A stretch of DNA of 64,000 nucleotides from a gamma proteobacterium HTCC5015 (lineage in GTDB: Bacteria; Pseudomonadota; Gammaproteobacteria; HTCC5015): NCBI GenBank assembly GCA_000155715.1, contig DS990605.1, positions 1,284 to 65,283 on the forward strand. The letters are read 5' to 3'. Both the position numbers and the translations under genes were made by a program. The notes under the pieces are model-generated. The model saw nothing but the letters and a program-made list of their open reading frames with translations, made no database searches and was not told the origin of the DNA. Position 1 is the first letter of the stretch; each line of letters opens with the position of its first letter. Positions 1 through 64,000 of the stretch are shown piece by piece.

Positions 1-160
<160 letters not shown>

Positions 161-261
161 TCAGAGATTTGGGGCGAAACCATACCGATTTCACCCCAAA
201 AGCCAAGCCTTTTATAAGCGATGGCCCTATTCAGCATTGACCAGCCCTCCGCTTAAAGCTA

Positions 262-1812
262 GTGTTTGCACATCATATCCTCAGTAAATTCATTGCATTA
301 GCCGCAAAAATGAAACCAACACGCAAACATCTACGCCGTGGCGCCACTCGCTCTAGCGACACACCTAAACGCCACTGGAGCTTAAACTGGCGACTGCACA
401 GCGTCATCATTATGGTGGCAGCGATATCCAGCGTGCTCTTTTTAACCGAATCCGAAGACACGCAAGCCTCTTCCACACCTGCGACCACGTCTCAAGAGGG
501 CATCACCCTCGCTCTACCTCAGGAGCGCGATCAGGTTTCGGAACAAGAGTCGCTACTGCCGCCACAAAAAATAGCCCCACCCACTACCGCATCAACTCTC
601 GCCGCGCCTCGCTCCGAGCCAGCAGCGCCCACTCAAGAAGCAGCTGCCACCTCGGATGCGAAGGAACTGCCTGATCAGCCCACGACTACAGCGAGTGACA
701 AGGCGCTTGAATGGCAAACAGCACGCGTTAAGTCGGGCGATTCGCTGGCTCGCATCGCCTACCGCGCTGACATAAAAGCCTCAGAGATCCACCATTTAAT
801 GAACACGGACAACGAAGCCATACAAACGCTCACTCGCATTCGCCCCGGTGACGAGCTTCGCTATCGCAGCAGCGCCTCTGGCGACTTGCTCGCTCTGGAA
901 TACGACACCAGTGACACCGAGCGCCTTAGTGTTATAAAAAATGGCGATCAATTTGCCGCCGAAGTGATTGCGCGGCCCTACGATGTGTTTGAAAACCGCA
1001 TTTCGGCCACCATCGACTCCTCTCTTTTCGGTACCGCCAAAGCCGCCGGGCTCAGCGACAACCTCATCATGGAACTGGCCAACATTTTTGGATACGACAT
1101 CGACTTCGCACTCGATGTGCGCCACGGCGACACCTTTACGGTGATTTGGAAGGAGTACTTCCGCAACGGGGAAAAGATCAAAGATGGCGACATCATCGCC
1201 GCCGAATTCATCAACAATGGCCGCACCGTGCGCGGCGTACGCTATACTGATGCCAGCGGCCACACCGATTACTACGCCCCCAACGGCGACAGCCTGCGCA
1301 AAGCCTTTATTCGCAGCCCCGTGCATTTCACCCGCATCTCATCCAAATTTAACCCTAATCGGCTGCACCCGATTTACAAAACTCGCCGCCCTCACCGCGG
1401 CGTCGACTACGCCGCTCGCACAGGCACCCCCATCATGGCCGCGGGCGATGGCAAGGTTATTTTTCGCGGCAAAAAGGGCGGCTACGGCAACTGTGTCATC
1501 ATCCAACACGGCCAGCGCTACAACACGCTCTACGCCCATATGTCGAGCTTTAACCGCAAAGTGGGTTACGGCACCCGCGTCAAGCAGGGCCAAGTCATCG
1601 GCTATGTCGGCGCCACGGGCTGGGCCACTGGGCCGCACTTGCACTACGAGTTCCGCGTCAATGGCGTTCATCGCAACCCTTTGACCGTCAAACTGCCCTC
1701 TGCCGAACCGTTAAAAGCGCAGTACAAAGCCGACTTTGAACGCTTTAGCCAACCGCTTATGGCGCAACTCAATACACTGACGCGCACTCAGCTCGCCCTG
1801 AATAGTCAGTAA
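262..1812 (+). CDS. M23 family murein DD-endopeptidase with LysM-like domain (MepM type)
   Basis: Predicted envelope endopeptidase that cuts peptidoglycan cross-links. From a GTG start it is 516 aa. An ATG at 310, removing 16 residues, is an equally plausible start because neither has a strong ribosome site. A single membrane segment lies at about residues 46-61, followed by a Pro/Thr/Ala/Gln-rich linker, a LysM/OapA-like domain at about 150-205, a helical middle domain, and the LytM metallopeptidase domain at about 370-475. Zinc ligands and catalytic residues are visible: H378 and D382 (HRGVD), H459 and H461 (HLHYE). It lies between divergent tyrS and anmK, with only 5 bases to anmK, so the two may be co-transcribed and linked to wall turnover. 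Family assignment is firm; the exact bond cleaved is inferred. Confidence 0.9.
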   Translation: MFAHHILSKFIALAAKMKPTRKHLRRGATRSSDTPKRHWSLNWRLHSVIIMVAAISSVLFLTESEDTQASSTPATTSQEGITLALPQERDQVSEQESLLPPQKIAPPTTASTLAAPRSEPAAPTQEAAATSDAKELPDQPTTTASDKALEWQTARVKSGDSLARIAYRADIKASEIHHLMNTDNEAIQTLTRIRPGDELRYRSSASGDLLALEYDTSDTERLSVIKNGDQFAAEVIARPYDVFENRISATIDSSLFGTAKAAGLSDNLIMELANIFGYDIDFALDVRHGDTFTVIWKEYFRNGEKIKDGDIIAAEFINNGRTVRGVRYTDASGHTDYYAPNGDSLRKAFIRSPVHFTRISSKFNPNRLHPIYKTRRPHRGVDYAARTGTPIMAAGDGKVIFRGKKGGYGNCVIIQHGQRYNTLYAHMSSFNRKVGYGTRVKQGQVIGYVGATGWATGPHLHYEFRVNGVHRNPLTVKLPSAEPLKAQYKADFERFSQPLMAQLNTLTRTQLALNSQ

Positions 1813-1817
1813 TTCAC

Positions 1818-2933
1818 ATGAGCTTATATATCGGCTTAATGTCGGGAACCAGCGTCGATGCTATCGACGCCGCACTCGTCAACTTTTCAGACGACCACTC
1901 CCCCGAACTCCTCCATGCTCAGGCCACGCCGTTTCCCGAGGAGTTGCGCGCCTCGATTCTCACCATCATCCAAGAGCCCAGCTGCGCCAACCTCGACATG
2001 CTAGGCGCTTTGGACATCGCCCTAGGCCACGCCTATGCCGATGCGGTAAAAGCCCTCCTAGAAACCGCGGAAGTCGAGGCCAGTGAGATTGTCGCCATCG
2101 GCAATCACGGGCAAACCGTGCGCCACCAACCGGACAGCGAACTGCCTTTCAGCACCCAACTTGGCGATGCCAGCATCATCGCCGAGCACACAAGCATTGC
2201 GACCGTCGCCGATTTTCGCAGCCGCGACCTCGCTGCAGGAGGCCAAGGCGCGCCCCTCGTCCCCGCTTTTCATCAAGCACTATTTGATACAGGCGAGTCC
2301 CGCGTCGTCCTCAATATTGGAGGCATCGCCAACATTACCGTGCTTGGCCAGAGAGACGAAGGCGGTGAAGCGCTTATCACTGGTGTAGACACTGGCCCGG
2401 GAAACACGCTACTCGACGCCGCCTGCCAGCACTATTTAGAAGAAAATTACGACGCGAATGGCGACCACGCTCGACAAGGCACCGTTATCGCCCCTCTGTT
2501 TAAAGCCCTGAGCAGCGACGATTACTTTTCTCGAAGTGGCCCCAAGAGTACCGGGCGTGAGCATTTTAATTTGCACTGGCTAAACGACCACCTACGCGAG
2601 CACGACGACATCGAAGCCGTTGACCTGCTCGCCACACTCAGCGAACTCACCGCCTGGAGTATCGCCGAATCCATTCGCAACAAAGCGCCCGACACCCAAC
2701 GCGTTATGGTCTGCGGTGGTGGCATCCACAATACCGACCTGATTCAACGCATTCAATCCCGACTGGACTGCCTCGTCGTCTCCACCGAGCAACACGGCCT
2801 ACATCCCGATTGGGTTGAAGCCACCGCCTTCGCCTGGCTGGCCAAACGCTGCATCGACCGCCAGCCCGGCAACCTCCCCAGCGTGACTGGCGCCATCGGC
2901 CCCCGCATACTGGGCGCCATCTACCCCGCCTGA
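1818..2933 (+). CDS. anmK: Anhydro-N-acetylmuramic acid kinase
   Basis: Phosphorylates and opens 1,6-anhydro-MurNAc released by lytic transglycosylases, giving MurNAc-6-phosphate for wall recycling. At 371 aa it has normal family length. The N-terminal MSGTSVDAIDAALV phosphate-binding signature and the downstream DTGPGN motif of the ASKHA-type kinase fold are both present, and the C-terminal VCGGGIHN segment fits. It starts 5 bases after the M23 endopeptidase stop, so an operon is likely. The same window encodes AmgK and MurU, the alternative recycling route from MurNAc to UDP-MurNAc, so both branches appear to exist here. High confidence. Confidence 0.95.
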   Translation: MSLYIGLMSGTSVDAIDAALVNFSDDHSPELLHAQATPFPEELRASILTIIQEPSCANLDMLGALDIALGHAYADAVKALLETAEVEASEIVAIGNHGQTVRHQPDSELPFSTQLGDASIIAEHTSIATVADFRSRDLAAGGQGAPLVPAFHQALFDTGESRVVLNIGGIANITVLGQRDEGGEALITGVDTGPGNTLLDAACQHYLEENYDANGDHARQGTVIAPLFKALSSDDYFSRSGPKSTGREHFNLHWLNDHLREHDDIEAVDLLATLSELTAWSIAESIRNKAPDTQRVMVCGGGIHNTDLIQRIQSRLDCLVVSTEQHGLHPDWVEATAFAWLAKRCIDRQPGNLPSVTGAIGPRILGAIYPA

Positions 2934-3283
2934 TTCTCGGCGCCTTCGGTCTACATGGCCGAAATGACACAGCGGCCAAAGAGCACACAGAGTGTATTCA
3001 CCCCTCTCCCATCTCGAGAGAGGAGCCAAGGGAGAGGGAGCGTTATCGCGAGCCCGCAGTGGCGTGGTGATCTGCCAAACGGTTCCCGCAGAATGCTTCA
3101 CAGAGTTTTTGGTTATCATTCCGGAAAGCGCACAGCGCTTATCCGGAATCTCTATAGACCGGGCAGCGAAGGGCGAACACGGCAGAAGTCTCGAAGGCAC
3201 ATCCGCCACCTTTTCGGCGGAAGCGGCTACGTCGCGTCTGCCCTACGCCCTTTAAACTCTCTGTGAACTCTGTGGCCAACAAC
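2934..3283. repeat. Non-coding gap with palindromic repeat fragments
   Basis: About 350 bases between anmK and the citrate synthase terminator hold no convincing gene. Two inverted repeats are visible: a CTCTCCC / GGGAGAG pair around 3004-3040, and a stronger one at 3118-3149 where ATTCCGGA...AAGCGC pairs with GCGCTT...TCCGGAAT. The same CTCTCCC/GGGAGAGGG motif recurs near 63735-63762. Short reading frames on both strands here have no recognisable product and look like repeat read-through. Confidence 0.5.
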
Positions 3284-3314
3284 AAAAAAGCCCGCCAGGT
3301 GGCGGGCTTTTGAG
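3284..3314 (-). terminator. Rho-independent terminator of citrate synthase gene
   Basis: GCCCGCC and GGCGGGC form a GC-rich stem with a 3-4 base loop at 3290-3307, flanked by A-run/T-run sequence on both sides. On the minus strand it follows the citrate synthase stop by about 20 bases and ends in a T-run, the classical intrinsic terminator form. Confidence 0.85.
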
Positions 3315-3331
3315 GCATCGTGGCGAGCGGC

Positions 3332-4462
3332 TTAGCGCTGGTCGATGGCTTTGTAGTCGCGCAGTTTGTAACCCTCGTAAATTTGCGTGGGGCGGAAAAT
3401 GCGATTGTTGGCGATTTGCTCGCGCCAGTGTGCCAACCAACCCGTGAGGCGGGAGACGGCAAAAATGGGCGTGAATAAATCGACGGGAATGCCCAGCTCT
3501 TGATAGAGAATGCCCGAGTAAAAATCCACATTGGGATAAACGCCCTTGGCGCCTAGGCGCGCTTCGCAGATTTCTTCAACAGTGAGGGCCGTTTCAAACA
3601 AAGGCGATACGCTGCCTTTCTCTTCGCCATACTCGCGCAACATTTTTTCAAGAATTTTAGCGCGCGGATCTTTAACCGCGTACTCGCGGTGACCCATGCC
3701 CCAGATCACATCTTTGTTGGCCAGCGCGTTATCAATCCACGCTTCCGCCTTATCCTTCGTGCCGATTTCTTCCAGCATATGCAGCACGCGCTCGTTGGCG
3801 CCACCGTGCAACGGACCGGCCAGCGTACCAACCGCCGAAGACATCACCAGCGCGGGACGCGCTAGAGCAGAGGCCGTCACCATGGCGGTGAAAGTCGAGG
3901 CGTTAATGGTGTGCTCGGCGTGCAGCACCAAGCAGGCATCCATCACGCGAACATCCGCCGCATCGGGCTCTTCGCCACGCAGCATGTAGAGGAAGTTTGC
4001 GGCGTAGCCAAGGTCTTTGCGAGGCGCGATGGGCTCATTGCCGTTACGGATGTGCTCCCATGCGGCAACAATCGTGCCGTACTGGCCGATTAAGCGAACC
4101 GACATATCGTCGTTGTAGCTGTCGTTGCCTTCTTCACCCGCGTAAACGCCATCGAGCGCGGCAGTGGCCGCCTGCAACACGGCCATAGGATGGGTGTTTT
4201 TAGGCAGCGCTTTAAGCATCTGAATGATGCTGTCATCGACTGGGTAGTTCTCGCGCAACTTTTGCGTAAACGCTTCGAGCTGGGCCGCTGAGGGCAGCTC
4301 GTTGTCCAGCATCAGCTGAGCCGTTTCTTCAAAATTACTTTTAGTGGCCAGCTCCTGAATGGAGTAACCGCGAAAGGCGAGGATGCCGTTGGCACCGTCG
4401 AGAGATGAGACTTTAGACTTGGTGGCAACAACGCCGCCCAAACCGGGAACGTATTCGCTCAT
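3332..4462 (-). CDS. Citrate synthase, short (type I-like) form
   Basis: Condenses oxaloacetate and acetyl-CoA to citrate at the entry of the TCA cycle. The protein is 376 aa, much shorter than the roughly 427-aa hexameric GltA usual in gammaproteobacteria. The catalytic triad is visible: H219 in GPLHGGANE, H258 in GMGHREY, D313 in NVDFYSG. The N-terminus (PGLGGV, GILAFRGYSI) resembles the short dimeric enzymes of Gram-positives and cyanobacteria. A 2-methylcitrate synthase is possible from length, but no prp genes are nearby and the HREY segment does not look like PrpC. Single gene with its own terminator, transcribed towards anmK. Confidence 0.82.
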   Translation of the reverse strand: MSEYVPGLGGVVATKSKVSSLDGANGILAFRGYSIQELATKSNFEETAQLMLDNELPSAAQLEAFTQKLRENYPVDDSIIQMLKALPKNTHPMAVLQAATAALDGVYAGEEGNDSYNDDMSVRLIGQYGTIVAAWEHIRNGNEPIAPRKDLGYAANFLYMLRGEEPDAADVRVMDACLVLHAEHTINASTFTAMVTASALARPALVMSSAVGTLAGPLHGGANERVLHMLEEIGTKDKAEAWIDNALANKDVIWGMGHREYAVKDPRAKILEKMLREYGEEKGSVSPLFETALTVEEICEARLGAKGVYPNVDFYSGILYQELGIPVDLFTPIFAVSRLTGWLAHWREQIANNRIFRPTQIYEGYKLRDYKAIDQR

Positions 4463-4628
4463 GGAATTCCCCTTTGTTTATCTGCGGAAATCTAATTACG
4501 CCAGCCACGCTGCCGGCACGGATTGCGAGGCGCGTAACCATACTCGAAGTCGCCCTCTCAGGCAATGTACACCCGCCCTTTTTAAGGTAAGCATTTGAAT
4601 TTTTAATGAAAGCAGGCGCGATAGACGC

Positions 4629-4653
4629 AAAAAAGGCTCTACCGAGAGCCTTA
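4629..4653 (-). terminator. Rho-independent terminator of erpA
   Basis: AAGGCTCT / AGAGCCTT is a perfect 8-bp stem with loop ACCG at 4633-4652, followed on the minus strand by a run of T residues. It sits 15 bases past the erpA stop and closes the argC–DUF6776–bactofilin–erpA gene group. Confidence 0.88.
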
Positions 4654-4667
4654 ATCAAACGCCGCTA

Positions 4668-5042
4668 TTACACGGAGAAGGAAGAACCACAGCCGCAGGT
4701 CGTACTCGCATTCGGGTTGCGAATCACAAACTGAGCACCCTCTAGTCCCTCGGTATAGTCGATTTCAGCGCCCGCCAAGTACTGATAACTAATGGGATCG
4801 ACCAAGAGAGTGACTCCCGCGTTCTCAACAGCGGTGTCGGCACCGTCGACATTTTCGTCAAAGGTGAAGCCGTACTGGAAGCCCGAACAGCCCCCCCCCG
4901 AAACGAACACACGCAGTTTCAAGGCCTCGTTTTCTTCTTCGTCGATCAATGTTTTGACTTTTTGAGCCGCCGCATCGGTGAAGACCAAGGGGTCGGGCAA
5001 GCCAAAACTAGGGCTTTCAATGCTTAAATCTAAATCGCTCAT
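4668..5042 (-). CDS. erpA: Iron-sulfur cluster insertion protein ErpA
   Basis: A-type Fe-S carrier that delivers clusters to apo-proteins such as the isoprenoid enzymes IspG/H. 124 aa, with a short acidic N-terminal extension before the HesB fold. The three cluster-ligating cysteines are present: C52 in [12 protein letters not shown], and C116 and C118 in TTCGCGSSF near the C-terminus. Those motifs favour ErpA over IscA, and no isc genes are adjacent. It lies downstream of a bactofilin gene on the same strand, an order conserved in related genomes. Cytoplasmic. High confidence. Confidence 0.93.
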
Positions 5043-5096
5043 GCTGTACTCCTACCCGCAGGCTTATGAGTTTACTATAGCAAAATCCGTGGCTTC

Positions 5097-5597
5097 TCAC
5101 TTTGTCGACTTGGCTGAATTGGCTGAATCCGCTTTGTCGCTCTTTTCGTCCGCCGTGGCACCCTCGGCCTCCTGAGCAGGCTGCTCCCGCTCGAGCTCAC
5201 CGTCTTCCGCTTGGTGCTCTAAAAGGCGCATTTCGCTGCGAGGACGATGTACTAGATTGCCATTGATGGAGGCGCCCATGGCCATTTCAAGGAGGTTGTA
5301 ATAGACATTGCCCGACACCTCGGCGTGGGTGGAGAGCTCAACGCGATTGCTGGCGTAAACATCACCCTCTACCTCGCCATCTATCAGCAAGTTGGGCACG
5401 TGAATTTCACCCTCCACTCGACCGCCGCGATTCAGCGTCAGCATAGAGCTCTCCGTGTCCTTGGCTGTGATGTTGCCTTTCACCACCCCGTCGACATGCA
5501 GGCAGCCTTCGAACACCACGTCGCCACGAACCTCTGTATTCGGCCCAACCATGGTATCGAGCTTAGCCGACTTGAATTTACTAGAACTTCCCCACAT
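5097..5597 (-). CDS. Bactofilin family polymer-forming protein
   Basis: Cytoskeletal beta-helical protein predicted to polymerise without nucleotides and scaffold wall enzymes. I choose the ATG at 5595-5597 (MWGSSSKFKSAKLDTMVGPN), giving 166 aa, because it overlaps the upstream stop as TAATG, typical of translational coupling; a longer in-frame start at 5627 lies inside the upstream gene. The central DUF583 region (about residues 20-120) shows alternating valine/glycine turns such as VRGDVVFEG and VEGEIHVPN. The C-terminus is acidic, Glu/Ala/Lys-rich and probably disordered. Co-transcribed with the DUF6776 gene. Confidence 0.88.
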   Translation of the reverse strand: MWGSSSKFKSAKLDTMVGPNTEVRGDVVFEGCLHVDGVVKGNITAKDTESSMLTLNRGGRVEGEIHVPNLLIDGEVEGDVYASNRVELSTHAEVSGNVYYNLLEMAMGASINGNLVHRPRSEMRLLEHQAEDGELEREQPAQEAEGATADEKSDKADSANSAKSTK

Positions 5598-6301
5598 TAC
5601 TGCTCTCCCGAGACAACACTCTGCCAAGGATACACCTCGGCGACCGATTCTAAACGCCCACTACTGGGACTGACTGTAACAATAAGCTCAGCGGGAAGCG
5701 CTCCCTCCTTCCACTCGAACTCGCCTGATACGCGCTGAAAAAACTTATAGCGAAAATCCTGTCGATCGAGCTCTCGCTCTATCGAGGGCTCTGTTTCGTC
5801 AGATGCGCTCGCCACCCCCACACTCACATGCCCCGAGGCAAAGCGGCTGTTACTGCGCACTTGCGTCAATATCAGTAGGTATTGGTAGTGATTGGGTTGC
5901 TCTGTTGGCAAAACCTCAAAACTTTTTATGTGCAGGCCTGGGTCGCGCTCGGCGGGACTCAGCAGGCTTTGATAAAAAACGAGCTCTTCGCGCAGCTCAA
6001 TTAACTGACTCTGCAATTCCGCCAGCGCTTGGCGCGCCTCCTGCGCTTCCGCCCGATTCGACTCGCTGGTGCGCTCGGCCAAAGACGCCCTTTGCTGCAA
6101 CTCTCTGCGCTGACTCTGGGTCGCATCAAGCTGCGTGCGCAACTGCCCAACGGCCTCACTCAGCGCCTCGTAGCGATAGCCCGCAAACAAGTAGCCTACA
6201 GTGAACGCGATGGCCAGCAGCCCTGCAGCCACCAAACCATACAGCGCGAGACGCACTGTGTGACGACGAGGATCGTGCGGCTTAACTCGATAGTGCGCCA
6301 T
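5597..6301 (-). CDS. DUF6776 family membrane-anchored coiled-coil protein
   Basis: 234 aa. A basic N-terminus is followed by one membrane segment (about residues 17-42), then a long coiled coil (about 45-115, rich in Gln, Arg, Glu and Ala), and a compact C-terminal domain that I take to lie outside the cytoplasmic membrane. The family has no proven function. It starts 3 bases after argC and overlaps the bactofilin start by 1 base. The pairing of a membrane coiled-coil protein with a bactofilin suggests it may anchor or guide the bactofilin scaffold; this is inference from context only. Confidence 0.78.
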   Translation of the reverse strand: MAHYRVKPHDPRRHTVRLALYGLVAAGLLAIAFTVGYLFAGYRYEALSEAVGQLRTQLDATQSQRRELQQRASLAERTSESNRAEAQEARQALAELQSQLIELREELVFYQSLLSPAERDPGLHIKSFEVLPTEQPNHYQYLLILTQVRSNSRFASGHVSVGVASASDETEPSIERELDRQDFRYKFFQRVSGEFEWKEGALPAELIVTVSPSSGRLESVAEVYPWQSVVSGEQ

Positions 6302-6304
6302 CGC

Positions 6305-7351
6305 TTACGGCCAAACGGGGCCAGCCATCAAGCCCGCTGTTTCATCGAGGCCAAACATTAAATTCATATTCTGAATTGCCTGCCCAGACGCACCTTTAAT
6401 CAGGTTATCAATCACCGACAAGACGATAACCCGCTTGGGTCCCTGACGGTGAAGGGCCATGCGGCACTGGTTGATACCCCGAACCATCCCCGTCGAGGGA
6501 TGAGAGCCCGCCGGCATCATGTCAACAAAAGGCTCATCGCAATAGGCCTGCTCGTAAAGCGCCTGCAAATCGGCATCCAGCGCTTCTGACTTTAAGTTGG
6601 CATAGAGCGTGGTCTCAATACCGCGCACCATCGGCAATAAGTGAGGCACAAATGTCACATCGGTTTCTGTGCCCGCCAAGGCGTCTAGGTTCTGGGCAAT
6701 TTCGGGCAAATGGCGATGGCCCGTCGCGCCGTATGCCTTGAAATCTTCGGCGACCTCGCAAAACAAAGTGCCCACTTTGGCCCCGCGCCCGGCGCCACTG
6801 GCACCCGACTTGGAATCGGCAATCAAAGTGTCGACATCCACGAAACCCGCTTTTAACAGGGGCGCCAGTCCCAGCGTTACCGCCGTGGGGTAGCAACCTG
6901 GATTACCCACCACGCGCGCCTTGCGAATGTCATCTCGATACATTTCGGGCAGCCCGTAAACGGCCTCCTTCAAAATATCGGGGCAGGCGTGCTCCATGCC
7001 ATACCACTCAGACCACAGCTGCGTATCTTGAATTCGAAAATCCGCCGACAGGTCTATAATGCGCGTGCCGGCCTCTAGAACCTCTCGCGCCTGCGACATC
7101 GCCACCCCGTGCGGCGTGGCATAGAACACCACATCGCAAGCGGCCAAAGCTTCCGCCGTCGGCTCAGAAAACACCAAATCCGTTTGACCCCGCAAACTGG
7201 GAAACTCCTGATCGAGCCGAGTACCCGCCAAGCTACGTGAAGTCACCACGGTCACCTCGGCTTGTGGATGCTCCTTCAACAAGCGCAATAATTCGGCGCC
7301 AGAATAACCTGTGGCGCCAACGATGCCAGCCTTAACAACGGGGAGTGTCAT
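6305..7351 (-). CDS. argC: N-acetyl-gamma-glutamyl-phosphate reductase
   Basis: NADPH-dependent third step of arginine synthesis, making N-acetylglutamate semialdehyde. 348 aa, normal length. The N-terminal Rossmann motif [17 protein letters not shown] is intact, and the catalytic cysteine is C153 in [17 protein letters not shown] and SSGASGAG-like substrate-binding segments also fit. First gene of a minus-strand group with DUF6776, bactofilin and erpA, and divergent from bfd. Confidence 0.95.
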
Positions 7352-7538
7352 AACAATCTCTAAATTTTATCGAGTAGATGGCGCAAGCGGTGTTGACGCC
7401 CTGTCAATCAATCGCCAATCATACCGCCGCCCCACGGGTGTTCCAAGTCGCTTATCCTTTCTCAACAACAAAAAATGGCGGCCGCACGGCCTTCTTCGAT
7501 TGTTTTCAGAGGACAAACCGTGGCGCAAGAATACAATT

Positions 7539-7557
7539 GACAATTATTATCATTTGC
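7539..7557. promoter_or_regulatory. Predicted Fur box upstream of bfd
   Basis: On the minus strand the 19 bases read GCAAATGATAATAATTGTC, which match 15 of 19 positions of the classical Fur consensus GATAATGATAATCATTATC. The site ends 15 bases before the bfd start codon, so it probably overlaps the promoter or early leader and would give iron-repressed expression of Bfd, as known for bfd in other gammaproteobacteria. Confidence 0.72.
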
Positions 7558-7571
7558 ATAATCATAGCCAC

Positions 7572-7817
7572 ATGTATGTTTGTGTATGCAAAGGTGTTAC
7601 GGATCATCAAATCCGTGAAGCGGTAGAAGACGGAGCAGATTCTCTGCGCGCCGTTCGCCTGCGCTTGGGCGTTTCTAGCCAGTGTGGCTGCTGCGCAAGC
7701 TGCGCCAAAAGCGTCATCGACGAGTGCAAATCACAAGCGACACCCTCCCAACCCCTCGCTCCCGGATTCGGCGGCGGTTCCGTGATGGCTTTTGCCGCTC
7801 CCAAAAAATCTTTTTAA
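7572..7817 (+). CDS. bfd: Bacterioferritin-associated ferredoxin
   Basis: Small [2Fe-2S] protein that reduces the core of bacterioferritin to release iron. Starting at the ATG at 7572 (MYVCVCKGVTDHQIREAV) the product is 81 aa; a longer in-frame reading from 7311 crosses argC and the promoter and is rejected. Cluster ligands C4, C6, C38 and C41 (CXC and CGCC) match the Bfd pattern. The C-terminal 20 residues (Pro/Gly/Ala-rich) extend past the usual 64-73-aa family. It lies just upstream of bfr and behind a predicted Fur box. Confidence 0.92.
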   Translation: MYVCVCKGVTDHQIREAVEDGADSLRAVRLRLGVSSQCGCCASCAKSVIDECKSQATPSQPLAPGFGGGSVMAFAAPKKSF

Positions 7818-7954
7818 CGCGCTTTTCGCCACATTTCAGTGCGTTAGAGAATTAGCGAAAAACCGCCTAATTACCATTCCCATTTGCCTTTTGTCATCTA
7901 CCTTTTGAGTTGCTATAAAGCGCTTAAGAAACTCACTTTTAATTGGAGACAGCC

Positions 7955-8419
7955 ATGAAAGGCGACGCAAAAATCGTAGAATTCCTCAACGCCGCACTCA
8001 AAAATGAACTGACGGCCATCAATCAGTACTTTCTGCACGCCCGTATGTACAAAAACTGGGGGCTAGAAAAACTGAACGAGAAAGAATACGAAGAGTCGAT
8101 CGATGAAATGAAGCACGCCGACTGGCTCATTGAGCGAGTTTTGTTTCTCGAAGGCCTACCCAACTTACAGGACCTCGGCAAACTTTACATCGGCGAAGAT
8201 GTGGAGGACATGCTGCGCTGTGATTTGCGCCTAGAGTCCGAGGCGATCCCCCTACTGCGCGACGCCATCGAATACTGCGAGTCCGTGCGCGACTACGTTT
8301 CTCGCGACCTCTTTCAGAAAATTCTCGACAGCGAAGAAGAACACTACGACTGGCTAGAAACCCAAATCGAACTGATTCAACGCGTAGGTATTCAAAACTA
8401 CCAGCAGAGCATGATGTAA
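7955..8419 (+). CDS. bfr: Bacterioferritin
   Basis: Heme-containing ferritin that stores iron as a 24-mer cage. The ATG at 7955 is preceded by a good TTGGAGA site and gives 154 aa; a TTG four codons upstream is less likely. Ferroxidase ligands E18, E51 and H54, the heme ligand M52, and a second Glu/His pair in [10 protein letters not shown] (EEHYD) are visible, so this looks like the catalytic, heme-binding subunit. It follows bfd by 137 bases and ends in a strong intrinsic terminator, so it may have its own promoter. Confidence 0.95.
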
Positions 8420-8444
8420 ACAGGTGGCGCCAAGCGCTACTATC

Positions 8445-8478
8445 AAAAGCCCTGAGCCTTAAAACTCAGGGCTTTTTT
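8445..8478 (+). terminator. Rho-independent terminator of bfr
   Basis: GCCCTGAG pairs perfectly with CTCAGGGC (8449-8472), extended by flanking A/T pairs, and is followed by TTTTTT. It sits 26 bases after the bfr stop. Confidence 0.9.
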
Positions 8479-8494
8479 ATTACTCAGCACAGAT

Positions 8495-8763
8495 TAGGGC
8501 CTGTTACCACAAATTTGATGGTCACTGTTGTGACTAAAAAAGCGCCAATCAAGGCGCAAGGAGCGTGGTTTGGTGAATCCAAATGAGCGACGAGCAACGA
8601 TGAGTGGCGCTTTTTTAGCCACAACCCGAAGGGCTGGAGCTATTTTCCGCCCAGCTGCGTTATCAGTCGTTTGTGTAGACGTACTACACGGCACTCCTTC
8701 TGCCTTGCTGGGCAGGAAAATGGCTTCCAGCAGAGATCATAAAATTTGTGGTAACAGGCCCTA
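8495..8763. mobile_element. MITE-like element with perfect 22-bp terminal inverted repeats
   Basis: The ends 8495-8516 and 8742-8763 are perfect inverted copies (TAGGGCCTGTTACC at the left, GGTAACAGGCCCTA at the right). Imperfect pairing continues inward for about another 14 bases. Two internal inverted repeats add to the fold: one around TAAAAAAGCGCCA (about 8533-8545) with TGGCGCTTTTTTA (about 8606-8618), the other around the CAGCTGGGC / GCTGGGCAG arms (about 8634-8660 and 8708-8731). It encodes no transposase. At about 269 bases with nested hairpins it fits a non-autonomous miniature element. Obvious target duplications are at most 2-3 bases. Confidence 0.7.
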
Positions 8764-8830
8764 GTAAAAAAACAGTGCCTGTGTCGGGCTAAAGCCCGAC
8801 CTACATCAGAGCCTTAGGTGTGACCACCCG

Positions 8831-9397
8831 CTAAGTGCGGGGTAGCGTCACTCCGCGTTGACCTTGATACTTGCCACCGCGATCTTTGTAAGACGTTTCA
8901 CACACTTCGTCAGACTCTAAGAACAGCATCTGAGCCACACCCTCATTGGCATAAATTTTGGCCGGCAAGTTCGTGGTATTGGAGAACTCTAGGGTGACAT
9001 GTCCCTCCCACTCTGGCTCGAGCGGCGTCACATTAACGATGATGCCACAGCGGGCGTAGGTCGATTTGCCCAAGCAAATCGTCAAGACACTACGGGGGAT
9101 GCGAAAGTACTCCACGGTGCGAGCCAAGGCAAAAGAGTTGGGTGGAATAATGCAAACATCCGACTGCACATTGACAAAACTTTTCTCGTCAAAGGCCTTG
9201 GGATCGACGACCGCAGAGTTAATGTTGGTAAAAATTTTAAAATCGGCAGCACAGCGTACATCGTAACCGTAACTTGAAGTGCCGTAAGAAACGATTTTTT
9301 CACCGTTCACATCTCTAATTTGGCCAGGCTCAAAGGGCTCAATCATGCCCTCACTCTCGGCCATCTGACGAATCCATCGATCCGATTTAATACTCAT
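8831..9397 (-). CDS. dcd: dCTP deaminase
   Basis: Deaminates dCTP to dUTP for thymidylate supply. 188 aa, normal for the homotrimeric gammaproteobacterial enzyme. Recognisable segments are the N-terminal [14 protein letters not shown], the trimer and active-site stretch [24 protein letters not shown] with its catalytic Glu in LEFSN context, and the C-terminal [14 protein letters not shown] nucleotide-closing tail. Stand-alone gene between the MITE-like element and the large Gly-rich protein gene. A small hairpin (GTCGGGCT/AGCCCGAC at 8781-8798) lies downstream and could aid termination. Confidence 0.95.
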
Positions 9398-9431
9398 TGC
9401 GCGCTCCGCCTAGCTGTTGGCAAAGACGGCA

Positions 9432-12242
9432 CTATATTGCATTGCGACGGAATCGCAAAGCACCCGCAAGCAGTAACAACAGGCTCCAAATGCTCAAGCT
9501 ACCACCGCCCGTTCCACTTCGCCCACCCTCATCATCGTCATCACTCAGAGCGACTTTGATTTCGTAGGGCTCGGCACTGCGCTGGCTAGCGTTGCCCGCT
9601 AAATCCTGCACCGCACCTTCGAGAAACTGAAAATACAACGGAGTGGTACCATCCGCGCCGCCGTCGGCAGTTAAGGTCAGCGTATATTCCGTATCACTCA
9701 CGCTTTGAACCCGTTCCACTTCGCCATTAACCACCTGAATGAAACTGGGGTCAAGCGAGCTAACCACCTCACTGCTCTCGACAGTGATATCAAACGCCGC
9801 GCGTTCAGTAATAACTTGATTGGGCAATTCTGGACTTAGAGACGGTGCTTCAGTGTCGATTTCAATATCAAGCGTCTTCTCGACAAAGTCACCCTCTGCA
9901 TCAGTCAACGTAAAAACCATTTGCGCCGAGGAACGGCTCATATCCTCTATTTCTATGGATGACGTAAACATAACATAGGCCAATTGCTCTCGACGCCCTT
10001 CGAGAGTCACCGAACTAGACAGGTCTAATTCCGCGCTCGGAGGAGGGGTGTCGAGATAGCGAGCATAGTTTTCTGGCAACACCAATGTAGCAATATTGGT
10101 GGCGGTAATATCGAGGATCAAAGCATCGCTATTGTAGCGCTCATCATTCACGCCAAAACTATCGAAGGCGTAATCTGCCTGGTTCAAAAGAACCTGAGTG
10201 CCAACTGACAATGTAGGCGCATCCCCACATGGCACCCCTCTCACCTGCACGGATCCAATGTGCAAAGGTGTCGCAGTATCTCCTTGGCAACGGCGCACCG
10301 CCCCGCGCTGGTCGCGCTCTATATTTTCAAACAAATTTTTCAATGTGCTAGCTTCTGCGTCCGGTAGCGAGATCGCGTCTGCTTGATCCGCAAGAATCAG
10401 TGGGTCAACCGGAGTTGTGGGGGGGTGCGTCGGCGTCAACCCTCCTGCATCTTGTGGATCGGGATCGTCCGTTAGTGACGAAAGAACCGTCGATATGCTG
10501 CCACTTTTAGGCGCTAAACCACACAGCGTTAATGCTTTTCGATCCACTCCATAACACTGTTCAAAATCGTCGATACCGAGCCATGTAACAGCTGCGCCAT
10601 CGAATCGCTGAAAAGGCTTGCCTGCTGGAACCAAATTATTGATTCCAATCACACTGAGCCTCAGCTTTTCATCCGATGCCTTAGCCGTGGGGTTGTCCAC
10701 CCTCAGCACCACGGGCTGACTGCCACTAGCAGATGCAGAGAGCACATTGCCAAACAGGTTTACATCAAGTGTTTGAAGCAACGCTTCACCATTTGCTTCT
10801 GGCTGCTGAGAAATGCCATTGCCGTAGCGCAAGTCAAAATATACGGACTCGGCTGAGCAGGACGGGAGACAGTCATTGTCAAAAAATGTGTTAAACACCA
10901 ATCTATTGCGACTACCTAACACCGTATTGAGTAGATAAATGCCAGCGCCCTCTGCTGCACCGTTACCGTTACTACCTCCTGACCCAGCCTCTACGGCATT
11001 GTCGCTAAAGGTCGTGTTTTCGATGTTTAAACGCCCACCATGGCTAAAAATGGCACCGCCATAAGCCGAGCCGCCTTGATCAGCGGCGCCACCACCAAAA
11101 GCCGAATTAGCTTGCCCCCCGCCAGAGCCGCCACCAAATCCGCCTGTGGCACCAGGGCCACCGCCGCCACCAACGCCGCCAGCACCACCGCCCAGTGCCG
11201 CTGCAGTCCAGCCGCCACCATTGGTACCGGGCTCATCATTGCTGACAAAGCCACCACCGAGGCCGCCCTCTTGAGAAGCACCCGCGACTCCAGTACCACC
11301 GCCACCAAAAGCGCCGCCACCGCCAGCGCCGTTCTCACTATCCGCGCCACTGCCTCCTATGCGGGCCATCTCTAGCTGCTCACTGGTCAAGCCAGAGATG
11401 CCAAACGGAACGGGAGACTGTCCCGCCATCACCCCACTGGCGGCCTCGCCGCCTAGAAACTCGCTGTTAAAAAAACCACCTCCGGTCAAGCCAGCCGCAT
11501 CGCCGCCGACACCACCGCCGGCTCCATTGGCTTGCCCCCCCGAAGCCACGCCTCCCGCATCACCTCCAACGGCTTTGTTGTCGGTAAAAGTTGTTCGTCT
11601 TATCGCCAATATGCCTCGATTGTAAATGGAGCCACCTAACCCGGCGCCACCGCCACCGCCTGATACAGCACCATCACTGCCACTGCCACCACGAGCTATC
11701 CCACCCTTTAGGGTGACATCCTGTAGCGTTAACCGGCCCGAGACATAAAAGTGCCGCATCTCAGCACCCGATATTTCAATCGTCGCGCCATTACCAATAA
11801 TCGTCAAAACGCCATTCACTGGCGGAAGGGCATTAGGACCGTACCAATAATTATCAACCGCGTTGACGGTGTAAGTGGTATTGCTTTGCAACTCAATTAC
11901 ATTAGGAGTGCTCCCTAGACAAGAGCCTGCCAAACGCATCGCCTCGACCAAATCCAGGTTCCCATCAGGGTTTAGCCCTCCGTTTTCAATTAAATCTTCA
12001 ACGGAATCAATACTACTGAGTGCACTTTCAGAACATTCATAAAGGCCGATGCGCGCTCGCTCCCCGCCATCGCCCGGACCACCGCTACCAAAGCCCGCGT
12101 CATTTTCAGGCAAATCGTAGACGTCCAGGGTATTTGTATCGATCGTTGGCGTGTCGACTCTCAATGTCACCGCGTGGCTCGCCACGGGCGCGGCAACCAA
12201 CAGAGCCCAGATGGCCCAGCGGGGTGTGTTCAACAGTATCAT
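9432..12242 (-). CDS. Large Gly-rich secreted protein with GlyGly-CTERM sorting tail
   Basis: 936 aa, function unknown. A signal peptide ends near residue 24 (SHA|VT). A beta-helix-like part follows (about 130-190, VIELQSNTTYTV, LTLQDVTLKGG), then a long Gly/Ala/Ser-rich region (about 185-400) with repeated GGGGGAG- and GGGGAFGGGG-type runs, then more helix-like segments with NTTFSDNAV-type motifs typical of polymorphic right-handed beta-helix surface proteins. Near the C-terminus (about 825-905) is a bacterial Ig-like domain containing DLAGNASQRS. The last residues, GGGSLSIWSLLLLLAG followed by basic residues, match the GlyGly-CTERM signal that rhombosortase processes for type II-secreted proteins. 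Probably a surface or exported protein; substrate or partner cannot be told. No rhombosortase gene is in the window. Confidence 0.75.
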   Translation of the reverse strand: MILLNTPRWAIWALLVAAPVASHAVTLRVDTPTIDTNTLDVYDLPENDAGFGSGGPGDGGERARIGLYECSESALSSIDSVEDLIENGGLNPDGNLDLVEAMRLAGSCLGSTPNVIELQSNTTYTVNAVDNYWYGPNALPPVNGVLTIIGNGATIEISGAEMRHFYVSGRLTLQDVTLKGGIARGGSGSDGAVSGGGGGAGLGGSIYNRGILAIRRTTFTDNKAVGGDAGGVASGGQANGAGGGVGGDAAGLTGGGFFNSEFLGGEAASGVMAGQSPVPFGISGLTSEQLEMARIGGSGADSENGAGGGGAFGGGGTGVAGASQEGGLGGGFVSNDEPGTNGGGWTAAALGGGAGGVGGGGGPGATGGFGGGSGGGQANSAFGGGAADQGGSAYGGAIFSHGGRLNIENTTFSDNAVEAGSGGSNGNGAAEGAGIYLLNTVLGSRNRLVFNTFFDNDCLPSCSAESVYFDLRYGNGISQQPEANGEALLQTLDVNLFGNVLSASASGSQPVVLRVDNPTAKASDEKLRLSVIGINNLVPAGKPFQRFDGAAVTWLGIDDFEQCYGVDRKALTLCGLAPKSGSISTVLSSLTDDPDPQDAGGLTPTHPPTTPVDPLILADQADAISLPDAEASTLKNLFENIERDQRGAVRRCQGDTATPLHIGSVQVRGVPCGDAPTLSVGTQVLLNQADYAFDSFGVNDERYNSDALILDITATNIATLVLPENYARYLDTPPPSAELDLSSSVTLEGRREQLAYVMFTSSIEIEDMSRSSAQMVFTLTDAEGDFVEKTLDIEIDTEAPSLSPELPNQVITERAAFDITVESSEVVSSLDPSFIQVVNGEVERVQSVSDTEYTLTLTADGGADGTTPLYFQFLEGAVQDLAGNASQRSAEPYEIKVALSDDDDEGGRSGTGGGSLSIWSLLLLLAGALRFRRNAI

Positions 12243-12388
12243 AATTTTCCTCTCCGACCGCGGAGCCTAGCACGAAGCCTTTTTAAGCGTCACTGTCTTC
12301 GCGCGCCGCCGCTCGATCATCTGACTACTACCAATGTAGCGAAAGGACTGTGAGCGACCTGTGATGAAAGAAGTTCCCCAACCACCGT

Positions 12389-13054
12389 CTATCGCAGGCT
12401 CATGACCGTCCACCCCTTGGCCTCGGCGTGTTGGCGCAGCGCAGGGGAGGGGTCGACGGCTACGGGGTGATCGACCTTCTCCAGCAGCGGAATGTCATTC
12501 TGCGAATCGCTGTAGAAATAGCTCTCTTCCAAGCTCGCGCCGTGCTGTTGCAGCCACTCTTGCAGCCGCTCGACTTTACCGCCTTGGAAGGACGGCACGC
12601 CCGACACTTTCCCCGTAAAGCGCCCATCGACGCACTCGGGACGGGTGGCAATCAGGTGGTCTACACCGAGGCGCCGAGCAATTAACTCGGTCACAAAGTG
12701 ATTGGTCGCGGTGATAATCATCAAAGTATCGCCTTGATCTCGGTGCCGTTGCAGCAGTGACTCGCCTTTAGGCAGCACCATGGGCTCGATTACCTCGCGC
12801 ATAAATTCATCGCGCCAGGCGTTCAAATCGGCGAGCGTGTTATCGGCCAAAGGCTTCAATGCAAACTGCAAAAAGGCCTCGATATCCAATTCGCCGCGCT
12901 CGTAGTCCTCGTAGTAGGCTTGATTGGCTCGTGTGTGAGCCTCGGCATCGACAACTCCTTTGCGGCATAAAAACTGGCCCCAGCTGTAGTCGGAGTCGCC
13001 GTGAAGCAGCGTGTTATCGAGATCAAAAATTGCCAGTGCCACCGTTCCTATCAC
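12389..13054 (-). CDS. HAD-IB family phosphatase (SerB-like)
   Basis: 221 aa from a GTG at 13052-13054; a second GTG four codons in is also possible. HAD motif I is FDLDNTLLHGDSD, motif II lies in MIITATNHFVTE, the lysine in FQGGKVERL and motif III in YSDSQNDIPLLEKV. The order matches subfamily IB phosphatases related to phosphoserine phosphatase and to the PA0335-like proteins found next to rppH. It is divergent from rppH across about 100 bases. The substrate is unknown; small phosphomonoesters are likely. Confidence 0.85.
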   Translation of the reverse strand: MIGTVALAIFDLDNTLLHGDSDYSWGQFLCRKGVVDAEAHTRANQAYYEDYERGELDIEAFLQFALKPLADNTLADLNAWRDEFMREVIEPMVLPKGESLLQRHRDQGDTLMIITATNHFVTELIARRLGVDHLIATRPECVDGRFTGKVSGVPSFQGGKVERLQEWLQQHGASLEESYFYSDSQNDIPLLEKVDHPVAVDPSPALRQHAEAKGWTVMSLR

Positions 13055-13154
13055 CCCGTGTTAAAACTTGGCGAAATGCGCCATTTTGTGGAAGAATCGG
13101 CAAGTATAGCAGCGTACCTTGGGGGTGCGCATTCAACGGCGATAGGACGACAGC

Positions 13155-13664
13155 ATGCAAGGCGCAACTCTGACAAAAAGCGATCAAGTCATTGATAGGG
13201 ATGGCTATCGAGCCAATGTGGCCATTGTCATGCTTAACGACAACGATCACGTATTTTGGTGTCGCCGCATCGGCCAAGATGCTTGGCAATTCCCACAGGG
13301 GGGCATGCAGCCCGAGGAAACCCCCGAAGAGGCCATGTTTAGAGAGCTGCGCGAGGAGACAGGGCTGCTACCACACCACGTCGACATTGTCGGCCGCACG
13401 CAAAACTGGCTGCGCTACGACCTGCCCGAACATTTGATTAGAAAGCGCTCAAAGCCACTTTGCGTTGGGCAAAAACAAATTTGGTACCTGCTTAGGTTTC
13501 GCGGCATTGAGAGCGATGTGCGCCTCAATATTGCCCCAAAGCCGGAGTTTGACGACTGGTGCTGGGTGGACTTTTGGCAACCCGCTCAAGAGGTTATCGA
13601 ATTTAAACAACAGGTCTACCACTCTGCTCTGCGGGAGCTCGAATCACTGATCAAGCGAGGCTAG
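13155..13664 (+). CDS. rppH: RNA pyrophosphohydrolase
   Basis: Nudix hydrolase that removes 5' pyrophosphate from mRNA and starts decay. 169 aa with a complete Nudix box: G50 followed by PEETPEEAMFRELREETG at 53-70. The VIDRDGYRANVAIV entry and FPQGG motif match RppH. Compared with many homologues it has about 11 extra N-terminal residues (MQGATLTKSDQ), since there is no ATG/GTG nearer the conserved start. Four bases separate it from ptsP, an order conserved in pseudomonads. Confidence 0.93.
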   Translation: MQGATLTKSDQVIDRDGYRANVAIVMLNDNDHVFWCRRIGQDAWQFPQGGMQPEETPEEAMFRELREETGLLPHHVDIVGRTQNWLRYDLPEHLIRKRSKPLCVGQKQIWYLLRFRGIESDVRLNIAPKPEFDDWCWVDFWQPAQEVIEFKQQVYHSALRELESLIKRG

Positions 13665-13668
13665 GGGC

Positions 13669-15951
13669 ATGCTCAGCCAACTGCGCAGCATCACTCAAGA
13701 AGCCAGCGCTGCCAAACGGCTAGACGATGCCCTTGGCATCATCATCGACGGCGTGCAAAGCGCACTCTCTGTAGACGCCGTCTCGGTCTACTTAGCCGAG
13801 GAGCACAACACCGGAACCGAACTCGTTTTGCGCGCCTCCAAAGGCCTCAAATCCAAAGCCATTGGCAAAATTCGCATGCGCTTTGGCGAGGGCTTGGTGG
13901 GCACGGTCGCCGAGCGCGCCGAACCGCTCAATCTCGACCACGCCGCGGCCCACCCACACTTTAAGTACTTTCCGGAAACCGGCGAGGAGTCGTTTCACTC
14001 CTTTCTCGGCGCACCGATTATCAACTACGGTCAGACGCTGGGCGTGCTCGTGGTACAGCAACGCACGCCGCGCCTGTTCGACGAGGATCACGTCGCATTT
14101 TTGATCACATTGGCCGCCCAGCTTGGAGCCTCATTGAGCCAAGCGGCAGCCAATCAAGACTTCAATCAGTCGCGCAGCGCACTGCTGCCCAAAAAGGCCA
14201 AGCAGCGCATCACCGGTCTGGCGGGCTCGCCCGGCATCGTCATTGGCGAGGCCGTCGTCACCTACTCACTGGCCGACCTCAAGGCGGTCCCCGATCGCAG
14301 CCCCGCCTCCATTCCCGACGAAATCCGCCAGTTTGAACGCGCTATTGCCTCTACCCAAGAGGACATGCGCCGCATCGCCGACACCATGCGCGACGTACTG
14401 CCCAGCGAGGAAGTCGCACTGTTTGAGGCCTATGAAATGATGGTGCAAGGTGGCCCGATTGTAGACGACACCCTCGCCCGTATTCGGCGCGGCAATTGGG
14501 CTCAAGGCGCACTGCGCGAGACCGTCAGCGAACACTTAAAAATTTTCCGCGATGTCGACGACCCCTACTTGCGCGAGCGAGCCGAGGATATCCACGATCT
14601 CGGCCGCCGCATTTTGATGCACCTGCAGTCGCGCATCATCGAAAAGCGGCACTGGCCTCGACAAACCGTACTGGTTGGCGACTCTATTTCCCCAACCCAG
14701 TTGGCCGAGGTGCCGCCTGAGCGCCTAGCCGGGATTGTCTCAGTACACGGCTCGGGTTCGTCCCATGTCTCCATTTTAGCGCGGGCCATGCAAATCCCCG
14801 CCGTGATGGGCGTACGCGACTTACCTACGAGCCAAATCGACGGCAGCGAAATCATACTCGACGGCTACGCCGGCCACCTGTACATCAACCCTAGCTGGGC
14901 TTTAAAACGCGAGTACAGCCGCCTAATTAAGCAGGAGAAGCAGCAAAGTAAAGAGCTCACATCACTGGTCAATCAAACCGCCGTGACGACCGATGGGGTC
15001 CGCATCAATCTACTCGCCAACACGGGATTGATCTCAGACTTAACCCCCTGCCTTAAAAATGGTGCCGAGGGCATTGGCCTCTACCGCACGGAAGTGCCCT
15101 TCCAGATTCGTTCGCGCTTTCCCTCCGAGGAGGAACAATACGACATTTACCGTCAGGTGCTGGAGAGTTTTGCCCCACGCCCCGTCGTCATCAGGACACT
15201 CGATATCGGCGGCGACAAACCGCTGGAGTACTTCCCGATACAAGAGGACAACCCCTTTCTCGGATGGCGTGGTATCCGCATCACCCTCGACCACCCAGAA
15301 ATTTTTCTCACCCAACTGCGCGCCATGCTGAGAGCCAACCAAGGCCTCGGCAATCTGCGCATCATGCTGCCCATGGTGTCGAGTATTCGCGAGCTCTACG
15401 AAGCCAAGCAATTAGTGCTTCAGGCACACAGCGAACTGCTGGAAGAAGGCAGCGTCAACAGCCATGAAATCCCGCGCATCGGCGTGATGATCGAAGTGCC
15501 CTCGGCCATTTATCTCGTCGACGCGCTCGCCGCCCACGTAGATTTTTTCTCAATTGGCACCAACGACTTAACCCAATACCTGCTGGCCGTCGATCGCAAT
15601 AACGACCGCGTCGCCAAGCTATACGACTCCCTTCACCCATCAGTACTGCACGCCATTTTGCACATTGCCGATGCAGCCCAGCGCCATAACAAACCCGTCA
15701 GTGTCTGCGGCGAACTCGCCGGCGACCCACTCGGCGCGCTGTGCCTCATGGGCATGGGCGTTCACAGCCTGAGTATGAACGCAGGCAGCCTCTCAAAAGT
15801 CAAAAAAGTCATTCGCAGCTTCTCCGCCGAAGACTCTCAGGACATCGTCTCCGGCTGCCTGACGCTAGAGGACGGCGCAGCGGTACGCCAGCGTCTTCAG
15901 GAAGAGCTCGAGGCCGCGCACCTGGGCGGGCTCATTCGGCCCGGTTTGTAG
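13669..15951 (+). CDS. ptsP: Phosphoenolpyruvate--protein phosphotransferase PtsP (EI-Ntr)
   Basis: First enzyme of the nitrogen-related PTS, passing phosphate from PEP to NPr. 760 aa. An N-terminal GAF domain spans about residues 10-155. The EI domain follows, with the phosphohistidine H366 in GSGSSHVSILARAMQIPAV, then the PEP-binding TIM barrel with GGDKPLEYFP, GIGLYRTEVPF, IGTNDLTQYLLAVDRNN and the C-terminal SVCGELAGDP cysteine motif. All catalytic regions look intact. Directly follows rppH. It links nitrogen and carbon state to regulation, by family knowledge. Confidence 0.95.
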   Translation: MLSQLRSITQEASAAKRLDDALGIIIDGVQSALSVDAVSVYLAEEHNTGTELVLRASKGLKSKAIGKIRMRFGEGLVGTVAERAEPLNLDHAAAHPHFKYFPETGEESFHSFLGAPIINYGQTLGVLVVQQRTPRLFDEDHVAFLITLAAQLGASLSQAAANQDFNQSRSALLPKKAKQRITGLAGSPGIVIGEAVVTYSLADLKAVPDRSPASIPDEIRQFERAIASTQEDMRRIADTMRDVLPSEEVALFEAYEMMVQGGPIVDDTLARIRRGNWAQGALRETVSEHLKIFRDVDDPYLRERAEDIHDLGRRILMHLQSRIIEKRHWPRQTVLVGDSISPTQLAEVPPERLAGIVSVHGSGSSHVSILARAMQIPAVMGVRDLPTSQIDGSEIILDGYAGHLYINPSWALKREYSRLIKQEKQQSKELTSLVNQTAVTTDGVRINLLANTGLISDLTPCLKNGAEGIGLYRTEVPFQIRSRFPSEEEQYDIYRQVLESFAPRPVVIRTLDIGGDKPLEYFPIQEDNPFLGWRGIRITLDHPEIFLTQLRAMLRANQGLGNLRIMLPMVSSIRELYEAKQLVLQAHSELLEEGSVNSHEIPRIGVMIEVPSAIYLVDALAAHVDFFSIGTNDLTQYLLAVDRNNDRVAKLYDSLHPSVLHAILHIADAAQRHNKPVSVCGELAGDPLGALCLMGMGVHSLSMNAGSLSKVKKVIRSFSAEDSQDIVSGCLTLEDGAAVRQRLQEELEAAHLGGLIRPGL

Positions 15952-15991
15952 TCTCCTAACAACGCTCTCCTCCGTGCTAAACTGCGCTGCC

Positions 15992-16483
15992 ATGAAAAAA
16001 TTTCTCGCCCCTGTCTTTGCCTTAATCGTACTTGCCTCTGTGGCCGCCGTATGGCTTGCGCCATCGGGCCTAGAACCCATGCCAGCGTTTAACATCCAAA
16101 CACTGGATGGTCGCACGCTCTCCCAAGAGCAGTTGCTCGGCAAGCCGGTCTTTATGACCTTTTGGGCCACCAGCTGTGTCACCTGCGTGGCAGAAATTCC
16201 GTACCTCGTCGACCTGCATCAGCGCTACAGAGAAAGAGGGCTGGAAGTGGTCGGTATCGCGATGGACTACGATCCCATTGAGCAGATTCGGGCCATGCGC
16301 CAAGAGCGACAACTGCCCTACACCATCGCCCACGATGTCGACGGTCAGGTCGCCAACGCCTTTGGCAAAGTGCGATTAACCCCGACCAATTTGCTGATTG
16401 ACCCCAAAGGGCGCATCGTTTTCAAAAACATTGGCGAAATTGATTTTAAACGCATCGAACAACAAATTGTGGAGATGCTGTAA
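15992..16483 (+). CDS. TlpA/ResA-like membrane-anchored thioredoxin
   Basis: 163 aa from the ATG at 15992; a GTG six codons upstream is less likely. An N-terminal membrane anchor (about residues 4-23) is followed by a thioredoxin fold of the AhpC-TSA/Redoxin type. The redox pair is C62-V-T-C65 in FWATSCVTC. The cis-proline region RLTPTNLLID fits. The periplasmic domain probably reduces or oxidises disulfides of envelope or cytochrome-related proteins. It overlaps hemJ by one base (TAATG), hinting at a heme-related role; the specific partner is unknown. Confidence 0.85.
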   Translation: MKKFLAPVFALIVLASVAAVWLAPSGLEPMPAFNIQTLDGRTLSQEQLLGKPVFMTFWATSCVTCVAEIPYLVDLHQRYRERGLEVVGIAMDYDPIEQIRAMRQERQLPYTIAHDVDGQVANAFGKVRLTPTNLLIDPKGRIVFKNIGEIDFKRIEQQIVEML

Positions 16484-16902
16484 TGCTCTGGCTGAAAGCG
16501 TTTCACTTAATATTTATGGTGACTTGGTTCGCCGGCCTGTTTTATCTACCACGCCTATATGTCTACCACGCCATGGCCGAAGACACCCCCAGCAAAGAGC
16601 GCTTTAAAGTGATGGAACGCAAACTGTTTTGGGGCATCATGACGCCGGGCGGCGTGCTCACTCTCGGGTTTGGCTCGGCTTTGCTCATGGCGCAAAGCCA
16701 TTGGCTGGGATCGGGCTGGATGCATTTCAAGCTCAAGCTACTCGCCCTGCTAGTGATCTATCACATTTGGTGTGGAAAACTGTTGCTGGATTTTAAACAC
16801 GATCGCAATCCACACAGCCATGTTTGGTATCGTTGGTTTAACGAAGCCCCCGTACTCCTCTTGATAGGCATTGTCCTTCTCGCCACGTTAAAACCGTTTT
16901 AA
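16483..16902 (+). CDS. hemJ: Protoporphyrinogen IX oxidase HemJ
   Basis: 139-aa membrane protein with four predicted helices, of the UPF0093/HemJ type that oxidises protoporphyrinogen IX to protoporphyrin IX in heme synthesis. Conserved features visible are H8 in LKAFHLIFMVTWFAGLFYLPR, the RLYVYHA segment, WHMHFKLK-like helix sequence (WMHFKLKLLALL) and a C-terminal RWFNEAPVLLLI. Start codon overlaps the preceding thioredoxin gene's stop. The gene ends 7 bases from the convergent mrp/apbC gene. Confidence 0.92.
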   Translation: MLWLKAFHLIFMVTWFAGLFYLPRLYVYHAMAEDTPSKERFKVMERKLFWGIMTPGGVLTLGFGSALLMAQSHWLGSGWMHFKLKLLALLVIYHIWCGKLLLDFKHDRNPHSHVWYRWFNEAPVLLLIGIVLLATLKPF

Positions 16903-16909
16903 GCGATTT

Positions 16910-17755
16910 CTATTCGCTTTCAATTTTAATGGCGCCAAAAGCGGCGGAGTAATCGCGCCCTCCCGCTTGGAGCGCTTTGAGGGTCGCTTTTGCAGTGGCT
17001 TCGAACACATTGCCCAAGGCGCCTGATCGAGCCGCCATCGGACTGCCCTCGTCACCCGCAGCGCGTATCTCAATCGTCAGCGGCCACTCGCCCAACAGAG
17101 GAACCGATAGCGTCTCAGCCATGCTCTGCCCGCCACCGTGGCCAAACAGCGGCTCTTCATGGCCGCACTGGCTACACACATGGGTGCTCATATTTTCCAC
17201 AATCCCCAGCGTGCGAATGCCCACTTTTTCAAACATACCCACAGCGCGACGAGCGTCGAGCAAGGCGATGTCTTGGGGTGTTGTTACCACCACCGCGCCC
17301 GCAATGGGCATTTTCTGCGCCATCGTCAACTGAATGTCGCCTGTGCCCGGCGGCATATCCACGAAAAGAATGTCTAATTCGGGCCAGTGGGTTTCATCCA
17401 ACAATTGCATCAAGGCGCGACTCACCATGGGACCGCGCCAAACCATCGGTTGATCTTGATCCACCAGTGCGGCCATTGAGTTAAACACCACACCATGGGC
17501 TTCGAGCGGCGTCATGCGCTCACCATCGGGAGATTCCGGGCGGCCCGTATTACCCAACATCATCGATTGACTCGGGCCGTAGATATCGGCATCCAGCACA
17601 CCGACTGACAATCCCTGCTGCGCCAGTGCCACCGCCAGATTACTGGTTACAGTGGATTTGCCCACACCGCCCTTGCCCGAGGCAACCGCAATGATGTTTT
17701 TAATTTGAGCGTGGCCGGTTTGGCCCGTTTGCACTTGATAGCGTTGTAATGTCAT
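16910..17755 (-). CDS. Iron-sulfur cluster carrier ATPase, Mrp/ApbC family
   Basis: 281 aa P-loop ATPase that binds and transfers [4Fe-4S] clusters. Deviant Walker A is VASGKGGVGKSTV at about residues 25-37, Walker B-type DADIYGPSQS follows, and a CSQC pair (HVCSQCGHEE) ligates the cluster. It lacks the N-terminal MIP18/DUF59 domain found in the roughly 365-aa E. coli Mrp, and I see no in-frame coding sequence upstream to supply it. Convergent with hemJ and divergent from metG, an order common in pseudomonads. Confidence 0.9.
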   Translation of the reverse strand: MTLQRYQVQTGQTGHAQIKNIIAVASGKGGVGKSTVTSNLAVALAQQGLSVGVLDADIYGPSQSMMLGNTGRPESPDGERMTPLEAHGVVFNSMAALVDQDQPMVWRGPMVSRALMQLLDETHWPELDILFVDMPPGTGDIQLTMAQKMPIAGAVVVTTPQDIALLDARRAVGMFEKVGIRTLGIVENMSTHVCSQCGHEEPLFGHGGGQSMAETLSVPLLGEWPLTIEIRAAGDEGSPMAARSGALGNVFEATAKATLKALQAGGRDYSAAFGAIKIESE

Positions 17756-17925
17756 CCCACTATTTTGCCACAGCCACTCGGCAACAATCTAAAAGACGGT
17801 TTTGTGGGCTTACTTGAGAGCCCAAGTGCTTTAAGAACGGCCCAGCAACACCCTAGCCCTGTGCCTCATCGGCTAAAAGCATTAGAATCGTGCCTTTCTT
17901 TCACAGCACTGGACTTAAAAGCACC

Positions 17926-19968
17926 ATGAGCGACCGCCGTCGAATTCTGATGACCTCCGCCCTGCCCTACGCCAACGGCTCTATTCACTTAGGCCATATG
18001 GTGGAGTACATCCAAACCGACATCTGGTCGCGCTATCAAAAACTGCGCGGTCACGAGTGCTACTACGTCTGCGCCGACGACGCCCACGGCACGCCGATTA
18101 TGCTCAAAGCACAGAGTGAAGGCGTTACCCCCGAGCAACTCATCGAAAAAATAGGCCAAGAGCACCGCGCCGACTTTGCCGATTTCAATATTGGCTTCGA
18201 CCACTACCATGTCACACACTCTCCCGAGAACCGTGAACTGTCGTCACAGATCTACCTCGCGCTGCGCGAGGCGGGCCATATTCACAGCCGCGTCATCGAG
18301 CAGGCCTACGACCCCGAAGCCAAAATGTTTTTGCCCGATCGCTTTATCAAAGGCGATTGCCCCAAGTGCGGCAGTGACGATCAGTACGGTGACTCCTGTG
18401 AAAAATGCGGCGCCACCTACCAGCCCACCGAGTTAAAGAACCCGCACTCCGTGATCAGTGGCGCCACGCCCATTACGAAAGAATCCGAACACTTTTTCTT
18501 TCAATTAAAAGATTTCGAAGCATTTTTACAGCAGTGGATGCAAGACAGCGACGTGCAAAGCGGTGTCGTCAACAAAATGAACGAGTGGTTCGAATCGGGA
18601 CTACAGGATTGGGACATCTCACGCGACGCACCCTACTTTGGCTTTGAAATTCCCGACGCACCCGGCAAGTATTTTTATGTCTGGCTCGACGCCCCCGTCG
18701 GCTACATGGCCAGCTTCCGAAAACTGTGCAGCGACCAAGGCATCGACTTCGACCAATTTTGGGCGGCCGACAGCGACGCCGAGCTGTATCATTTTATCGG
18801 TAAGGACATCGCGTATTTCCATACCTTGTTTTGGCCCGCCATGCTCAAAGGCGCAGGGTTCCGCCCACCGAGCGGCGTCTTTTGCCACGGCTTTTTGACC
18901 GTCGACGGCCAGAAAATGTCGAAATCCCGCGGCACCTTTATCAAGGCTCGCACCTACCTCGACCACTTAAGCCCCGAGTACTTGCGCTACTACTTTGCCG
19001 CCAAGCTCGGCGCGGGGCTCGAGGACATCGACCTCAGCCTTGAGGACTTCCGCCAACGCGTCAATTCCGATCTTGTCGGCAAGGTCATCAATATCGCCAG
19101 CCGCTGTGCCGGCTTTGTCAAAAAACTGGGAGAGGGGCAACTCAGTGCACAGCTAGGGCGCCAAGATCTATTCGATCAGGCCGCCAGCGCCAGTGCCAAC
19201 ATCGCCGACTTGTACGAAGCCCGCAACTATCGCGAGGCCATGCGACAAATCATGCATCTCGCCGATACTGCAAACACTTTTATCGCCGAAGCCGAGCCCT
19301 GGGTGCTCGCCAAACAAGAAGGCAAGCAGGATGATGTCGTCACCATTTGCAGTGATGGTATCAACTTGTTCCGCCAAATCATCGTCTATTTAAAACCTGT
19401 CCTGCCCGAACTGGCACGCGGCGTAGAACAATTTTTAAATATCGAGCCGCTGGCTTGGCAGGATGTGCAAACCCCCCTACTGGGCCACCGCATCAATAAG
19501 TTCAAGCCGTTGATGCAACGCATCGAACCCGAAAAAATAGAAGCCATGGTTGAAGCCTCGAAGGAAGACCTCAAAGCCGCTCAAGCCGCGCCGACAACTC
19601 CGCCCAAGGCAACAGGCCCTCTCGCCGATGATCCCATTGCCGAGACAATTGCCTTCGAGGACTTTGCCAAGCTCGACTTGCGCATTGCCCGCATTACCAA
19701 AGCGGAACATGTCGAGAAAGCCGATAAACTTTTGCAGCTGACACTGGATCTCGGCGGTGAAACGCGCAATGTATTTGCGGGCATTAAATCGGCCTACGAT
19801 CCCAGTGAACTCGAGGGAAAGCTGACCGTTATGGTGGCCAATCTAGCGCCGAGAAAAATGCGCTTCGGGGTGTCCGAAGGCATGGTGCTCGCTGCGGGGC
19901 CCGGCGGGAAGGACCTGTACATCCTCAACCCCGATGAGGGCGCGACACCTGGCATGCGGGTGAAATAG
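17926..19968 (+). CDS. metG: Methionine--tRNA ligase
   Basis: Charges both initiator and elongator tRNA-Met. From ATG 17926 ([20 protein letters not shown]) it is 680 aa; an in-frame ATG 12 codons earlier is less likely. The class I HIGH motif appears as HLGH, the zinc knuckle as CPKCG...CEKCG, the second signature as KMSKS in [11 protein letters not shown], and the C-terminal OB-fold tRNA-binding domain (about 575-680) is present, so this is the long dimeric form. Upstream 170 bases hold no recognised leader element. Confidence 0.97.
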
Positions 19969-21114
19969 TTGAAAGACGCTTCGGGAAAAAATTGGTGGGA
20001 AACACGACCCGCCATTGCCTCCACACCCGATGAGTCATGGTCGTGGCGACAGCACCTCGGAATTGCCATTTCGCGCTGTGTCGATCAAATTATTGTTTTA
20101 TTCATCGCCACACTCACCACCTTGCTGGCTCTACCTCTGAGCATGAGACCCAGCATTCTAAAGCGCGACCGCGACGAGCGGGCATTTTACTGCGATCTCG
20201 CCGAGCGCGGCGACGCCGACACGTTTTATCTAAAGCCCGTGGGCGCGCCCGAGGTTCAAATGAAAAGCATTGGCCCACATCGCTTTTTGTTGCGCTTTAA
20301 CAGCCAGTTTCAAGCGGTCAATCCCGCGCTGCGCGCCCAGTACCAACGCCACAGCAAAAACGCGACGGCTCACGCCCAGTACTGGTGCCACGGCGATCGA
20401 CCACGCCCCACCCTGTGCGTGATTCACGGCTTTATGCTCGATGCCTACAGCGTCAATAGCCGATTATTTTCCCTCGAGTGGTTTTATCGTCAGGGCTACG
20501 ACATTCTGCTTTACACACTGCCCTTCCACGGCTATCGGCAGGGCCTGCTCTCTCCCTTCTCGGGGCACGGCTATTTCGCCCACGGCCCACTGCATGTGAA
20601 CGAGAGCTTCGCACAAGCCGTTTTCGATTTCCGTCACCTGCTGAATTGGCTAGAAGAGCGGGGCACACCCCAGTTTGGCGTCACTGGCATCTCCCTCGGT
20701 GGCTATACAACCGCTCTACTCGCCAGTGTCGAAAAGCGGCTCAGCTTTGCCGCCCCCATTGTACCGCCTTGCAACTTGGTGGATGTCGCCTACCGCTGGT
20801 TTCCCCTCGGCCTACTGCTAAAATTCCTTATGAAGCTGATCGGTATCGGCCGCAGTGAAGCGCGACACACACTGGCGGTAACCTCACCGCTGACCTGGTC
20901 ACCCGCGATCCCCAGTGATCGGCTCCTCATTGTTGCGGCACCCGGAGACGCCATTACCTACCCCGACCATCACTACACACTGCACCGCCACTGGCGGGGC
21001 TCTCAGTGGATCAGCTACCCCGGCGGGCATCTACTGCACTTCGGCAAGCGCCGCTACATCAAAGCACTGCGGGAACTGATGGCGCGAGCGGACTTTGACC
21101 CACCCGCTGAGTAA
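19969..21114 (+). CDS. Alpha/beta hydrolase of unknown substrate
   Basis: 381 aa from a TTG that directly abuts the metG stop; a later ATG at MRPSILKRD would remove the first membrane segment, so the start is uncertain. One hydrophobic segment (about residues 38-58) precedes a hydrolase fold: oxyanion region VIHGFMLDAYS, nucleophile S242 in TGISLGGY, an Asp in VAAPGDAITYP and the His in YPGGHLLHF. It resembles DUF2048/abhydrolase-18-type proteins. Esterase or lipase activity is plausible, not shown. Converges on the diguanylate cyclase with one base between the stops. Confidence 0.8.
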   Translation: MKDASGKNWWETRPAIASTPDESWSWRQHLGIAISRCVDQIIVLFIATLTTLLALPLSMRPSILKRDRDERAFYCDLAERGDADTFYLKPVGAPEVQMKSIGPHRFLLRFNSQFQAVNPALRAQYQRHSKNATAHAQYWCHGDRPRPTLCVIHGFMLDAYSVNSRLFSLEWFYRQGYDILLYTLPFHGYRQGLLSPFSGHGYFAHGPLHVNESFAQAVFDFRHLLNWLEERGTPQFGVTGISLGGYTTALLASVEKRLSFAAPIVPPCNLVDVAYRWFPLGLLLKFLMKLIGIGRSEARHTLAVTSPLTWSPAIPSDRLLIVAAPGDAITYPDHHYTLHRHWRGSQWISYPGGHLLHFGKRRYIKALRELMARADFDPPAE

Positions 21115-21115
21115 A

Positions 21116-22933
21116 CTATTCAACCGATTCGGGTTGTGACGAGTCGAGAGCCAATCTGACACAATTGCGGCCCGCCGATTTAGCACTGTACAGCGCCTCG
21201 TCCGCCGCCTCGACTAAGGCCTTGCCGCTGTCGCTCGCGCAGTAGGTCAACTCACTGACACCGATACTGATAGTCACAGGCACACGCTGCCCCGACACGG
21301 TAAAATCGAGATTCTCCACCGCAGCGCGAATGCGCTCGGCAATAATCTGAGCGCCATCGAGCGGCGTGTCAGGCAACAAAACGCAAAACTCCTCGCCACC
21401 ATAACGGCCTACTACGTCAGAGGGACGCTGCGCCGTAGAGGCAATCACGCCCGCTACCGCTTTCAAACAGGCGTCACCCACTTGGTGCCCGTGGGTGTCA
21501 TTAAAGGCCTTAAAGCGATCGATATCCATCATCATGGCCGACAGAGGCGCACCAGTGCGGCAAGTACGCTTGACCTCCATCGCCAGCAATTCGTCCAAAC
21601 TGCGGCGGTTATTTAAACCGGTGAGAGAGTCCGTATTACTAAGTTTTTCCAGCTTTTCATTGGCCTCGCGCAGAGCGCTCGTGCGCTCCTTGACCCGCTC
21701 CTCCAGCAACTCGACCGATTCGCGCTGAACACGCAATGCCTCGGCTTGAGCGTGGTAGCGCTTATTTTTTTCATCGTTCAAACGCACCGCCAGTGCGGCG
21801 GACAAGACCACGGTGCCGACCCCGGTACCGAACAGCATTGAGTACTCTGTAATCATATTGCTGGGCAGTACATCAAATTTATTCAAGGCAACGAGAATCG
21901 CGCCCAACATAAAGAGCGACCACGAATAAAGATAAAAGCGCGCCACACCGTAGCCTTCAACCTGCCGGTAAAATCCGGCAAACAAACCCATAACGCACGC
22001 CAGAATCGTGCAAATAATTAACACGCGAATCACATAGAAATAGGGCAAGAACAAAGAGGCCACCACCAACCCCGAAGCCGCCCACAAAATGATTTTGACT
22101 ATACGGCTCGATTTGGGGTGTGTGTGGGGGTAAATACGCAGAAAATCCCTAGCGAACAACAAGCTAAAGATGATGGTAAAGGCAATTCCCTGAAGCAGAA
22201 TGCGATCATTTAAACCGCCCCAACGGCTCCACAAATACTGGTAACCCAAACCGTTGAGCGCCACCATAAAAAGCAACAAACTCAACACATAACCCACGTA
22301 GTGCAGATACACCGTCTCGCGCACGGCAAAATACACAAAGATGTTGTAAAGCCCCATAATAATCAGCATGCCGTAAAGCACACCGAGAGCCATGATCTTT
22401 TGCTGGTCGTATTCAAAAAAGGACTCTAAATCCCACAGGCGAAAACTAAACTGAACCGCACTGGTCGTTTGAATGCGCATATAGAGCGTATGTTCGCCCG
22501 TGTTATGAGGGACGGGGAATAGAAAGTTGCGGTGGTCCACTGGCCGCTGATTGAACGGCTTTTGGTCACCGAGTTGATATTCCTCTACGACTTCGCCCTG
22601 TGACACCCAGTAAACGTCAACATGATCTAGCAAGGGATAATCGACTTCGATCCAGCGATCGAGATCGGAGGGCGAGGCCTGCCAGCGGAACCAAAAATTG
22701 CCGTCGCTATACCCCTGGTTAAGCCCGCCGCTTTTCGAGTAGCTACATTGCTGCCACTGCGCATCGGGCAGCGCTTTAATCGCCTCCACACTCAACAGTT
22801 CGCGCGCAGGTGGCAAACAATCCATCTGCTCGACAAGGCTGTCGTCAATTGGCTGGTGAATCTGAAAAGCGTGGGCCTGCGGAAGACACAGCAGCCCGAG
22901 CACTAGCACCCCGATACAGGCAAAATACTTCAC
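21116..22933 (-). CDS. Diguanylate cyclase with 7TMR-DISM sensor
   Basis: 605 aa. A signal peptide ends near residue 22, followed by a periplasmic carbohydrate-binding-like 7TMR-DISMED2 domain (about 40-175), seven membrane helices (about 180-395), a short coiled coil and a GGDEF domain (about 440-595). The active-site loop reads GGEEF, and the substrate-binding DIDRFKAFNDTHGHQVGD motif is intact, so c-di-GMP synthesis is expected. No RxxD inhibitory site is evident immediately before GGEEF (it reads DVVGRYGGEEF). It probably senses an extracellular ligand. Long AT-rich space separates it from divergent rnf. Confidence 0.92.
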   Translation of the reverse strand: MKYFACIGVLVLGLLCLPQAHAFQIHQPIDDSLVEQMDCLPPARELLSVEAIKALPDAQWQQCSYSKSGGLNQGYSDGNFWFRWQASPSDLDRWIEVDYPLLDHVDVYWVSQGEVVEEYQLGDQKPFNQRPVDHRNFLFPVPHNTGEHTLYMRIQTTSAVQFSFRLWDLESFFEYDQQKIMALGVLYGMLIIMGLYNIFVYFAVRETVYLHYVGYVLSLLLFMVALNGLGYQYLWSRWGGLNDRILLQGIAFTIIFSLLFARDFLRIYPHTHPKSSRIVKIILWAASGLVVASLFLPYFYVIRVLIICTILACVMGLFAGFYRQVEGYGVARFYLYSWSLFMLGAILVALNKFDVLPSNMITEYSMLFGTGVGTVVLSAALAVRLNDEKNKRYHAQAEALRVQRESVELLEERVKERTSALREANEKLEKLSNTDSLTGLNNRRSLDELLAMEVKRTCRTGAPLSAMMMDIDRFKAFNDTHGHQVGDACLKAVAGVIASTAQRPSDVVGRYGGEEFCVLLPDTPLDGAQIIAERIRAAVENLDFTVSGQRVPVTISIGVSELTYCASDSGKALVEAADEALYSAKSAGRNCVRLALDSSQPESVE

Positions 22934-23302
22934 GGTACATCCCCAAAATTGCGCATATCACGCAGTTTTATAGTTATGCCTTCACTGTAGTGTGATTTGA
23001 CTCCCAACACGCCCCTCTTCCCCCCAGACGCGGCAATTTTTCCGACAGAACCTCATAATTCTCTGATTTTCCATGGAGCAGCCTCCATTTTTTCGGCGGC
23101 GAAAATGACAAGGTTTTCCGTTAAATGCTAGCGTTTGTCGTCAAAACCCCTAGCAAAAAGCTTTTTGCTATATCAAAACACCCTCTAATAACAAAAAGCT
23201 ATATTGAGAAAATATTATATAAGGAAGAAAAAGCCTAAAAGGATTAGAATACTCACTACGTTTTACAACCAGCACACAAGCGACACAACACAGTAATCAT
23301 CT
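22934..23302. promoter_or_regulatory. AT-rich divergent intergenic region upstream of rnf
   Basis: 369 bases between the diguanylate cyclase and rnfA without a gene. The rnf-proximal half is far more AT-rich than the surroundings. It carries a perfect palindrome at 23151-23170 (arms TAGCAAAAAG and CTTTTTGCTA) and a related half-site at about 23200-23212 (ACAAAAAGCTATA). Promoters for both flanking genes must lie here; I cannot choose -35/-10 boxes with confidence. Confidence 0.6.
23151..23170. promoter_or_regulatory. Perfect 20-bp palindrome, candidate operator for rnf
   Basis: TAGCAAAAAG followed by its exact reverse complement CTTTTTGCTA. There is no T-run after it, so it does not look like a terminator. 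A degenerate half-site recurs about 45 bases closer to rnfA. The pattern suits a homodimeric regulator; which one is unknown. Confidence 0.5.
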
Positions 23303-23899
23303 ATGTTCAGCGACTTACTTGTCAGCTACGGCTTAATTTTGCTTGGCACCATTTTGGTGAACAACTTTGTGTTGGTTCAGTTTTTGGGCCTGTGCCCCTT
23401 TATGGGGGTGTCCAAAAAGCTAGAAACCGCTACGGGCATGGCGCTGGCCACCGCCTTTGTGCTTACCCTAGCCTCTGCCGCCAGCTGGGTTGTCGAAAAT
23501 TCCATTTTGCAACCGCTCGATTTGGTTTATCTGCGCACACCCGCCTTTATTCTGATTATCGCAGTGCTGGTGCAATTCACTGAAATGTTTATGCACAAAA
23601 AGGCGCCGCTGCTCTACAACGTGCTGGGCATATTCTTACCCCTGATTACGACTAACTGCGCGGTATTGGGCGTGGCACTCCTCAACGTGCAAAAAGATCA
23701 CAGTTTTATGCAAGCTCTCGTCTATGGCTTTGGCGCCGCCGTCGGCTTTTGCTTGGTACTGGTTTTGTTCGCCGCCATGCGCGAGCGCCTCGAAGCGGCG
23801 GAAGTGCCCGCCGCTTTCAAGGGCGCACCGATAGCCATGATTACCGCGGGACTGATGTCACTGGCCTTTATGGGCTTTTCGGGATTAATTAGCCACTGA
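23303..23899 (+). CDS. rnfA: Electron transport complex subunit RnfA/RsxA
   Basis: Inner-membrane subunit of the Rnf/Rsx complex, which couples NADH:ferredoxin-type electron transfer to ion movement. 198 aa with six hydrophobic helices. Conserved [22 protein letters not shown] and [17 protein letters not shown] segments carry the cysteines that ligate the intramembrane Fe-S cluster with RnfE. First gene of a complete rnfABCDGE operon; its stop overlaps rnfB by one base (TGATG). Confidence 0.96.
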
Positions 23900-24501
23900 T
23901 GTTAAACGCACTTACCGACATATTGATCGCCATCGCTCCGCTGGCGGGCCTCGGCCTCGCCTTTGGCGCCTTGCTCGGCATATCCGCTATCCGCTTAAAA
24001 GTGGAGGGCAACCCCATTGTCGATCAAATCAACAACCTGCTGCCCCAAACTCAGTGTGGACAGTGCAGCTACCCTGGCTGCAAACCCTATGCCGAAGCCA
24101 TTGCCGCCGATGAGGCGGACATCAACCAGTGTCCTCCCGGTGGTGAAAGCACCGTTCAAGCGCTCGCCGATTTGCTGGGCAAAGAGCCCAAGCCGCTAGA
24201 TGCCGAAGAGCGCCCACCCTCGGTGGCCGTCATCGAAGAAGAGGGCTGCATTGGCTGCACACTGTGCATTCAAGCTTGCCCCGTAGACGCAATTCTCGGT
24301 GCCGCCAAGCAAATGCACACGGTGATTACCGACGAGTGCACAGGCTGCGAGCTGTGCGTTGAGCCCTGCCCCGTGGATGTCATCACCATGGAAGACATTC
24401 AGCCGACCACGCAGACGTGGAAGTGGCCTCTGCCCGCCCAGCGCGCGATTATCCCGCTGATTGAAGAGGGTTCTGTGGTCGATCAAAGTAAGGTGCACTA
24501 G
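23899..24501 (+). CDS. rnfB: Electron transport complex subunit RnfB/RsxB
   Basis: 200 aa ferredoxin-like subunit. An N-terminal membrane helix (about residues 7-30) anchors it, followed by the Fe-S domain with [16 protein letters not shown] (residues ~51-66) and two [4Fe-4S] ferredoxin motifs, [16 protein letters not shown] and [16 protein letters not shown]. It is the entry or exit point for electrons to soluble ferredoxin-like partners. Translationally coupled to rnfA and directly adjoining rnfC. Confidence 0.96.
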
Positions 24502-26946
24502 ATGGAATCCAAACCTACAACGATTCCCGTCAGCCCCAACCTTCATCGATTCCACGGCGGGCTTCACTTGCCCACCCAAAAAGACATGTCGGTAGCCGAG
24601 CCGCTATCCGTGGCCAGTCTACCCGAGCAGCTGATACTGCCGCTTCAACAGCACATTGGGCAAAATGCAGACCCTATCGTCTCTCGCGGGGATCGGGTAC
24701 TCAAAGGCCAGATGGTCGCCAAGGCGCCCGCCTATGTCAGCGCCCCCATTCACGCGCCGACATCGGGTACTATCCGCGAAATCGGTCCCATGCCCGTACC
24801 GCACCCCTCGGGCCTGACCGCGCCCTGCTTGGTCATCGAGCCCGATGGCAAAGACGAGTGGATTGAACTCAAGCCCGTCGCAGACTACACCCAGCTCGAC
24901 CCCATCAGCTTGCGCAACCGTATTCGCGAAGCGGGCATCGTCGGCTTAGGCGGCGCCGCATTCCCCAGTGCGGTCAAACTCAACCCTGGTCCCAGCCGAA
25001 AAATTCACACGCTGGTGATTAACGGCGCCGAGTGCGAACCCTATATCACCTGCGACCAAACTCTGATGAGCGAGCGTGCCGACCAAGTCGTTCAAGGCAT
25101 ACAAATTGCCATGCACGCTCTGGGCGTCGAACGCTGCTGGATTGCCATCGAAGACAGCATGCCCACGGCCCACGAGGGTTTAAGCCAAGCCATAGCACAG
25201 TGCGGCGATACGAAAATCGAAATAAAAGTTGTGCCCACGATCTACCCCACGGGCGGCGAGAAGCAGCTACTCAAAGTGCTGACGGGACAAGAAGTGCCCA
25301 GCAATGGCCTGCCCTCGGAAATTGGCGTGGTATGCCACAACCCCGGCACCATTGTCGCCATGTATCGCGCAATCGCGTTTGGCGAGCCTCTCATTTCGCG
25401 CATCGTCACCATCACCGGCCAAGGCATCGCCTCGCCGCGCAATATCGAAGCGCTGTTTGGCACGCCGATTGCCCATCTCGTCGCCGAGGCGGGAGGTTAT
25501 CAAAAAGGCGTCGAGCGTCTCATCATGGGCGGTCCCATGATGGGCTTTGCTCTGCACACCGACGAGCTGCCCATCGTCAAGGCCACGAACTGCATACTGG
25601 CCGGCCAAGCCGGAGAGATCGCCGATCCCGGTCACGCCGACCCCTGCATTCGCTGTGGGGCCTGCGCCGATGCCTGTCCCGCCGACCTACTACCTCAGCA
25701 ACTCTACTGGTACAGCAAGAGTCGCGAGTTTGAGCGCGCCCAGGATGAGTACAATCTGTTCGACTGCATCGAATGTGGCTGCTGCTCCTATGTCTGCCCC
25801 AGCCACATCCCACTGGTGCAGTACTACCGCTTTGCCAAAACGGAAATTCGCAACGCCGAAGTCGAAAAGCGCAAAGCCGAGCACGCCAAAGAGCGACACG
25901 ATTTCCGACTCGAGCGACTCGAACGCGAGCAACAGGAAAAAGCCGAGGCCATGCGGCGCAAGAAGGAGGAGATCGCCCGCAAGAAAGCCGACGCCAACAA
26001 AGCGGCCAGCAGCGACAAGCCCGAACAAGACGCGATTGCTGCAGCGGTCGCGCGCTCTGAAGCGCGCAAGGCGGAAAAGGCCAAGCAGCGGGCGGGAACC
26101 CGTACTGACAACAATGCAGCCAACGACGCCAAGCAAGCGGCCATCGCCGCCGCCAAGGCTCGCGCCAAAGCCAATACCGAAGGCAGCGACTCGGCCAAAA
26201 GCCAAGCCGAAGCGGCCAAACAGGCCGCCATTGAAGCGGCCAAAAAACGCGCGCAACAACAGGCTCAACCCAGCGCATCGGATAAAAGCGCGGACGACGC
26301 TCGCAAGTCCGCGATAGAGGCCGCCAAAGCGCGAGCGCAGGCCAAGCAATCGGCAAACCAACGCGATAGTGCTGGCGCCAGCAATAAACAGAACGCTATC
26401 GAAGCGGCGAAGCAGCGCGCACTCGCCAAGCAATCGAGCGCACAAGAAGCGCCCGAAGGCGAATCGAAAGCCACAGATCCCAAACAGGCCGCCATTGCCG
26501 CTGCCAAGGCTCGCGCGCTCGCTAAACAACAAGGCGAAGCGGCCAACACCGCCGCAGAGTCGCAAGCGGGCGACGACCCCAAAAAAGCCGCGATTGAAGC
26601 CGCTAAAAAGCGGGCGCTAGAAAAGCAATCGAAAGCGTCAGAAACTGACACAAACGAAGAGAAACCTGTCGATCCGAAAAAAGCGGCGATTGAAGCGGCC
26701 AAACAGCGAGCACTCGCTAAACAAAGCGGTTCGAATACCGCCAGCGATGACGCACCCGCCAACTCTAAGCAGGCGGCCATCGAGGCAGCTAAGACCAGAG
26801 CACTGGCCAAACAACAGGACAACGGAGACGAGGCGAGCGAGCCAAGTTCAGCAACGGATCCCAAGCAAGCCGCGATTGAGGCAGCGAAGCAGCGAGCGCT
26901 GGCCCGCGCCCGTGACAAATCACAACAAGGGAGCGACGATTCGTGA
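24502..26946 (+). CDS. rnfC: Electron transport complex subunit RnfC/RsxC with long repeat tail
   Basis: 814 aa. The first ~450 residues are the conserved RnfC core: the NADH/FMN-binding GLGGAAFPSAVKL region, the SLBB part, and two [4Fe-4S] motifs CIRCGACADACPADLLPQQL and CIECGCCSYVCPS. After about residue 450 comes a charged coiled-coil (DFRLERLEREQQEKAEAMRR) and then nine imperfect copies of an AIEAAKxRALAKQ unit up to the C-terminus, far longer than minimal RnfC. Ala/Lys-rich RnfC tails are known in gammaproteobacteria. The start codon abuts the rnfB stop; the stop overlaps rnfD (GTGA). Confidence 0.95.
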   Translation: MESKPTTIPVSPNLHRFHGGLHLPTQKDMSVAEPLSVASLPEQLILPLQQHIGQNADPIVSRGDRVLKGQMVAKAPAYVSAPIHAPTSGTIREIGPMPVPHPSGLTAPCLVIEPDGKDEWIELKPVADYTQLDPISLRNRIREAGIVGLGGAAFPSAVKLNPGPSRKIHTLVINGAECEPYITCDQTLMSERADQVVQGIQIAMHALGVERCWIAIEDSMPTAHEGLSQAIAQCGDTKIEIKVVPTIYPTGGEKQLLKVLTGQEVPSNGLPSEIGVVCHNPGTIVAMYRAIAFGEPLISRIVTITGQGIASPRNIEALFGTPIAHLVAEAGGYQKGVERLIMGGPMMGFALHTDELPIVKATNCILAGQAGEIADPGHADPCIRCGACADACPADLLPQQLYWYSKSREFERAQDEYNLFDCIECGCCSYVCPSHIPLVQYYRFAKTEIRNAEVEKRKAEHAKERHDFRLERLEREQQEKAEAMRRKKEEIARKKADANKAASSDKPEQDAIAAAVARSEARKAEKAKQRAGTRTDNNAANDAKQAAIAAAKARAKANTEGSDSAKSQAEAAKQAAIEAAKKRAQQQAQPSASDKSADDARKSAIEAAKARAQAKQSANQRDSAGASNKQNAIEAAKQRALAKQSSAQEAPEGESKATDPKQAAIAAAKARALAKQQGEAANTAAESQAGDDPKKAAIEAAKKRALEKQSKASETDTNEEKPVDPKKAAIEAAKQRALAKQSGSNTASDDAPANSKQAAIEAAKTRALAKQQDNGDEASEPSSATDPKQAAIEAAKQRALARARDKSQQGSDDS
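26130..26935 (+). repeat. Coding repeat array in rnfC tail
   Basis: Nine diverged units in the reading frame of rnfC, each carrying a core like KQAAIEAAKQRALAKQ, separated by variable Ser/Asp/Glu-rich spacers of roughly 10-20 residues. The protein motif is kept far better than the DNA, which suggests selection on the helix rather than recent duplication. Confidence 0.85.
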
Positions 26947-27983
26947 AGTTCCAAACCGTGAGTTCGCCCCATAAACTGGGCCAAACCAGCGTGAGTCGCG
27001 TCATGCTAAAAGTGTTGGCCGCACTGATCCCCGGTACGGCGGTCGCTACCGCATTTTTCGGCTGGGGCGTAATTAGCAACATCGTGCTCGCCGTCGGCTT
27101 TGCCCTCGCTGCCGAGGCCGCCATGCTGCTCATGACCCAGCGTCCCGTATTGCGCTCACTGTGCGACTTAAGCGCCGTGGTCACCGCTTGGCTTCTCGCC
27201 TTAGCCCTACCCGCCTACTCGCCATTTTGGCTGATTGCCGTCGGCATTATCTTTGCTATCGTTTTTGCCAAACAGCTCTACGGTGGGCTCGGCTACAACC
27301 CGTTTAATCCCGCAATGGTGGGTTATGTCGTGCTGCTGATTTCTTTCCCTGTGTATATGACTCAGTGGCCCGAGCCCACTCTGGGCCAGCCTCCACTCAG
27401 CATTGCCGAAACACTTCAATGGGTATTTGGCCAACGCAGTGATAGCACACTCGACGCGTTGACTGGCGCAACGGCGCTGGATTACAGCAAAATACAACTC
27501 GGCCAGGGCGCGACCCTGAATCAGATCCAGTCACACGCCGCCTTTGGACACCTCGGAGCGACCGCTTGGGAGTGGATTGCCGTGGCTTATGCGCTGGGCG
27601 GCGTTGCCCTCATCTTTCTGAGAGTCATGCCGTGGCACGCGCCCGTTGCTATGCTGGCGACACTATTTGGCCTAGCCAGCGTATTCCAGCTATTTGACGC
27701 CAGCCAATTTCACGGCGGCATTTTTCACAGCCTCAGCGGCGGCGTTATGTTGGGCGCTTTCTTTATTGTGACCGACCCCGTATCGGGCTGCACGAGCAAT
27801 CGCGGCCGCCTCTATTTTGGCGCGGGCGTCGGTGCTTTGGTTTTTATCATTCGCACTTGGGGCGGCTACCCCGACGGCGTCGCCTTTGCGGTGTTGTTGA
27901 TGAATATGGCGGCGCCCATGATTGACTACTACACCAAAACGCCCGTATTTGGCACTCAAACAAAGGGAGGTGAGCGTGGCTAA
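26943..27983 (+). CDS. rnfD: Electron transport complex subunit RnfD/RsxD
   Basis: 346 aa, about nine to ten membrane helices. The flavinylation motif is visible as LTGATALDYSK, where the Thr of TGAT accepts covalent FMN by ApbE. YNPFNPAMVGYVVLLISFP and SGCTSNRGRLYFG are typical family segments. GTG start overlapping the rnfC stop. Part of the membrane flavin path between RnfC and RnfA/E. Confidence 0.95.
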   Translation: MKFQTVSSPHKLGQTSVSRVMLKVLAALIPGTAVATAFFGWGVISNIVLAVGFALAAEAAMLLMTQRPVLRSLCDLSAVVTAWLLALALPAYSPFWLIAVGIIFAIVFAKQLYGGLGYNPFNPAMVGYVVLLISFPVYMTQWPEPTLGQPPLSIAETLQWVFGQRSDSTLDALTGATALDYSKIQLGQGATLNQIQSHAAFGHLGATAWEWIAVAYALGGVALIFLRVMPWHAPVAMLATLFGLASVFQLFDASQFHGGIFHSLSGGVMLGAFFIVTDPVSGCTSNRGRLYFGAGVGALVFIIRTWGGYPDGVAFAVLLMNMAAPMIDYYTKTPVFGTQTKGGERG

Positions 27984-28638
27984 CGACGCACCCACCCCCA
28001 GTGCTCATCGCTCCATCGCATTAGCCACCGCTATTCTCACGGGCTTTGCCGTGCTCGGCACTGGCGTGGTGGCGACGACCTATGTTTCAACTGAGAACAC
28101 CATTGCCGAACAACAGCGCCTAGCGTTGCTCGACAGCCTCAACCAAGTCATTCCCGCGGATAGCTACGACAATGCGCTGACACGCGACACGATTGTCGTC
28201 GACGCGCCATCGCTGAATAAAAAAGGCCCAACCACGGTCTACCGAGCGCGCCTCGACGGTCAACCAGTCGCCGCCGTACTCAGCGTGACCGCGCCCGATG
28301 GTTACAACGGCGACATTCAACTGTTGGTGGGCATCCGCAAAGACGGCAATCTCACCGGTGTGCGCACCGTTTTCCACAAAGAGACGCCGGGCTTAGGCGA
28401 CGCTATCGACGCGGCTAAGAGCGACTGGATTCACCAGTTCGACAACGCGTCTCTAGAGCGCCCCGACGCCTCGCAATGGGCCGTCAAAAAAGACGGTGGA
28501 CACTTCGATCAACTGACGGGAGCGACCATTACGCCACGTGCGGTTGTCACAGTGGTCAAACGCAGCTTGGAGTACTTCCTGCAACATAAAACGGAATTAC
28601 TGGCACCCCATAGTCCCCAAGAGGAGACCTCGCCATGA
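27976..28638 (+). CDS. rnfG: Electron transport complex subunit RnfG/RsxG
   Basis: Periplasm-facing flavin subunit. I choose the GTG at 27976 ([13 protein letters not shown]), which follows an AGGGAGG site by 6 bases and gives 220 aa; it overlaps the end of rnfD by 8 bases. One N-terminal membrane helix (about residues 13-35) precedes the FMN-binding domain, whose flavinylation motif reads [13 protein letters not shown]. The PGLGD segment is also typical. Its stop overlaps rnfE (ATGA). Confidence 0.94.
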
Positions 28639-29327
28639 GTACACGCGACGAGCTCAAGAAAATTGCCAACGACGGATTTTGGACCAACAACGCCGGTCTT
28701 GTTCAATTACTGGGCTTGTGTCCACTGCTCGGCGTCACCAGCACACTCATCAATGGCCTCGGCCTCGGCCTTGCCACCACCTTTGTGCTGATCGTTTCCA
28801 ATCTCAGCGTTTCCGCCATTCGCCATATTGTGCGCGATGAAGTCCGCATCCCCGTGTTCGTTCTCATCATTGCCGCCACCGTCACTATGGTAGAGCTGCT
28901 GATGCAGGCCTTTATGTATCAACTCTACACGGTACTCGGCATTTTCCTGCCGTTGATTACGACCAACTGCGCAATCATTGGTCGCGCTGAAGCCTACGCC
29001 GCCAAAAACCCGATTGGCCTTGCCACATTTGACGGGCTCAGCATGGGGCTTGGGTTTACGGCGGTGCTCGTCGTTTTGGGCGCCATGCGCGAAATAGTCG
29101 GTCAGGGTACTTTGCTAGCGGGATCTCACCTCATGTTTGGAGACATCGCCGAACACTGGGTCATCACCGCGATTCCCGACTACCCCGGTTTCTTGCTGGC
29201 CATTCTCCCTCCCGGTGCCTTTATTGGCCTCGGCTTATTGATTGCCCTGAAAAACGGGATTGACGACCGCATGAAAAAACGCGCTGCCGCCGCCCCATCC
29301 AGCGCCCCTCTACAAAGCCCAAGCTAA
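28635..29327 (+). CDS. rnfE: Electron transport complex subunit RnfE/RsxE
   Basis: 230 aa, six membrane helices, paralogous to RnfA. Conserved [23 protein letters not shown] and [18 protein letters not shown] segments carry the cysteines for the shared intramembrane cluster. A Ser/Pro/Ala-rich tail ends the protein. Last gene of rnf; the nth gene that often follows is absent, replaced by the hvf-type RiPP operon about 220 bases downstream. Confidence 0.95.
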
Positions 29328-29332
29328 ACACC

Positions 29333-29362
29333 GATGCTCTGCCCCATGCGGGGTAGGGCATC
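29333..29362 (+). terminator. Strong hairpin after rnfE, possible terminator
   Basis: A 13-bp stem (two G-T pairs) with a 4-base loop: GATGCTCTGCCCC pairs with GGGGTAGGGCATC. It lies 6 bases after the rnfE stop. There is no clean T-run, so it may be a weak terminator, a Rho-assisted site or an mRNA 3'-end stabiliser that separates rnf from hvf expression. Confidence 0.5.
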
Positions 29363-29420
29363 AGACAGGCCTGCTCTCCTCTTTCATCACATCGGTTTCA
29401 CAGCGTACAGTCACACTGAT

Positions 29421-29449
29421 TGCACTGTGAACTTAACCACAGCAGTGCA
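29421..29449. promoter_or_regulatory. Interrupted dyad upstream of hvfA
   Basis: TGCACTGTG and CACAG-CAG-TGCA form an inverted repeat around an 8-base centre, about 100 bases before the hvfA start. It could be an operator or an mRNA hairpin. I cannot link it to a known regulator of copper-responsive RiPP operons. Confidence 0.3.
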
Positions 29450-29545
29450 GTCACACCTCCCGAAAGGTGGCAGGATGGCGTCATTGCTTTACACTGAATG
29501 GCGCTCTGCATTCCATTATTTTTAAAAATTAAGAGGACAACGACC

Positions 29546-29887
29546 ATGGCTAAAAAATCACTCACTATTTCTAGCGCTATCGGCCTAACTTTGGCGGCCA
29601 CTTTATCAGCGGGCACCGCTCAAGCCGATCAGGCCAACCCCTTTGGCATGAGCGAAATGAGCAGCGGCTACCAAGTGGCCGGTGATCACGAAGGCAAGTG
29701 CGGCGAAGGTAAATGCGGCGAAGACAAGGCCAAGCGCGAAGGTAAATGCGGTGAAGGTAAGTGTGGCGAGGACAAGGCCAAAGCTGCCGCTGAAGGTAAA
29801 TGTGGTGAAGGCAAATGCGGCGAAGACAAAGCCAAGGCCGACTCCGAAGGTAAGTGTGGCGAAGGCAAGTGCGGTGGTGACCACTAA
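29546..29887 (+). CDS. hvfA: HvfA-type RiPP precursor with eight EGKCG motifs
   Basis: 113 aa from the ATG at 29546, preceded by an AGAGGA site. A Sec signal peptide covers residues 1-27 (GTAQA|DQ). After a short linker come four doublets of [10 protein letters not shown], separated by EDKAK-type spacers, ending in GGDH: eight cysteines, all in EGKCG context. In HvfA-family precursors these cysteines are changed by the MNIO enzyme into thiooxazole-type, copper-binding residues. The mature peptide is expected to be periplasmic or exported. The next gene is the MNIO enzyme, 2 bases on. The family match is strong; the metal and the modification here are inferred. Confidence 0.88.
29689..29880 (+). 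repeat. Tandem coding repeat in hvfA core
   Basis: Four in-frame units of about 45-54 bases, each encoding [10 protein letters not shown] plus a spacer. Synonymous codons differ between units (GGT/GGC, AAG/AAA, TGT/TGC), so the array is not a very recent perfect duplication, while every Cys, Lys and Glu of the motif is kept. Confidence 0.85.
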
Positions 29888-29889
29888 TC

Positions 29890-30768
29890 ATGTCTAGCGC
29901 GACGCCCAGCACGGCCCACGTAAACGGCTTTCGCGCCGCAGTGAGCGGTGCTGGGCTCGGCCTGCGTCGTGGTTTAACACAGACGCTGTCCGACTACCCC
30001 GAGGCCATCGACTTTATGGAGGTGGCCCCGGAAAATTGGATTGGCGTAGGGGGCGCAATAGGGCGTCAACTGCGGCAGTTCACCGAACGCTATCCCTTTG
30101 TTTTACACGGCCTATCCCTGTCCATTGGTAGTCCCGCAGCACTCGACGAGCAGTTGTTAAGAGACATCCGCCAGTTTATGGACGAGCACGGGATTGAGAC
30201 GTATACCGAACACCTCACTTACTGCTCAGACGATGGCCATCTGTACGATTTGATGCCCATCCCTTTTACCGAGGAGGCCGTCGACCACGTGGCCGAGCGC
30301 ATTCAGCGCGCCCAAGACATTCTGGGCCGCCGCATCGCCATGGAGAACGCCTCCTACTACGCGGCACCCGGCCAAGAGATGAGCGAAATCGAGTTTCTCA
30401 ACGCAGTTTTGCAAAAAGCCGATTGCGGCTTGTTATTCGATGTTAACAACCTCTATGTGAACTCGATCAACCATCGCTACGACCCTCTCGATTTCATGCG
30501 GCAACTGCCCGCAGAACGCATAGCCTACTGCCATGTCGCGGGGCACTACAACGAAGCGGAAGATTTAATTGTCGATACCCACGGCGCCGATGTCATCGAC
30601 GATGTCTGGCAACTGCTCTCCGTGGCCTATCAACAGTTTGGTTCGCTACCGACACTGCTCGAACGAGATTTCAATTACCCGCCACTCAATCAACTGCTCG
30701 GCGAAATTCATCACATTCACGACTTGCAACGACAGGCCCAAGTGAGCGATAACAACCATATCGCTTAA
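29890..30768 (+). CDS. hvfB: MNIO family RiPP-modifying oxygenase (DUF692)
   Basis: 292 aa multinuclear non-heme iron-dependent oxidative enzyme, the family of MbnB and HvfB, which oxidises precursor cysteines. TIM-barrel metal-ligand motifs are in place: [43 protein letters not shown] and LERDFNYP. It lies 2 bases after hvfA, so tight co-expression with the substrate is expected. The predicted reaction on the eight EGKCG cysteines is by family analogy. Confidence 0.93.
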
Positions 30769-30794
30769 AGCATTGCACAGGGGGAAGAACTGCC

Positions 30795-32327
30795 ATGCGC
30801 GAGTTCTTGGAAACTTGGCCGCTCGAATTTCTCGGCATTCTCTCACTATTGGTGTTTGTCGCCTTTATTGTTGGCGTCATCGGTATCGCCGTTCTGTACA
30901 TCGTCGATGTCACGCAAACGGCCCACGCGGTGCGCCGAAACTTTCCCGTTATCGGTCGATTTCGCTACTTTTTTGAGCATCTCGGTGAATTTTTCCGCCA
31001 GTACTTTTTCGCCATGGACCGCGAGGAACTGCCCTTCAATCGCGCCGAGCGCGCTTGGGTCTATCGCGCCGCGAAAAATGTGGATCGCACCATTGCCTTT
31101 GGCTCGACGCGCGACCTGAGTAAAAACGGCACTATCTACTTCGTTAACTGCGGCTATCCCACGCTGGGCGAAGACGCGATGCCCAACCACGCGGTGACCA
31201 TCGGCCCCTACAGCGAACACCCCTACACGACCGATTCGGTAATTAACATTTCAGGCATGAGCTACGGCGCCCTGTCAAAACCCGCTGTACAGGCGCTATC
31301 AAAAGGCGCCGCCCTAGCGGGTTGCTGGATGAATACCGGTGAGGGCGGTCTCGCCCCCTACCACCTCGAGGGTGGCGCCGATTTAGTGTTTCAGATTGGC
31401 ACGGCTAAATTTGGCGTCAAAGATGAGAACGGCCAGCTGAGCGAAGAAAAATTAAAAGAGATCGCCGCTCACTCCCAAGTCAAAATGTTTGAAGTCAAAC
31501 TGAGTCAGGGCGCTAAGCCGGGCAAAGGCGGCATTGTGCCCGCGGCCAAGGTCACCCCCGAAATCGCCCGTATTCGAGGCCTCAAAATGGGTGAGGACGC
31601 CATTAGCCCCAATCGGCACCCCGACATCGCCAACGCTGACGATTTACTCAATATGGTCAACCACATCCGCCAGACAACGGGCAAGCCCGTCGGTTTTAAA
31701 ACCGTCGTTGGCACCTACGACTGGCTAGAGGAAATGTGCGAAAACATTCGCCACCGAGGTATCGAAAGCGCACCCGACTTTATCACTATCGACAGCGCCG
31801 ATGGCGGCACAGGCGCCGCGCCGATGAGCTTGATGGACAATATGGGGCTGCCCCTGCGCGAGAGCCTGCCCGCCGTGGTTGATATGTTATGCCGCTACGG
31901 TTTGCGCGATCGCATCAAAATCGTTTGCTCGGGCAAGCTAATCACGCCCATCGGCGTCGCTTGGGCACTGTGTATGGGCGCCGACTTCGTCACCTCAGCG
32001 CGCGGCTTCATGTTTTCCATCGGCTGTATTCAAGCGCTGCAATGCAATAAGAACACTTGCCCCACGGGTGTCACGACGCACAACCCCAAACTGCAACGCG
32101 GTCTCGTGCCCTCCGATAAGGCCGTGCGCGCCGCCAGCTATGTACAAAATATGAATCACGAAATCGGTGTCATTGCCCACGCCTGTGGCGTACCCGAGGC
32201 GCGTCTACTGCGCCGTAAACACGCTCGCATGGTGTTAGAAAACGGAACCTCCGTGCCACTGGATGAACTTTATCCCGAAATTCGCAACGAAGGCGTAAGT
32301 ACGATTCAAAAAATTGACCACTTATAG
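30795..32327 (+). CDS. Membrane-anchored FMN-binding glutamate synthase-like protein
   Basis: 510 aa. One hydrophobic segment (about residues 13-37) precedes a domain that matches the FMN/Fe-S synthase part of glutamate synthase. Visible are INISGMSYGALSKPAVQAL, the flavin barrel with DSADGGTGAAPMSLMDNMG and VCSGKLITP, and the [3Fe-4S] ligands C411, C417 and C422 (Cx5Cx4C, ending CPTGVTTHNP). There is no glutaminase domain and no pyridine-nucleotide subunit gene nearby. Stand-alone relatives occur in many bacteria with unknown roles. What is odd is its place, third gene of a RiPP operon between the MNIO and DoxX genes, 26 and 8 bases apart. A second redox tailoring or electron-feeding role is possible but unproven. 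Confidence 0.86.
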   Translation: MREFLETWPLEFLGILSLLVFVAFIVGVIGIAVLYIVDVTQTAHAVRRNFPVIGRFRYFFEHLGEFFRQYFFAMDREELPFNRAERAWVYRAAKNVDRTIAFGSTRDLSKNGTIYFVNCGYPTLGEDAMPNHAVTIGPYSEHPYTTDSVINISGMSYGALSKPAVQALSKGAALAGCWMNTGEGGLAPYHLEGGADLVFQIGTAKFGVKDENGQLSEEKLKEIAAHSQVKMFEVKLSQGAKPGKGGIVPAAKVTPEIARIRGLKMGEDAISPNRHPDIANADDLLNMVNHIRQTTGKPVGFKTVVGTYDWLEEMCENIRHRGIESAPDFITIDSADGGTGAAPMSLMDNMGLPLRESLPAVVDMLCRYGLRDRIKIVCSGKLITPIGVAWALCMGADFVTSARGFMFSIGCIQALQCNKNTCPTGVTTHNPKLQRGLVPSDKAVRAASYVQNMNHEIGVIAHACGVPEARLLRRKHARMVLENGTSVPLDELYPEIRNEGVSTIQKIDHL

Positions 32328-32335
32328 GCTGCGCA

Positions 32336-33043
32336 ATGTCACACATAACTACCTTATTTCAATGGCACAAACGACTGCTGAAGCAGTTGTCTAAAATCGA
32401 ATTCGTAGTGCCTCTGGCCCTTCGATTGATACTGGCCCCCACACTCATTATTGCGGGCTACAACAAATTGCGGTTGGGCGAATCGGGCATCGGCTTTATC
32501 GAGTCTCTCGGTCCCGCTCCCTCTGCGGTCGCCTGGTTTGGCAACGCCGATTGGGGCCTAGGGCTCCCCTTCCCCGAATTGATGGTCACACTAGCGGCCT
32601 GGACGGAGTTTGCCGGTGGTTGGCTCTTGTTAATTGGCTTATTCAACCGACTCATCAGCATCCCCCTCGCCTTTACTATGTTGATTGCCGCACTCACCGC
32701 CCACTGGAGCAACGGCTGGTTTGCTATCGCTCCCTCCAACCCCGACACCAGTGCTGCACAGGTCTACGCCTGGCTCGGCGTAGACGCCGCGTCACAAAGC
32801 CTAGAAAACAGCAAAGCTGTGGGTCAGCGCCTACAAGCGGCAAAATCTCTCCTGCAAGAACATGGCCACTACGATTGGCTGACAGAGAAAGGCAACTACG
32901 TCGTTCTCAACAACGGTATCGAATTTGCCGCCATGTATTTCGTGATGCTGCTCACCCTTGTTTTTATGGGCGGAGGGCGATGGTTCAGTGTCGACGATTG
33001 GTTGAGACGCTGGCTTCAGCGCGGCAGCACCGCGGAGTTTTAA
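32336..33043 (+). CDS. hvfX: DoxX family membrane protein, HvfX-like
   Basis: 235 aa with about four membrane helices, the first two in LRLILAPTLIIAGYNKLRLG and LVTLAAWTEFAGGWLLLIGL context. A DoxX protein is the normal fourth member of Hvf-type copper RiPP operons. This one is longer than many DoxX proteins because of an approximately 75-residue hydrophilic insert (about residues 130-200, SNPDTSAAQ to GNYVVLNNG) before the last helix. Its role may be in export, maturation or membrane redox; it is not established. Tightly packed between the glutamate-synthase-like gene and hvfC. Confidence 0.82.
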   Translation: MSHITTLFQWHKRLLKQLSKIEFVVPLALRLILAPTLIIAGYNKLRLGESGIGFIESLGPAPSAVAWFGNADWGLGLPFPELMVTLAAWTEFAGGWLLLIGLFNRLISIPLAFTMLIAALTAHWSNGWFAIAPSNPDTSAAQVYAWLGVDAASQSLENSKAVGQRLQAAKSLLQEHGHYDWLTEKGNYVVLNNGIEFAAMYFVMLLTLVFMGGGRWFSVDDWLRRWLQRGSTAEF

Positions 33044-33046
33044 GCG

Positions 33047-33808
33047 ATGGCTCATCATTTGAAATCACTTCAAACCGAATTTGCCGCGCACATCCGAAAC
33101 CCCGATAAGAACCAGCGCCCCGACGGTATCGAAGATCGCCGCATGGCGATTTATCGCGATTTGTTCTACAGCAATATTCAAGGCTTTATTGAAAACGGTT
33201 TCCCCGTGCTTCGAAGCCTTTACTCCGACGGCGATTGGCACGCACTGGTACGGCACTTTATCAGCGACTATCGCTGCGCCAGCCCCTACTTTCTGAAGAT
33301 TTCAGAGGAGTTTTTGGCTTTTTTAAGCAGCGAAGTGTATCAGCCAACACCCGCCGATCCGCCCTTTATGCGCGAGCTGGCGCACTACGAGTGGGTCGAG
33401 CTCGCCCTGAGTGTCGCTCCCGACCCCCAAGCCGACGCACACATCGACACCAACGGCGATTTAATGGCATCGCCGCCGCTGCTCTCGCCACTGGCCTGGA
33501 ACCTGAGCTATCAATGGCCTGTAGAGCGCATCAGTGCCAGCTACCAACCTGAAAAACCGCCAGAAACGCCCACCCATATCGTGGTCTATCGCGACCGCCG
33601 CGATCGCGTGCGTTTCGTCAGCATCACCCCCGTCACAGCGGCGCTGCTGCAACTGATGGACGCCCACCCCCAAGCCACGGGCCGCGAACTGTGTGAAGCG
33701 ATTGCTGAGCACCTGGGGCAAGATCCCGAGCACTTAAAGCAGGCGGGCGAGCAAGCCCTAGAATCGCTGCGCGAAAAGGGCATTATCCTCGGCGCCAAAG
33801 TTCGCTAA
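33047..33808 (+). CDS. hvfC: HvfC family MNIO partner protein (DUF2063)
   Basis: 253 aa. The N-terminal DUF2063 part (about residues 5-100, RRMAIYRDLFYSNIQGFIENGFPVLRSL) and a C-terminal winged-helix-like domain (about 160-250) match the partner protein that binds the precursor leader and presents it to the MNIO enzyme. Three bases after hvfX, and last gene of the operon: tesB follows after 81 bases with its own ribosome site. No terminator is clear between them. Confidence 0.9.
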   Translation: MAHHLKSLQTEFAAHIRNPDKNQRPDGIEDRRMAIYRDLFYSNIQGFIENGFPVLRSLYSDGDWHALVRHFISDYRCASPYFLKISEEFLAFLSSEVYQPTPADPPFMRELAHYEWVELALSVAPDPQADAHIDTNGDLMASPPLLSPLAWNLSYQWPVERISASYQPEKPPETPTHIVVYRDRRDRVRFVSITPVTAALLQLMDAHPQATGRELCEAIAEHLGQDPEHLKQAGEQALESLREKGIILGAKVR

Positions 33809-33889
33809 AGGCGACGGGCAACTAATTCGTTCAAACCTCAAGCTGCACTTAAAGCTACACTAGAGTCCAATGAACCGTGTGGAGTCAGC

Positions 33890-34756
33890 ATGAGCCGCGT
33901 ATTAGACGAACTACTCGAATTATTAAAACTCGAAGCCATTGAAGAGAATATTTTTCGCGGTCAAAGCCAAGATCTCGGCTTTGGCAATTTATTTGGCGGG
34001 CAAGTATTAGGGCAATCGTTATCGGCGGCGTCACAAACCGTCGATACAGAGCGCCCCGTACACTCGCTACACGCCTATTTTCTTCGCCCAGGTGATCCCA
34101 AGCGCGGCATTGTCTACCAAGTCGACAACCTACGCGATGGCGGTAGTTTTTCGACGCGCCGCATTACGGCCATTCAACGTGGCAAACCCATTTTATCCAT
34201 GGAGGCCAGTTTTCAACGCATTGAGCAGGGTTTCGAACACAGCGACGCCATGCCCGAGGGTATTCCGCGACCCGATGATTTACCCAGCGACTCGGATCTC
34301 GCACACAAGGTGGCGGACAAAATCCCCCAACACATTCGCAACAATGTGCTATCGGAGAAACCCATCGAAATCCGTCCCGTGCTGCCGCTCAATCCATTTG
34401 CTCCCGAGAAGATGGCTCCGGTGCAGCACGTATGGTTTAAAGCCAGTGGCACACTGCCCAATGACCCCATGGTGCATCGCTACATGCTGGCCTACGCCTC
34501 GGACTTTAAACTCTGCACCACGGCGATGCGTCCTCACGGAGTGAGCTTTATTCAGCCCAATATGCAGGTCGCCAGCCTTGATCACGCCATGTGGTTTCAC
34601 CGCCCCTTCCGCTTTGACGACTGGCTGCTTTACACTATGGAGAGTCCCACAGCCGTCGGCGGACGCGGCCTCAATCGCGGGCGCATCTACACCCGCGACG
34701 GTGTACTCGTGGCCTCAACCACGCAAGAGGCCCTGATTCGACAGCGGGAAAAATAA
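33890..34756 (+). CDS. tesB: Acyl-CoA thioesterase II
   Basis: 288 aa double-hotdog thioesterase that hydrolyses medium/long acyl-CoAs. Recognisable are FRGQSQDLGFGNLFGGQVLGQ at the N-terminus, VHSLHAYFLRPGDP, the SMEASFQ segment, and the C-terminal SLDHAMWFHRPFRFDDWLLY with its catalytic Asp region. Length is normal. Not obviously part of the hvf operon functionally. Downstream lies a 620-base repeat-rich gap. Confidence 0.95.
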   Translation: MSRVLDELLELLKLEAIEENIFRGQSQDLGFGNLFGGQVLGQSLSAASQTVDTERPVHSLHAYFLRPGDPKRGIVYQVDNLRDGGSFSTRRITAIQRGKPILSMEASFQRIEQGFEHSDAMPEGIPRPDDLPSDSDLAHKVADKIPQHIRNNVLSEKPIEIRPVLPLNPFAPEKMAPVQHVWFKASGTLPNDPMVHRYMLAYASDFKLCTTAMRPHGVSFIQPNMQVASLDHAMWFHRPFRFDDWLLYTMESPTAVGGRGLNRGRIYTRDGVLVASTTQEALIRQREK

Positions 34757-35376
34757 GCGGCGGGCCAAGCAGTCTCGGGCTGAAACCCATGCTGACAAAA
34801 ACAGCGTCGTATTGTGTTGGTTCGGCAAAAAACACCGTGGGCACAGAGTTCACAGAGGTGGATAGGAATCGCAATCTCAAGCCTCAATGGATTGAGCTAG
34901 GCAAACTACAAAGTGCCCGATCCGCAAAGAACACGGCCTCATGCCCTTCGTTTAGGGCGTAAGACCGACACCTCTTCGCTTGCACGGCAAGCTCCTACGG
35001 CCACAGCGAGAAGTGTGTCGTCATTGCAATGACGCACTTTAAAGCCTTGCCTACTTCAAAAAACGAGTCATTCCCGCGCAGGCGGGAATCCAGCGTCTTT
35101 AAGTGAGCGGGGGAGTAAAGCCACTGGGCTCCCGCCTGCGCGGGAGCGACGGGGTGGCAGGCGCCCGATCCCGTGACGATGGATTTACGCTGCACGCCTG
35201 ACTTGTGGGAGGACGCCTTTATGCCCTTGGGTGCCCGGGCCGACAGGCGAAGCAACCTGCCTGTCGAATCTGCCAACAGATTGCTTCGCTGCGCTCGCAA
35301 TGTCGCGTTTTAAGCCTTGCCTACTTTAAAACCAGAATGCATCCGCCTAACGGCAATGGCCTGCTGTGCGCCAAAA
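34757..35376. repeat. Repeat-rich gap with families A and B
   Basis: No gene recognised in 620 bases. It holds one full family-A unit at 35067-35151 (ATTCCCGCGCAGGCGGGAAT ... CTCCCGCCTGCGCGGGAG) and one family-B unit at 35205-35244 (GCCTTTATGCCCTTGGGTG then CCCGGGCCGAC). A CACAGAGTTCACAGAGG fragment near 34844 echoes one at about 3258-3276. The 100-residue-class frames here translate repeats. Confidence 0.7.
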
Positions 35377-36207
35377 CTAACTCCTCGCGCGCTCCACGCG
35401 CAGCTCCTGAGCCAGTACCCAACGAGCGAGTTGGTGTAAATCCGCCATACTGGCGATCACGGCGTCGGGGCGGTGCGGGTGTTTCGGCGTGCCGGGAAAA
35501 ATTTTATCGATCCAGTCTTGATTCCACTGGGCGCCGTTGTAAAAAATGGCCTCGACCCCCGCCTCTTTGGCAGCGATCACATCGGTGGTGCTATCGCCGA
35601 CATACCACACCGTCTCATCGGCGGGGTGACCGAGCCGCCGTAGAGCCTCCAGCAGTAAATCGGGAGCGGGTTTGCGACGCTCGACATGGTTACCACTGAC
35701 AATCGTATCGAACAGCACATGCCAGCGTCCCTCCTCCACTTTATCCAACTCATGCAACATAAATTCGTGATTGCGATTGGTAATCACACCGAGTTGTATA
35801 CCCAAGTCGCGCACCGCACTCAGCTGCTCAAAAGTATCCGATTCGAGCGGTTGTACCTCGCCGACATAATTTCGGTAGGACTCATCAAATGCCTTGTGCG
35901 CCAAGCGCTTGGCACCTTCGTCGTCGCCAAACAAAACCTCAAAAATATCTGTGCGAGAGATTTTCCTCTGCTGCACGACCTTAGGATGCAAACGATTGTT
36001 GTCGCGCACATAGGTCAGCAATTTGGCGTCTTCTATCGTCTTCGAATCCTCTGGGTGCAGCAGGCGATCGAACAAATCCAGCTCAACCAATTTAGGCAAC
36101 ACTTCATCGACGGCGTGGTACATGGCATCGTGAGTGTCGACCAACGTGGCGTGCCAATCGATCAGCACCACTTCGGGGTGCGCTTTGGGCAACATCAAAA
36201 TACTCAT
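35377..36207 (-). CDS. HAD family hydrolase with altered motif I
   Basis: 276 aa from the ATG at 36205-36207, which overlaps the mazG stop (ATGA); a longer in-frame start lies inside mazG. Motif I reads D17-W-H-A-T21, so the usual acid/base Asp two residues after the nucleophile is His; motif II is in GVITNRNHE, the Lys in RRKPAPDLLLEAL, and motif III is VGDSTTDVIAAKEAG. A cap domain lies between about 25 and 130. Phosphonatase-type HADs also lack that second Asp, so phosphatase activity is uncertain. Coupled to mazG, hinting at nucleotide or metabolite housekeeping. Confidence 0.82.
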   Translation of the reverse strand: MSILMLPKAHPEVVLIDWHATLVDTHDAMYHAVDEVLPKLVELDLFDRLLHPEDSKTIEDAKLLTYVRDNNRLHPKVVQQRKISRTDIFEVLFGDDEGAKRLAHKAFDESYRNYVGEVQPLESDTFEQLSAVRDLGIQLGVITNRNHEFMLHELDKVEEGRWHVLFDTIVSGNHVERRKPAPDLLLEALRRLGHPADETVWYVGDSTTDVIAAKEAGVEAIFYNGAQWNQDWIDKIFPGTPKHPHRPDAVIASMADLHQLARWVLAQELRVERARS

Positions 36208-37022
36208 ACAATCACGTCCGCCTTTTCTTGTGCCTTCACTGCATCCCAAGCGGCATCTAGAGTATCCAAATCCGCTTCCGATAATGTCACGCCATTTTTC
36301 TCTAGTTCCTGCTCCACTGCGCGAAATCGGCGCTCAAATTTGGCGTTGCCCTTGCGCAGCGCATCCTCGGCACGAAAACCGCAGTGTCGCGATAAGTTGG
36401 TTGCAACGAACAACAAGTCACCAATCTCCTCTTCGAGATGAGCCTTTTTTGCATCGTCAGTTTTCCCATCTAAAAGGGCGCAATAGGCCTGTTCCACTTC
36501 GTCCAACTCCTCGCGCACCTTTTCAAATACGGGAGCAATGTCGGGCCAGTCGAAGCCCACTCTAGCCACACGCTTTTGCAGTTTTTGAGCGCGTAAAAGT
36601 GCTGGCAACGCCTTGGGTATGTCATCGACAACACTGTTCTGCTGCTTGGCTTGGCGCTCCTCCGCCTTGCGCGACTCCCACAGCGTTTTTACCGCGGCGG
36701 TATCCTCAGCGCGAGCCTCGCCAAAGACGTGTGGATGGCGGGCAACGAGTTTTCTGGAGAGCCCATCGGCAACTTGCTCAAAATCAAAATATCCTTTTTC
36801 CGACGCCATTTGTGCGTGATACACCACTTGCAGTAGCAAATCACCGAGCTCTTCTCGCAGGTGGTCGTAGTCGCCGCGCTGAATCGTATCGGCCACTTCA
36901 TAGGCCTCTTCGATGGTATAGGGGGCGATACTGTCGAAGGTTTGTTGAATATCCCATGGGCAGCCCGTCTCCGGATCGCGTAGCTGCCGCATAATATCGA
37001 GTAGTGTTGGAATGTGGCTCAT
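36204..37022 (-). CDS. mazG: Nucleoside triphosphate pyrophosphohydrolase MazG
   Basis: 272 aa with two MazG domains. The N-terminal domain has the metal-binding pattern in CPWDIQQTFDSIAPYTIEEAYEV and LREELGDLLLQVVYHA; the C-terminal one has KVREELDEVEQA and LEEEIGDLLFVATNLSRH. It hydrolyses NTPs, including abnormal ones, to NMP and PPi and can affect ppGpp levels in other bacteria. Start ATG at 37020-37022. Its last bases overlap the HAD gene. Confidence 0.95.
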   Translation of the reverse strand: MSHIPTLLDIMRQLRDPETGCPWDIQQTFDSIAPYTIEEAYEVADTIQRGDYDHLREELGDLLLQVVYHAQMASEKGYFDFEQVADGLSRKLVARHPHVFGEARAEDTAAVKTLWESRKAEERQAKQQNSVVDDIPKALPALLRAQKLQKRVARVGFDWPDIAPVFEKVREELDEVEQAYCALLDGKTDDAKKAHLEEEIGDLLFVATNLSRHCGFRAEDALRKGNAKFERRFRAVEQELEKNGVTLSEADLDTLDAAWDAVKAQEKADVIV

Positions 37023-37071
37023 GCTTCGATACTAACACCACCCACGGCGAGAGGAAGTATTGCTCAGCCAC

Positions 37072-37101
37072 AAAAAAGCGGGCTAAAAAGCCCGCTTTTT
37101 A
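37072..37101. terminator. Bidirectional-looking intrinsic terminator
   Basis: AGCGGGCT and AGCCCGCT pair perfectly around an AAAA loop (37077-37096), with an A-run before and T-run after. On the minus strand it lies 22 bases past the YfaZ-like gene stop and would end that transcript before mazG. Confidence 0.85.
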
Positions 37102-37122
37102 TTATTCCAAGTGAAATGGCAT

Positions 37123-37722
37123 TTAAAAACTAATCGCAATCCCTACATGCAGGTTGTCGTCTAGCTCAGCCTCGCCGGCATACTGCTCAAACTCGGTTTC
37201 AATCTCGCGATAGCCAATATAGCCGCGGGCACTGGGCGCCAACTCGGCATCAAAGCCCAGCGTCCACTCGTGCATACTGTCGGTATCGCCAAAGGAGGTA
37301 ATGCCGGGCGCAATAAAACCCTTTAGATAAATCGACATGGGGGTGGTTTCGTTGGGGATGATATAGGCGATTTTGCCGCCCACTGCAGCGGCGGAGATGT
37401 CCGTATCGCTAACATCGTCAACCGTACCCAAGTAAGCCTTAGCACCCGCGCCAACGGTAATGCGCTTTTGGCTGCCCTTCATGTTGCCGGTGACGAGAAA
37501 CTCACCTGTGCCCATATAGGCGTCAAACTCTTGGCCACGCACCTCGCGATCGTTGTAGAAGAAGCCCAGCGATATATCCGCGCCGCCCTGTACCACTCGG
37601 CTGGAATCGAACAGGAAGTTAAAGTAAGCCGATTCATCGCTCAAGCTGGCATCAACACCCGCCGCTTGGACATTGATGCCCATCGACATCAAACCTAAAA
37701 CCGCAATAACACGCTTAATCAT
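37123..37722 (-). CDS. YfaZ family outer membrane protein
   Basis: 199 aa. Signal peptide to about residue 20 (NVQA|AG). The rest alternates hydrophobic and polar residues as in an outer-membrane beta-barrel, ends in the aromatic HVGIAISF, and matches the YfaZ family (FNFLFDSS, ISLGFFYN, GYIGYREIE). Function unknown in all members. It has its own terminator and lies divergent from amgK. Confidence 0.82.
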   Translation of the reverse strand: MIKRVIAVLGLMSMGINVQAAGVDASLSDESAYFNFLFDSSRVVQGGADISLGFFYNDREVRGQEFDAYMGTGEFLVTGNMKGSQKRITVGAGAKAYLGTVDDVSDTDISAAAVGGKIAYIIPNETTPMSIYLKGFIAPGITSFGDTDSMHEWTLGFDAELAPSARGYIGYREIETEFEQYAGEAELDDNLHVGIAISF

Positions 37723-37835
37723 GCAATCTCCTACACTGTTTTTATAACACTGCGCTTAATCAAAAAGCCGCAGCTGTGGCGTAAAATGGATTAGCACTAT
37801 ACCATGCTGAAGAGCATTTTCTGAGCATTAACCCC

Positions 37836-38834
37836 ATGAGCGACCCGCGTTTTTCACTACTTAACGAGTGGTTAACACAACATCAAGCTTCGCACCCCAT
37901 CTCCGTGGCGGGCGATGCCAGTTTTCGCCGCTACTTCCGTGTGACGCAGTCCACTGACGAAGGTTCCCGCTCACTCATTGCCATGGACGCGCCCCCCGAC
38001 AAAGAGGACAGCAGTCCTTTTGTCGAGCGCGCCAGAGCGCTACTCGCTGAGGGCATCCGCGCTCCCGAGCTCGTCGCAGTAGATTTGGAACAGGGCTTTA
38101 TGCTGCTCGAGGATTTTGGCGATCGGCAACTGCTTAGCAAGCTCGACACCACGACGGTTGAGGCCTATTACGGCCGCGCCATGGATGACTTACTCAAGTT
38201 ACAAACGCACATGGACACCCGTGAACTCGGCGATTACGACAGCGATCTACTGCAGCGTGAGATGTCGCTATTTGACGAGTGGCTGCTGGAAAAGCACCTA
38301 GAAGTCAGGCTAGAGGATAACGAGCGCCGCATTCTCAACATCAGCTATCGCATGCTCGAAGCCAATGCGCTTGAGCAACCCCAAGTATTTGTGCACCGCG
38401 ACTACCACTCGCGCAATCTCATGGTATTAAGCGAACAGCCACCCGAGCTCGGCATGATCGATTTCCAAGATGCGGTGGCGGGCCCCATAACTTACGACTT
38501 GGTCTCGCTGCTGCGAGATTGCTATATCGAATGGCCGCGGCAACGGGTCGAAGAGTGGGTCGCAGACTATCATCTACGCGCGGTCGAGGCGGGGCTCACG
38601 CACACCGACGGCGAGACGTTTCTACGCTGGTTCGACTGGATGGGCGTGCAGCGCCACCTCAAGGCCGCAGGCATTTTTGCCCGTCTGAAGCATCGCGACG
38701 GCAAAGTCGGTTACCTAGGCGACATTCCACGCACACTCGGCTACATACTCGATGTCTGCCAGCGCTACGACACCCTCAAACCCTTTGCCGCTCTGTTGCT
38801 CAAACGCCAAATCGCCGAGCGCGTGGCGGCCTGA
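37836..38834 (+). CDS. amgK: N-acetylmuramate/N-acetylglucosamine kinase
   Basis: 332 aa aminoglycoside-phosphotransferase-fold kinase that makes MurNAc-1-phosphate in the MurNAc salvage route first described in Pseudomonas. The catalytic loop is VHRDYHSRNLMV and the metal motif MIDFQDAVAGP. Glycine-rich N-terminal VAGDASFRRYFRV fits. Directly overlaps murU (TGATG), the partner enzyme, which makes this assignment much stronger than the general APH annotation. Confidence 0.92.
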   Translation: MSDPRFSLLNEWLTQHQASHPISVAGDASFRRYFRVTQSTDEGSRSLIAMDAPPDKEDSSPFVERARALLAEGIRAPELVAVDLEQGFMLLEDFGDRQLLSKLDTTTVEAYYGRAMDDLLKLQTHMDTRELGDYDSDLLQREMSLFDEWLLEKHLEVRLEDNERRILNISYRMLEANALEQPQVFVHRDYHSRNLMVLSEQPPELGMIDFQDAVAGPITYDLVSLLRDCYIEWPRQRVEEWVADYHLRAVEAGLTHTDGETFLRWFDWMGVQRHLKAAGIFARLKHRDGKVGYLGDIPRTLGYILDVCQRYDTLKPFAALLLKRQIAERVAA

Positions 38835-39535
38835 TGCAGTCGTCGACAGCCCCCGTAAAAACCGCCATGATCCTCGCCGCTGGGCGCGGAAAGCGCATGG
38901 CTCCGCTCACAGACCGCACGCCTAAGCCACTGCTCAAAGTCGGCGACAAAGCGCTCATCGAATATCATCTAGAGCGTTTGGCCGCCGCCCGTTTTGAGCG
39001 CGTCGTCATCAATACGGCCTGGCTCGGCGCTCAAATCCCTGAGACTTTGGGCGACGGTGAAAACTACGGCGTTGACATTGCCTACTCCCACGAGCGCGAG
39101 GGCGGCCTAGAGACAGCGGGGGGCATTATTCAGGCCCTGCCGCTACTCGGTGAACAGCCCTTTGCCGTTATCAACGGCGATGTCTGGTGCGACTATCCCT
39201 TCGAACAACTTCGACTGCCAGCGGGCAATCTTGGGCATCTCGTTTTGGTCGACAACCCGCCCCAACACCCCGAGGGCGATTTCGTCTTAAGCGAGCAACA
39301 ACAGGTTTCCCCGCGAAAAGGGTCGCAGCGCGGCCTCACCTTTAGCGGCATTGGCGTTTACCACCCCCAGCTATTTGAAAACTGGCCCGTCGATTTCATT
39401 CCTCTAAGAGACGTACTCGTGCCAGCCATGGCCTCACAAGTGATTAGCGGCGAGCACTACCGCGGCGAGTGGCAAGATATCGGCACCCCCGAACGCCTAG
39501 AAGCCCTGCGAGGGTCTCTGAGTTCATCGTTCTAG
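38834..39535 (+). CDS. murU: N-acetylmuramate alpha-1-phosphate uridylyltransferase
   Basis: 233 aa nucleotidyltransferase that turns MurNAc-1-P into UDP-MurNAc, bypassing MurA/MurB and fosfomycin inhibition in pseudomonads. Nucleotide-binding motif AAGRGKRMAPLTDRTPKPLL is at residues 16-35, followed by VINGDVWCD for the metal site and GEWQDIGTPERL near the end. The chosen ATG overlaps the amgK stop; longer frames upstream lie inside amgK. Confidence 0.93.
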   Translation: MQSSTAPVKTAMILAAGRGKRMAPLTDRTPKPLLKVGDKALIEYHLERLAAARFERVVINTAWLGAQIPETLGDGENYGVDIAYSHEREGGLETAGGIIQALPLLGEQPFAVINGDVWCDYPFEQLRLPAGNLGHLVLVDNPPQHPEGDFVLSEQQQVSPRKGSQRGLTFSGIGVYHPQLFENWPVDFIPLRDVLVPAMASQVISGEHYRGEWQDIGTPERLEALRGSLSSSF

Positions 39536-39836
39536 AATTTAAAGAGTTGAGGATCGTCGGGACTGCCCCCGACAGGGCAGTCACTTTCTTTTCTACAGCG
39601 AAAAGAAAGTAACCAAAGAAAACGCCGCCCAGCTGCCACACCCTTCGGGTGCCCTGCGATGCTCGGTAAAAACGGCGCCTGCGGAACTCGCTCGTCCCTC
39701 GCTCAAACAGTCCTCGGCTTCTTCCGTTTTTACCTGTGCTTCTCGGTGTGGCAGATGGAAGACATTCATTCTAGGCATGGGATATTGGAATCAAACTTGC
39801 GCTCAACTAGCTACGTGAGCACTAAGTGACCGGATG
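39536..39836. repeat. Non-coding gap with hairpin repeat element
   Basis: About 300 bases without a gene. At 39583-39610 ACTTTCTTTTC pairs perfectly with GAAAAGAAAGT around TACAGC, followed by AACCAAAGAAAACGCCGCCC. From memory, very similar hairpin-plus-tail sequences occur as dispersed repeats in various gammaproteobacteria. A second inverted motif, CACACCCTTCGGGTG, lies at about 39638-39652. Confidence 0.55.
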
Positions 39837-40337
39837 CTACCCACGCTTTTTAGGAATCCACGCCCATGTCATATCGCAAAGCACCGGCTCGACGCCTTTT
39901 ACATCGGTGATTTTGATTTGTACCGTCACTTCGCCTTTGTCGTCGCTGTAAATTCGCTCAAGCTGTTCATCCGTCAATGTCGCCTCGGCCACCAATTCGC
40001 CGGGAGCAGCCCGCTTCACATAGTTAAACGACATGGTTTTCATCAGCGGCAGCTTGTCATCGGGGACGTTCATGCCCAACAACATCCCCGTACAGGATTC
40101 CGCCAACAGCGACATCGCCGCGGCGTGAACCGTGCCAATGTGGTTCTGTACCTTGCGGCGGTTTTTTAGTGTCATCACCGCGCGGTTTTGAGAAATTTCG
40201 TCGACGCGAATGCCCGCCGTGCCAAAAAACTTCACCACAAAGCCAAACAACTGACTCACCGCCGCTTTGCGCAAAGGCGTGGGAAGGGACTGGAATTTGC
40301 CAATCGTGCTGGCCAGCTGATTGCTTTTTCTAGACAT
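39837..40337 (-). CDS. DUF4442 hotdog-fold thioesterase-like protein
   Basis: 166 aa from the ATG at 40335-40337 (MSRKSNQLASTIGKF), which has a GAGAG site upstream; a start 14 codons earlier lacks one. The hotdog domain contains NHIGTVHAAAMSLLAESCTGML, like PaaI/YiiD thioesterases, with the His of VHAAA in the central helix. Acyl-CoA or acyl-carrier substrate not predictable. Lies 76 bases after the c-di-GMP gene on the same strand. Confidence 0.8.
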   Translation of the reverse strand: MSRKSNQLASTIGKFQSLPTPLRKAAVSQLFGFVVKFFGTAGIRVDEISQNRAVMTLKNRRKVQNHIGTVHAAAMSLLAESCTGMLLGMNVPDDKLPLMKTMSFNYVKRAAPGELVAEATLTDEQLERIYSDDKGEVTVQIKITDVKGVEPVLCDMTWAWIPKKRG

Positions 40338-40413
40338 GACAACTCTCACTGAATGAATAAAAGAGCGGGGAGTGTACAAAAAAACAGCCCCGCTGACTTG
40401 TCTGAAAGGTCAT

Positions 40414-42807
40414 TCAGTCGGTAACGAGGCGGGAGATCGGTTGATCGCGGCTAATATAATAGCCTTGGGCATAATCGACGCCAATATTTCTCAAAGCGTT
40501 TAAAATCAATTCATCTTCAACGAACTCGGCTACGGTCTTCTTACCCATCACCTGTGCAATTTCGTTGATCGATCGAACCATAGAGTAGTCGATAGGGTCT
40601 TTGACGATATCGCGAACGAATAAGCCATCAATCTTGATGTAATCCACCGGCAAATTTTTCAAATACGCGAAAGAGGACAAGCCAGAGCCAAAATCGTCCA
40701 ATGAGAACTTGCAGCCTCGATCTTTAAGACTGCGGATAAAGTCGCTGGCTTTGGTTAAGTTTTCTATGGCAGCGGTTTCCGTCACTTCAAAACATAGCTT
40801 GCGCGGGTCTACATTCCACTGCTTGAGCTCGTCAAAAATAAACTCGAGAAAGTCGTCGTCCATCAATGTTTGCCCCGATAAATTCACCGAGCAAACAGAG
40901 AGGTTTTTCAAGTGATCGGGGTGCAGCGACAACCAGCGCAGCGTTTGACTCACGACTTTGCGATCAATCCGCCCCATCAGATTGTAGCGCTCCGCCGCCG
41001 ACATAAACGACGCGGGCGGAACAATATTGCCGTCGACATCGCGCATGCGCACAAGCACTTCGTAGTGCCTGCCATCAAGTCGCGTATTATCGATGGGCAC
41101 TATAGGCTGGAAGTACAGCTCAAAGCGATCTTGCTCCAGTGTCGATTCAATTTTCGACACCCACTGCATCTCGCCGAAGCGGCGCGCTAACTCCGCATCA
41201 TTCTCGCGATAAATGTGAACGCGATTGCGACCGAGATCCTTCGCTGCGTAACACGCACTATCCGCTTGGCTCATAATGTCAGCGTAGTCACCAGAGCCCG
41301 AAGCGATACTGGCTAAACCGATACTCACACCAATACGGAAGCTACTCACGCCCCAGAAAAACTGGAAACTCGCCACGACATCGCACATGGTTTGCGCGAG
41401 GCGCTCGGCGTCTTCCATGGTGCAGTTTTCGACCAACACACCAAATTCATCGCCACCGAGTCGAGCCAGTGTATCGCCCTTGCGCACTTTGTGTTTCAAC
41501 AAGCCTGCCAGCTGTCTCAGCAGCTCATCCCCCGCCACATGGCCGCAGGTATCATTGATGATTTTGAATTGATCCAAATCGAGATAGAGCAAGGCATGCC
41601 CCGAATCATCGACGTGTGCCCGCTCGACAAGCTGGCGCAAGCGACGCTCAAACTCACCGCGATTTACCAGCCCCGTCAGTGCATCGTGACTGGCCTGATG
41701 GGACAACTGATTAGAAAGCTGCCGCGCCTCGGAAATATCTTCACTGACGATTAACACTTGGTTTTCGCCGTGGCGGCCATTGATGACTCGCGCCGTCTCG
41801 CGCACCCAAAGTGGTGACCCGTCCTTGGCCACCATCTGCACATCGCGGCGGTGTAGTTTACCTTCTTCTATATGCTCTTTACTTAATTGGTAAATCACCG
41901 ATTCACTATCGCCGTGGCGGTAAAGGTTGCCTATAGGCTGCCCCACGAGATTCTGCACGTCATAGCCGAGTTGGCGCGCACCAAACTCGTTGACTGAAAT
42001 TAACTCGCCCTCAAAATTCACGGTAAAAAACATCGAGGGATTGTGATCGTAGAGCGCACGATAGTTCTCACGACTTGCCGACAGCGCCTTTTCGGCCAGT
42101 TCGCGCTTTTGCATATCCTCTTGCATGGCTTCGCGCATTTCATTGAGCGCGCGAACCACATAGGCGAGTTCATCGTTTTTATTGAGGCGAGTCTCCCTGC
42201 GCGAAAGCGCTAGGGGCTCATCGAGATTATTTAAATTGAGATTCTTGGCGTAATCGGCCATGCGGTTGAGGTGGCGCGTGACCATGGCGCGGATGATGAA
42301 CAGAATAAACAGTGACACCATCATGGTTTTAACCATCTGCGTAAACAGAATCACCACGGCTTTATCAATCAAGCGTGCGTAGACGTTGTTGAGGTTAACC
42401 ACAAGATGCAGTCGCCCTAGCAGTTGCTCCTCTCCGCCTTCGTTTTGAGCAATATCAAAACTGTGCTCAATGACGCTGTCTGTTTCAGGCCGCACACCCA
42501 CTTCATAGTCTTGGTCGTCGACGGCACTCAGGCGGATGTACTCCACATCGGGCAGTTCTAAAATGCCTTGGAGTTGTAAATACACTTGTTCGCGGTCGAC
42601 TAACCACAAACTAGAGGCGATGGATTCCGAGTAACTACTTTGAATTTGCTGGATGCGCTTTCCAATTTCCGAGACGTCGCCCTCGTAATCAGAATACAAC
42701 TGCACCGCCGTTGCCAGCATGGCAAAGGCAGCACTGCACAGAAGAATATAGGACAGCAAACGCTTAGACAGCGTGTACTGTAAAGGGCTTTCCCTTTCTC
42801 CCATCAC
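40414..42807 (-). CDS. Membrane PAS-GGDEF-EAL c-di-GMP protein
   Basis: 797 aa. N-terminal helix (about 13-33), a periplasmic domain (about 34-135), second helix region (about 140-165), HAMP-like linker, PAS domain (about 245-360), GGDEF domain (about 375-530) with intact LARLGGDEFGVLVE, and EAL domain (about 545-795). The EAL signature itself reads EVL (YEVLVRMRD). Other phosphodiesterase residues look present: SVNLSGQTL, CFEVTETAAI and LDDFGSGLSSFAYLKNLPVD. So both synthesis and hydrolysis of c-di-GMP are possible. The periplasmic ligand is unknown. Confidence 0.9.
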   Translation of the reverse strand: MMGERESPLQYTLSKRLLSYILLCSAAFAMLATAVQLYSDYEGDVSEIGKRIQQIQSSYSESIASSLWLVDREQVYLQLQGILELPDVEYIRLSAVDDQDYEVGVRPETDSVIEHSFDIAQNEGGEEQLLGRLHLVVNLNNVYARLIDKAVVILFTQMVKTMMVSLFILFIIRAMVTRHLNRMADYAKNLNLNNLDEPLALSRRETRLNKNDELAYVVRALNEMREAMQEDMQKRELAEKALSASRENYRALYDHNPSMFFTVNFEGELISVNEFGARQLGYDVQNLVGQPIGNLYRHGDSESVIYQLSKEHIEEGKLHRRDVQMVAKDGSPLWVRETARVINGRHGENQVLIVSEDISEARQLSNQLSHQASHDALTGLVNRGEFERRLRQLVERAHVDDSGHALLYLDLDQFKIINDTCGHVAGDELLRQLAGLLKHKVRKGDTLARLGGDEFGVLVENCTMEDAERLAQTMCDVVASFQFFWGVSSFRIGVSIGLASIASGSGDYADIMSQADSACYAAKDLGRNRVHIYRENDAELARRFGEMQWVSKIESTLEQDRFELYFQPIVPIDNTRLDGRHYEVLVRMRDVDGNIVPPASFMSAAERYNLMGRIDRKVVSQTLRWLSLHPDHLKNLSVCSVNLSGQTLMDDDFLEFIFDELKQWNVDPRKLCFEVTETAAIENLTKASDFIRSLKDRGCKFSLDDFGSGLSSFAYLKNLPVDYIKIDGLFVRDIVKDPIDYSMVRSINEIAQVMGKKTVAEFVEDELILNALRNIGVDYAQGYYISRDQPISRLVTD

Positions 42808-42966
42808 CTAACCCCCACGAGTTAGCCTCGCAGTATTATTATGAGTTAACGATCGTTTTGTCGTCGCTTTCACCGCTTTTGTCGCTTGAAAAAAACGACT
42901 CGACCATTATGAGCACCATTAACGACCACAATCAAGCAGCGGCGCGCAAATTCGCCACATCACTCA

Positions 42967-43944
42967 CTACGCCTGAAGTGCCTCTTTCGCTTGTAAATCA
43001 GCGTGGTAAGAGGAGCGCACCATCGGTCCAGAAGCCACATGGGTAAAACCGATTTCGTAGCCGAAAACCTCTAATTCTTTAAATTCATCGGGGTGAACAA
43101 AGCGCGTCACGGGCAGGTGATGGCGCGATGGCTGCAGGTACTGGCCGATAGTCAACATATCGCAATCGTGCGCTCTTAAGTCACGCATGACTTGCTTGAT
43201 TTCTTCGATCTCTTCACCAAGCCCCACCATTAAGCCCGACTTGGTCGGCGCATGGGGGTGGCGGCGCTTAAACTCGCTAATCAAATCCAGTGACCACTCG
43301 TAGTCGGAGCCAGGGCGCACCGCGCGGTACAATCGCGGCACCGACTCAAGATTGTGGTTAAACACATCCGGCGGCGTCTCTTCGAAACAGAGAATGGCCT
43401 TGTCCATGCGCCCGCGAAAATCGGGGACCAGCACTTCAATCTTGGTCTCGGGATTCAGCGCTCGAATTTCGCGAATACAATCGGCAAAGTGGCCCGCACC
43501 GCCGTCTTTGAGATCATCGCGATCCACCGAGGTGATCACCACATAGGAGAGACCCAACAATTGAATGGTCTCTGCGAGCTGCTTGGGCTCTTTGGCGTCG
43601 AGCGGATTGGGGCGACCGTGAGCCACATCGCAAAATGGACAGCGGCGCGTGCAGATATCACCCATAATCATGAAAGTGGCCGTTCCGTGGCTGAAGCACT
43701 CACCCAAATTCGGGCACTGGGCCTCTTCACACACGCTGTGCAAGTTGTGTTCGCGCAACAAGCGCTTAATGCGCTGCACTTCGGGTGAGCCCTGTGACTT
43801 GGCGCGAATCCAACTGGGTTTACGCTGAAACGTTTTTGTTTCTTCAACTTTGACCGGGATGCGCGCCATTTTTTCAGCGCCGCGTTGATGTTTCTCATCG
43901 CTAAAGCGCGAGGGGGCAGTAAAATTTTTTCCAGTGTCGCTCAT
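42967..43944 (-). CDS. lipA: Lipoyl synthase
   Basis: Radical SAM enzyme that inserts two sulfurs into octanoyl groups on E2/GcvH proteins. 325 aa. Auxiliary-cluster cysteines C72, C77 and C83 ([12 protein letters not shown]) and the radical-SAM C98-x3-C102-x2-C105 (CTRRCPFC) are complete, as is the C-terminal [11 protein letters not shown]. It follows lipB by 9 bases, last in the wall/lipoate gene cluster. Confidence 0.97.
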
Positions 43945-43953
43945 GGGGTGGCC

Positions 43954-44676
43954 TTATACGGGCTCGGATCGTGATTGAAGCTCGTCGAGCCGAATGCGAA
44001 TTGGCTCGGCGAATGATTCACTCAGCTCTGCGCCGGTGCAGCGCTGAATCTCTAGATAGTGTAACTCAGCGCCGAGTGTCTCGACCAATAGCCGACGTAC
44101 ATCGTCCATGTCGGCCGACTCGCAAAGCGCTTTAAGCTGGGTAACAGCCATCCCCGCATAGCCACAGGGATTGATGCCAGCAAAGGGGGCAAGATCCATA
44201 TCCACATTAAAACTAAGGCCGTGGTAGGTGCAGCCTTGAGTCACGCGAAGGCCAATCGAACCAATCTTGGCCTCCCCCACATAGACACCGGGTGCGTCAG
44301 AGCGAGCTTTCGCCTCGATCCCCAAGTGCGCCAGCACCGCTATCATTGCCTGCTCAATACGACGGACTAATTCGCGCACCGCCAACTTGCGGCGCTCGAC
44401 GTCCACCAAGCAGTAAATCACCACTTGTCCGGGGCCGTGGTATGTCACTTGCCCACCGCGGTTGACCGGGATCACCGGGATGTCATGGGGGTTGAGAATA
44501 TGCTCTGGCTTGCCCGCCACACCTTGTGTATAGACAGGCGGGTGTTCAACCAGCCAGAGTTCGTCCCAAGTTTGAGAGTCGCGCTGCTCGGTGAACACCT
44601 GCATGGCCGCAAAAACCGGCAGATAATCGGCGCGCCCCCAGTCGCGCACGCGCAAGGTATCCAGCGGCGCGGCCAT
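43954..44676 (-). CDS. lipB: Octanoyltransferase LipB
   Basis: Moves octanoate from ACP to lipoyl domains. 240 aa. Substrate motif RGGQVTYHGPGQVVIY, the catalytic Lys in GEAKIGSIGLRV and catalytic Cys in GINPCGYAGM are present. Start overlaps the DUF493 gene stop as TAATG. Its C-terminus extends about 20-25 residues past shorter homologues. Confidence 0.96.
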   Translation of the reverse strand: MAAPLDTLRVRDWGRADYLPVFAAMQVFTEQRDSQTWDELWLVEHPPVYTQGVAGKPEHILNPHDIPVIPVNRGGQVTYHGPGQVVIYCLVDVERRKLAVRELVRRIEQAMIAVLAHLGIEAKARSDAPGVYVGEAKIGSIGLRVTQGCTYHGLSFNVDMDLAPFAGINPCGYAGMAVTQLKALCESADMDDVRRLLVETLGAELHYLEIQRCTGAELSESFAEPIRIRLDELQSRSEPV

Positions 44677-44957
44677 TACAGCGTCATGGCCACTTCGGGG
44701 TGATCCGCTAGCTGTTCGTAGACGTGATCGAGCTGCTGACGGCTCTCGGCCTGAATGATCACCGTAATGCTGATGTACTTACCCGTGCGGCTCGCCTGTT
44801 CCGAAATATCTTCATCGCGGTAGAGCACCTGATTGTCTGCCAACACCGCTAACAGCGCCGCTCGCACATCGCCGCCTGCTTTGCCCATGGCTTTTACAGG
44901 AAACGGCGTGGGGAAACTCAGCGCGCGCTCGTCCTCTGGCATATCCTGATAACGCAT
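44676..44957 (-). CDS. DUF493 (YbeD) family protein
   Basis: 93 aa from the ATG at 44955-44957 (MRYQDMPEDERALSFPTPF), which overlaps the aminotransferase stop as TAATG; a longer start lies inside that gene. The small ferredoxin-like fold protein has the family's FPTPFPVKAMGKAG and YISITVIIQAESRQQLDHVY segments. It lies just upstream of lipB, the conserved place for ybeD. A regulatory or allosteric role is suspected from the fold; nothing is proven. Confidence 0.9.
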   Translation of the reverse strand: MRYQDMPEDERALSFPTPFPVKAMGKAGGDVRAALLAVLADNQVLYRDEDISEQASRTGKYISITVIIQAESRQQLDHVYEQLADHPEVAMTL

Positions 44958-45820
44958 TAACTCGCCTCCCCACGTTTTAGCTTTTCCACATAGTCGCGAT
45001 AGTAACTCAACACTTCTCGCCACAACGCACCGGGCTCACCCGAACCGACCGCTCGGTCATTCAACGCCACAATCGGAACAATGGCTTTCGTCGAGCTCGT
45101 AAACCACAGCTCGTCCGCCTCGCTCAGCTCCGCTTCGTGGATGTCTCGCTCAATCACCTCGAAGCCGTGCTCGCGTGCGACCTCGACCACGAGATCCCGC
45201 GTAATGCCGGGCAGCAGGTGTCTAGATTTAGGCGGCGTCAGCAAACGCCCCTCTTTGACCATAAACAAATTGCTCGCCGAGCACTCCGTTGCGTAGTCGT
45301 CGCGCACCAATACCGCTTCGTCGTAACCTCGCGTTAAAGCTTCCTGCTTGAGCAAAACGTTACCCAGCAGCGCCACCGTTTTCAAATTGCACAGTGACCA
45401 GCGCACATCTTCCAGTGTCACTGCGCTGGCGCCCCGAATGTCATCGGCGGCGGGAATATCGGCAATCGGCGAGCTCATCACAAACACCGTGGGAGAGACC
45501 TTATTGGGAAAGGCGTGCTCGCGGGCTTCGGCCGCTCCGCGGGTCACCTGTAGGTACACCGATTGCTCGTCGCCCTGATTGGCATCGATCACTTTTTGAA
45601 TAATCTCGCCCCAGCCCGCCGCATCAATCGAGAGATCGAGATGAATCCCATTCAGGCTGTCATTCAATCGCGACAAATGTTGAGCAAGCCGCAGGGGGCG
45701 ACGGTTGTAAACGGGAATCACCTCATAGACGCCATCACCAAACAAGAAGCCCCGATCCAGCACGGATATCTGAGCTTCAGATAGTGGCAGCATCTGCCCG
45801 TTAAGATAAACAGTACTCAT
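44957..45820 (-). CDS. D-amino-acid aminotransferase
   Basis: 287 aa PLP fold type IV enzyme from the ATG at 45818-45820 (MSTVYLNGQMLPLSEAQISV). DRGFLFGDGVYEVIPV and the catalytic Lys in SLCNLKTVALLGNVL identify the branched-chain/D-alanine aminotransferase family; EASxSNLF-type ECSASNLFMV follows. Position between dacA and the ybeD gene supports D-alanine/D-glutamate supply for peptidoglycan; 4-amino-4-deoxychorismate lyase is the main alternative. Start overlap with dacA is avoided by this choice. Confidence 0.87.
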   Translation of the reverse strand: MSTVYLNGQMLPLSEAQISVLDRGFLFGDGVYEVIPVYNRRPLRLAQHLSRLNDSLNGIHLDLSIDAAGWGEIIQKVIDANQGDEQSVYLQVTRGAAEAREHAFPNKVSPTVFVMSSPIADIPAADDIRGASAVTLEDVRWSLCNLKTVALLGNVLLKQEALTRGYDEAVLVRDDYATECSASNLFMVKEGRLLTPPKSRHLLPGITRDLVVEVAREHGFEVIERDIHEAELSEADELWFTSSTKAIVPIVALNDRAVGSGEPGALWREVLSYYRDYVEKLKRGEAS

Positions 45821-45887
45821 AGAGGCATTATACGGCATACGGCACCCTTTTGGCTTGCAAAACGGTGCCGCCGAGCGAGCCGATGGC

Positions 45888-47027
45888 TCACTCAAACATC
45901 AGTAAAATCGAATCCCAAGCGCTGGAGAAAAAGTCGCCCTCATCGACTTGCTCAAGCGCCACAGCGGGCGCCTCAGCCACCACTTCCTCACCCAGCTTGA
46001 CGCGTATCGTCCCCAGCTGAGTGCCCTTGGCAACCGGCGCTTCCAAGGGATTGGGCACGCCGTCCAAAGAGGGTTTGAGGTTCTTGTACTGACCGCGAGG
46101 GATGGTGACATAAAGATCGGAGGCGGGGCCAATGGGCAGATTTTCGATACTGCCCTTCCAGACGCGCGGGGCGTTCAAAGAGGCGCCCGCCGCGTACAGC
46201 TTGCGCGTTTCATAGTAGCGAAAGCCATAATTGAGCAGTGTCTGACTGTATTGCGAGCGAGCTCCCGAGCTCTCGGTCCCCATCACTACAGAGATCAAGC
46301 GCATGTCATCGCGGCGCGCTGACGCGGCTAAGCAATAGCCCGCAGCCTCAGTGTGCCCCGTTTTAATACCATCGACACTAGAGTCGCGCCACAGCAATGC
46401 GTTGCGATTGGGTTGCTTGATGCTGTTGTAAGTATAGTTTTTTTCAGCGTACACCCGATAGTGCTCGGGGTAGTCGCGAATTAAAGCGTGGGACAAAATC
46501 GCAATATCGCGAGCCGTCGTGTAGTGATCGGCGTGCGGCCAACCCGTGGAATTGACAAAATGGCTGCCCGTCATGCCCAGCGCCTTTGCCGCCGCATTCA
46601 TCTGTTCGGCAAAGGCCTCCTCCGTACCGCCGACATACTCGGCCAGTGCAACAGCGGCATCGTTACCCGACTGGATCACCAACCCTTTTAATAACGCCTC
46701 CAGTGGCACGCTTTTGCCCACCTCGATGAACATGCGCGACCCCTTCATGCGCCAAGCCTTTTCACTCACTGGTACCGAGTCCGACATGGAGATCAAGCCA
46801 CTGTCGATGGCTTGATACACCACATAAGAAGTCATAATTTTGGTGATACTTGCGGGCTCAATGCGCTCGTCGGCATTGTGCTCCGACAAGACTTTGCCCG
46901 TGGCAAAATCCATCAAAATCCAAGAGTTTGCATTCAACTGTGGTGGAGAGGGAATCGGCACAGCCACCGCTTGAAAACTAAAAAGAGAGGTCGCGAACAG
47001 AGCGATAGCCAGAAGAAAGTGTTTCAT
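45888..47027 (-). CDS. dacA: D-alanyl-D-alanine carboxypeptidase (PBP5 type)
   Basis: 379 aa from ATG 47025-47027. Signal peptide ends near residue 22. Penicillin-binding motifs: S60-I-T-K63, SGN in VIQSGNDAAVAL, and KTG in DGIKTGHTEAAGYC. A C-terminal PBP5 beta domain and an amphipathic terminal helix (SAWDSILLMFE) for membrane attachment are present. Removes terminal D-Ala from pentapeptides in the periplasm. Upstream rlpA by about 110 bases. Confidence 0.95.
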   Translation of the reverse strand: MKHFLLAIALFATSLFSFQAVAVPIPSPPQLNANSWILMDFATGKVLSEHNADERIEPASITKIMTSYVVYQAIDSGLISMSDSVPVSEKAWRMKGSRMFIEVGKSVPLEALLKGLVIQSGNDAAVALAEYVGGTEEAFAEQMNAAAKALGMTGSHFVNSTGWPHADHYTTARDIAILSHALIRDYPEHYRVYAEKNYTYNSIKQPNRNALLWRDSSVDGIKTGHTEAAGYCLAASARRDDMRLISVVMGTESSGARSQYSQTLLNYGFRYYETRKLYAAGASLNAPRVWKGSIENLPIGPASDLYVTIPRGQYKNLKPSLDGVPNPLEAPVAKGTQLGTIRVKLGEEVVAEAPAVALEQVDEGDFFSSAWDSILLMFE

Positions 47028-47138
47028 ATCAATATCAAATGAATTCAAGCGAGAGGAAAGTAGCGGGAATTGTAGGCAATCGCCCCTGCCCAAGCCAGCC
47101 CGATTACCTAACTTAACGGACAAAACTCGAGAAAGTCG

Positions 47139-47909
47139 CTATTCCGTCAGTACGCGATGGCCTCGATAGCCGAGTCGATTGAGGCGATTGCTCAATGTGT
47201 TCGCCGCTACGGGCGTGGAGACGGGCCCTAGGCGAACGCGGCTCACCGTACCGCCATTGACCACCACACTCTGAATTTGCACATCGGAAAAGCCGTCTGC
47301 CAATAACTTTGAGAGCAGGTTTTCCGCGTTACCGCGCTCGGAAAAAGAGCCCACTTGGACAAAAAAGCGATTGCTGTAGTCCTGAACCACACGACCGGCA
47401 CTAACCCGCTCGCTGGCCGTGCCCACCGTTTCAATTTCTACGGGCACCGTGCCGTGCTTAATCACGCCTAAACGCTGTGCCGCAGCCTTCGATAAATCAA
47501 TGATTCGTCCCTCGTGGAACGGCCCACGATCATTGACTCGCACCACGAGCGACTCGCCGGTATCTAAATTGGTCACTTTGACCTTTGCCGGTAGCGGCAG
47601 CGTTTTGTGAGCCGCTGTCATACCGTGCATATCGTAAACCTCGCCACTCGAAGTGCGTTTGCCGTGAAACCCTGGCCCATACCACGAGGCGATACCACGC
47701 TGTTTAAACCCACAAGCCGTCGGCCGCACGTAATAGCGCTTGCCCATCACCTCGTAGGAGGCGGGGTTGCCGTACTTGCTGCGCGGCCCCAAGGTGCACT
47801 CGGGGCCAGAGTAATTGCTGTATTCGGCAGGGCGTGTCGACGAATCGCCGCCACAAGCGGCTAGACCTAGCACCAGCAGGGCGGGAAGCGTCCATCGTAA
47901 TATCGTCAT
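47139..47909 (-). CDS. rlpA: RlpA family septal lipoprotein
   Basis: 256 aa. Lipobox LGLAACGG gives lipidation at Cys19. The double-psi beta-barrel domain (about residues 65-165) has GIASWYGPGFHGKRTSSGEVYD and the catalytic pair region VVRVNDRGPF; a SPOR domain (about 180-256) ends the protein. In Pseudomonas RlpA is a lytic transglycosylase acting on denuded glycan. It follows mltB by 3 bases. Confidence 0.95.
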   Translation of the reverse strand: MTILRWTLPALLVLGLAACGGDSSTRPAEYSNYSGPECTLGPRSKYGNPASYEVMGKRYYVRPTACGFKQRGIASWYGPGFHGKRTSSGEVYDMHGMTAAHKTLPLPAKVKVTNLDTGESLVVRVNDRGPFHEGRIIDLSKAAAQRLGVIKHGTVPVEIETVGTASERVSAGRVVQDYSNRFFVQVGSFSERGNAENLLSKLLADGFSDVQIQSVVVNGGTVSRVRLGPVSTPVAANTLSNRLNRLGYRGHRVLTE

Positions 47910-47912
47910 CGA

Positions 47913-48947
47913 CTAGCTCTCCTGACGCTGTGAGTAGCGCTCGGCAATCATGCCCGCCAACTGCCACGCCGCCAACGAATACATGCTGCTGTGGTTGTAT
48001 CGGCTGATGACATAAAAATTGTGATGCCCCAAATAGTAGAGATCCTCCTCACCGTCGAGGTAGTGCAATAAAACCACCTCCTCCGTATCGGCCAGTGATT
48101 CAGCCGCTTTAACTCCTTGGCCTCGATAATCCTGATAGGGCGTCTCTGGCTTCATGCCCGTGCGCCCACGACCCACCGCTTTAGCCTGAGAGTTTTGCGC
48201 CAATGTCGCTGGTGTCACCACCTGTCCCTCTGCGCGCCAGCCGTGGCGCTGAAAGTAATTCGCGACACTGCCGATTACATCTTCGACATTGTCGAACAAA
48301 TCAATACGGCCATCCTGGTCAAAATCCACGGCATAGGCGCGGTAGCTACTGGCAATAAACTGAGGCATGCCCATGGCGCCCGCATAAGACCCCACTACCT
48401 CGCGAGGCACAAAACCTTGCTCGCGACAAAGCAATAAAAAGGCCTTGAGCTCTTTTCTAAAAAATGCGCGGCGGCGCTCCTGACCATCGAAAGCCAAGGT
48501 CACCAAGGAATCAAACACGGGATGCTTCCCCTTGTAGCGACCAAAACGCGTTTCAACGCCAATAATCGCAGCGACCATCTCGGGAGGCACGCCGTACTCG
48601 GCTTCGGCGCGCGCCAGTATCTCGGCGTGCTCGCGCATAAACTCGGCCCCCGCCGCAATACGCGACTCCTGAATAAAGATGGGGCGATACTCATCCCAGC
48701 GCAGGGCGCGCTCGGCCGGTTTTTTGTAGGCGTCGATCACCGCCTGCTGGCGCTCGGCCGCCTTAAACAAACCCAGAAGTTCACCGCGTCCAAAATCGTG
48801 CTGGCGAATCAAATCCTCAGCAAAGGCCACCACCTCGGGACGCTCAGAGTAGCGCATATCGCTGACATCATCCGCCCATGCCACAGAGCTCACAGCCCAC
48901 AACACCCATCCCAACTTGAGGGTTCGATTCCAAAAATGCTTATTCAC
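47913..48947 (-). CDS. mltB: Lytic murein transglycosylase B
   Basis: 344 aa from a GTG at 48945-48947, preceded by GGGAG with good spacing; an ATG eight codons earlier is possible. The N-terminus then forms a signal peptide (WVLWAVSSVAWA|DD). Catalytic Glu is in IIGVETRFGRY, followed by the SYAGAMGMPQFIASSYRAYAVDFD family stretch. Cleaves glycan strands to anhydro-muropeptides, feeding the AnmK recycling route in this window. Confidence 0.93.
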   Translation of the reverse strand: MNKHFWNRTLKLGWVLWAVSSVAWADDVSDMRYSERPEVVAFAEDLIRQHDFGRGELLGLFKAAERQQAVIDAYKKPAERALRWDEYRPIFIQESRIAAGAEFMREHAEILARAEAEYGVPPEMVAAIIGVETRFGRYKGKHPVFDSLVTLAFDGQERRRAFFRKELKAFLLLCREQGFVPREVVGSYAGAMGMPQFIASSYRAYAVDFDQDGRIDLFDNVEDVIGSVANYFQRHGWRAEGQVVTPATLAQNSQAKAVGRGRTGMKPETPYQDYRGQGVKAAESLADTEEVVLLHYLDGEEDLYYLGHHNFYVISRYNHSSMYSLAAWQLAGMIAERYSQRQES

Positions 48948-49001
48948 ACTGTCTCCCAACATTTCCGACATATCGCCGTAGCGATGTGACCGCTGACATT
49001 G

Positions 49002-50123
49002 CTAACGGTTCATTAAACGCTTGTTCGCGTTGACCGACATGAGCATGCCAAAACCCGCCGCCAGCGTCACTACAGAGGTACCGCCGTAACTGACCATCGG
49101 CAACGGCACGCCGACCACGGGCAGCAAGCCCGACACCATGCCGATATTAACGAACAAATATACGAAAAAAGTTAAACTAATACTGCCCGCCAGCAAGCGG
49201 GCGTAGCTATCTTGTGCGCGACTGGCGATTCTCAAACAACGTGCCAGCACCAGCACATAGAGCAATAGCAATAACAAGCTACCCACCAAACCAAACTCCT
49301 CGCCAAATACGGAGAAGATGAAATCCGTCGACTGCTCGGGCAAAAAGTCGAGCTGAGACTGCGAACCGTTCATCCAGCCCTTGCCCATTACACCTCCCGA
49401 GCCAATCGCAATCTTGGATTGAATGATGTGGTAGCCCGATCCCAGCGGATCCGATTCGGGGTTCAAAAAAGTCAATACACGTTGCTTTTGGTAATCGTGC
49501 ATCACAAAAAACCACATGATGGGTGCAGCGATCAGCGCCAAGCCGCCACCCGCTAATAGCAAACGCACGGACAAACCCGCCAAAAATAGCGCAAAGAAGG
49601 CGGCACTCCCCACCAGCAGCGCCGTCCCCAAATCGGGCTGATCCATAATCAACAACATCGGCACCGTGATAATAACCAGCGAAACCAACACTTGCCGCAC
49701 CGTTGGCGGCAGAGCGCGATCGCCTAAATACCAAGCCACCATCATAGGAGCCGCCAGCTTGAGCACCTCAGAGGGCTGAAAACGCATAAACCCCAAATCC
49801 AGCCAGCGCTGGGCACCCTTGCCCGTCACACCAATCACAGCAACGGCGATTAGCATGCTCACGCCCACCGCGTAAATCCACGGCGACCAAAGTTTTAAGG
49901 CGTGTGGCGTAATCTGTGCGACAAACAACATAACGCCGATGGCCACACCGAAACGCACCAACTGGCGCAGCACCAAGTCGATATTGCCTCCGCCAGCGCT
50001 AAACAGCACCAAACAACTCAAGGTCATCAACAGCCCCAACAACAACAGCAGTAGGGGGTCGAGCTTGAGCCACTTCAGCAGACGAACGGGCAAACTCTCT
50101 CGGCGCGCTTCTACCAATCTCAC
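49002..50123 (-). CDS. rodA: Peptidoglycan glycosyltransferase RodA
   Basis: 373 aa SEDS polymerase with about ten membrane helices, acting with PBP2 in lateral wall elongation. Conserved segments: GKGAQRWLDLGFMRFQPSE, DQPDLGTALLVG, QSQLDFLPEQSTDFIFSVFGEE with the catalytic-loop Asp, and VGVPLPMVSYGGTS. GTG start overlaps the mrdA stop (GTGA). Confidence 0.96.
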   Translation of the reverse strand: MRLVEARRESLPVRLLKWLKLDPLLLLLLGLLMTLSCLVLFSAGGGNIDLVLRQLVRFGVAIGVMLFVAQITPHALKLWSPWIYAVGVSMLIAVAVIGVTGKGAQRWLDLGFMRFQPSEVLKLAAPMMVAWYLGDRALPPTVRQVLVSLVIITVPMLLIMDQPDLGTALLVGSAAFFALFLAGLSVRLLLAGGGLALIAAPIMWFFVMHDYQKQRVLTFLNPESDPLGSGYHIIQSKIAIGSGGVMGKGWMNGSQSQLDFLPEQSTDFIFSVFGEEFGLVGSLLLLLLYVLVLARCLRIASRAQDSYARLLAGSISLTFFVYLFVNIGMVSGLLPVVGVPLPMVSYGGTSVVTLAAGFGMLMSVNANKRLMNR

Positions 50124-51979
50124 GGCGCCTCTCCCAGCAGGTGATAATCCATGACCTGCTTTGCAATCGGCGCCGCCACAGAACTGCCGTGGCCACCGTT
50201 TTCCACAATAACCGCTACCACAATTTGCGGATCATCAACGGGCGCCCAGCTGACAAATAGCGCGTGATCTCGCAGACGCTTCTCCACCAACTCCTCGTCA
50301 TACTCTTCGTCTTGCGCCACGCTAAACACCTGCGCCGTTCCCGTTTTGCCCGCAAAGCGATATTCACTATTGACGCCAACATTCCAGTAGGCCGTGCCGC
50401 GCCGATGGTGTACCACATGCTCCATCGACTTTTTAATGTACTCCCAATGACGCTGTTGTTTCACCTCAACCTGGCCCATGGGCTCGGTACTGTGGTGCTC
50501 TACGCGCCCGTCTGCATGCTCTACACGCTGCAACAAATGGGGCTTGGGAACGGCCCCGTCCATGGCCAGAGCCGATGTCGCCACCGCCAGCTGTAGTGGC
50601 GTCGCCAGAAAATAACCTTGCCCAATCCCGGCAATCAGCGTCTCCCCTGGGTACCAGGGCCGATTGCGCGCCCGACGCTTCCACTCGGGTGAAGGCAGCA
50701 AGCCGCCCTCTTCTCCCAAGGTATCAATGCCCAATTCTCGGCCAAAACCAAAGGGCGCTAGATAGTCGTGCATCTTTTGAATGCCCATTCGGTGGGCGAG
50801 ATCGTAAAAAAAGATATCGCAGGACTGGGCAATCGACTGATCCAAATCGAGGCGGCCGTGGCCGTGTTTTTTCCAGCAGCGATAACGGTGATCTTCATTG
50901 GGCAATTGATAGTAGCCGATACAGCGGATTTTCTTGCCCTGCGTATTGACGCCCTCCTCCAAAGCCCCCAAGCCGTAAAAGGGTTTGACCGTCGACCCCG
51001 GTGGATACTGCCCTGTCAAAGCGCGATTAAACAGCGGTCGATAAAAACCGTCACGCAGAGCCGCATAATCTTTCACCGAAATACCATTGACAAACGAGTT
51101 CGGGTCGTAGGTCGGCATTGAAGCCATGGCCAAAATCTCGCCCGTGCGCGGATCCATTGCAACCAGCGCACCCGCCTCCTCACCAAATGCACGTTCTGCG
51201 ACGCGCTGCATGCCTAGATCCAAGCTGAGGTAAAGGTTGGCACCCGGCTCTGGCTTTTGCTGATCGAGCACGCGAAGCGCGCGCCCCTGCACATTCACTT
51301 CAACTTGCTCAAAGCCAACTTCACCGTGTAACAAGTCTTCGTAGTGGCGCTCAATGCCGGCCTTCCCCGTGTGCGTCGTGCCTTGATAAGCCCGCTTCTC
51401 CAAGCGCTCTAAATCCCGCTCGTCGACGCGCCCCACATAACCCACAGTGTGCACAGCGGTGCCGTGGTCGGGGTAAAAGCGATTGAGCCGCGCCTCAATG
51501 GAAACACCTGGATAGCGATGCAAATCCACAGCAATAGCGGCCAGCTGCTCGGGGGCGAGATTAAATTTCAGCGGCACCCCTTTATAGGAGCCGCGCCGCT
51601 GCCGATAGAGCCCTTGCTTAAAGCGCGTACGCTCTTGGTCGCTAATAGATACAACCGATTCAAGCTGAGCCAACAAGGCATCCATGTCCTCCACCAGCTC
51701 GGGGGTAATCTCTAACTGATAGCTGGGGCGGTTGTCCGCCAAAAGCTGGCCATTGCGATCAAAAATCAAACCCCGCGTGGGTGGAATAGGCCTCACGCGA
51801 ACGCGGTTGTCTTGGGACTGCTCTTGGTAGTTGTCGTACTGAAAAAACTGCAACCAAGCGAGCCGCCCAAACAGCGTGGCAGCCAACAATAGGCATACCA
51901 CACCCGCAAACAGAGCCCGCCCTTTAAACAGGCGTATCTCCATATCGGGGTTGCGCAATCGTGCTCGTCTTCTGGCCAT
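50120..51979 (-). CDS. mrdA: Penicillin-binding protein 2
   Basis: 619 aa class B transpeptidase from the ATG at 51977-51979. Membrane anchor at about residues 20-40, dimerisation/pedestal domain, then transpeptidase domain with PPGSTVKPFYGLG (catalytic Ser, Lys), SQSCDIFFYDLA (SxN-like SCD) and FAGKTGTAQV. Elongasome partner of RodA, translationally coupled to it. Confidence 0.97.
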   Translation of the reverse strand: MARRRARLRNPDMEIRLFKGRALFAGVVCLLLAATLFGRLAWLQFFQYDNYQEQSQDNRVRVRPIPPTRGLIFDRNGQLLADNRPSYQLEITPELVEDMDALLAQLESVVSISDQERTRFKQGLYRQRRGSYKGVPLKFNLAPEQLAAIAVDLHRYPGVSIEARLNRFYPDHGTAVHTVGYVGRVDERDLERLEKRAYQGTTHTGKAGIERHYEDLLHGEVGFEQVEVNVQGRALRVLDQQKPEPGANLYLSLDLGMQRVAERAFGEEAGALVAMDPRTGEILAMASMPTYDPNSFVNGISVKDYAALRDGFYRPLFNRALTGQYPPGSTVKPFYGLGALEEGVNTQGKKIRCIGYYQLPNEDHRYRCWKKHGHGRLDLDQSIAQSCDIFFYDLAHRMGIQKMHDYLAPFGFGRELGIDTLGEEGGLLPSPEWKRRARNRPWYPGETLIAGIGQGYFLATPLQLAVATSALAMDGAVPKPHLLQRVEHADGRVEHHSTEPMGQVEVKQQRHWEYIKKSMEHVVHHRRGTAYWNVGVNSEYRFAGKTGTAQVFSVAQDEEYDEELVEKRLRDHALFVSWAPVDDPQIVVAVIVENGGHGSSVAAPIAKQVMDYHLLGEAP

Positions 51980-52054
51980 AGTAATCAGTTGAGGTCTGCG
52001 CGCGAAACATACCACAGATACGAGCGCGCCACCGCCTACAAACCCCTCGGGCAC

Positions 52055-52082
52055 AAAAAACCCCGCCGCAGCGGGGTTTTAA
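52055..52082 (-). terminator. Rho-independent terminator of ppa
   Basis: CCCCGC and GCGGGG pair around CGCA at 52061-52076, extended by AAAA/TTTT. On the minus strand it lies about 20 bases past the ppa stop. It separates ppa from mrdA. Confidence 0.87.
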
Positions 52083-52099
52083 AAAGCCGAGCTGCTCGC

Positions 52100-52624
52100 T
52101 TATTGAGCGCGAGCGATACTGGCTTCGATTTCAGCCTTGGCTTCGGCGGCATCGCCCCAGCCATCCACTTTAACCCACTTACCGGGCTCATTGGCCTTGT
52201 AGTTCTCAAAGAAGTTCATAATTTGAGCACGCAACAGCTCGGGCAGGTCCGTCGCTTCTTCTACGTGATCGTAGAGAGGTGTCAATTTTTTCTTGGGAAC
52301 GGCGATAATTTTGGCATCGACGCCTGATTCATCACTCATTTTCAGAACGCCTACGGGGCGCGCTTCGATCACGCAACCGTGCTCCAGAGGATAGGGCGTC
52401 ACAACCAACACATCTACAGGATCGCCATCTTCAGAGAGCGTGTGCGGCACAAAGCCGTAGTTGGCGGGGTAAAACATGGCCGTGCCCATGAAGCGATCCA
52501 CCACCAAGGCGCCGCTGTCTTTTTCGATTTCGTACTTAACAGGGTCGGCGTTGGCGGGGATTTCGATGATCACATTGACCAATTCGGGGGACTTCTCACC
52601 GATTTCAATCTTGTCGATGTTCAT
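52100..52624 (-). CDS. ppa: Inorganic pyrophosphatase
   Basis: 174 aa family I soluble pyrophosphatase. Active-site motifs [36 protein letters not shown] and the signature [10 protein letters not shown] with metal-binding aspartates are intact. Removes PPi from biosynthesis in the cytoplasm. Divergent from adk. Confidence 0.97.
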
Positions 52625-52833
52625 AAGAATCTCTATATCCTTTTATAGGGTTTGGGGTCAGTTCGGCGCGGATTATACCGATTTGTTGGTGTATTTCTCA
52701 AACGACGCCCAGAATCTCCGTTCGCGCCTTGGCCAGATTAGACCTGTACGGTTCCCTCCGCGCGTGGCAAAATCGCCGCCTTTGTAAAGATTTGGAAACA
52801 CTTCCAATATTTTTTGACACCTACTGAGACAAG

Positions 52834-52894
52834 AATTTCCCCAAGCCACTGCGCCTAGCAAAGGCTCAATACTTTGAGTCGGCTTGGGAAAATT
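52834..52894 (+). promoter_or_regulatory. Inverted repeat in adk leader
   Basis: AATTTCCCCAAGCC (52834 onward) and GGCTTGGGAAAATT (52881-52894) pair with one mismatch, with a smaller GCTCAA/TTGAGT hairpin inside. It ends 25 bases before the adk start. It may be an mRNA leader structure; no known riboswitch class is recognised. The rest of the 295-base ppa–adk gap shows nothing else. Confidence 0.4.
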
Positions 52895-52919
52895 TTTGCA
52901 AGACACAAGGTTAAACACT

Positions 52920-53564
52920 ATGCGATTGATTCTTCTCGGCGCCCCCGGCGGCGGCAAAGGCACACAGGCCAAGCTTCTCGTCGAAAAATACGGCATTCCT
53001 CAGGTTTCTACTGGCGATCTCCTGCGCGCCGCAGTGGCTGCAGGCAGCGAACTGGGCCAACAAGCAAAAGCCGCTATGGACGCTGGCCAGCTGGTCTCGG
53101 ACGAACTGGTACTGGGCCTGATCCGCGAGCGCCTCAGTGAAGACGACGCCCAGAACGGCTTTATCCTCGACGGCTTCCCCCGCAATACGGCACAGGCCGA
53201 AGCCTTAGACGAATTACTCAAAGACATCGGCGCTCCCCTCGACCGCGTCGTACTGGTTGATGTCGATTTTGACGTGCTGGTAAAACGCGTCGTCGGTCGC
53301 TGGACCTGCAAAAGCTGTGGCGAAATTTTCAACACCTACTTCAAACCACCCAAAATCGAAGGACAGTGCGACAGCTGTGGCGGCGAACTCAATCACCGCG
53401 ACGACGACAACGAAGAGACCATCAAAAGTCGCCTCGGTGTCTACGAAGAGCAAACGGCACCACTGATCAACTACTACGGCGACAAAGGTCTGCTGAAAAC
53501 CATCGACGGCCTCGGTGATATCGACGATATCTTCCAGCGCCTCCTCGCTGCGCTCGACGGTTAG
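52920..53564 (+). CDS. adk: Adenylate kinase
   Basis: 214 aa from ATG 52920 (MRLILLGAPGGGKGTQAKLL). P-loop GAPGGGKGTQ, STGDLLR AMP site and DGFPRN motif present. The LID domain carries four cysteines (CKSCG...CDSCG), so it is the zinc-binding long form. Balances AMP, ADP and ATP. Confidence 0.97.
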   Translation: MRLILLGAPGGGKGTQAKLLVEKYGIPQVSTGDLLRAAVAAGSELGQQAKAAMDAGQLVSDELVLGLIRERLSEDDAQNGFILDGFPRNTAQAEALDELLKDIGAPLDRVVLVDVDFDVLVKRVVGRWTCKSCGEIFNTYFKPPKIEGQCDSCGGELNHRDDDNEETIKSRLGVYEEQTAPLINYYGDKGLLKTIDGLGDIDDIFQRLLAALDG

Positions 53565-53957
53565 GCCATCGTGACAGGTGGGTTAGCCGCTAGGCATAAC
53601 CCACCAATGCCTGTGGGTGCTCGTGCCGACAGCGCGAGCCGCAGGCAAAGCAATCTGCCCACCGAACACACCAGCAGATGATTTTGCCTGCTTTAAGGCT
53701 CCTACAGCACAACACCGTAGGAGCGTGCCCCGCACGCGAAAATCCATCGACAGCACACAAGCATTCGCCTGCATGGCAGGCTCCTACAGCACAACACCGT
53801 AGGAGCGTGCCCTGCGCGCGAAAAATCCATCGACGGCACACAAACATTCGCCTGCTTGGCAGGCTCCTACACCTGTCATTGCAATGGCGGACTTTCAGCT
53901 CCGTCACGCGAAAATATCCATCTTCCCTTAGATACGACCCTGTGGCATAACTAGCCC
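53565..53957. repeat. Repeat-rich gap with tandem 82/83-bp duplication
   Basis: No gene recognised. A GGTGGGTTA/TAACCCACC hairpin (53577-53605) is followed by a partial family-B fragment, then two tandem units, 53697-53778 and 53779-53861, both starting GGCTCCTACAGCACAACACC and carrying GTAGGAGCGTGCCC, and a third truncated start at 53862. The TAGGAGCG...GGCTCCTA palindromes resemble REP elements of pseudomonads. Confidence 0.75.
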
Positions 53958-54737
53958 ATGCCACGGACGCTCACACTGATTTTCTGCGCTTTATTCGCTA
54001 CGGCGACATGGTCTGATTGCCCTGCGCCCCGCGATGCTCACCGCCAAGTCGCTGCCATCGACACCGTTATTGATGGCGACACCGTCAGGCTGCGCGACCA
54101 GCGCCTCATTCGGCTGATCGGTATCGACACCCCGGAAGTCGATGGCCCCTATCGCCGCGCCGAACGCGGCGGCGATGAAGCCAGTCGCTGGCTCAAGCAA
54201 CAGTTGCCTCCAGGCCAAACCGTCACCTTGGTGCACTTTGGCAAGACACTCGAAAAAGACCGCTACGGCCGCTACCTCGCCCACCTCTATGCCGAGCAAG
54301 AAAACCTTCAAGCCGCTCTGCTCCAGCGCGGGCTCGCCACGGGATTCAACCTTGATCACGACGCCCTACGTCCCTGTTACGGCCGTCTAGAAGCTCAGGC
54401 GCGCCAACAAAAAACGGGACTGTGGCGCTACCCGCAACAGCAGCCGATTTCGGTTAAAGCCGCCATCGAAGCAGGCAAGGGGTTTCGCCTCGTTCAAGGC
54501 ACCGTGACTGGCTTAAAATCCTCTAGGCGCAATCAATGGCTCATGCTGGAAGGCGGCCTCGGACTCTACATAAGACACAGTGACAGTCAGCGGCTCGGCC
54601 CCCATTTCCCACCCCAAAGCGCACTTCGCAGAGGACAACAACTCGTCGCGCGGGGTTATTTGTTTTTTAGCCACAATCGCTGGATGTTGCGTATTCGACA
54701 CCCCAACGACTTGTGGTTAGGCGACAAGCGGCCATAG
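53958..54737 (+). CDS. Secreted thermonuclease-like (SNase) protein
   Basis: 259 aa. Signal peptide to about residue 19 (ATWS|DC). A staphylococcal-nuclease-like OB fold spans about 30-155: DTVIDGDTVRL, RLIGIDTPEVDGP with the Arg and Asp, a Glu in the following loop, and EKDRYGRYLAHLY with the second catalytic Arg. A further domain (about 165-255) may be another OB-type fold. Expected to act in the periplasm or outside on DNA/RNA. Isolated by repeats upstream. Confidence 0.82.
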   Translation: MPRTLTLIFCALFATATWSDCPAPRDAHRQVAAIDTVIDGDTVRLRDQRLIRLIGIDTPEVDGPYRRAERGGDEASRWLKQQLPPGQTVTLVHFGKTLEKDRYGRYLAHLYAEQENLQAALLQRGLATGFNLDHDALRPCYGRLEAQARQQKTGLWRYPQQQPISVKAAIEAGKGFRLVQGTVTGLKSSRRNQWLMLEGGLGLYIRHSDSQRLGPHFPPQSALRRGQQLVARGYLFFSHNRWMLRIRHPNDLWLGDKRP

Positions 54738-54826
54738 GCGCGCGTAAGATTTCTGAAAAAATACCGATTTATGCCTTTGCGCTAGTGCAACCACCCCCGA
54801 AATAAGCTAGATTACGCCCTTCGTCG

Positions 54827-54909
54827 CTGTGCAATATCGGCACAGGCGAAAAGGAAGCTAAACTTCTCTTTTCGCTAGCGCCACTGTCTCGGGCTCCCCG
54901 CCGCGAGAC
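54827..54909 (+). ncRNA. Candidate structured leader of malic enzyme gene
   Basis: Three consecutive hairpins: CTGTGC/GCACAG (54827-54845), a 12-bp stem GCGAAAAG-GAAG with CTTC-T-CTTTTCGC and one bulge (54846-54875), and GTCTCG/CGAGAC (54886-54909). They lie 73-155 bases before the malic enzyme start, in a 244-base gap. No known riboswitch consensus is recognised. Could be a cis-regulatory leader or a small RNA. Confidence 0.4.
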
Positions 54910-54981
54910 TCCCCAAAAGGGCCAGGCCTATGATGCTCGCACCGACTTTCTTTTAACGCAGACAAAAGCCCTGTACTGGCC

Positions 54982-56256
54982 ATGCAGAACGAAGACGACT
55001 TAAAAACCCGCGCTCTCAAATATCACGCACTTCCCCGCCCCGGTAAGATTGGCATCGAAGTGACGAAGCCTGCGGCGACGCAGGAAGACTTGACGCTTGC
55101 CTACTCCCCCGGCGTTGCCGCCCCCGTGCGCGCCATCGCCAACGATGAGGAAGAGGCCTACAAGTACACCAACAAAGGCAACTTAGTACTGATCGTTTCC
55201 GACGGTACCGCCGTGTTGGGTCTTGGCAATACCGGCGCTCTCGCCTCTAAACCGGTTATGGAAGGCAAGTCACTGCTGTTTAAAATTTACGCCAATGTCG
55301 ATGTATTCGACATCGAAGTAAAATGTGACGGCCCCGAGGAATTCATCGATACAGTCGTGCGCATTGCACCCGGCTTTGGCGGCATCAACCTTGAAGACAT
55401 CGCCGCACCACACTGCTTTGAAATAGAAGATCGCCTCAATAAAAAGCTCGACATCCCCGTCTTTCACGACGATCAACACGGCACGGCTGTGATTACTGCT
55501 GCGGGCTTAACCAACGCGCTGTTCCTGCAGGACAAAGACATCGCCGATGTCCGCATTGTCTGCACAGGCGCCGGCGCGGCAGGTATCGCCTGCATGAAAT
55601 TGCTGGTGCACTTGGGCGCGAAGAAAGAAAACATCTTTATGATTGACCGCAAGGGCGTCATCACGAAAGATCGCAACGATTTGAACGAGCAAAAGCGCGA
55701 GTTCGCCAATCCCACAACCGACATCCACACACTGGAAGAAGCCATGAATGGCGCCGATGTGTTGGTCGGCGTATCGGGCCCCGGCATTATCAGCCAAGAC
55801 ATGATTCGCTCCATGGCCGAGCGCCCTGTGGTGTTTGCGCTGTCGAATCCCGACCCTGAAATTCACCCCCACGAGGTGAAAGAAGTTCGCGACGACGCCA
55901 TCATGGCCACAGGGCGTTCGGACTACCCCAATCAGGTAAACAATGTACTGGGCTTCCCCTACATTTTCCGCGGCGCACTCGATGTTCAGGCCACCACCAT
56001 CAATCAAGACATGTTGATTGCCGCTGTAGAGGCGTTGCGCGATCTAGCGCGGACCCCCGTTCCCCAGCGCGTGCTGGAATCTTACGGGCTAGAGGATTTG
56101 GAGTTTGGCCCCGAATACATCATTCCCAAACCCAACGATCCCCGCTTGATCGAGACCTTACCGCCCGCCATTTCGCGCGCAGCCATCAAAAGCAAGGTCG
56201 CGCGCGTGATTCCGCCAGGGCTCAAGGCCACCGAAGGCAAGCGCGACAGCGAGTAA
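54982..56256 (+). CDS. Malic enzyme (oxaloacetate-decarboxylating), short form
   Basis: 424 aa. Converts malate to pyruvate and CO2 with NAD(P)+. Active-site motifs: SPGVAAPVRAI, the Lys in ASKPVMEGKSLLFK, FHDDQHGTAV, and the cofactor motif CTGAGAAGIACMKLL. It lacks the C-terminal phosphotransacetylase-like domain of the roughly 760-aa MaeB, so it is the short type. The acidic/neutral residue that decides NAD versus NADP cannot be judged reliably. Confidence 0.92.
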   Translation: MQNEDDLKTRALKYHALPRPGKIGIEVTKPAATQEDLTLAYSPGVAAPVRAIANDEEEAYKYTNKGNLVLIVSDGTAVLGLGNTGALASKPVMEGKSLLFKIYANVDVFDIEVKCDGPEEFIDTVVRIAPGFGGINLEDIAAPHCFEIEDRLNKKLDIPVFHDDQHGTAVITAAGLTNALFLQDKDIADVRIVCTGAGAAGIACMKLLVHLGAKKENIFMIDRKGVITKDRNDLNEQKREFANPTTDIHTLEEAMNGADVLVGVSGPGIISQDMIRSMAERPVVFALSNPDPEIHPHEVKEVRDDAIMATGRSDYPNQVNNVLGFPYIFRGALDVQATTINQDMLIAAVEALRDLARTPVPQRVLESYGLEDLEFGPEYIIPKPNDPRLIETLPPAISRAAIKSKVARVIPPGLKATEGKRDSE

Positions 56257-56263
56257 ACGGGAT

Positions 56264-56289
56264 CGGGGCTCACAGGAGCCCCGCTTTAT
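56264..56289 (+). terminator. Terminator of malic enzyme gene, overlapping next gene's ribosome site
   Basis: CGGGGCTC and GAGCCCCG pair perfectly (loop ACAG) at 56264-56283, followed by CTTTATT. It ends right before the ATG at 56291, and the only GGAG sequence suited to that ATG lies in the right arm of the hairpin. Confidence 0.7.
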
Positions 56290-56290
56290 T

Positions 56291-57439
56291 ATGCCCCGCG
56301 CCCACCTCGTCGATTCCAGCATCTATGTCTTTCGCAGCTGGCATGTCATGCCCGACACGCTGACCGACGCCGAGGGACACCCCGCCAACGCCGTCTACGG
56401 CTTTGCCGACTTTGTCCTACAACTCCTCCACAGCGAGCAACCCAGCCACATCGGCTTTGCCTTTGACCTCTGCCACGCGGGCAACTGGCGCCGAGAAATC
56501 GACGCCCAATACAAAGCCAACCGCCCGCCGCCCCCTGCAGAACTCAAACGCCAGTTTGCCCATTGCCGCGAACTGCTGCAGGCATCGGGGCTCGCCTGCT
56601 TTGGCAGCGACCGCTTTGAAGCCGACGACATCATCGGCACCTTCAGCCGCAGCCTACGCGAACAGGGCTTTGTCTCGACAATCATTACGGGCGATAAGGA
56701 TCTCACGCAACTGATTGGCGAAGGCGACGAGTGGTGGGAGGTGGCCCGCAACAAACGGCTCGACTACCGCGGTATTCACAAGCAATGGGGCATCTACCCC
56801 GAACAGGTCGCCGACCTCTTGGCGCTCGTTGGCGACAAGAGCGACAACATCGCCGGCGTGCCCGGTGTCGGGGTGAAAACGGCGGCCAATCTGCTGAAAA
56901 AATTCGGTGATATCGACGGCGTACTAAACAACATCGACGCCATCGGCGAGATGAAATTCCGCAGCGCCAAACGCATCGAGAACCTCGTGCGCATGCATCA
57001 AGACACAATCCGTCTCGCCAAACTACTCACCGTTATCCCCGACGACCCCACAATCAACACACACGCCAGCGCCCTCGTCCCCTGTCAGTGGGACGAAAGC
57101 CACCTAGGGGATCTCTTTCAGCGCCTCGACTTCAGCCCCCCGCGACAAAAACGCTGGCTCAACGCGCTCAACTCAACCCTCGCCACCTACTGTAGGAGGC
57201 GCCTTTATGCCCGCAGGTGCTCGGGCCGTGCACCCAAAGGCATAAAGGCGCCCCTCCCACAGAGCAGTTGTCGATGTGTGATCTGTTGTAGGAGGCCCGC
57301 CTTCGGGCCGACAGTGCACCGTCACTGCAATAACGCAGCTTTACTAACCTCGTCTAATCTAAAAAACTCTTCATTGCGAGCTGTAGGCGAAGTAATCTGC
57401 CCATCGCAGCACACCCACAGATTGCCCTCCTCGCAATGA
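56291..57439 (+). CDS. 5'-3' exonuclease (Xni/Pol I N-terminal type) with repeat-encoded tail
   Basis: 382 aa. Residues 1-300 form a PIN/FEN domain with HLVDSSIYVFRSWH, FEADDIIGTFS, ITGDKDLTQLI metal-binding motifs and the helix-hairpin-helix GVPGVGVKTAANLLKKFG. Residues 301-382 are unlike the family and come entirely from a family-B dispersed repeat that begins at codon 301, giving CRRRLYARRCSGRAPKGIKA and so on, rich in Arg and Cys. The natural protein is about 300 aa, so the original stop was probably lost on repeat insertion. The tail is likely neutral or disordered. Confidence 0.83.
   Translation: MPRAHLVDSSIYVFRSWHVMPDTLTDAEGHPANAVYGFADFVLQLLHSEQPSHIGFAFDLCHAGNWRREIDAQYKANRPPPPAELKRQFAHCRELLQASGLACFGSDRFEADDIIGTFSRSLREQGFVSTIITGDKDLTQLIGEGDEWWEVARNKRLDYRGIHKQWGIYPEQVADLLALVGDKSDNIAGVPGVGVKTAANLLKKFGDIDGVLNNIDAIGEMKFRSAKRIENLVRMHQDTIRLAKLLTVIPDDPTINTHASALVPCQWDESHLGDLFQRLDFSPPRQKRWLNALNSTLATYCRRRLYARRCSGRAPKGIKAPLPQSSCRCVICCRRPAFGPTVHRHCNNAALLTSSNLKNSSLRAVGEVICPSQHTHRLPSSQ
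57191..57261. repeat. Family-B repeats in palindromic arrangement
   Basis: A family-B unit at 57191-57229 (TAGGAGGCGCCTTTATGCCC...) faces an inverted partial copy at 57231-57261 (CACCCAAAGGCATAAAGGCG), so the pair can fold into a long hairpin inside the exonuclease reading frame. Confidence 0.8.
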
Positions 57440-57472
57440 CGGGTTTTAGCCTTGCCTACGTTTAAAAAACGG

Positions 57473-57550
57473 GTCATTCCCGCGCAGGCGGGAATCCAGC
57501 GTCTTTGAATGAGTGGGAACCACTGGGCTCCCGCCTGCGCGGGAGCGACG
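57473..57550. repeat. Family-A repeat unit
   Basis: Left arm ATTCCCGCGCAGGCGGGAAT, a spacer of about 38 bases containing CCAGCGTCTTT and CCACTGGG, then right arm CTCCCGCCTGCGCGGGAG. Each arm is itself a palindrome and the two are complementary to each other. Confidence 0.85.
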
Positions 57551-57667
57551 GTGGTTGTGGGAGCGACATGGTGACCAAAGCCCCCCCTATTAGAGGGATG
57601 CACCACGGGCCTTGCTCCGCTATAGTCGGGGCATGGCTTTCTGCAGCAAGACTAAAAGGATTTCACT

Positions 57668-58429
57668 ATGCAACGATGTATCAACGCGCTTGTCGCCTCC
57701 GTATTGTTAGCGCTCGCTTTCAGTAGCGCCGCTTGGAGTGACACCGTTGTACGCGTGGGCCTCGAACCCTTTCCTCCGCTCATCAACTCCGATGGCACGG
57801 GTTACACCATCGATTTACTAAAAAGCCTAGAAAAGCATTCAAATCTGCAATTTCAAGTTAATATCATGAGCTACCAACGCTCTAAGATTGAACTGAAGAA
57901 AGGCAATATCGACTTAATTGGCCACACCCCCAAGGGCCTCGAGAGCGCGGCATTTTATCAATATGCGCAGGAACTGAACCTCAAAATTCCCACTCGGCTC
58001 GATCTATTCGCCCTCGACCCCCGCTTTTTAAAGCCCGACCACCTCGAGCAAAACCGCTTGGGTACACCTCCAGGCAACGCGGCCTTCATGGCCGATTTAG
58101 CGCAAATCCCCTTCGATCGCTTTACTGAGAGCCCACTGGCCGGCTTAGTGGAAATGCTGACACTAAAGCGCATCGACGCCATATTATTTGAGCGTGGTTC
58201 CGTGCTAAGTACCCTTGCCCAACAGTCGGAACACCCCACGGTGCACTACAAAACCCTCAAGACCAATATTTTTGCCGGCCTAGCAGTCGGTCGATCCCCC
58301 CGCGCAGACCGACTCGCTCAAACCCTCAATCACACCCTCGAAGGCATGGACTATCTCGCTATCTACACACCCTATCTCAAGCACTATGTGAACGTCGCCG
58401 CCGAAGGGCACACCCCCGCCACCCCCTGA
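57668..58429 (+). CDS. Periplasmic solute-binding protein of the SBP_bac_3 type
   Basis: 253 aa. Signal peptide ends near residue 24 (AWS|DT). The fold matches extracellular solute-binding family 3 (VRVGLEPFPPLINSDGTGYTIDLLKSLEK, then ELKKGNIDLIGHTP). Unlike transporter-associated members, no ABC permease or ATPase genes are adjacent, which is typical of orphan family-3 proteins in marine gammaproteobacteria. Ligand unknown. Confidence 0.82.
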   Translation: MQRCINALVASVLLALAFSSAAWSDTVVRVGLEPFPPLINSDGTGYTIDLLKSLEKHSNLQFQVNIMSYQRSKIELKKGNIDLIGHTPKGLESAAFYQYAQELNLKIPTRLDLFALDPRFLKPDHLEQNRLGTPPGNAAFMADLAQIPFDRFTESPLAGLVEMLTLKRIDAILFERGSVLSTLAQQSEHPTVHYKTLKTNIFAGLAVGRSPRADRLAQTLNHTLEGMDYLAIYTPYLKHYVNVAAEGHTPATP

Positions 58430-58502
58430 CACAAGGGGCGCATTTGCCAGTCGTGACAATCGTTGTCAGACTGAGGCATCACTCTACAACTTTAAATCCG
58501 CT

Positions 58503-59924
58503 ATGATCGCTACCAGCTTTATTGCCTTTCTCAGTCTGTTTCTTCTCATCGGTATCAGCTCCGCTTTTGTCGCCAAAAAAACCGCTCACGACTACTTGAT
58601 TGCCAACCAATCCGTTCCGCCTTGGTTGGTAGGGCTGTCCGCCGTGGCAACCAACAACAGCGGCTACATGTTCATTGGCATGATTGGTGTCACCTACAGC
58701 ACGGGCCTGTCCTCGCTGTGGATTATGATCGGCTGGATCATCGGCGATTTAACCGCCTCGCTGCTCTCGGTCACTCGCATCCGCCAAGCCAGTGAACGCA
58801 AAAACATCAACTCTTTCGGCGGCCTCATTGCCCACTGGCACGGCCAAGACCATCGCCAACTGCGCCGTTTAGTGGGTTTTTTCACCGTGTTTTTCCTCAC
58901 CGTCTACGCCGCCGCCCAACTGAAAGCGGGCAGCAAAGCCACCTCTGTTCTACTCGACTGGCAACCCGAAACCGGCATTATCGCCGGCGCTGCCATTGTG
59001 CTCGTCTACAGCCTGAGCGGTGGCTTACGCGCTTCCATATGGACCGACGCCGCACAATCTATGGTGATGATGGTTGGCATGCTGGCGTTGATGGGCGTAG
59101 GTATACATATCAACGGCGGCCTCTCCTCTAGCCTCGATCAGCTTCACGCCGTGTCTGACGACTACATGAACTTGATGGGCGACATGGGCGCTTTCGAAGG
59201 ACTTCTGTTCATTATTGGTTGGTTTTTTGGCGGCACCGCTGTGATTGGCCAGCCCCACGTCATTATTCGCTTTATGTCCATTAGCTCGACAGAGCAAGTC
59301 AAAAATATGCGGGTTTACTACTATCTGTGGTTTACTTTTTTCTATGCCGCCACGGTGATGGTGGGCTTGCTGTGTCGCCTCATATTCCCCGAGGCGGGCA
59401 GTTTTGACCCCGAGCTAGCGCTACCCAAAATGGCACAGTCACTGCTACCCGATGTGTTTGTCGGCTTAGTACTCGCCGCCCTGTTCGCGGCAACGCTATC
59501 CACCGCCGACTCTCTGATTCTTTCGTGCTCAGCCGCCGCCACGCGCGACTTTTTCAGCGGCAAAGGGCAATCGCTTATCGCAGCTAAAATATCGACTTTC
59601 AGCGTGCTCAGCGTGGCCGTGTGGATCGCCCTAAGCAACAACCAAACGGTGTTCAACTTAGTTCTTGATGCCTGGGGCTTGCTGGCCTCTGCCTTCGTGC
59701 CACTCATCCTCAACTACTGCTTTGGCCGCCGACTGCCCGAGTACGCGGCTATGGCCACCGTCATCATAGGCGTTGTGGTATTTGTCACTTGGAACAAAGC
59801 AGGACTCGGCGGCCTCGTCTACTCCGTCGCCCCCGGCACGGTGGCAGGCCTCATCACTTTTGCCGTACTGCATCGGCTGTGGGGCGACAACGAGGGCGAA
59901 GTCCACGGCCACGAGCCCAACTAA
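58503..59924 (+). CDS. Sodium/solute symporter (SSS family, PutP-like)
   Basis: 473 aa with about 13 membrane helices. Family features: PPWLVGLSAVATNNSGYMFIG in helix 1-2, YSLSGGLRASIWTDAAQSMVMM, GWFFGGTAVIGQPHVIIRFMS and the sodium-site AATLSTADSLILSCSAAATRDF. Proline is the nearest well-known substrate type, but other amino or organic acids are possible. 73 bases after the solute-binding gene. Confidence 0.88.
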   Translation: MIATSFIAFLSLFLLIGISSAFVAKKTAHDYLIANQSVPPWLVGLSAVATNNSGYMFIGMIGVTYSTGLSSLWIMIGWIIGDLTASLLSVTRIRQASERKNINSFGGLIAHWHGQDHRQLRRLVGFFTVFFLTVYAAAQLKAGSKATSVLLDWQPETGIIAGAAIVLVYSLSGGLRASIWTDAAQSMVMMVGMLALMGVGIHINGGLSSSLDQLHAVSDDYMNLMGDMGAFEGLLFIIGWFFGGTAVIGQPHVIIRFMSISSTEQVKNMRVYYYLWFTFFYAATVMVGLLCRLIFPEAGSFDPELALPKMAQSLLPDVFVGLVLAALFAATLSTADSLILSCSAAATRDFFSGKGQSLIAAKISTFSVLSVAVWIALSNNQTVFNLVLDAWGLLASAFVPLILNYCFGRRLPEYAAMATVIIGVVVFVTWNKAGLGGLVYSVAPGTVAGLITFAVLHRLWGDNEGEVHGHEPN

Positions 59925-60571
59925 TCGAAACACTGCTCCGTCGGCCCGAGGGCGGGCCTCCCACAATGACTATTGCCTACTTGGGAGGCGCCTTTATGCC
60001 CTTGGGTGCTCGGGCCGAGCCCCCATAGCCGCCCCCCCGTCATCCCTTCAAACTCTAAATCTTCGAAAGATTCGTCATTCCTCTACTCTCTGAAAAAATC
60101 GTCATTCCCGCGCAGGCGGGAATCCAGCGCCTTTGAGTGCGAGGGATAGTAAAGCCTCTGGGCTCCCGCCTGCGCGGGAGCGACGAAGCTTGTAAGGAGG
60201 CCTGCCATCACTCCCGAACCCTACACCGTTATTACTCCCCTACCGTCATTCCAAACTTGATTTGGAATTTCCTTAACCATTACCCGTCATTCCAGACTTG
60301 ATCTGGAATCCCCCGAAACAGAGCCTTGATAGAGAGATCCTGAAGCTTCCGCTCCTGCTCACGCCCCTTATCGACATCCCTGTAGGCAAATCAAGTTCAG
60401 GATGACGGCGGTGGGTTAGGTGTAACCCACCAATGCCTGTGGGAGGCGCCTTTATGCCCTTGGGTGCTCGGGCCGACAATACGTCGTGACTACAAACTCA
60501 GCGTCGCAATCTGCTCATCGAATACGCCAACAAATTGCCACGTCGGCTGACGCCGCCTCACAATGACGGTA
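59925..60571. repeat. Repeat-rich gap with families A, B and C
   Basis: No gene in about 650 bases. Contains a family-B unit at 59981-60017, a family-A unit at 60101-60185, two family-C motifs at about 60243-60312 (CGTCATTCCAAACTTGATTT and CGTCATTCCAGACTTGATCT), a GGTGGGTTA/TAACCCACC hairpin at about 60409-60432 and another family-B unit at 60438-60477. Confidence 0.8.
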
Positions 60572-61054
60572 TCAATCCGCAGCGACCACTGCATTGCCAT
60601 AAGCCGTTTTAAAGGACTCTGGCAGACGACGCAGCCGCCCCGAGCTTAAATCGACACAAACAAACCGTGTATTCGCGCGCAGAACAACGGCGCCATCCGC
60701 TGGCCGAATGACTTGATAGTGGCGCACCAAGCCAATGCGGTTGCAACTAGCAATCCAAGTACCGATGTAAAGCTGTTCACCCGCAAAGGTCGCGGCGAGA
60801 TAATCCAGCTCTGTATGCACCGCCGCCATTCCGTGCCCTACCTCCCGATACTCCGCAATACCCAGCCCTAGGTGCTCCGAGTGTCGCCAGGCCATCACCT
60901 CGCACCACTTTAAATACTCGCAATTGTTGGTATGACCCATCACATCGATATGCTGATTATCGACTTCAAGTTGGTAAACGAAGGCATCCTGACAGTCCCA
61001 CGGCAGTGACTGCACCGCTTTATCACTCGAACTCACCGCGTATAAATCTGACAT
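60572..61054 (-). CDS. 4HBT/YbgC-like acyl-CoA thioesterase
   Basis: 160 aa hotdog-fold protein. Active-site motif VDNQHIDVMGHTNNCEYLKW has the Asp and His of 4HBT thioesterases. Two Cys in WIASCNRIGL and FVCVDLSSG are not catalytic. No tol-pal genes are nearby, so it is not the classical ybgC locus. Acyl substrate unknown. Flanked by repeats on both sides. Confidence 0.85.
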   Translation of the reverse strand: MSDLYAVSSSDKAVQSLPWDCQDAFVYQLEVDNQHIDVMGHTNNCEYLKWCEVMAWRHSEHLGLGIAEYREVGHGMAAVHTELDYLAATFAGEQLYIGTWIASCNRIGLVRHYQVIRPADGAVVLRANTRFVCVDLSSGRLRRLPESFKTAYGNAVVAAD

Positions 61055-61397
61055 GGCTTACCACACTACCCACCCCAAAGAGACACAGTATAAACACACG
61101 AGAAAACACTCGTCAGCACGCCTCTATCATTGATTCACTGTGGGAGGCGCCTTTATGCCCTTGGGTGCTCGGGCCGACGAACGCAGTGCCACAATCTGCC
61201 CATCGAATACACCAACAGATTGCCGCGTCGGCTGCACCTCCTCGCAATGACTGCCATTCCTCCAAACCCCAAATCTCCGAAATACCCACCATTCGCCGAG
61301 ATATTTGTCATTCCCACACAGGCGGGAATCCAGTGTCTTTAAGTGAGTAGAGCAGTCTGCCAAGGCCGCCCTCTCAAAAAACTGCTAGGATTAGCCC
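61055..61397. repeat. Gap with family-B and truncated family-A repeats
   Basis: A family-B unit at 61140-61179 and a shortened family-A unit at 61307-61349 whose left arm is decayed (TTCCCACACAGGCGGGAAT). No gene or promoter is recognised in the 343 bases. Confidence 0.75.
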
Positions 61398-62420
61398 ATG
61401 CGAAAACTAATACAAAATGGCCGTCCGCAATACGGCGTCGTTGATGCGCCGTGGCAACTTATCAACCACCAAGATTTTGATTATCGAAGCCCAATGGGCA
61501 AGCCGATTAGCGGCCTTAAGAAGCGCTTGGCGTACAATCACTTTCAGTATTTTGGGGTCTTGTCCGACGACCTTTTGTTTGGCTGCGCCATGGTCAAAAT
61601 GCGTTTGGGCTTTATTTATTTTTGTTACACCTATCACACGCAGACAAAAGCGTTGAATGAGTGGCACTTCAAAGATATTGGTGGCTTTTTTTCCAGTGTC
61701 AGCGACAGCCCCACAACGGGCAAGAGCACTTTCAAGCGCGGCCACACATTGATTGAATTTGAAAATAACGAGGCGCAACAGGCGCGTCGCTTGCGCGTAC
61801 ATATCCCAGAGTCTCACCGCATGGGTGGTTTAGATATCGATGTATCGTTCCAGGAAAAGGACGTTGATCCGATGTGTTTGACCACGCAAACGGGCACAAA
61901 CGGCTGGGTTTACGCGCAAAAGTTTGCGGGTATTCCCTGCTTTGGCACAGTGGTCGATGCCTCAGGGGCTTTCGATATGGGGCAGCTGAACGCCTACGCC
62001 CATCACGATTGGTCGGGCGGTTTTATGCGCAGGGAGACCTTCTGGAACTGGGCCTGCACCAGCGGTCAGGTCAGGGATGCCCGCGGGCACACCGTAGACG
62101 TTGGACTGAACTTGTCCTGTGGGGTGAATGAAACGGGCTTTACCGAAAATTGCTTTTGGCTTGATGGAAAGCTAATTAAAGTTGATTCTATTCGCTTCGA
62201 TTACGATCGAGACGATGAAAACAGCCTGTGGCGCATTGCTAGTTACGATGGACAAATTGATCTCGTGTTCACGCCTCACGGCTTACATCGAGAAAAGCAA
62301 AACTACCTACTGGTTGCCAGTAATTTCAAGCAGTTCTTTGGCCTTTTTCAGGGACGTATCGGCGATCTCCAGATCGATGCCTTGTGGGGCTTTGTGGAAG
62401 ATCAGTACTCCAAGTGGTGA
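61398..62420 (+). CDS. DUF2804 family protein
   Basis: 340 aa. Matches the DUF2804 family across its length (GKPISGLKKRLAYNHFQYFG, HDWSGGFMRRETFWNWAC, GVNETGFTENCFWLDG). No signal peptide or membrane segment. Function unknown; the beta-rich, Trp/Tyr-rich pattern recalls the lipocalin/hydroxyneurosporene-synthase-like fold. Stand-alone between repeats. Confidence 0.8.
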   Translation: MRKLIQNGRPQYGVVDAPWQLINHQDFDYRSPMGKPISGLKKRLAYNHFQYFGVLSDDLLFGCAMVKMRLGFIYFCYTYHTQTKALNEWHFKDIGGFFSSVSDSPTTGKSTFKRGHTLIEFENNEAQQARRLRVHIPESHRMGGLDIDVSFQEKDVDPMCLTTQTGTNGWVYAQKFAGIPCFGTVVDASGAFDMGQLNAYAHHDWSGGFMRRETFWNWACTSGQVRDARGHTVDVGLNLSCGVNETGFTENCFWLDGKLIKVDSIRFDYDRDDENSLWRIASYDGQIDLVFTPHGLHREKQNYLLVASNFKQFFGLFQGRIGDLQIDALWGFVEDQYSKW

Positions 62421-62495
62421 TGGCAGCGCTGGTGGAACTCCTTTTGGGTCATTGACGACGCGCTGTCGACCCGGGCGGGTCTTCTACACCCCCAC

Positions 62496-62580
62496 CGTCG
62501 CTCCCGCGCAGGCGGGAGCCCAGTGGTTTTACTGCCCCATTCGCTCAAAGACGCTAGATTCCCGCCTGCGCGGGAACGAC
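62496..62580. repeat. Family-A repeat unit in inverted orientation
   Basis: Same unit as at 35067, 57473 and 60101 but reversed: CTCCCGCGCAGGCGGGAG first, ATTCCCGCCTGCGCGGGAA last, with TGGTTTTACT and AAAGACGCTAG in the spacer. It fills most of the gap between DUF2804 and the desaturase. Confidence 0.85.
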
Positions 62581-62650
62581 GAACTTTTTTGCGTCTCTTC
62601 GCCATGACAATCTTTCAACTTCGCCGACAGGGTTGTTGAGTTTGATGGAG

Positions 62651-63709
62651 TTAAGCCGCTTTCTTATGTAAATCGTGTACATTCACGCGCCGCTCTGGCT
62701 TGAGCGGGTCGACCAGTGTCTCCGCGTCGCTGTACACGCGTGGCGTGGTATAGAGCATTTTCAGGGCTTTAAAGTGGGTGGGGCAGACGTAGCGCTGGGG
62801 CATTTCACGCTCGAGCCAAGCGCGTACTTTGGGTGCTTGATCAGACCCCATTTTGGGGAACATGTGGTGCTCGACATGGTGACTGAAGTGAAAGTGCAGT
62901 GGATCCAGCCAGCGCCAAGTACGCACGCTCATGGAATTGTCCACAGGGTGATTGTTGTCCATTTGTGGGCGCAACATGTGGTTAGTCAGGATATAGCTTT
63001 GACCAATGATATTGAGCATAGCCAGCGGGATGACCACGGTAAAAATCAGCAATGGCCCCGATGCAATGGCAAGGGCAACCCAAGCTGCAGCGCAGTAGAG
63101 TGACTGGCGAATGGCCTTGTTGCGGTCCAGCTCGCCAAACTCTTTGCGGCGCCGCGTTTGCATCCACAGCACGAGCTGGGCGTGGAAAACGAAAGAGTAG
63201 GTGAGAAACAAATAGCTGTACCACTTGCCCGAACCCGGTGCGGGTTTGGTGAAGTTGGCCATTTTGGGGTACTTCTCATAGCGGGCCATGGTGCCAAAAG
63301 AATCTGGATCTTTATCGTGCAGATTGGTGTTGGCGTGGTGGGCAATATTGTGCCAGCGACGCCAGAACTCGGGGGGCACTAGAGCGGGGCCAAAGCCCAG
63401 CCAGCCGAGAAAGTTTTGCATTTTGCGATTCAAGCCCAGTGCGCCGTGTAGCACTTCGTGAGCCAGCAGTGCTTGGCAGGCGACGGTGTGGCCCACGAGG
63501 AGAGACACCAATAGGTTAGCCCACCAAGGCATGCCGAGGGTGAGTATGGCCGCGATGCCGCCGACGATGATGGCCGTCATGGGGATAAACCAAAGGGCGC
63601 GCAAAGGGCGTTCGCGGAAGGCGTCTTTGCCGAGGTCGCGCTTGACAGCGTTGCGGATTTCTCGGGCGTCGTCAGCGCCGAATGTGCGGCTGTAGTTAGG
63701 TTCTGTCAT
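62651..63709 (-). CDS. Membrane fatty acid desaturase
   Basis: 352 aa with four or more helices. The three His boxes are present: HEVLHG, HNIAHH (in RRWHNIAHHANTN) and HHVEHH (in FHFSHHVEHHMFPKM), which bind the di-iron centre. Acts at the cytoplasmic membrane on acyl lipids; the regiochemistry cannot be told. Longer, cytosolic-facing hydrophilic loops at 130-165. Last complete gene of the window. Confidence 0.9.
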   Translation of the reverse strand: MTEPNYSRTFGADDAREIRNAVKRDLGKDAFRERPLRALWFIPMTAIIVGGIAAILTLGMPWWANLLVSLLVGHTVACQALLAHEVLHGALGLNRKMQNFLGWLGFGPALVPPEFWRRWHNIAHHANTNLHDKDPDSFGTMARYEKYPKMANFTKPAPGSGKWYSYLFLTYSFVFHAQLVLWMQTRRRKEFGELDRNKAIRQSLYCAAAWVALAIASGPLLIFTVVIPLAMLNIIGQSYILTNHMLRPQMDNNHPVDNSMSVRTWRWLDPLHFHFSHHVEHHMFPKMGSDQAPKVRAWLEREMPQRYVCPTHFKALKMLYTTPRVYSDAETLVDPLKPERRVNVHDLHKKAA

Positions 63710-64000
63710 TTGGTGTTTCCTATAAGTTGTTGGGGCTCTCCCGCGAGGGGAGAGGGAGCAGCTCCGTATTTGCTGGGAGCTAACCAGTGCCGTGGGTCGG
63801 GTTTATGCCTCGTCGTCATCCTGAACTTGATTCAGGATCTCCCCATCAAAACCCCGATATGAAGACTCCAGATCCAGTCTGGAATGAAGCAGGCTTTTCG
63901 CAATGACGGCAAACGGCTCCACTGCACCTGCAAATATTGGGGGTATTGTGCGGATTGCGCCGAGAGATCGAAGGGCGGGATTGTCCATAAATCGGTTATT
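63710..64000. repeat. Non-coding right edge with repeat fragments
   Basis: CTCTCCC/GGGGAGAGGG at 63737-63760 recalls the gap near 3004-3040. A family-C motif lies at about 63806-63838 (CGTCATCCTGAACTTGATTC) and a decayed relative at 63860-63885 (CCAGATCCAGTCTGGAAT). No gene seen; an upstream gene may begin beyond the edge. Confidence 0.55.

Follow-up and report, generated by a model that had tools for sequence, protein, structure and literature searches.

Background

Why a stand-alone exonuclease gene of the gamma proteobacterium HTCC5015 runs 82 codons beyond the point where its relatives stop, and what supplied those codons, is the question raised by an open reading frame (ORF) at 56291-57439 on the plus strand of the DNA analysed here. 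The window, that is, the whole stretch analysed, comprises 64,000 nucleotides of contig DS990605.1, and the ORF consists of 382 codons from ATG to TGA, encoding 382 amino acids (aa). The features of the ORF and of the DNA at its 3' end are as follows.

56291..57190, plus strand: exonuclease core, codons 1-300, delimited by Pfam domains and by family relatives ending at residue 295
57191..57436, plus strand: 82-codon C-terminal tail, not present in the 22 relatives read
57190..57262, no strand: GTAG-type REP dimer (BIME), with TGTAGGAGG as its head, then a long palindrome, then an inverted head that has CCTCCCACAG at its end
57193..57195, plus strand: TAG within the REP head, not in phase with the exonuclease codons, which here are TGT AGG
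57263..57286, no strand: BIME-composite linker, present in part in the copies that precede rluE and adjoin the RAYT gene
57287..57312, no strand: second GTAG-type REP, TGTAGGAGGCCCGCCTTCGGGCCGAC
57372..57441, no strand: third palindrome, CATTGCGAG...CTCGCAATGACG, which recurs elsewhere in the genome
57437..57439, plus strand: TGA stop of the extended frame, within the third palindrome

Results and discussion

The exonuclease core and the end of its relatives

The ORF product carries two exonuclease Pfam domains above cut-off, 5_3_exonuc_N (residues 5-166, 145.7 bits, cut-off 34.3) and 5_3_exonuc (residues 169-268, 82.6 bits, cut-off 40), without a polymerase part, and judged from its sequence it is a stand-alone 5'-3' exonuclease with polymerase-I-like N-terminal domains. 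No NCBIfam equivalog reached its cut-off for this ORF, the best being the N-terminal part of polymerase I (253 vs 720), and the Xni model was also below cut-off (134 vs 261 needed). Eight acidic residues (D8, E110, D112, D113, D135, D137, D182 and D185) are invariant in an eight-row alignment and all are kept in the exonuclease; we take them to be metal-binding, as in such enzymes. In AlphaFold2, run on an alignment with 11 relatives, the ten-residue means were 81-98 across residues 1-310.

The stand-alone relatives are 291-309 aa long from the match start, all 22 of them read to the stop, and none has a tail; a 23rd locus of the set (L046) encodes an 875-aa polymerase I and was left out of the 22. 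The family comprises four genomes including the own genome, and besides the latter the exonuclease gene is found in G001 and G003, where it stops at window residue 295; it was not found in the family genome G002 (63% complete). The earlier note on this DNA had put the normal end of the enzyme at codon 301 and called the tail unrelated to the family, and both claims agree with these lengths. It had also proposed a comparison with orthologues lacking the repeat, which we carried out: it gives the end of G001 and G003 at residue 295, and an identity of 52-54% to the nearest relatives is too low for the exact base of the ancestral stop to be located. A search for a relative within the genus had a best match of 51% identity.

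In a survey of the class, matches were obtained in 265 of 274 genomes, and the best 55 rows, counting the window, have the size of stand-alone enzymes, with stop-to-stop lengths of 267-490 aa. Seven longer frames were read, with 8-17 aa after the model and the surplus upstream (the G015 exonuclease, among the longer frames, is 309 aa), while the other rows among the best 55 have frames of at most 339 aa, leaving at most about 54 residues outside the model with both ends summed. Parallel cases of a tail among the relatives were rejected on the surplus of the seven long frames lying upstream, and among the relatives no species was found that has this tail but not the repeat.

Repeat DNA in the tail

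Codon 301 is TGT at 57191. The repeat had been described as beginning exactly at this codon, which holds to within a base or two, several genome copies matching from 57189-57191. As was also described earlier, the frame then stays open for 82 codons through the repeat and the DNA that follows it; after residue 295 the first stop met in frame is the TGA at 57437. That the tail is encoded by a dispersed repeat is correct as to the origin of the DNA and too simple as to the number of repeats, the REP dimer (57190-57262) accounting for about 24 codons. The tail is made up of repeat sequence, for the most part a composite of three palindromes: 238 of its 246 nucleotides have a match elsewhere in the own genome, and for 214 there are three or more such matches, with two self rows excluded from the count. 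The end of the third palindrome reads CAATGACG, the reverse complement of CGTCATTG, and by this end sequence alone the palindrome resembles the CGTC-tagged REPs in the available text of PMC3733652.

Folded as RNA, the REP dimer gives -45.7 kcal/mol (z -6.3), and none of 200 shuffles was as good. A known RNA was rejected: Rfam returned two matches (E 0.41 and 0.58), both far below gathering scores. No plus-strand terminator was found after the exonuclease core in 57000-57750, where there are two terminator-like sites on the minus strand. Directly after the extended ORF another palindrome, GTCATTCCCGCGCAGGCGGGAATCCAG..., occupies 57465-57557 and occurs also at 35059-35151, 60093-60185 and 62489-62581.

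The exonuclease frame misses the TAG of the REP head (in frame 2 the open run is 0 codons). Palindromes are hard to assemble, and an assembly or single-base error here would mean that the real stop lies at or just before codon 301 and that the 82-codon tail is an artefact. The REP-head TAG lies just one phase off the exonuclease frame, and GTAG REPs, according to the available part of PMC3733652, often supply the TAG that ends flanking ORFs. We nevertheless regard such an error as unlikely: the frame agrees with that of the relatives to about residue 295, which leaves only about 15 nt in which it could have arisen, and the assembly consists of 30 contigs with 98.86% completeness and 0.3% contamination.

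An open run of 82 codons is ordinary and not surprising by itself. Among the repeat copies at the 45 of 52 anchor sites whose head was recognised by the script, 6 of 45 are open for at least 82 codons in the same phase (the exonuclease copy included), as are 14 of 135 when any frame is counted. Loss of the stop in the 41 window ORFs of at least 200 aa would extend 11 of them by at least 82 codons. Three 82-codon runs, in C23, C18 and C25, were considered as one composite and rejected; only about the first 40 nt are common and the ends are coincidental.

The repeat family and its RAYT gene

The own genome has 52 anchor sites of the repeat at no more than one mismatch, with TGTAGG or TGTGGG as the head in most of them, and contig C23 (about 104 kb) holds 19 of the 52. 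At two mismatches there are 118 anchor sites vs 28 for the backwards control, so some of the weak sites are due to chance. A 15-base repeat pattern has 47 matches in the own genome and 0 in the backwards control; it has 0 matches in G001, G002, G003 and G012 (G002 being 63% and G003 73% complete), and a DNA search for the repeat in the same four genomes was also empty.

A gene of 146 aa at G000:C30:220443-220883 (L183 2944-3384) matches NF047646, the model of the REP-associated tyrosine transposase (RAYT), with 126.3 bits (cut-off 80) and is flanked on both sides by copies of the BIME found in the exonuclease tail. These flanks are dimers with the head in each orientation, such that an inverted pair can be drawn, not uniquely. 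The RAYT gene is the probable source of the repeats' mobility, and the repeat is a GTAG-type REP system as in the available text of Nunvar 2010 (PMC2817692). A second Y1_Tnp match is located at C27:132160-132381. Within the window an approximately 82-nt tandem pair with CCGTAGGAGCGTGCCC at 53696-53871 forms a second REP-like family. Two further observations in the window concern repeats within coding DNA. At 26118-26897, related coding repeats of 35-48 nt follow one another, most of them at distances of 84-99 nt; at 29498-30768, a 129-aa protein with repeated 10-letter motifs is directly succeeded by a 292-aa ORF, a pair reminiscent of HvfA and HvfB.

ORFs of at least 80 aa overlie many of the 52 anchor sites. 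Ten such ORFs, mostly the longer ones, were scanned against Pfam, and only the rluE ORF has a domain above cut-off; one other has a DUF4538 match below cut-off (E 0.046). No other gene read through by the repeat is supported among the ten ORFs scanned, the surplus of the rluE ORF lying upstream of its likely ATG. Two anchor sites in long ORFs, C29:315375 and C30:202151, lack a REP head and look like chance matches.

The broken exonuclease-rluE junction

In G001, G003 and L032 the rluE gene shares the strand of the exonuclease gene and starts 3, 9 and 1 nt, respectively, beyond the stop of the latter; the first two belong to the same family and L032 is a more distant outgroup. At the other 19 of the 22 relative loci rluE is not in the fetched flanks (about 1 to 4 kb), and the ancestral pairing of the two genes rests on two relatives and one outgroup, since only 3 of 22 loci have the pair. 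The own rluE is located at C23:68067-68630 on the minus strand, about 10 kb from the exonuclease and just past the window end. In NCBIfam it scores best against RluE, with 219.7 bits and thus below the cut-off of 284, while the broader TIGR00093 is above cut-off (184.1, cut-off 109.3). The rluE ORF, G000:C23:68067-68921 (L185 2784-3638, minus strand), is open for 97 codons upstream of the likely ATG, through two REPs, and a gene caller could give rluE a false N-terminal extension.

The BIME composite at the exonuclease end is also present directly before the rluE start codon, in the rluE sense direction, and is inverted relative to that at the exonuclease end. Because the two BIMEs are mutually inverted, turning back the stretch between them would place rluE after the exonuclease with the BIME between the two genes. 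The likely scar of the event is this BIME, present at each of the two ends of the separated genes. The exonuclease gene has a malic enzyme gene as its upstream neighbour here vs an M48 peptidase gene in G001, and three genes near the exonuclease in G001 sit about 40 kb off here, the gene order of C23 being strongly rearranged relative to G001. A single inversion is insufficient for everything, since the upstream neighbour differs and the contig is rearranged elsewhere.

Proposed history of the lost stop

The earlier note had presented the tail as showing how a dispersed repeat can create a new C-terminus. This stands in so far as the tail is repeat-derived and none of the relatives read has it; probably more than a simple insertion took place, however, since the exonuclease-rluE junction, which the family has kept, is found here in a broken and inverted state. 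We think it likely that insertion of the repeat together with rearrangement at this junction explains the lost stop, and that the tail is a tolerated by-product. The history, as we infer it with regard to the order of events, the recombination, the translation of the tail and its neutrality, would have begun with an exonuclease gene ending a few bases before rluE, as in the family. A BIME would have entered the very short spacer between the two genes, removing the exonuclease stop, and recombination between inverted BIMEs would then have carried rluE about 10 kb off in inverted orientation. The frame now runs via the REP dimer, the second REP and the third palindrome to a chance TGA, which would add 82 residues. 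Other orders of events than BIME insertion followed by recombination are possible.

One alternative separates these events in time: the repeat and the broken gene order would be earlier or independent, and the stop would have been lost later by a point mutation or small deletion beside an old REP. The roughly five codons between residue 295 and the repeat give space for a former stop, and REPs usually lie just after genes (PMC3733652, as far as the available text goes). The repeat edge, the broken exonuclease-rluE junction and the lost stop all fall within about 15 nt, however, for which one event is simpler, and the intermediate is seen in no sequence; we consider a later loss of the stop quite unlikely, slightly more so than an assembly error.

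Translation of the extended frame would proceed into a strong hairpin that begins at the enzyme's normal end. In E. coli, ribosome stalling has been reported for REPs situated within 15 nt of the stop codon (PMC12306157, in its available part), and for that reason partial products of the extended exonuclease gene may possibly be made.

Properties of the tail

The tail had been called Arg/Cys-rich, and of its 82 residues 12 are Arg and 8 are Cys, a make-up that follows from the phase in which the repeat is read; its pI is 11.1 vs 6.0 for residues 1-300. A new domain in the tail was rejected: Pfam gave nothing after residue 268, with weak helix-hairpin-helix matches confined to the core, and NCBIfam gave no match beyond residue 283. 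In the AlphaFold2 model pLDDT is below 50 for residues 314-382, a low confidence to be expected whether or not the tail folds, since the alignment has no tail relatives, and the 82 residues are predicted to be probably unstructured.

A basic REP-made tail could also have been kept by selection, altering the repair nuclease, for example by added DNA affinity. A pI of this height and so many Arg residues would suit such a role, and the authors of PMC3733652 speculate, in the part available, that REPs in repair genes may change activity. Against it, the residues are simply what the repeat gives in that phase, the run length is ordinary, conservation is not demonstrable and AlphaFold2 finds no structure, and we regard a selected tail as very improbable. 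If it were true, one junction would touch genes of both kinds, for DNA repair and for a pseudouridine synthase, adding to the reported REP bias and suggesting that the bias toward these two kinds of gene has a cause. Most likely the tail is a tolerated by-product of the repeat insertion and rearrangement, without a function of its own.

Comparison with known systems

The locus illustrates cleanly how non-coding DNA becomes open to translation once a stop is lost at a mobile repeat. Its kind is already known from published C-terminal tails that are made of repeats and in which the normal stop is gone, and the exonuclease tail by itself raises no new question. In the available text of Delihas 2007 (PMC2759123), an RU-1 repeat is located at the 3' end of the amidase gene ECA3499 of Erwinia carotovora. 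In both cases a short mobile repeat follows a conserved domain, the usual stop is gone, having been described as eliminated in the amidase gene, and the protein exceeds its relatives in length; the features described there, namely a repeat after the conserved domain, shorter relatives and a normal stop missing at the junction, are all found in the exonuclease. They differ in that RU-1 is MITE-like and adds 35 residues, whereas GTAG REPs and a third palindrome add 82 codons here, and in that a gene pair is broken at this very point in the exonuclease case.

GTAG and CGTC REPs within coding regions, slightly more than 10% of them at coding-region ends, are reported in PMC3733652, again as far as its available text goes, where intragenic REP clusters encode 43-82 aa and a bias towards genes of DNA synthesis and repair is described, with pseudouridine synthase genes also affected. 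The exonuclease fits these patterns closely, with GTAG-headed REP dimers in coding DNA, and joins the published kinds of gene touched by REPs as a further DNA-repair gene; what sets it apart from those intragenic REPs is a tail that is mostly a composite of three palindromes. With the REP-RAYT system as presented in the available part of Nunvar 2010 (PMC2817692), the repeat shares the GT(A/G)G head, the palindrome, the many copies and a RAYT gene with flanking repeats, whereas here the repeat is of another family with a long dimer, and the RAYT flanks are whole dimers.
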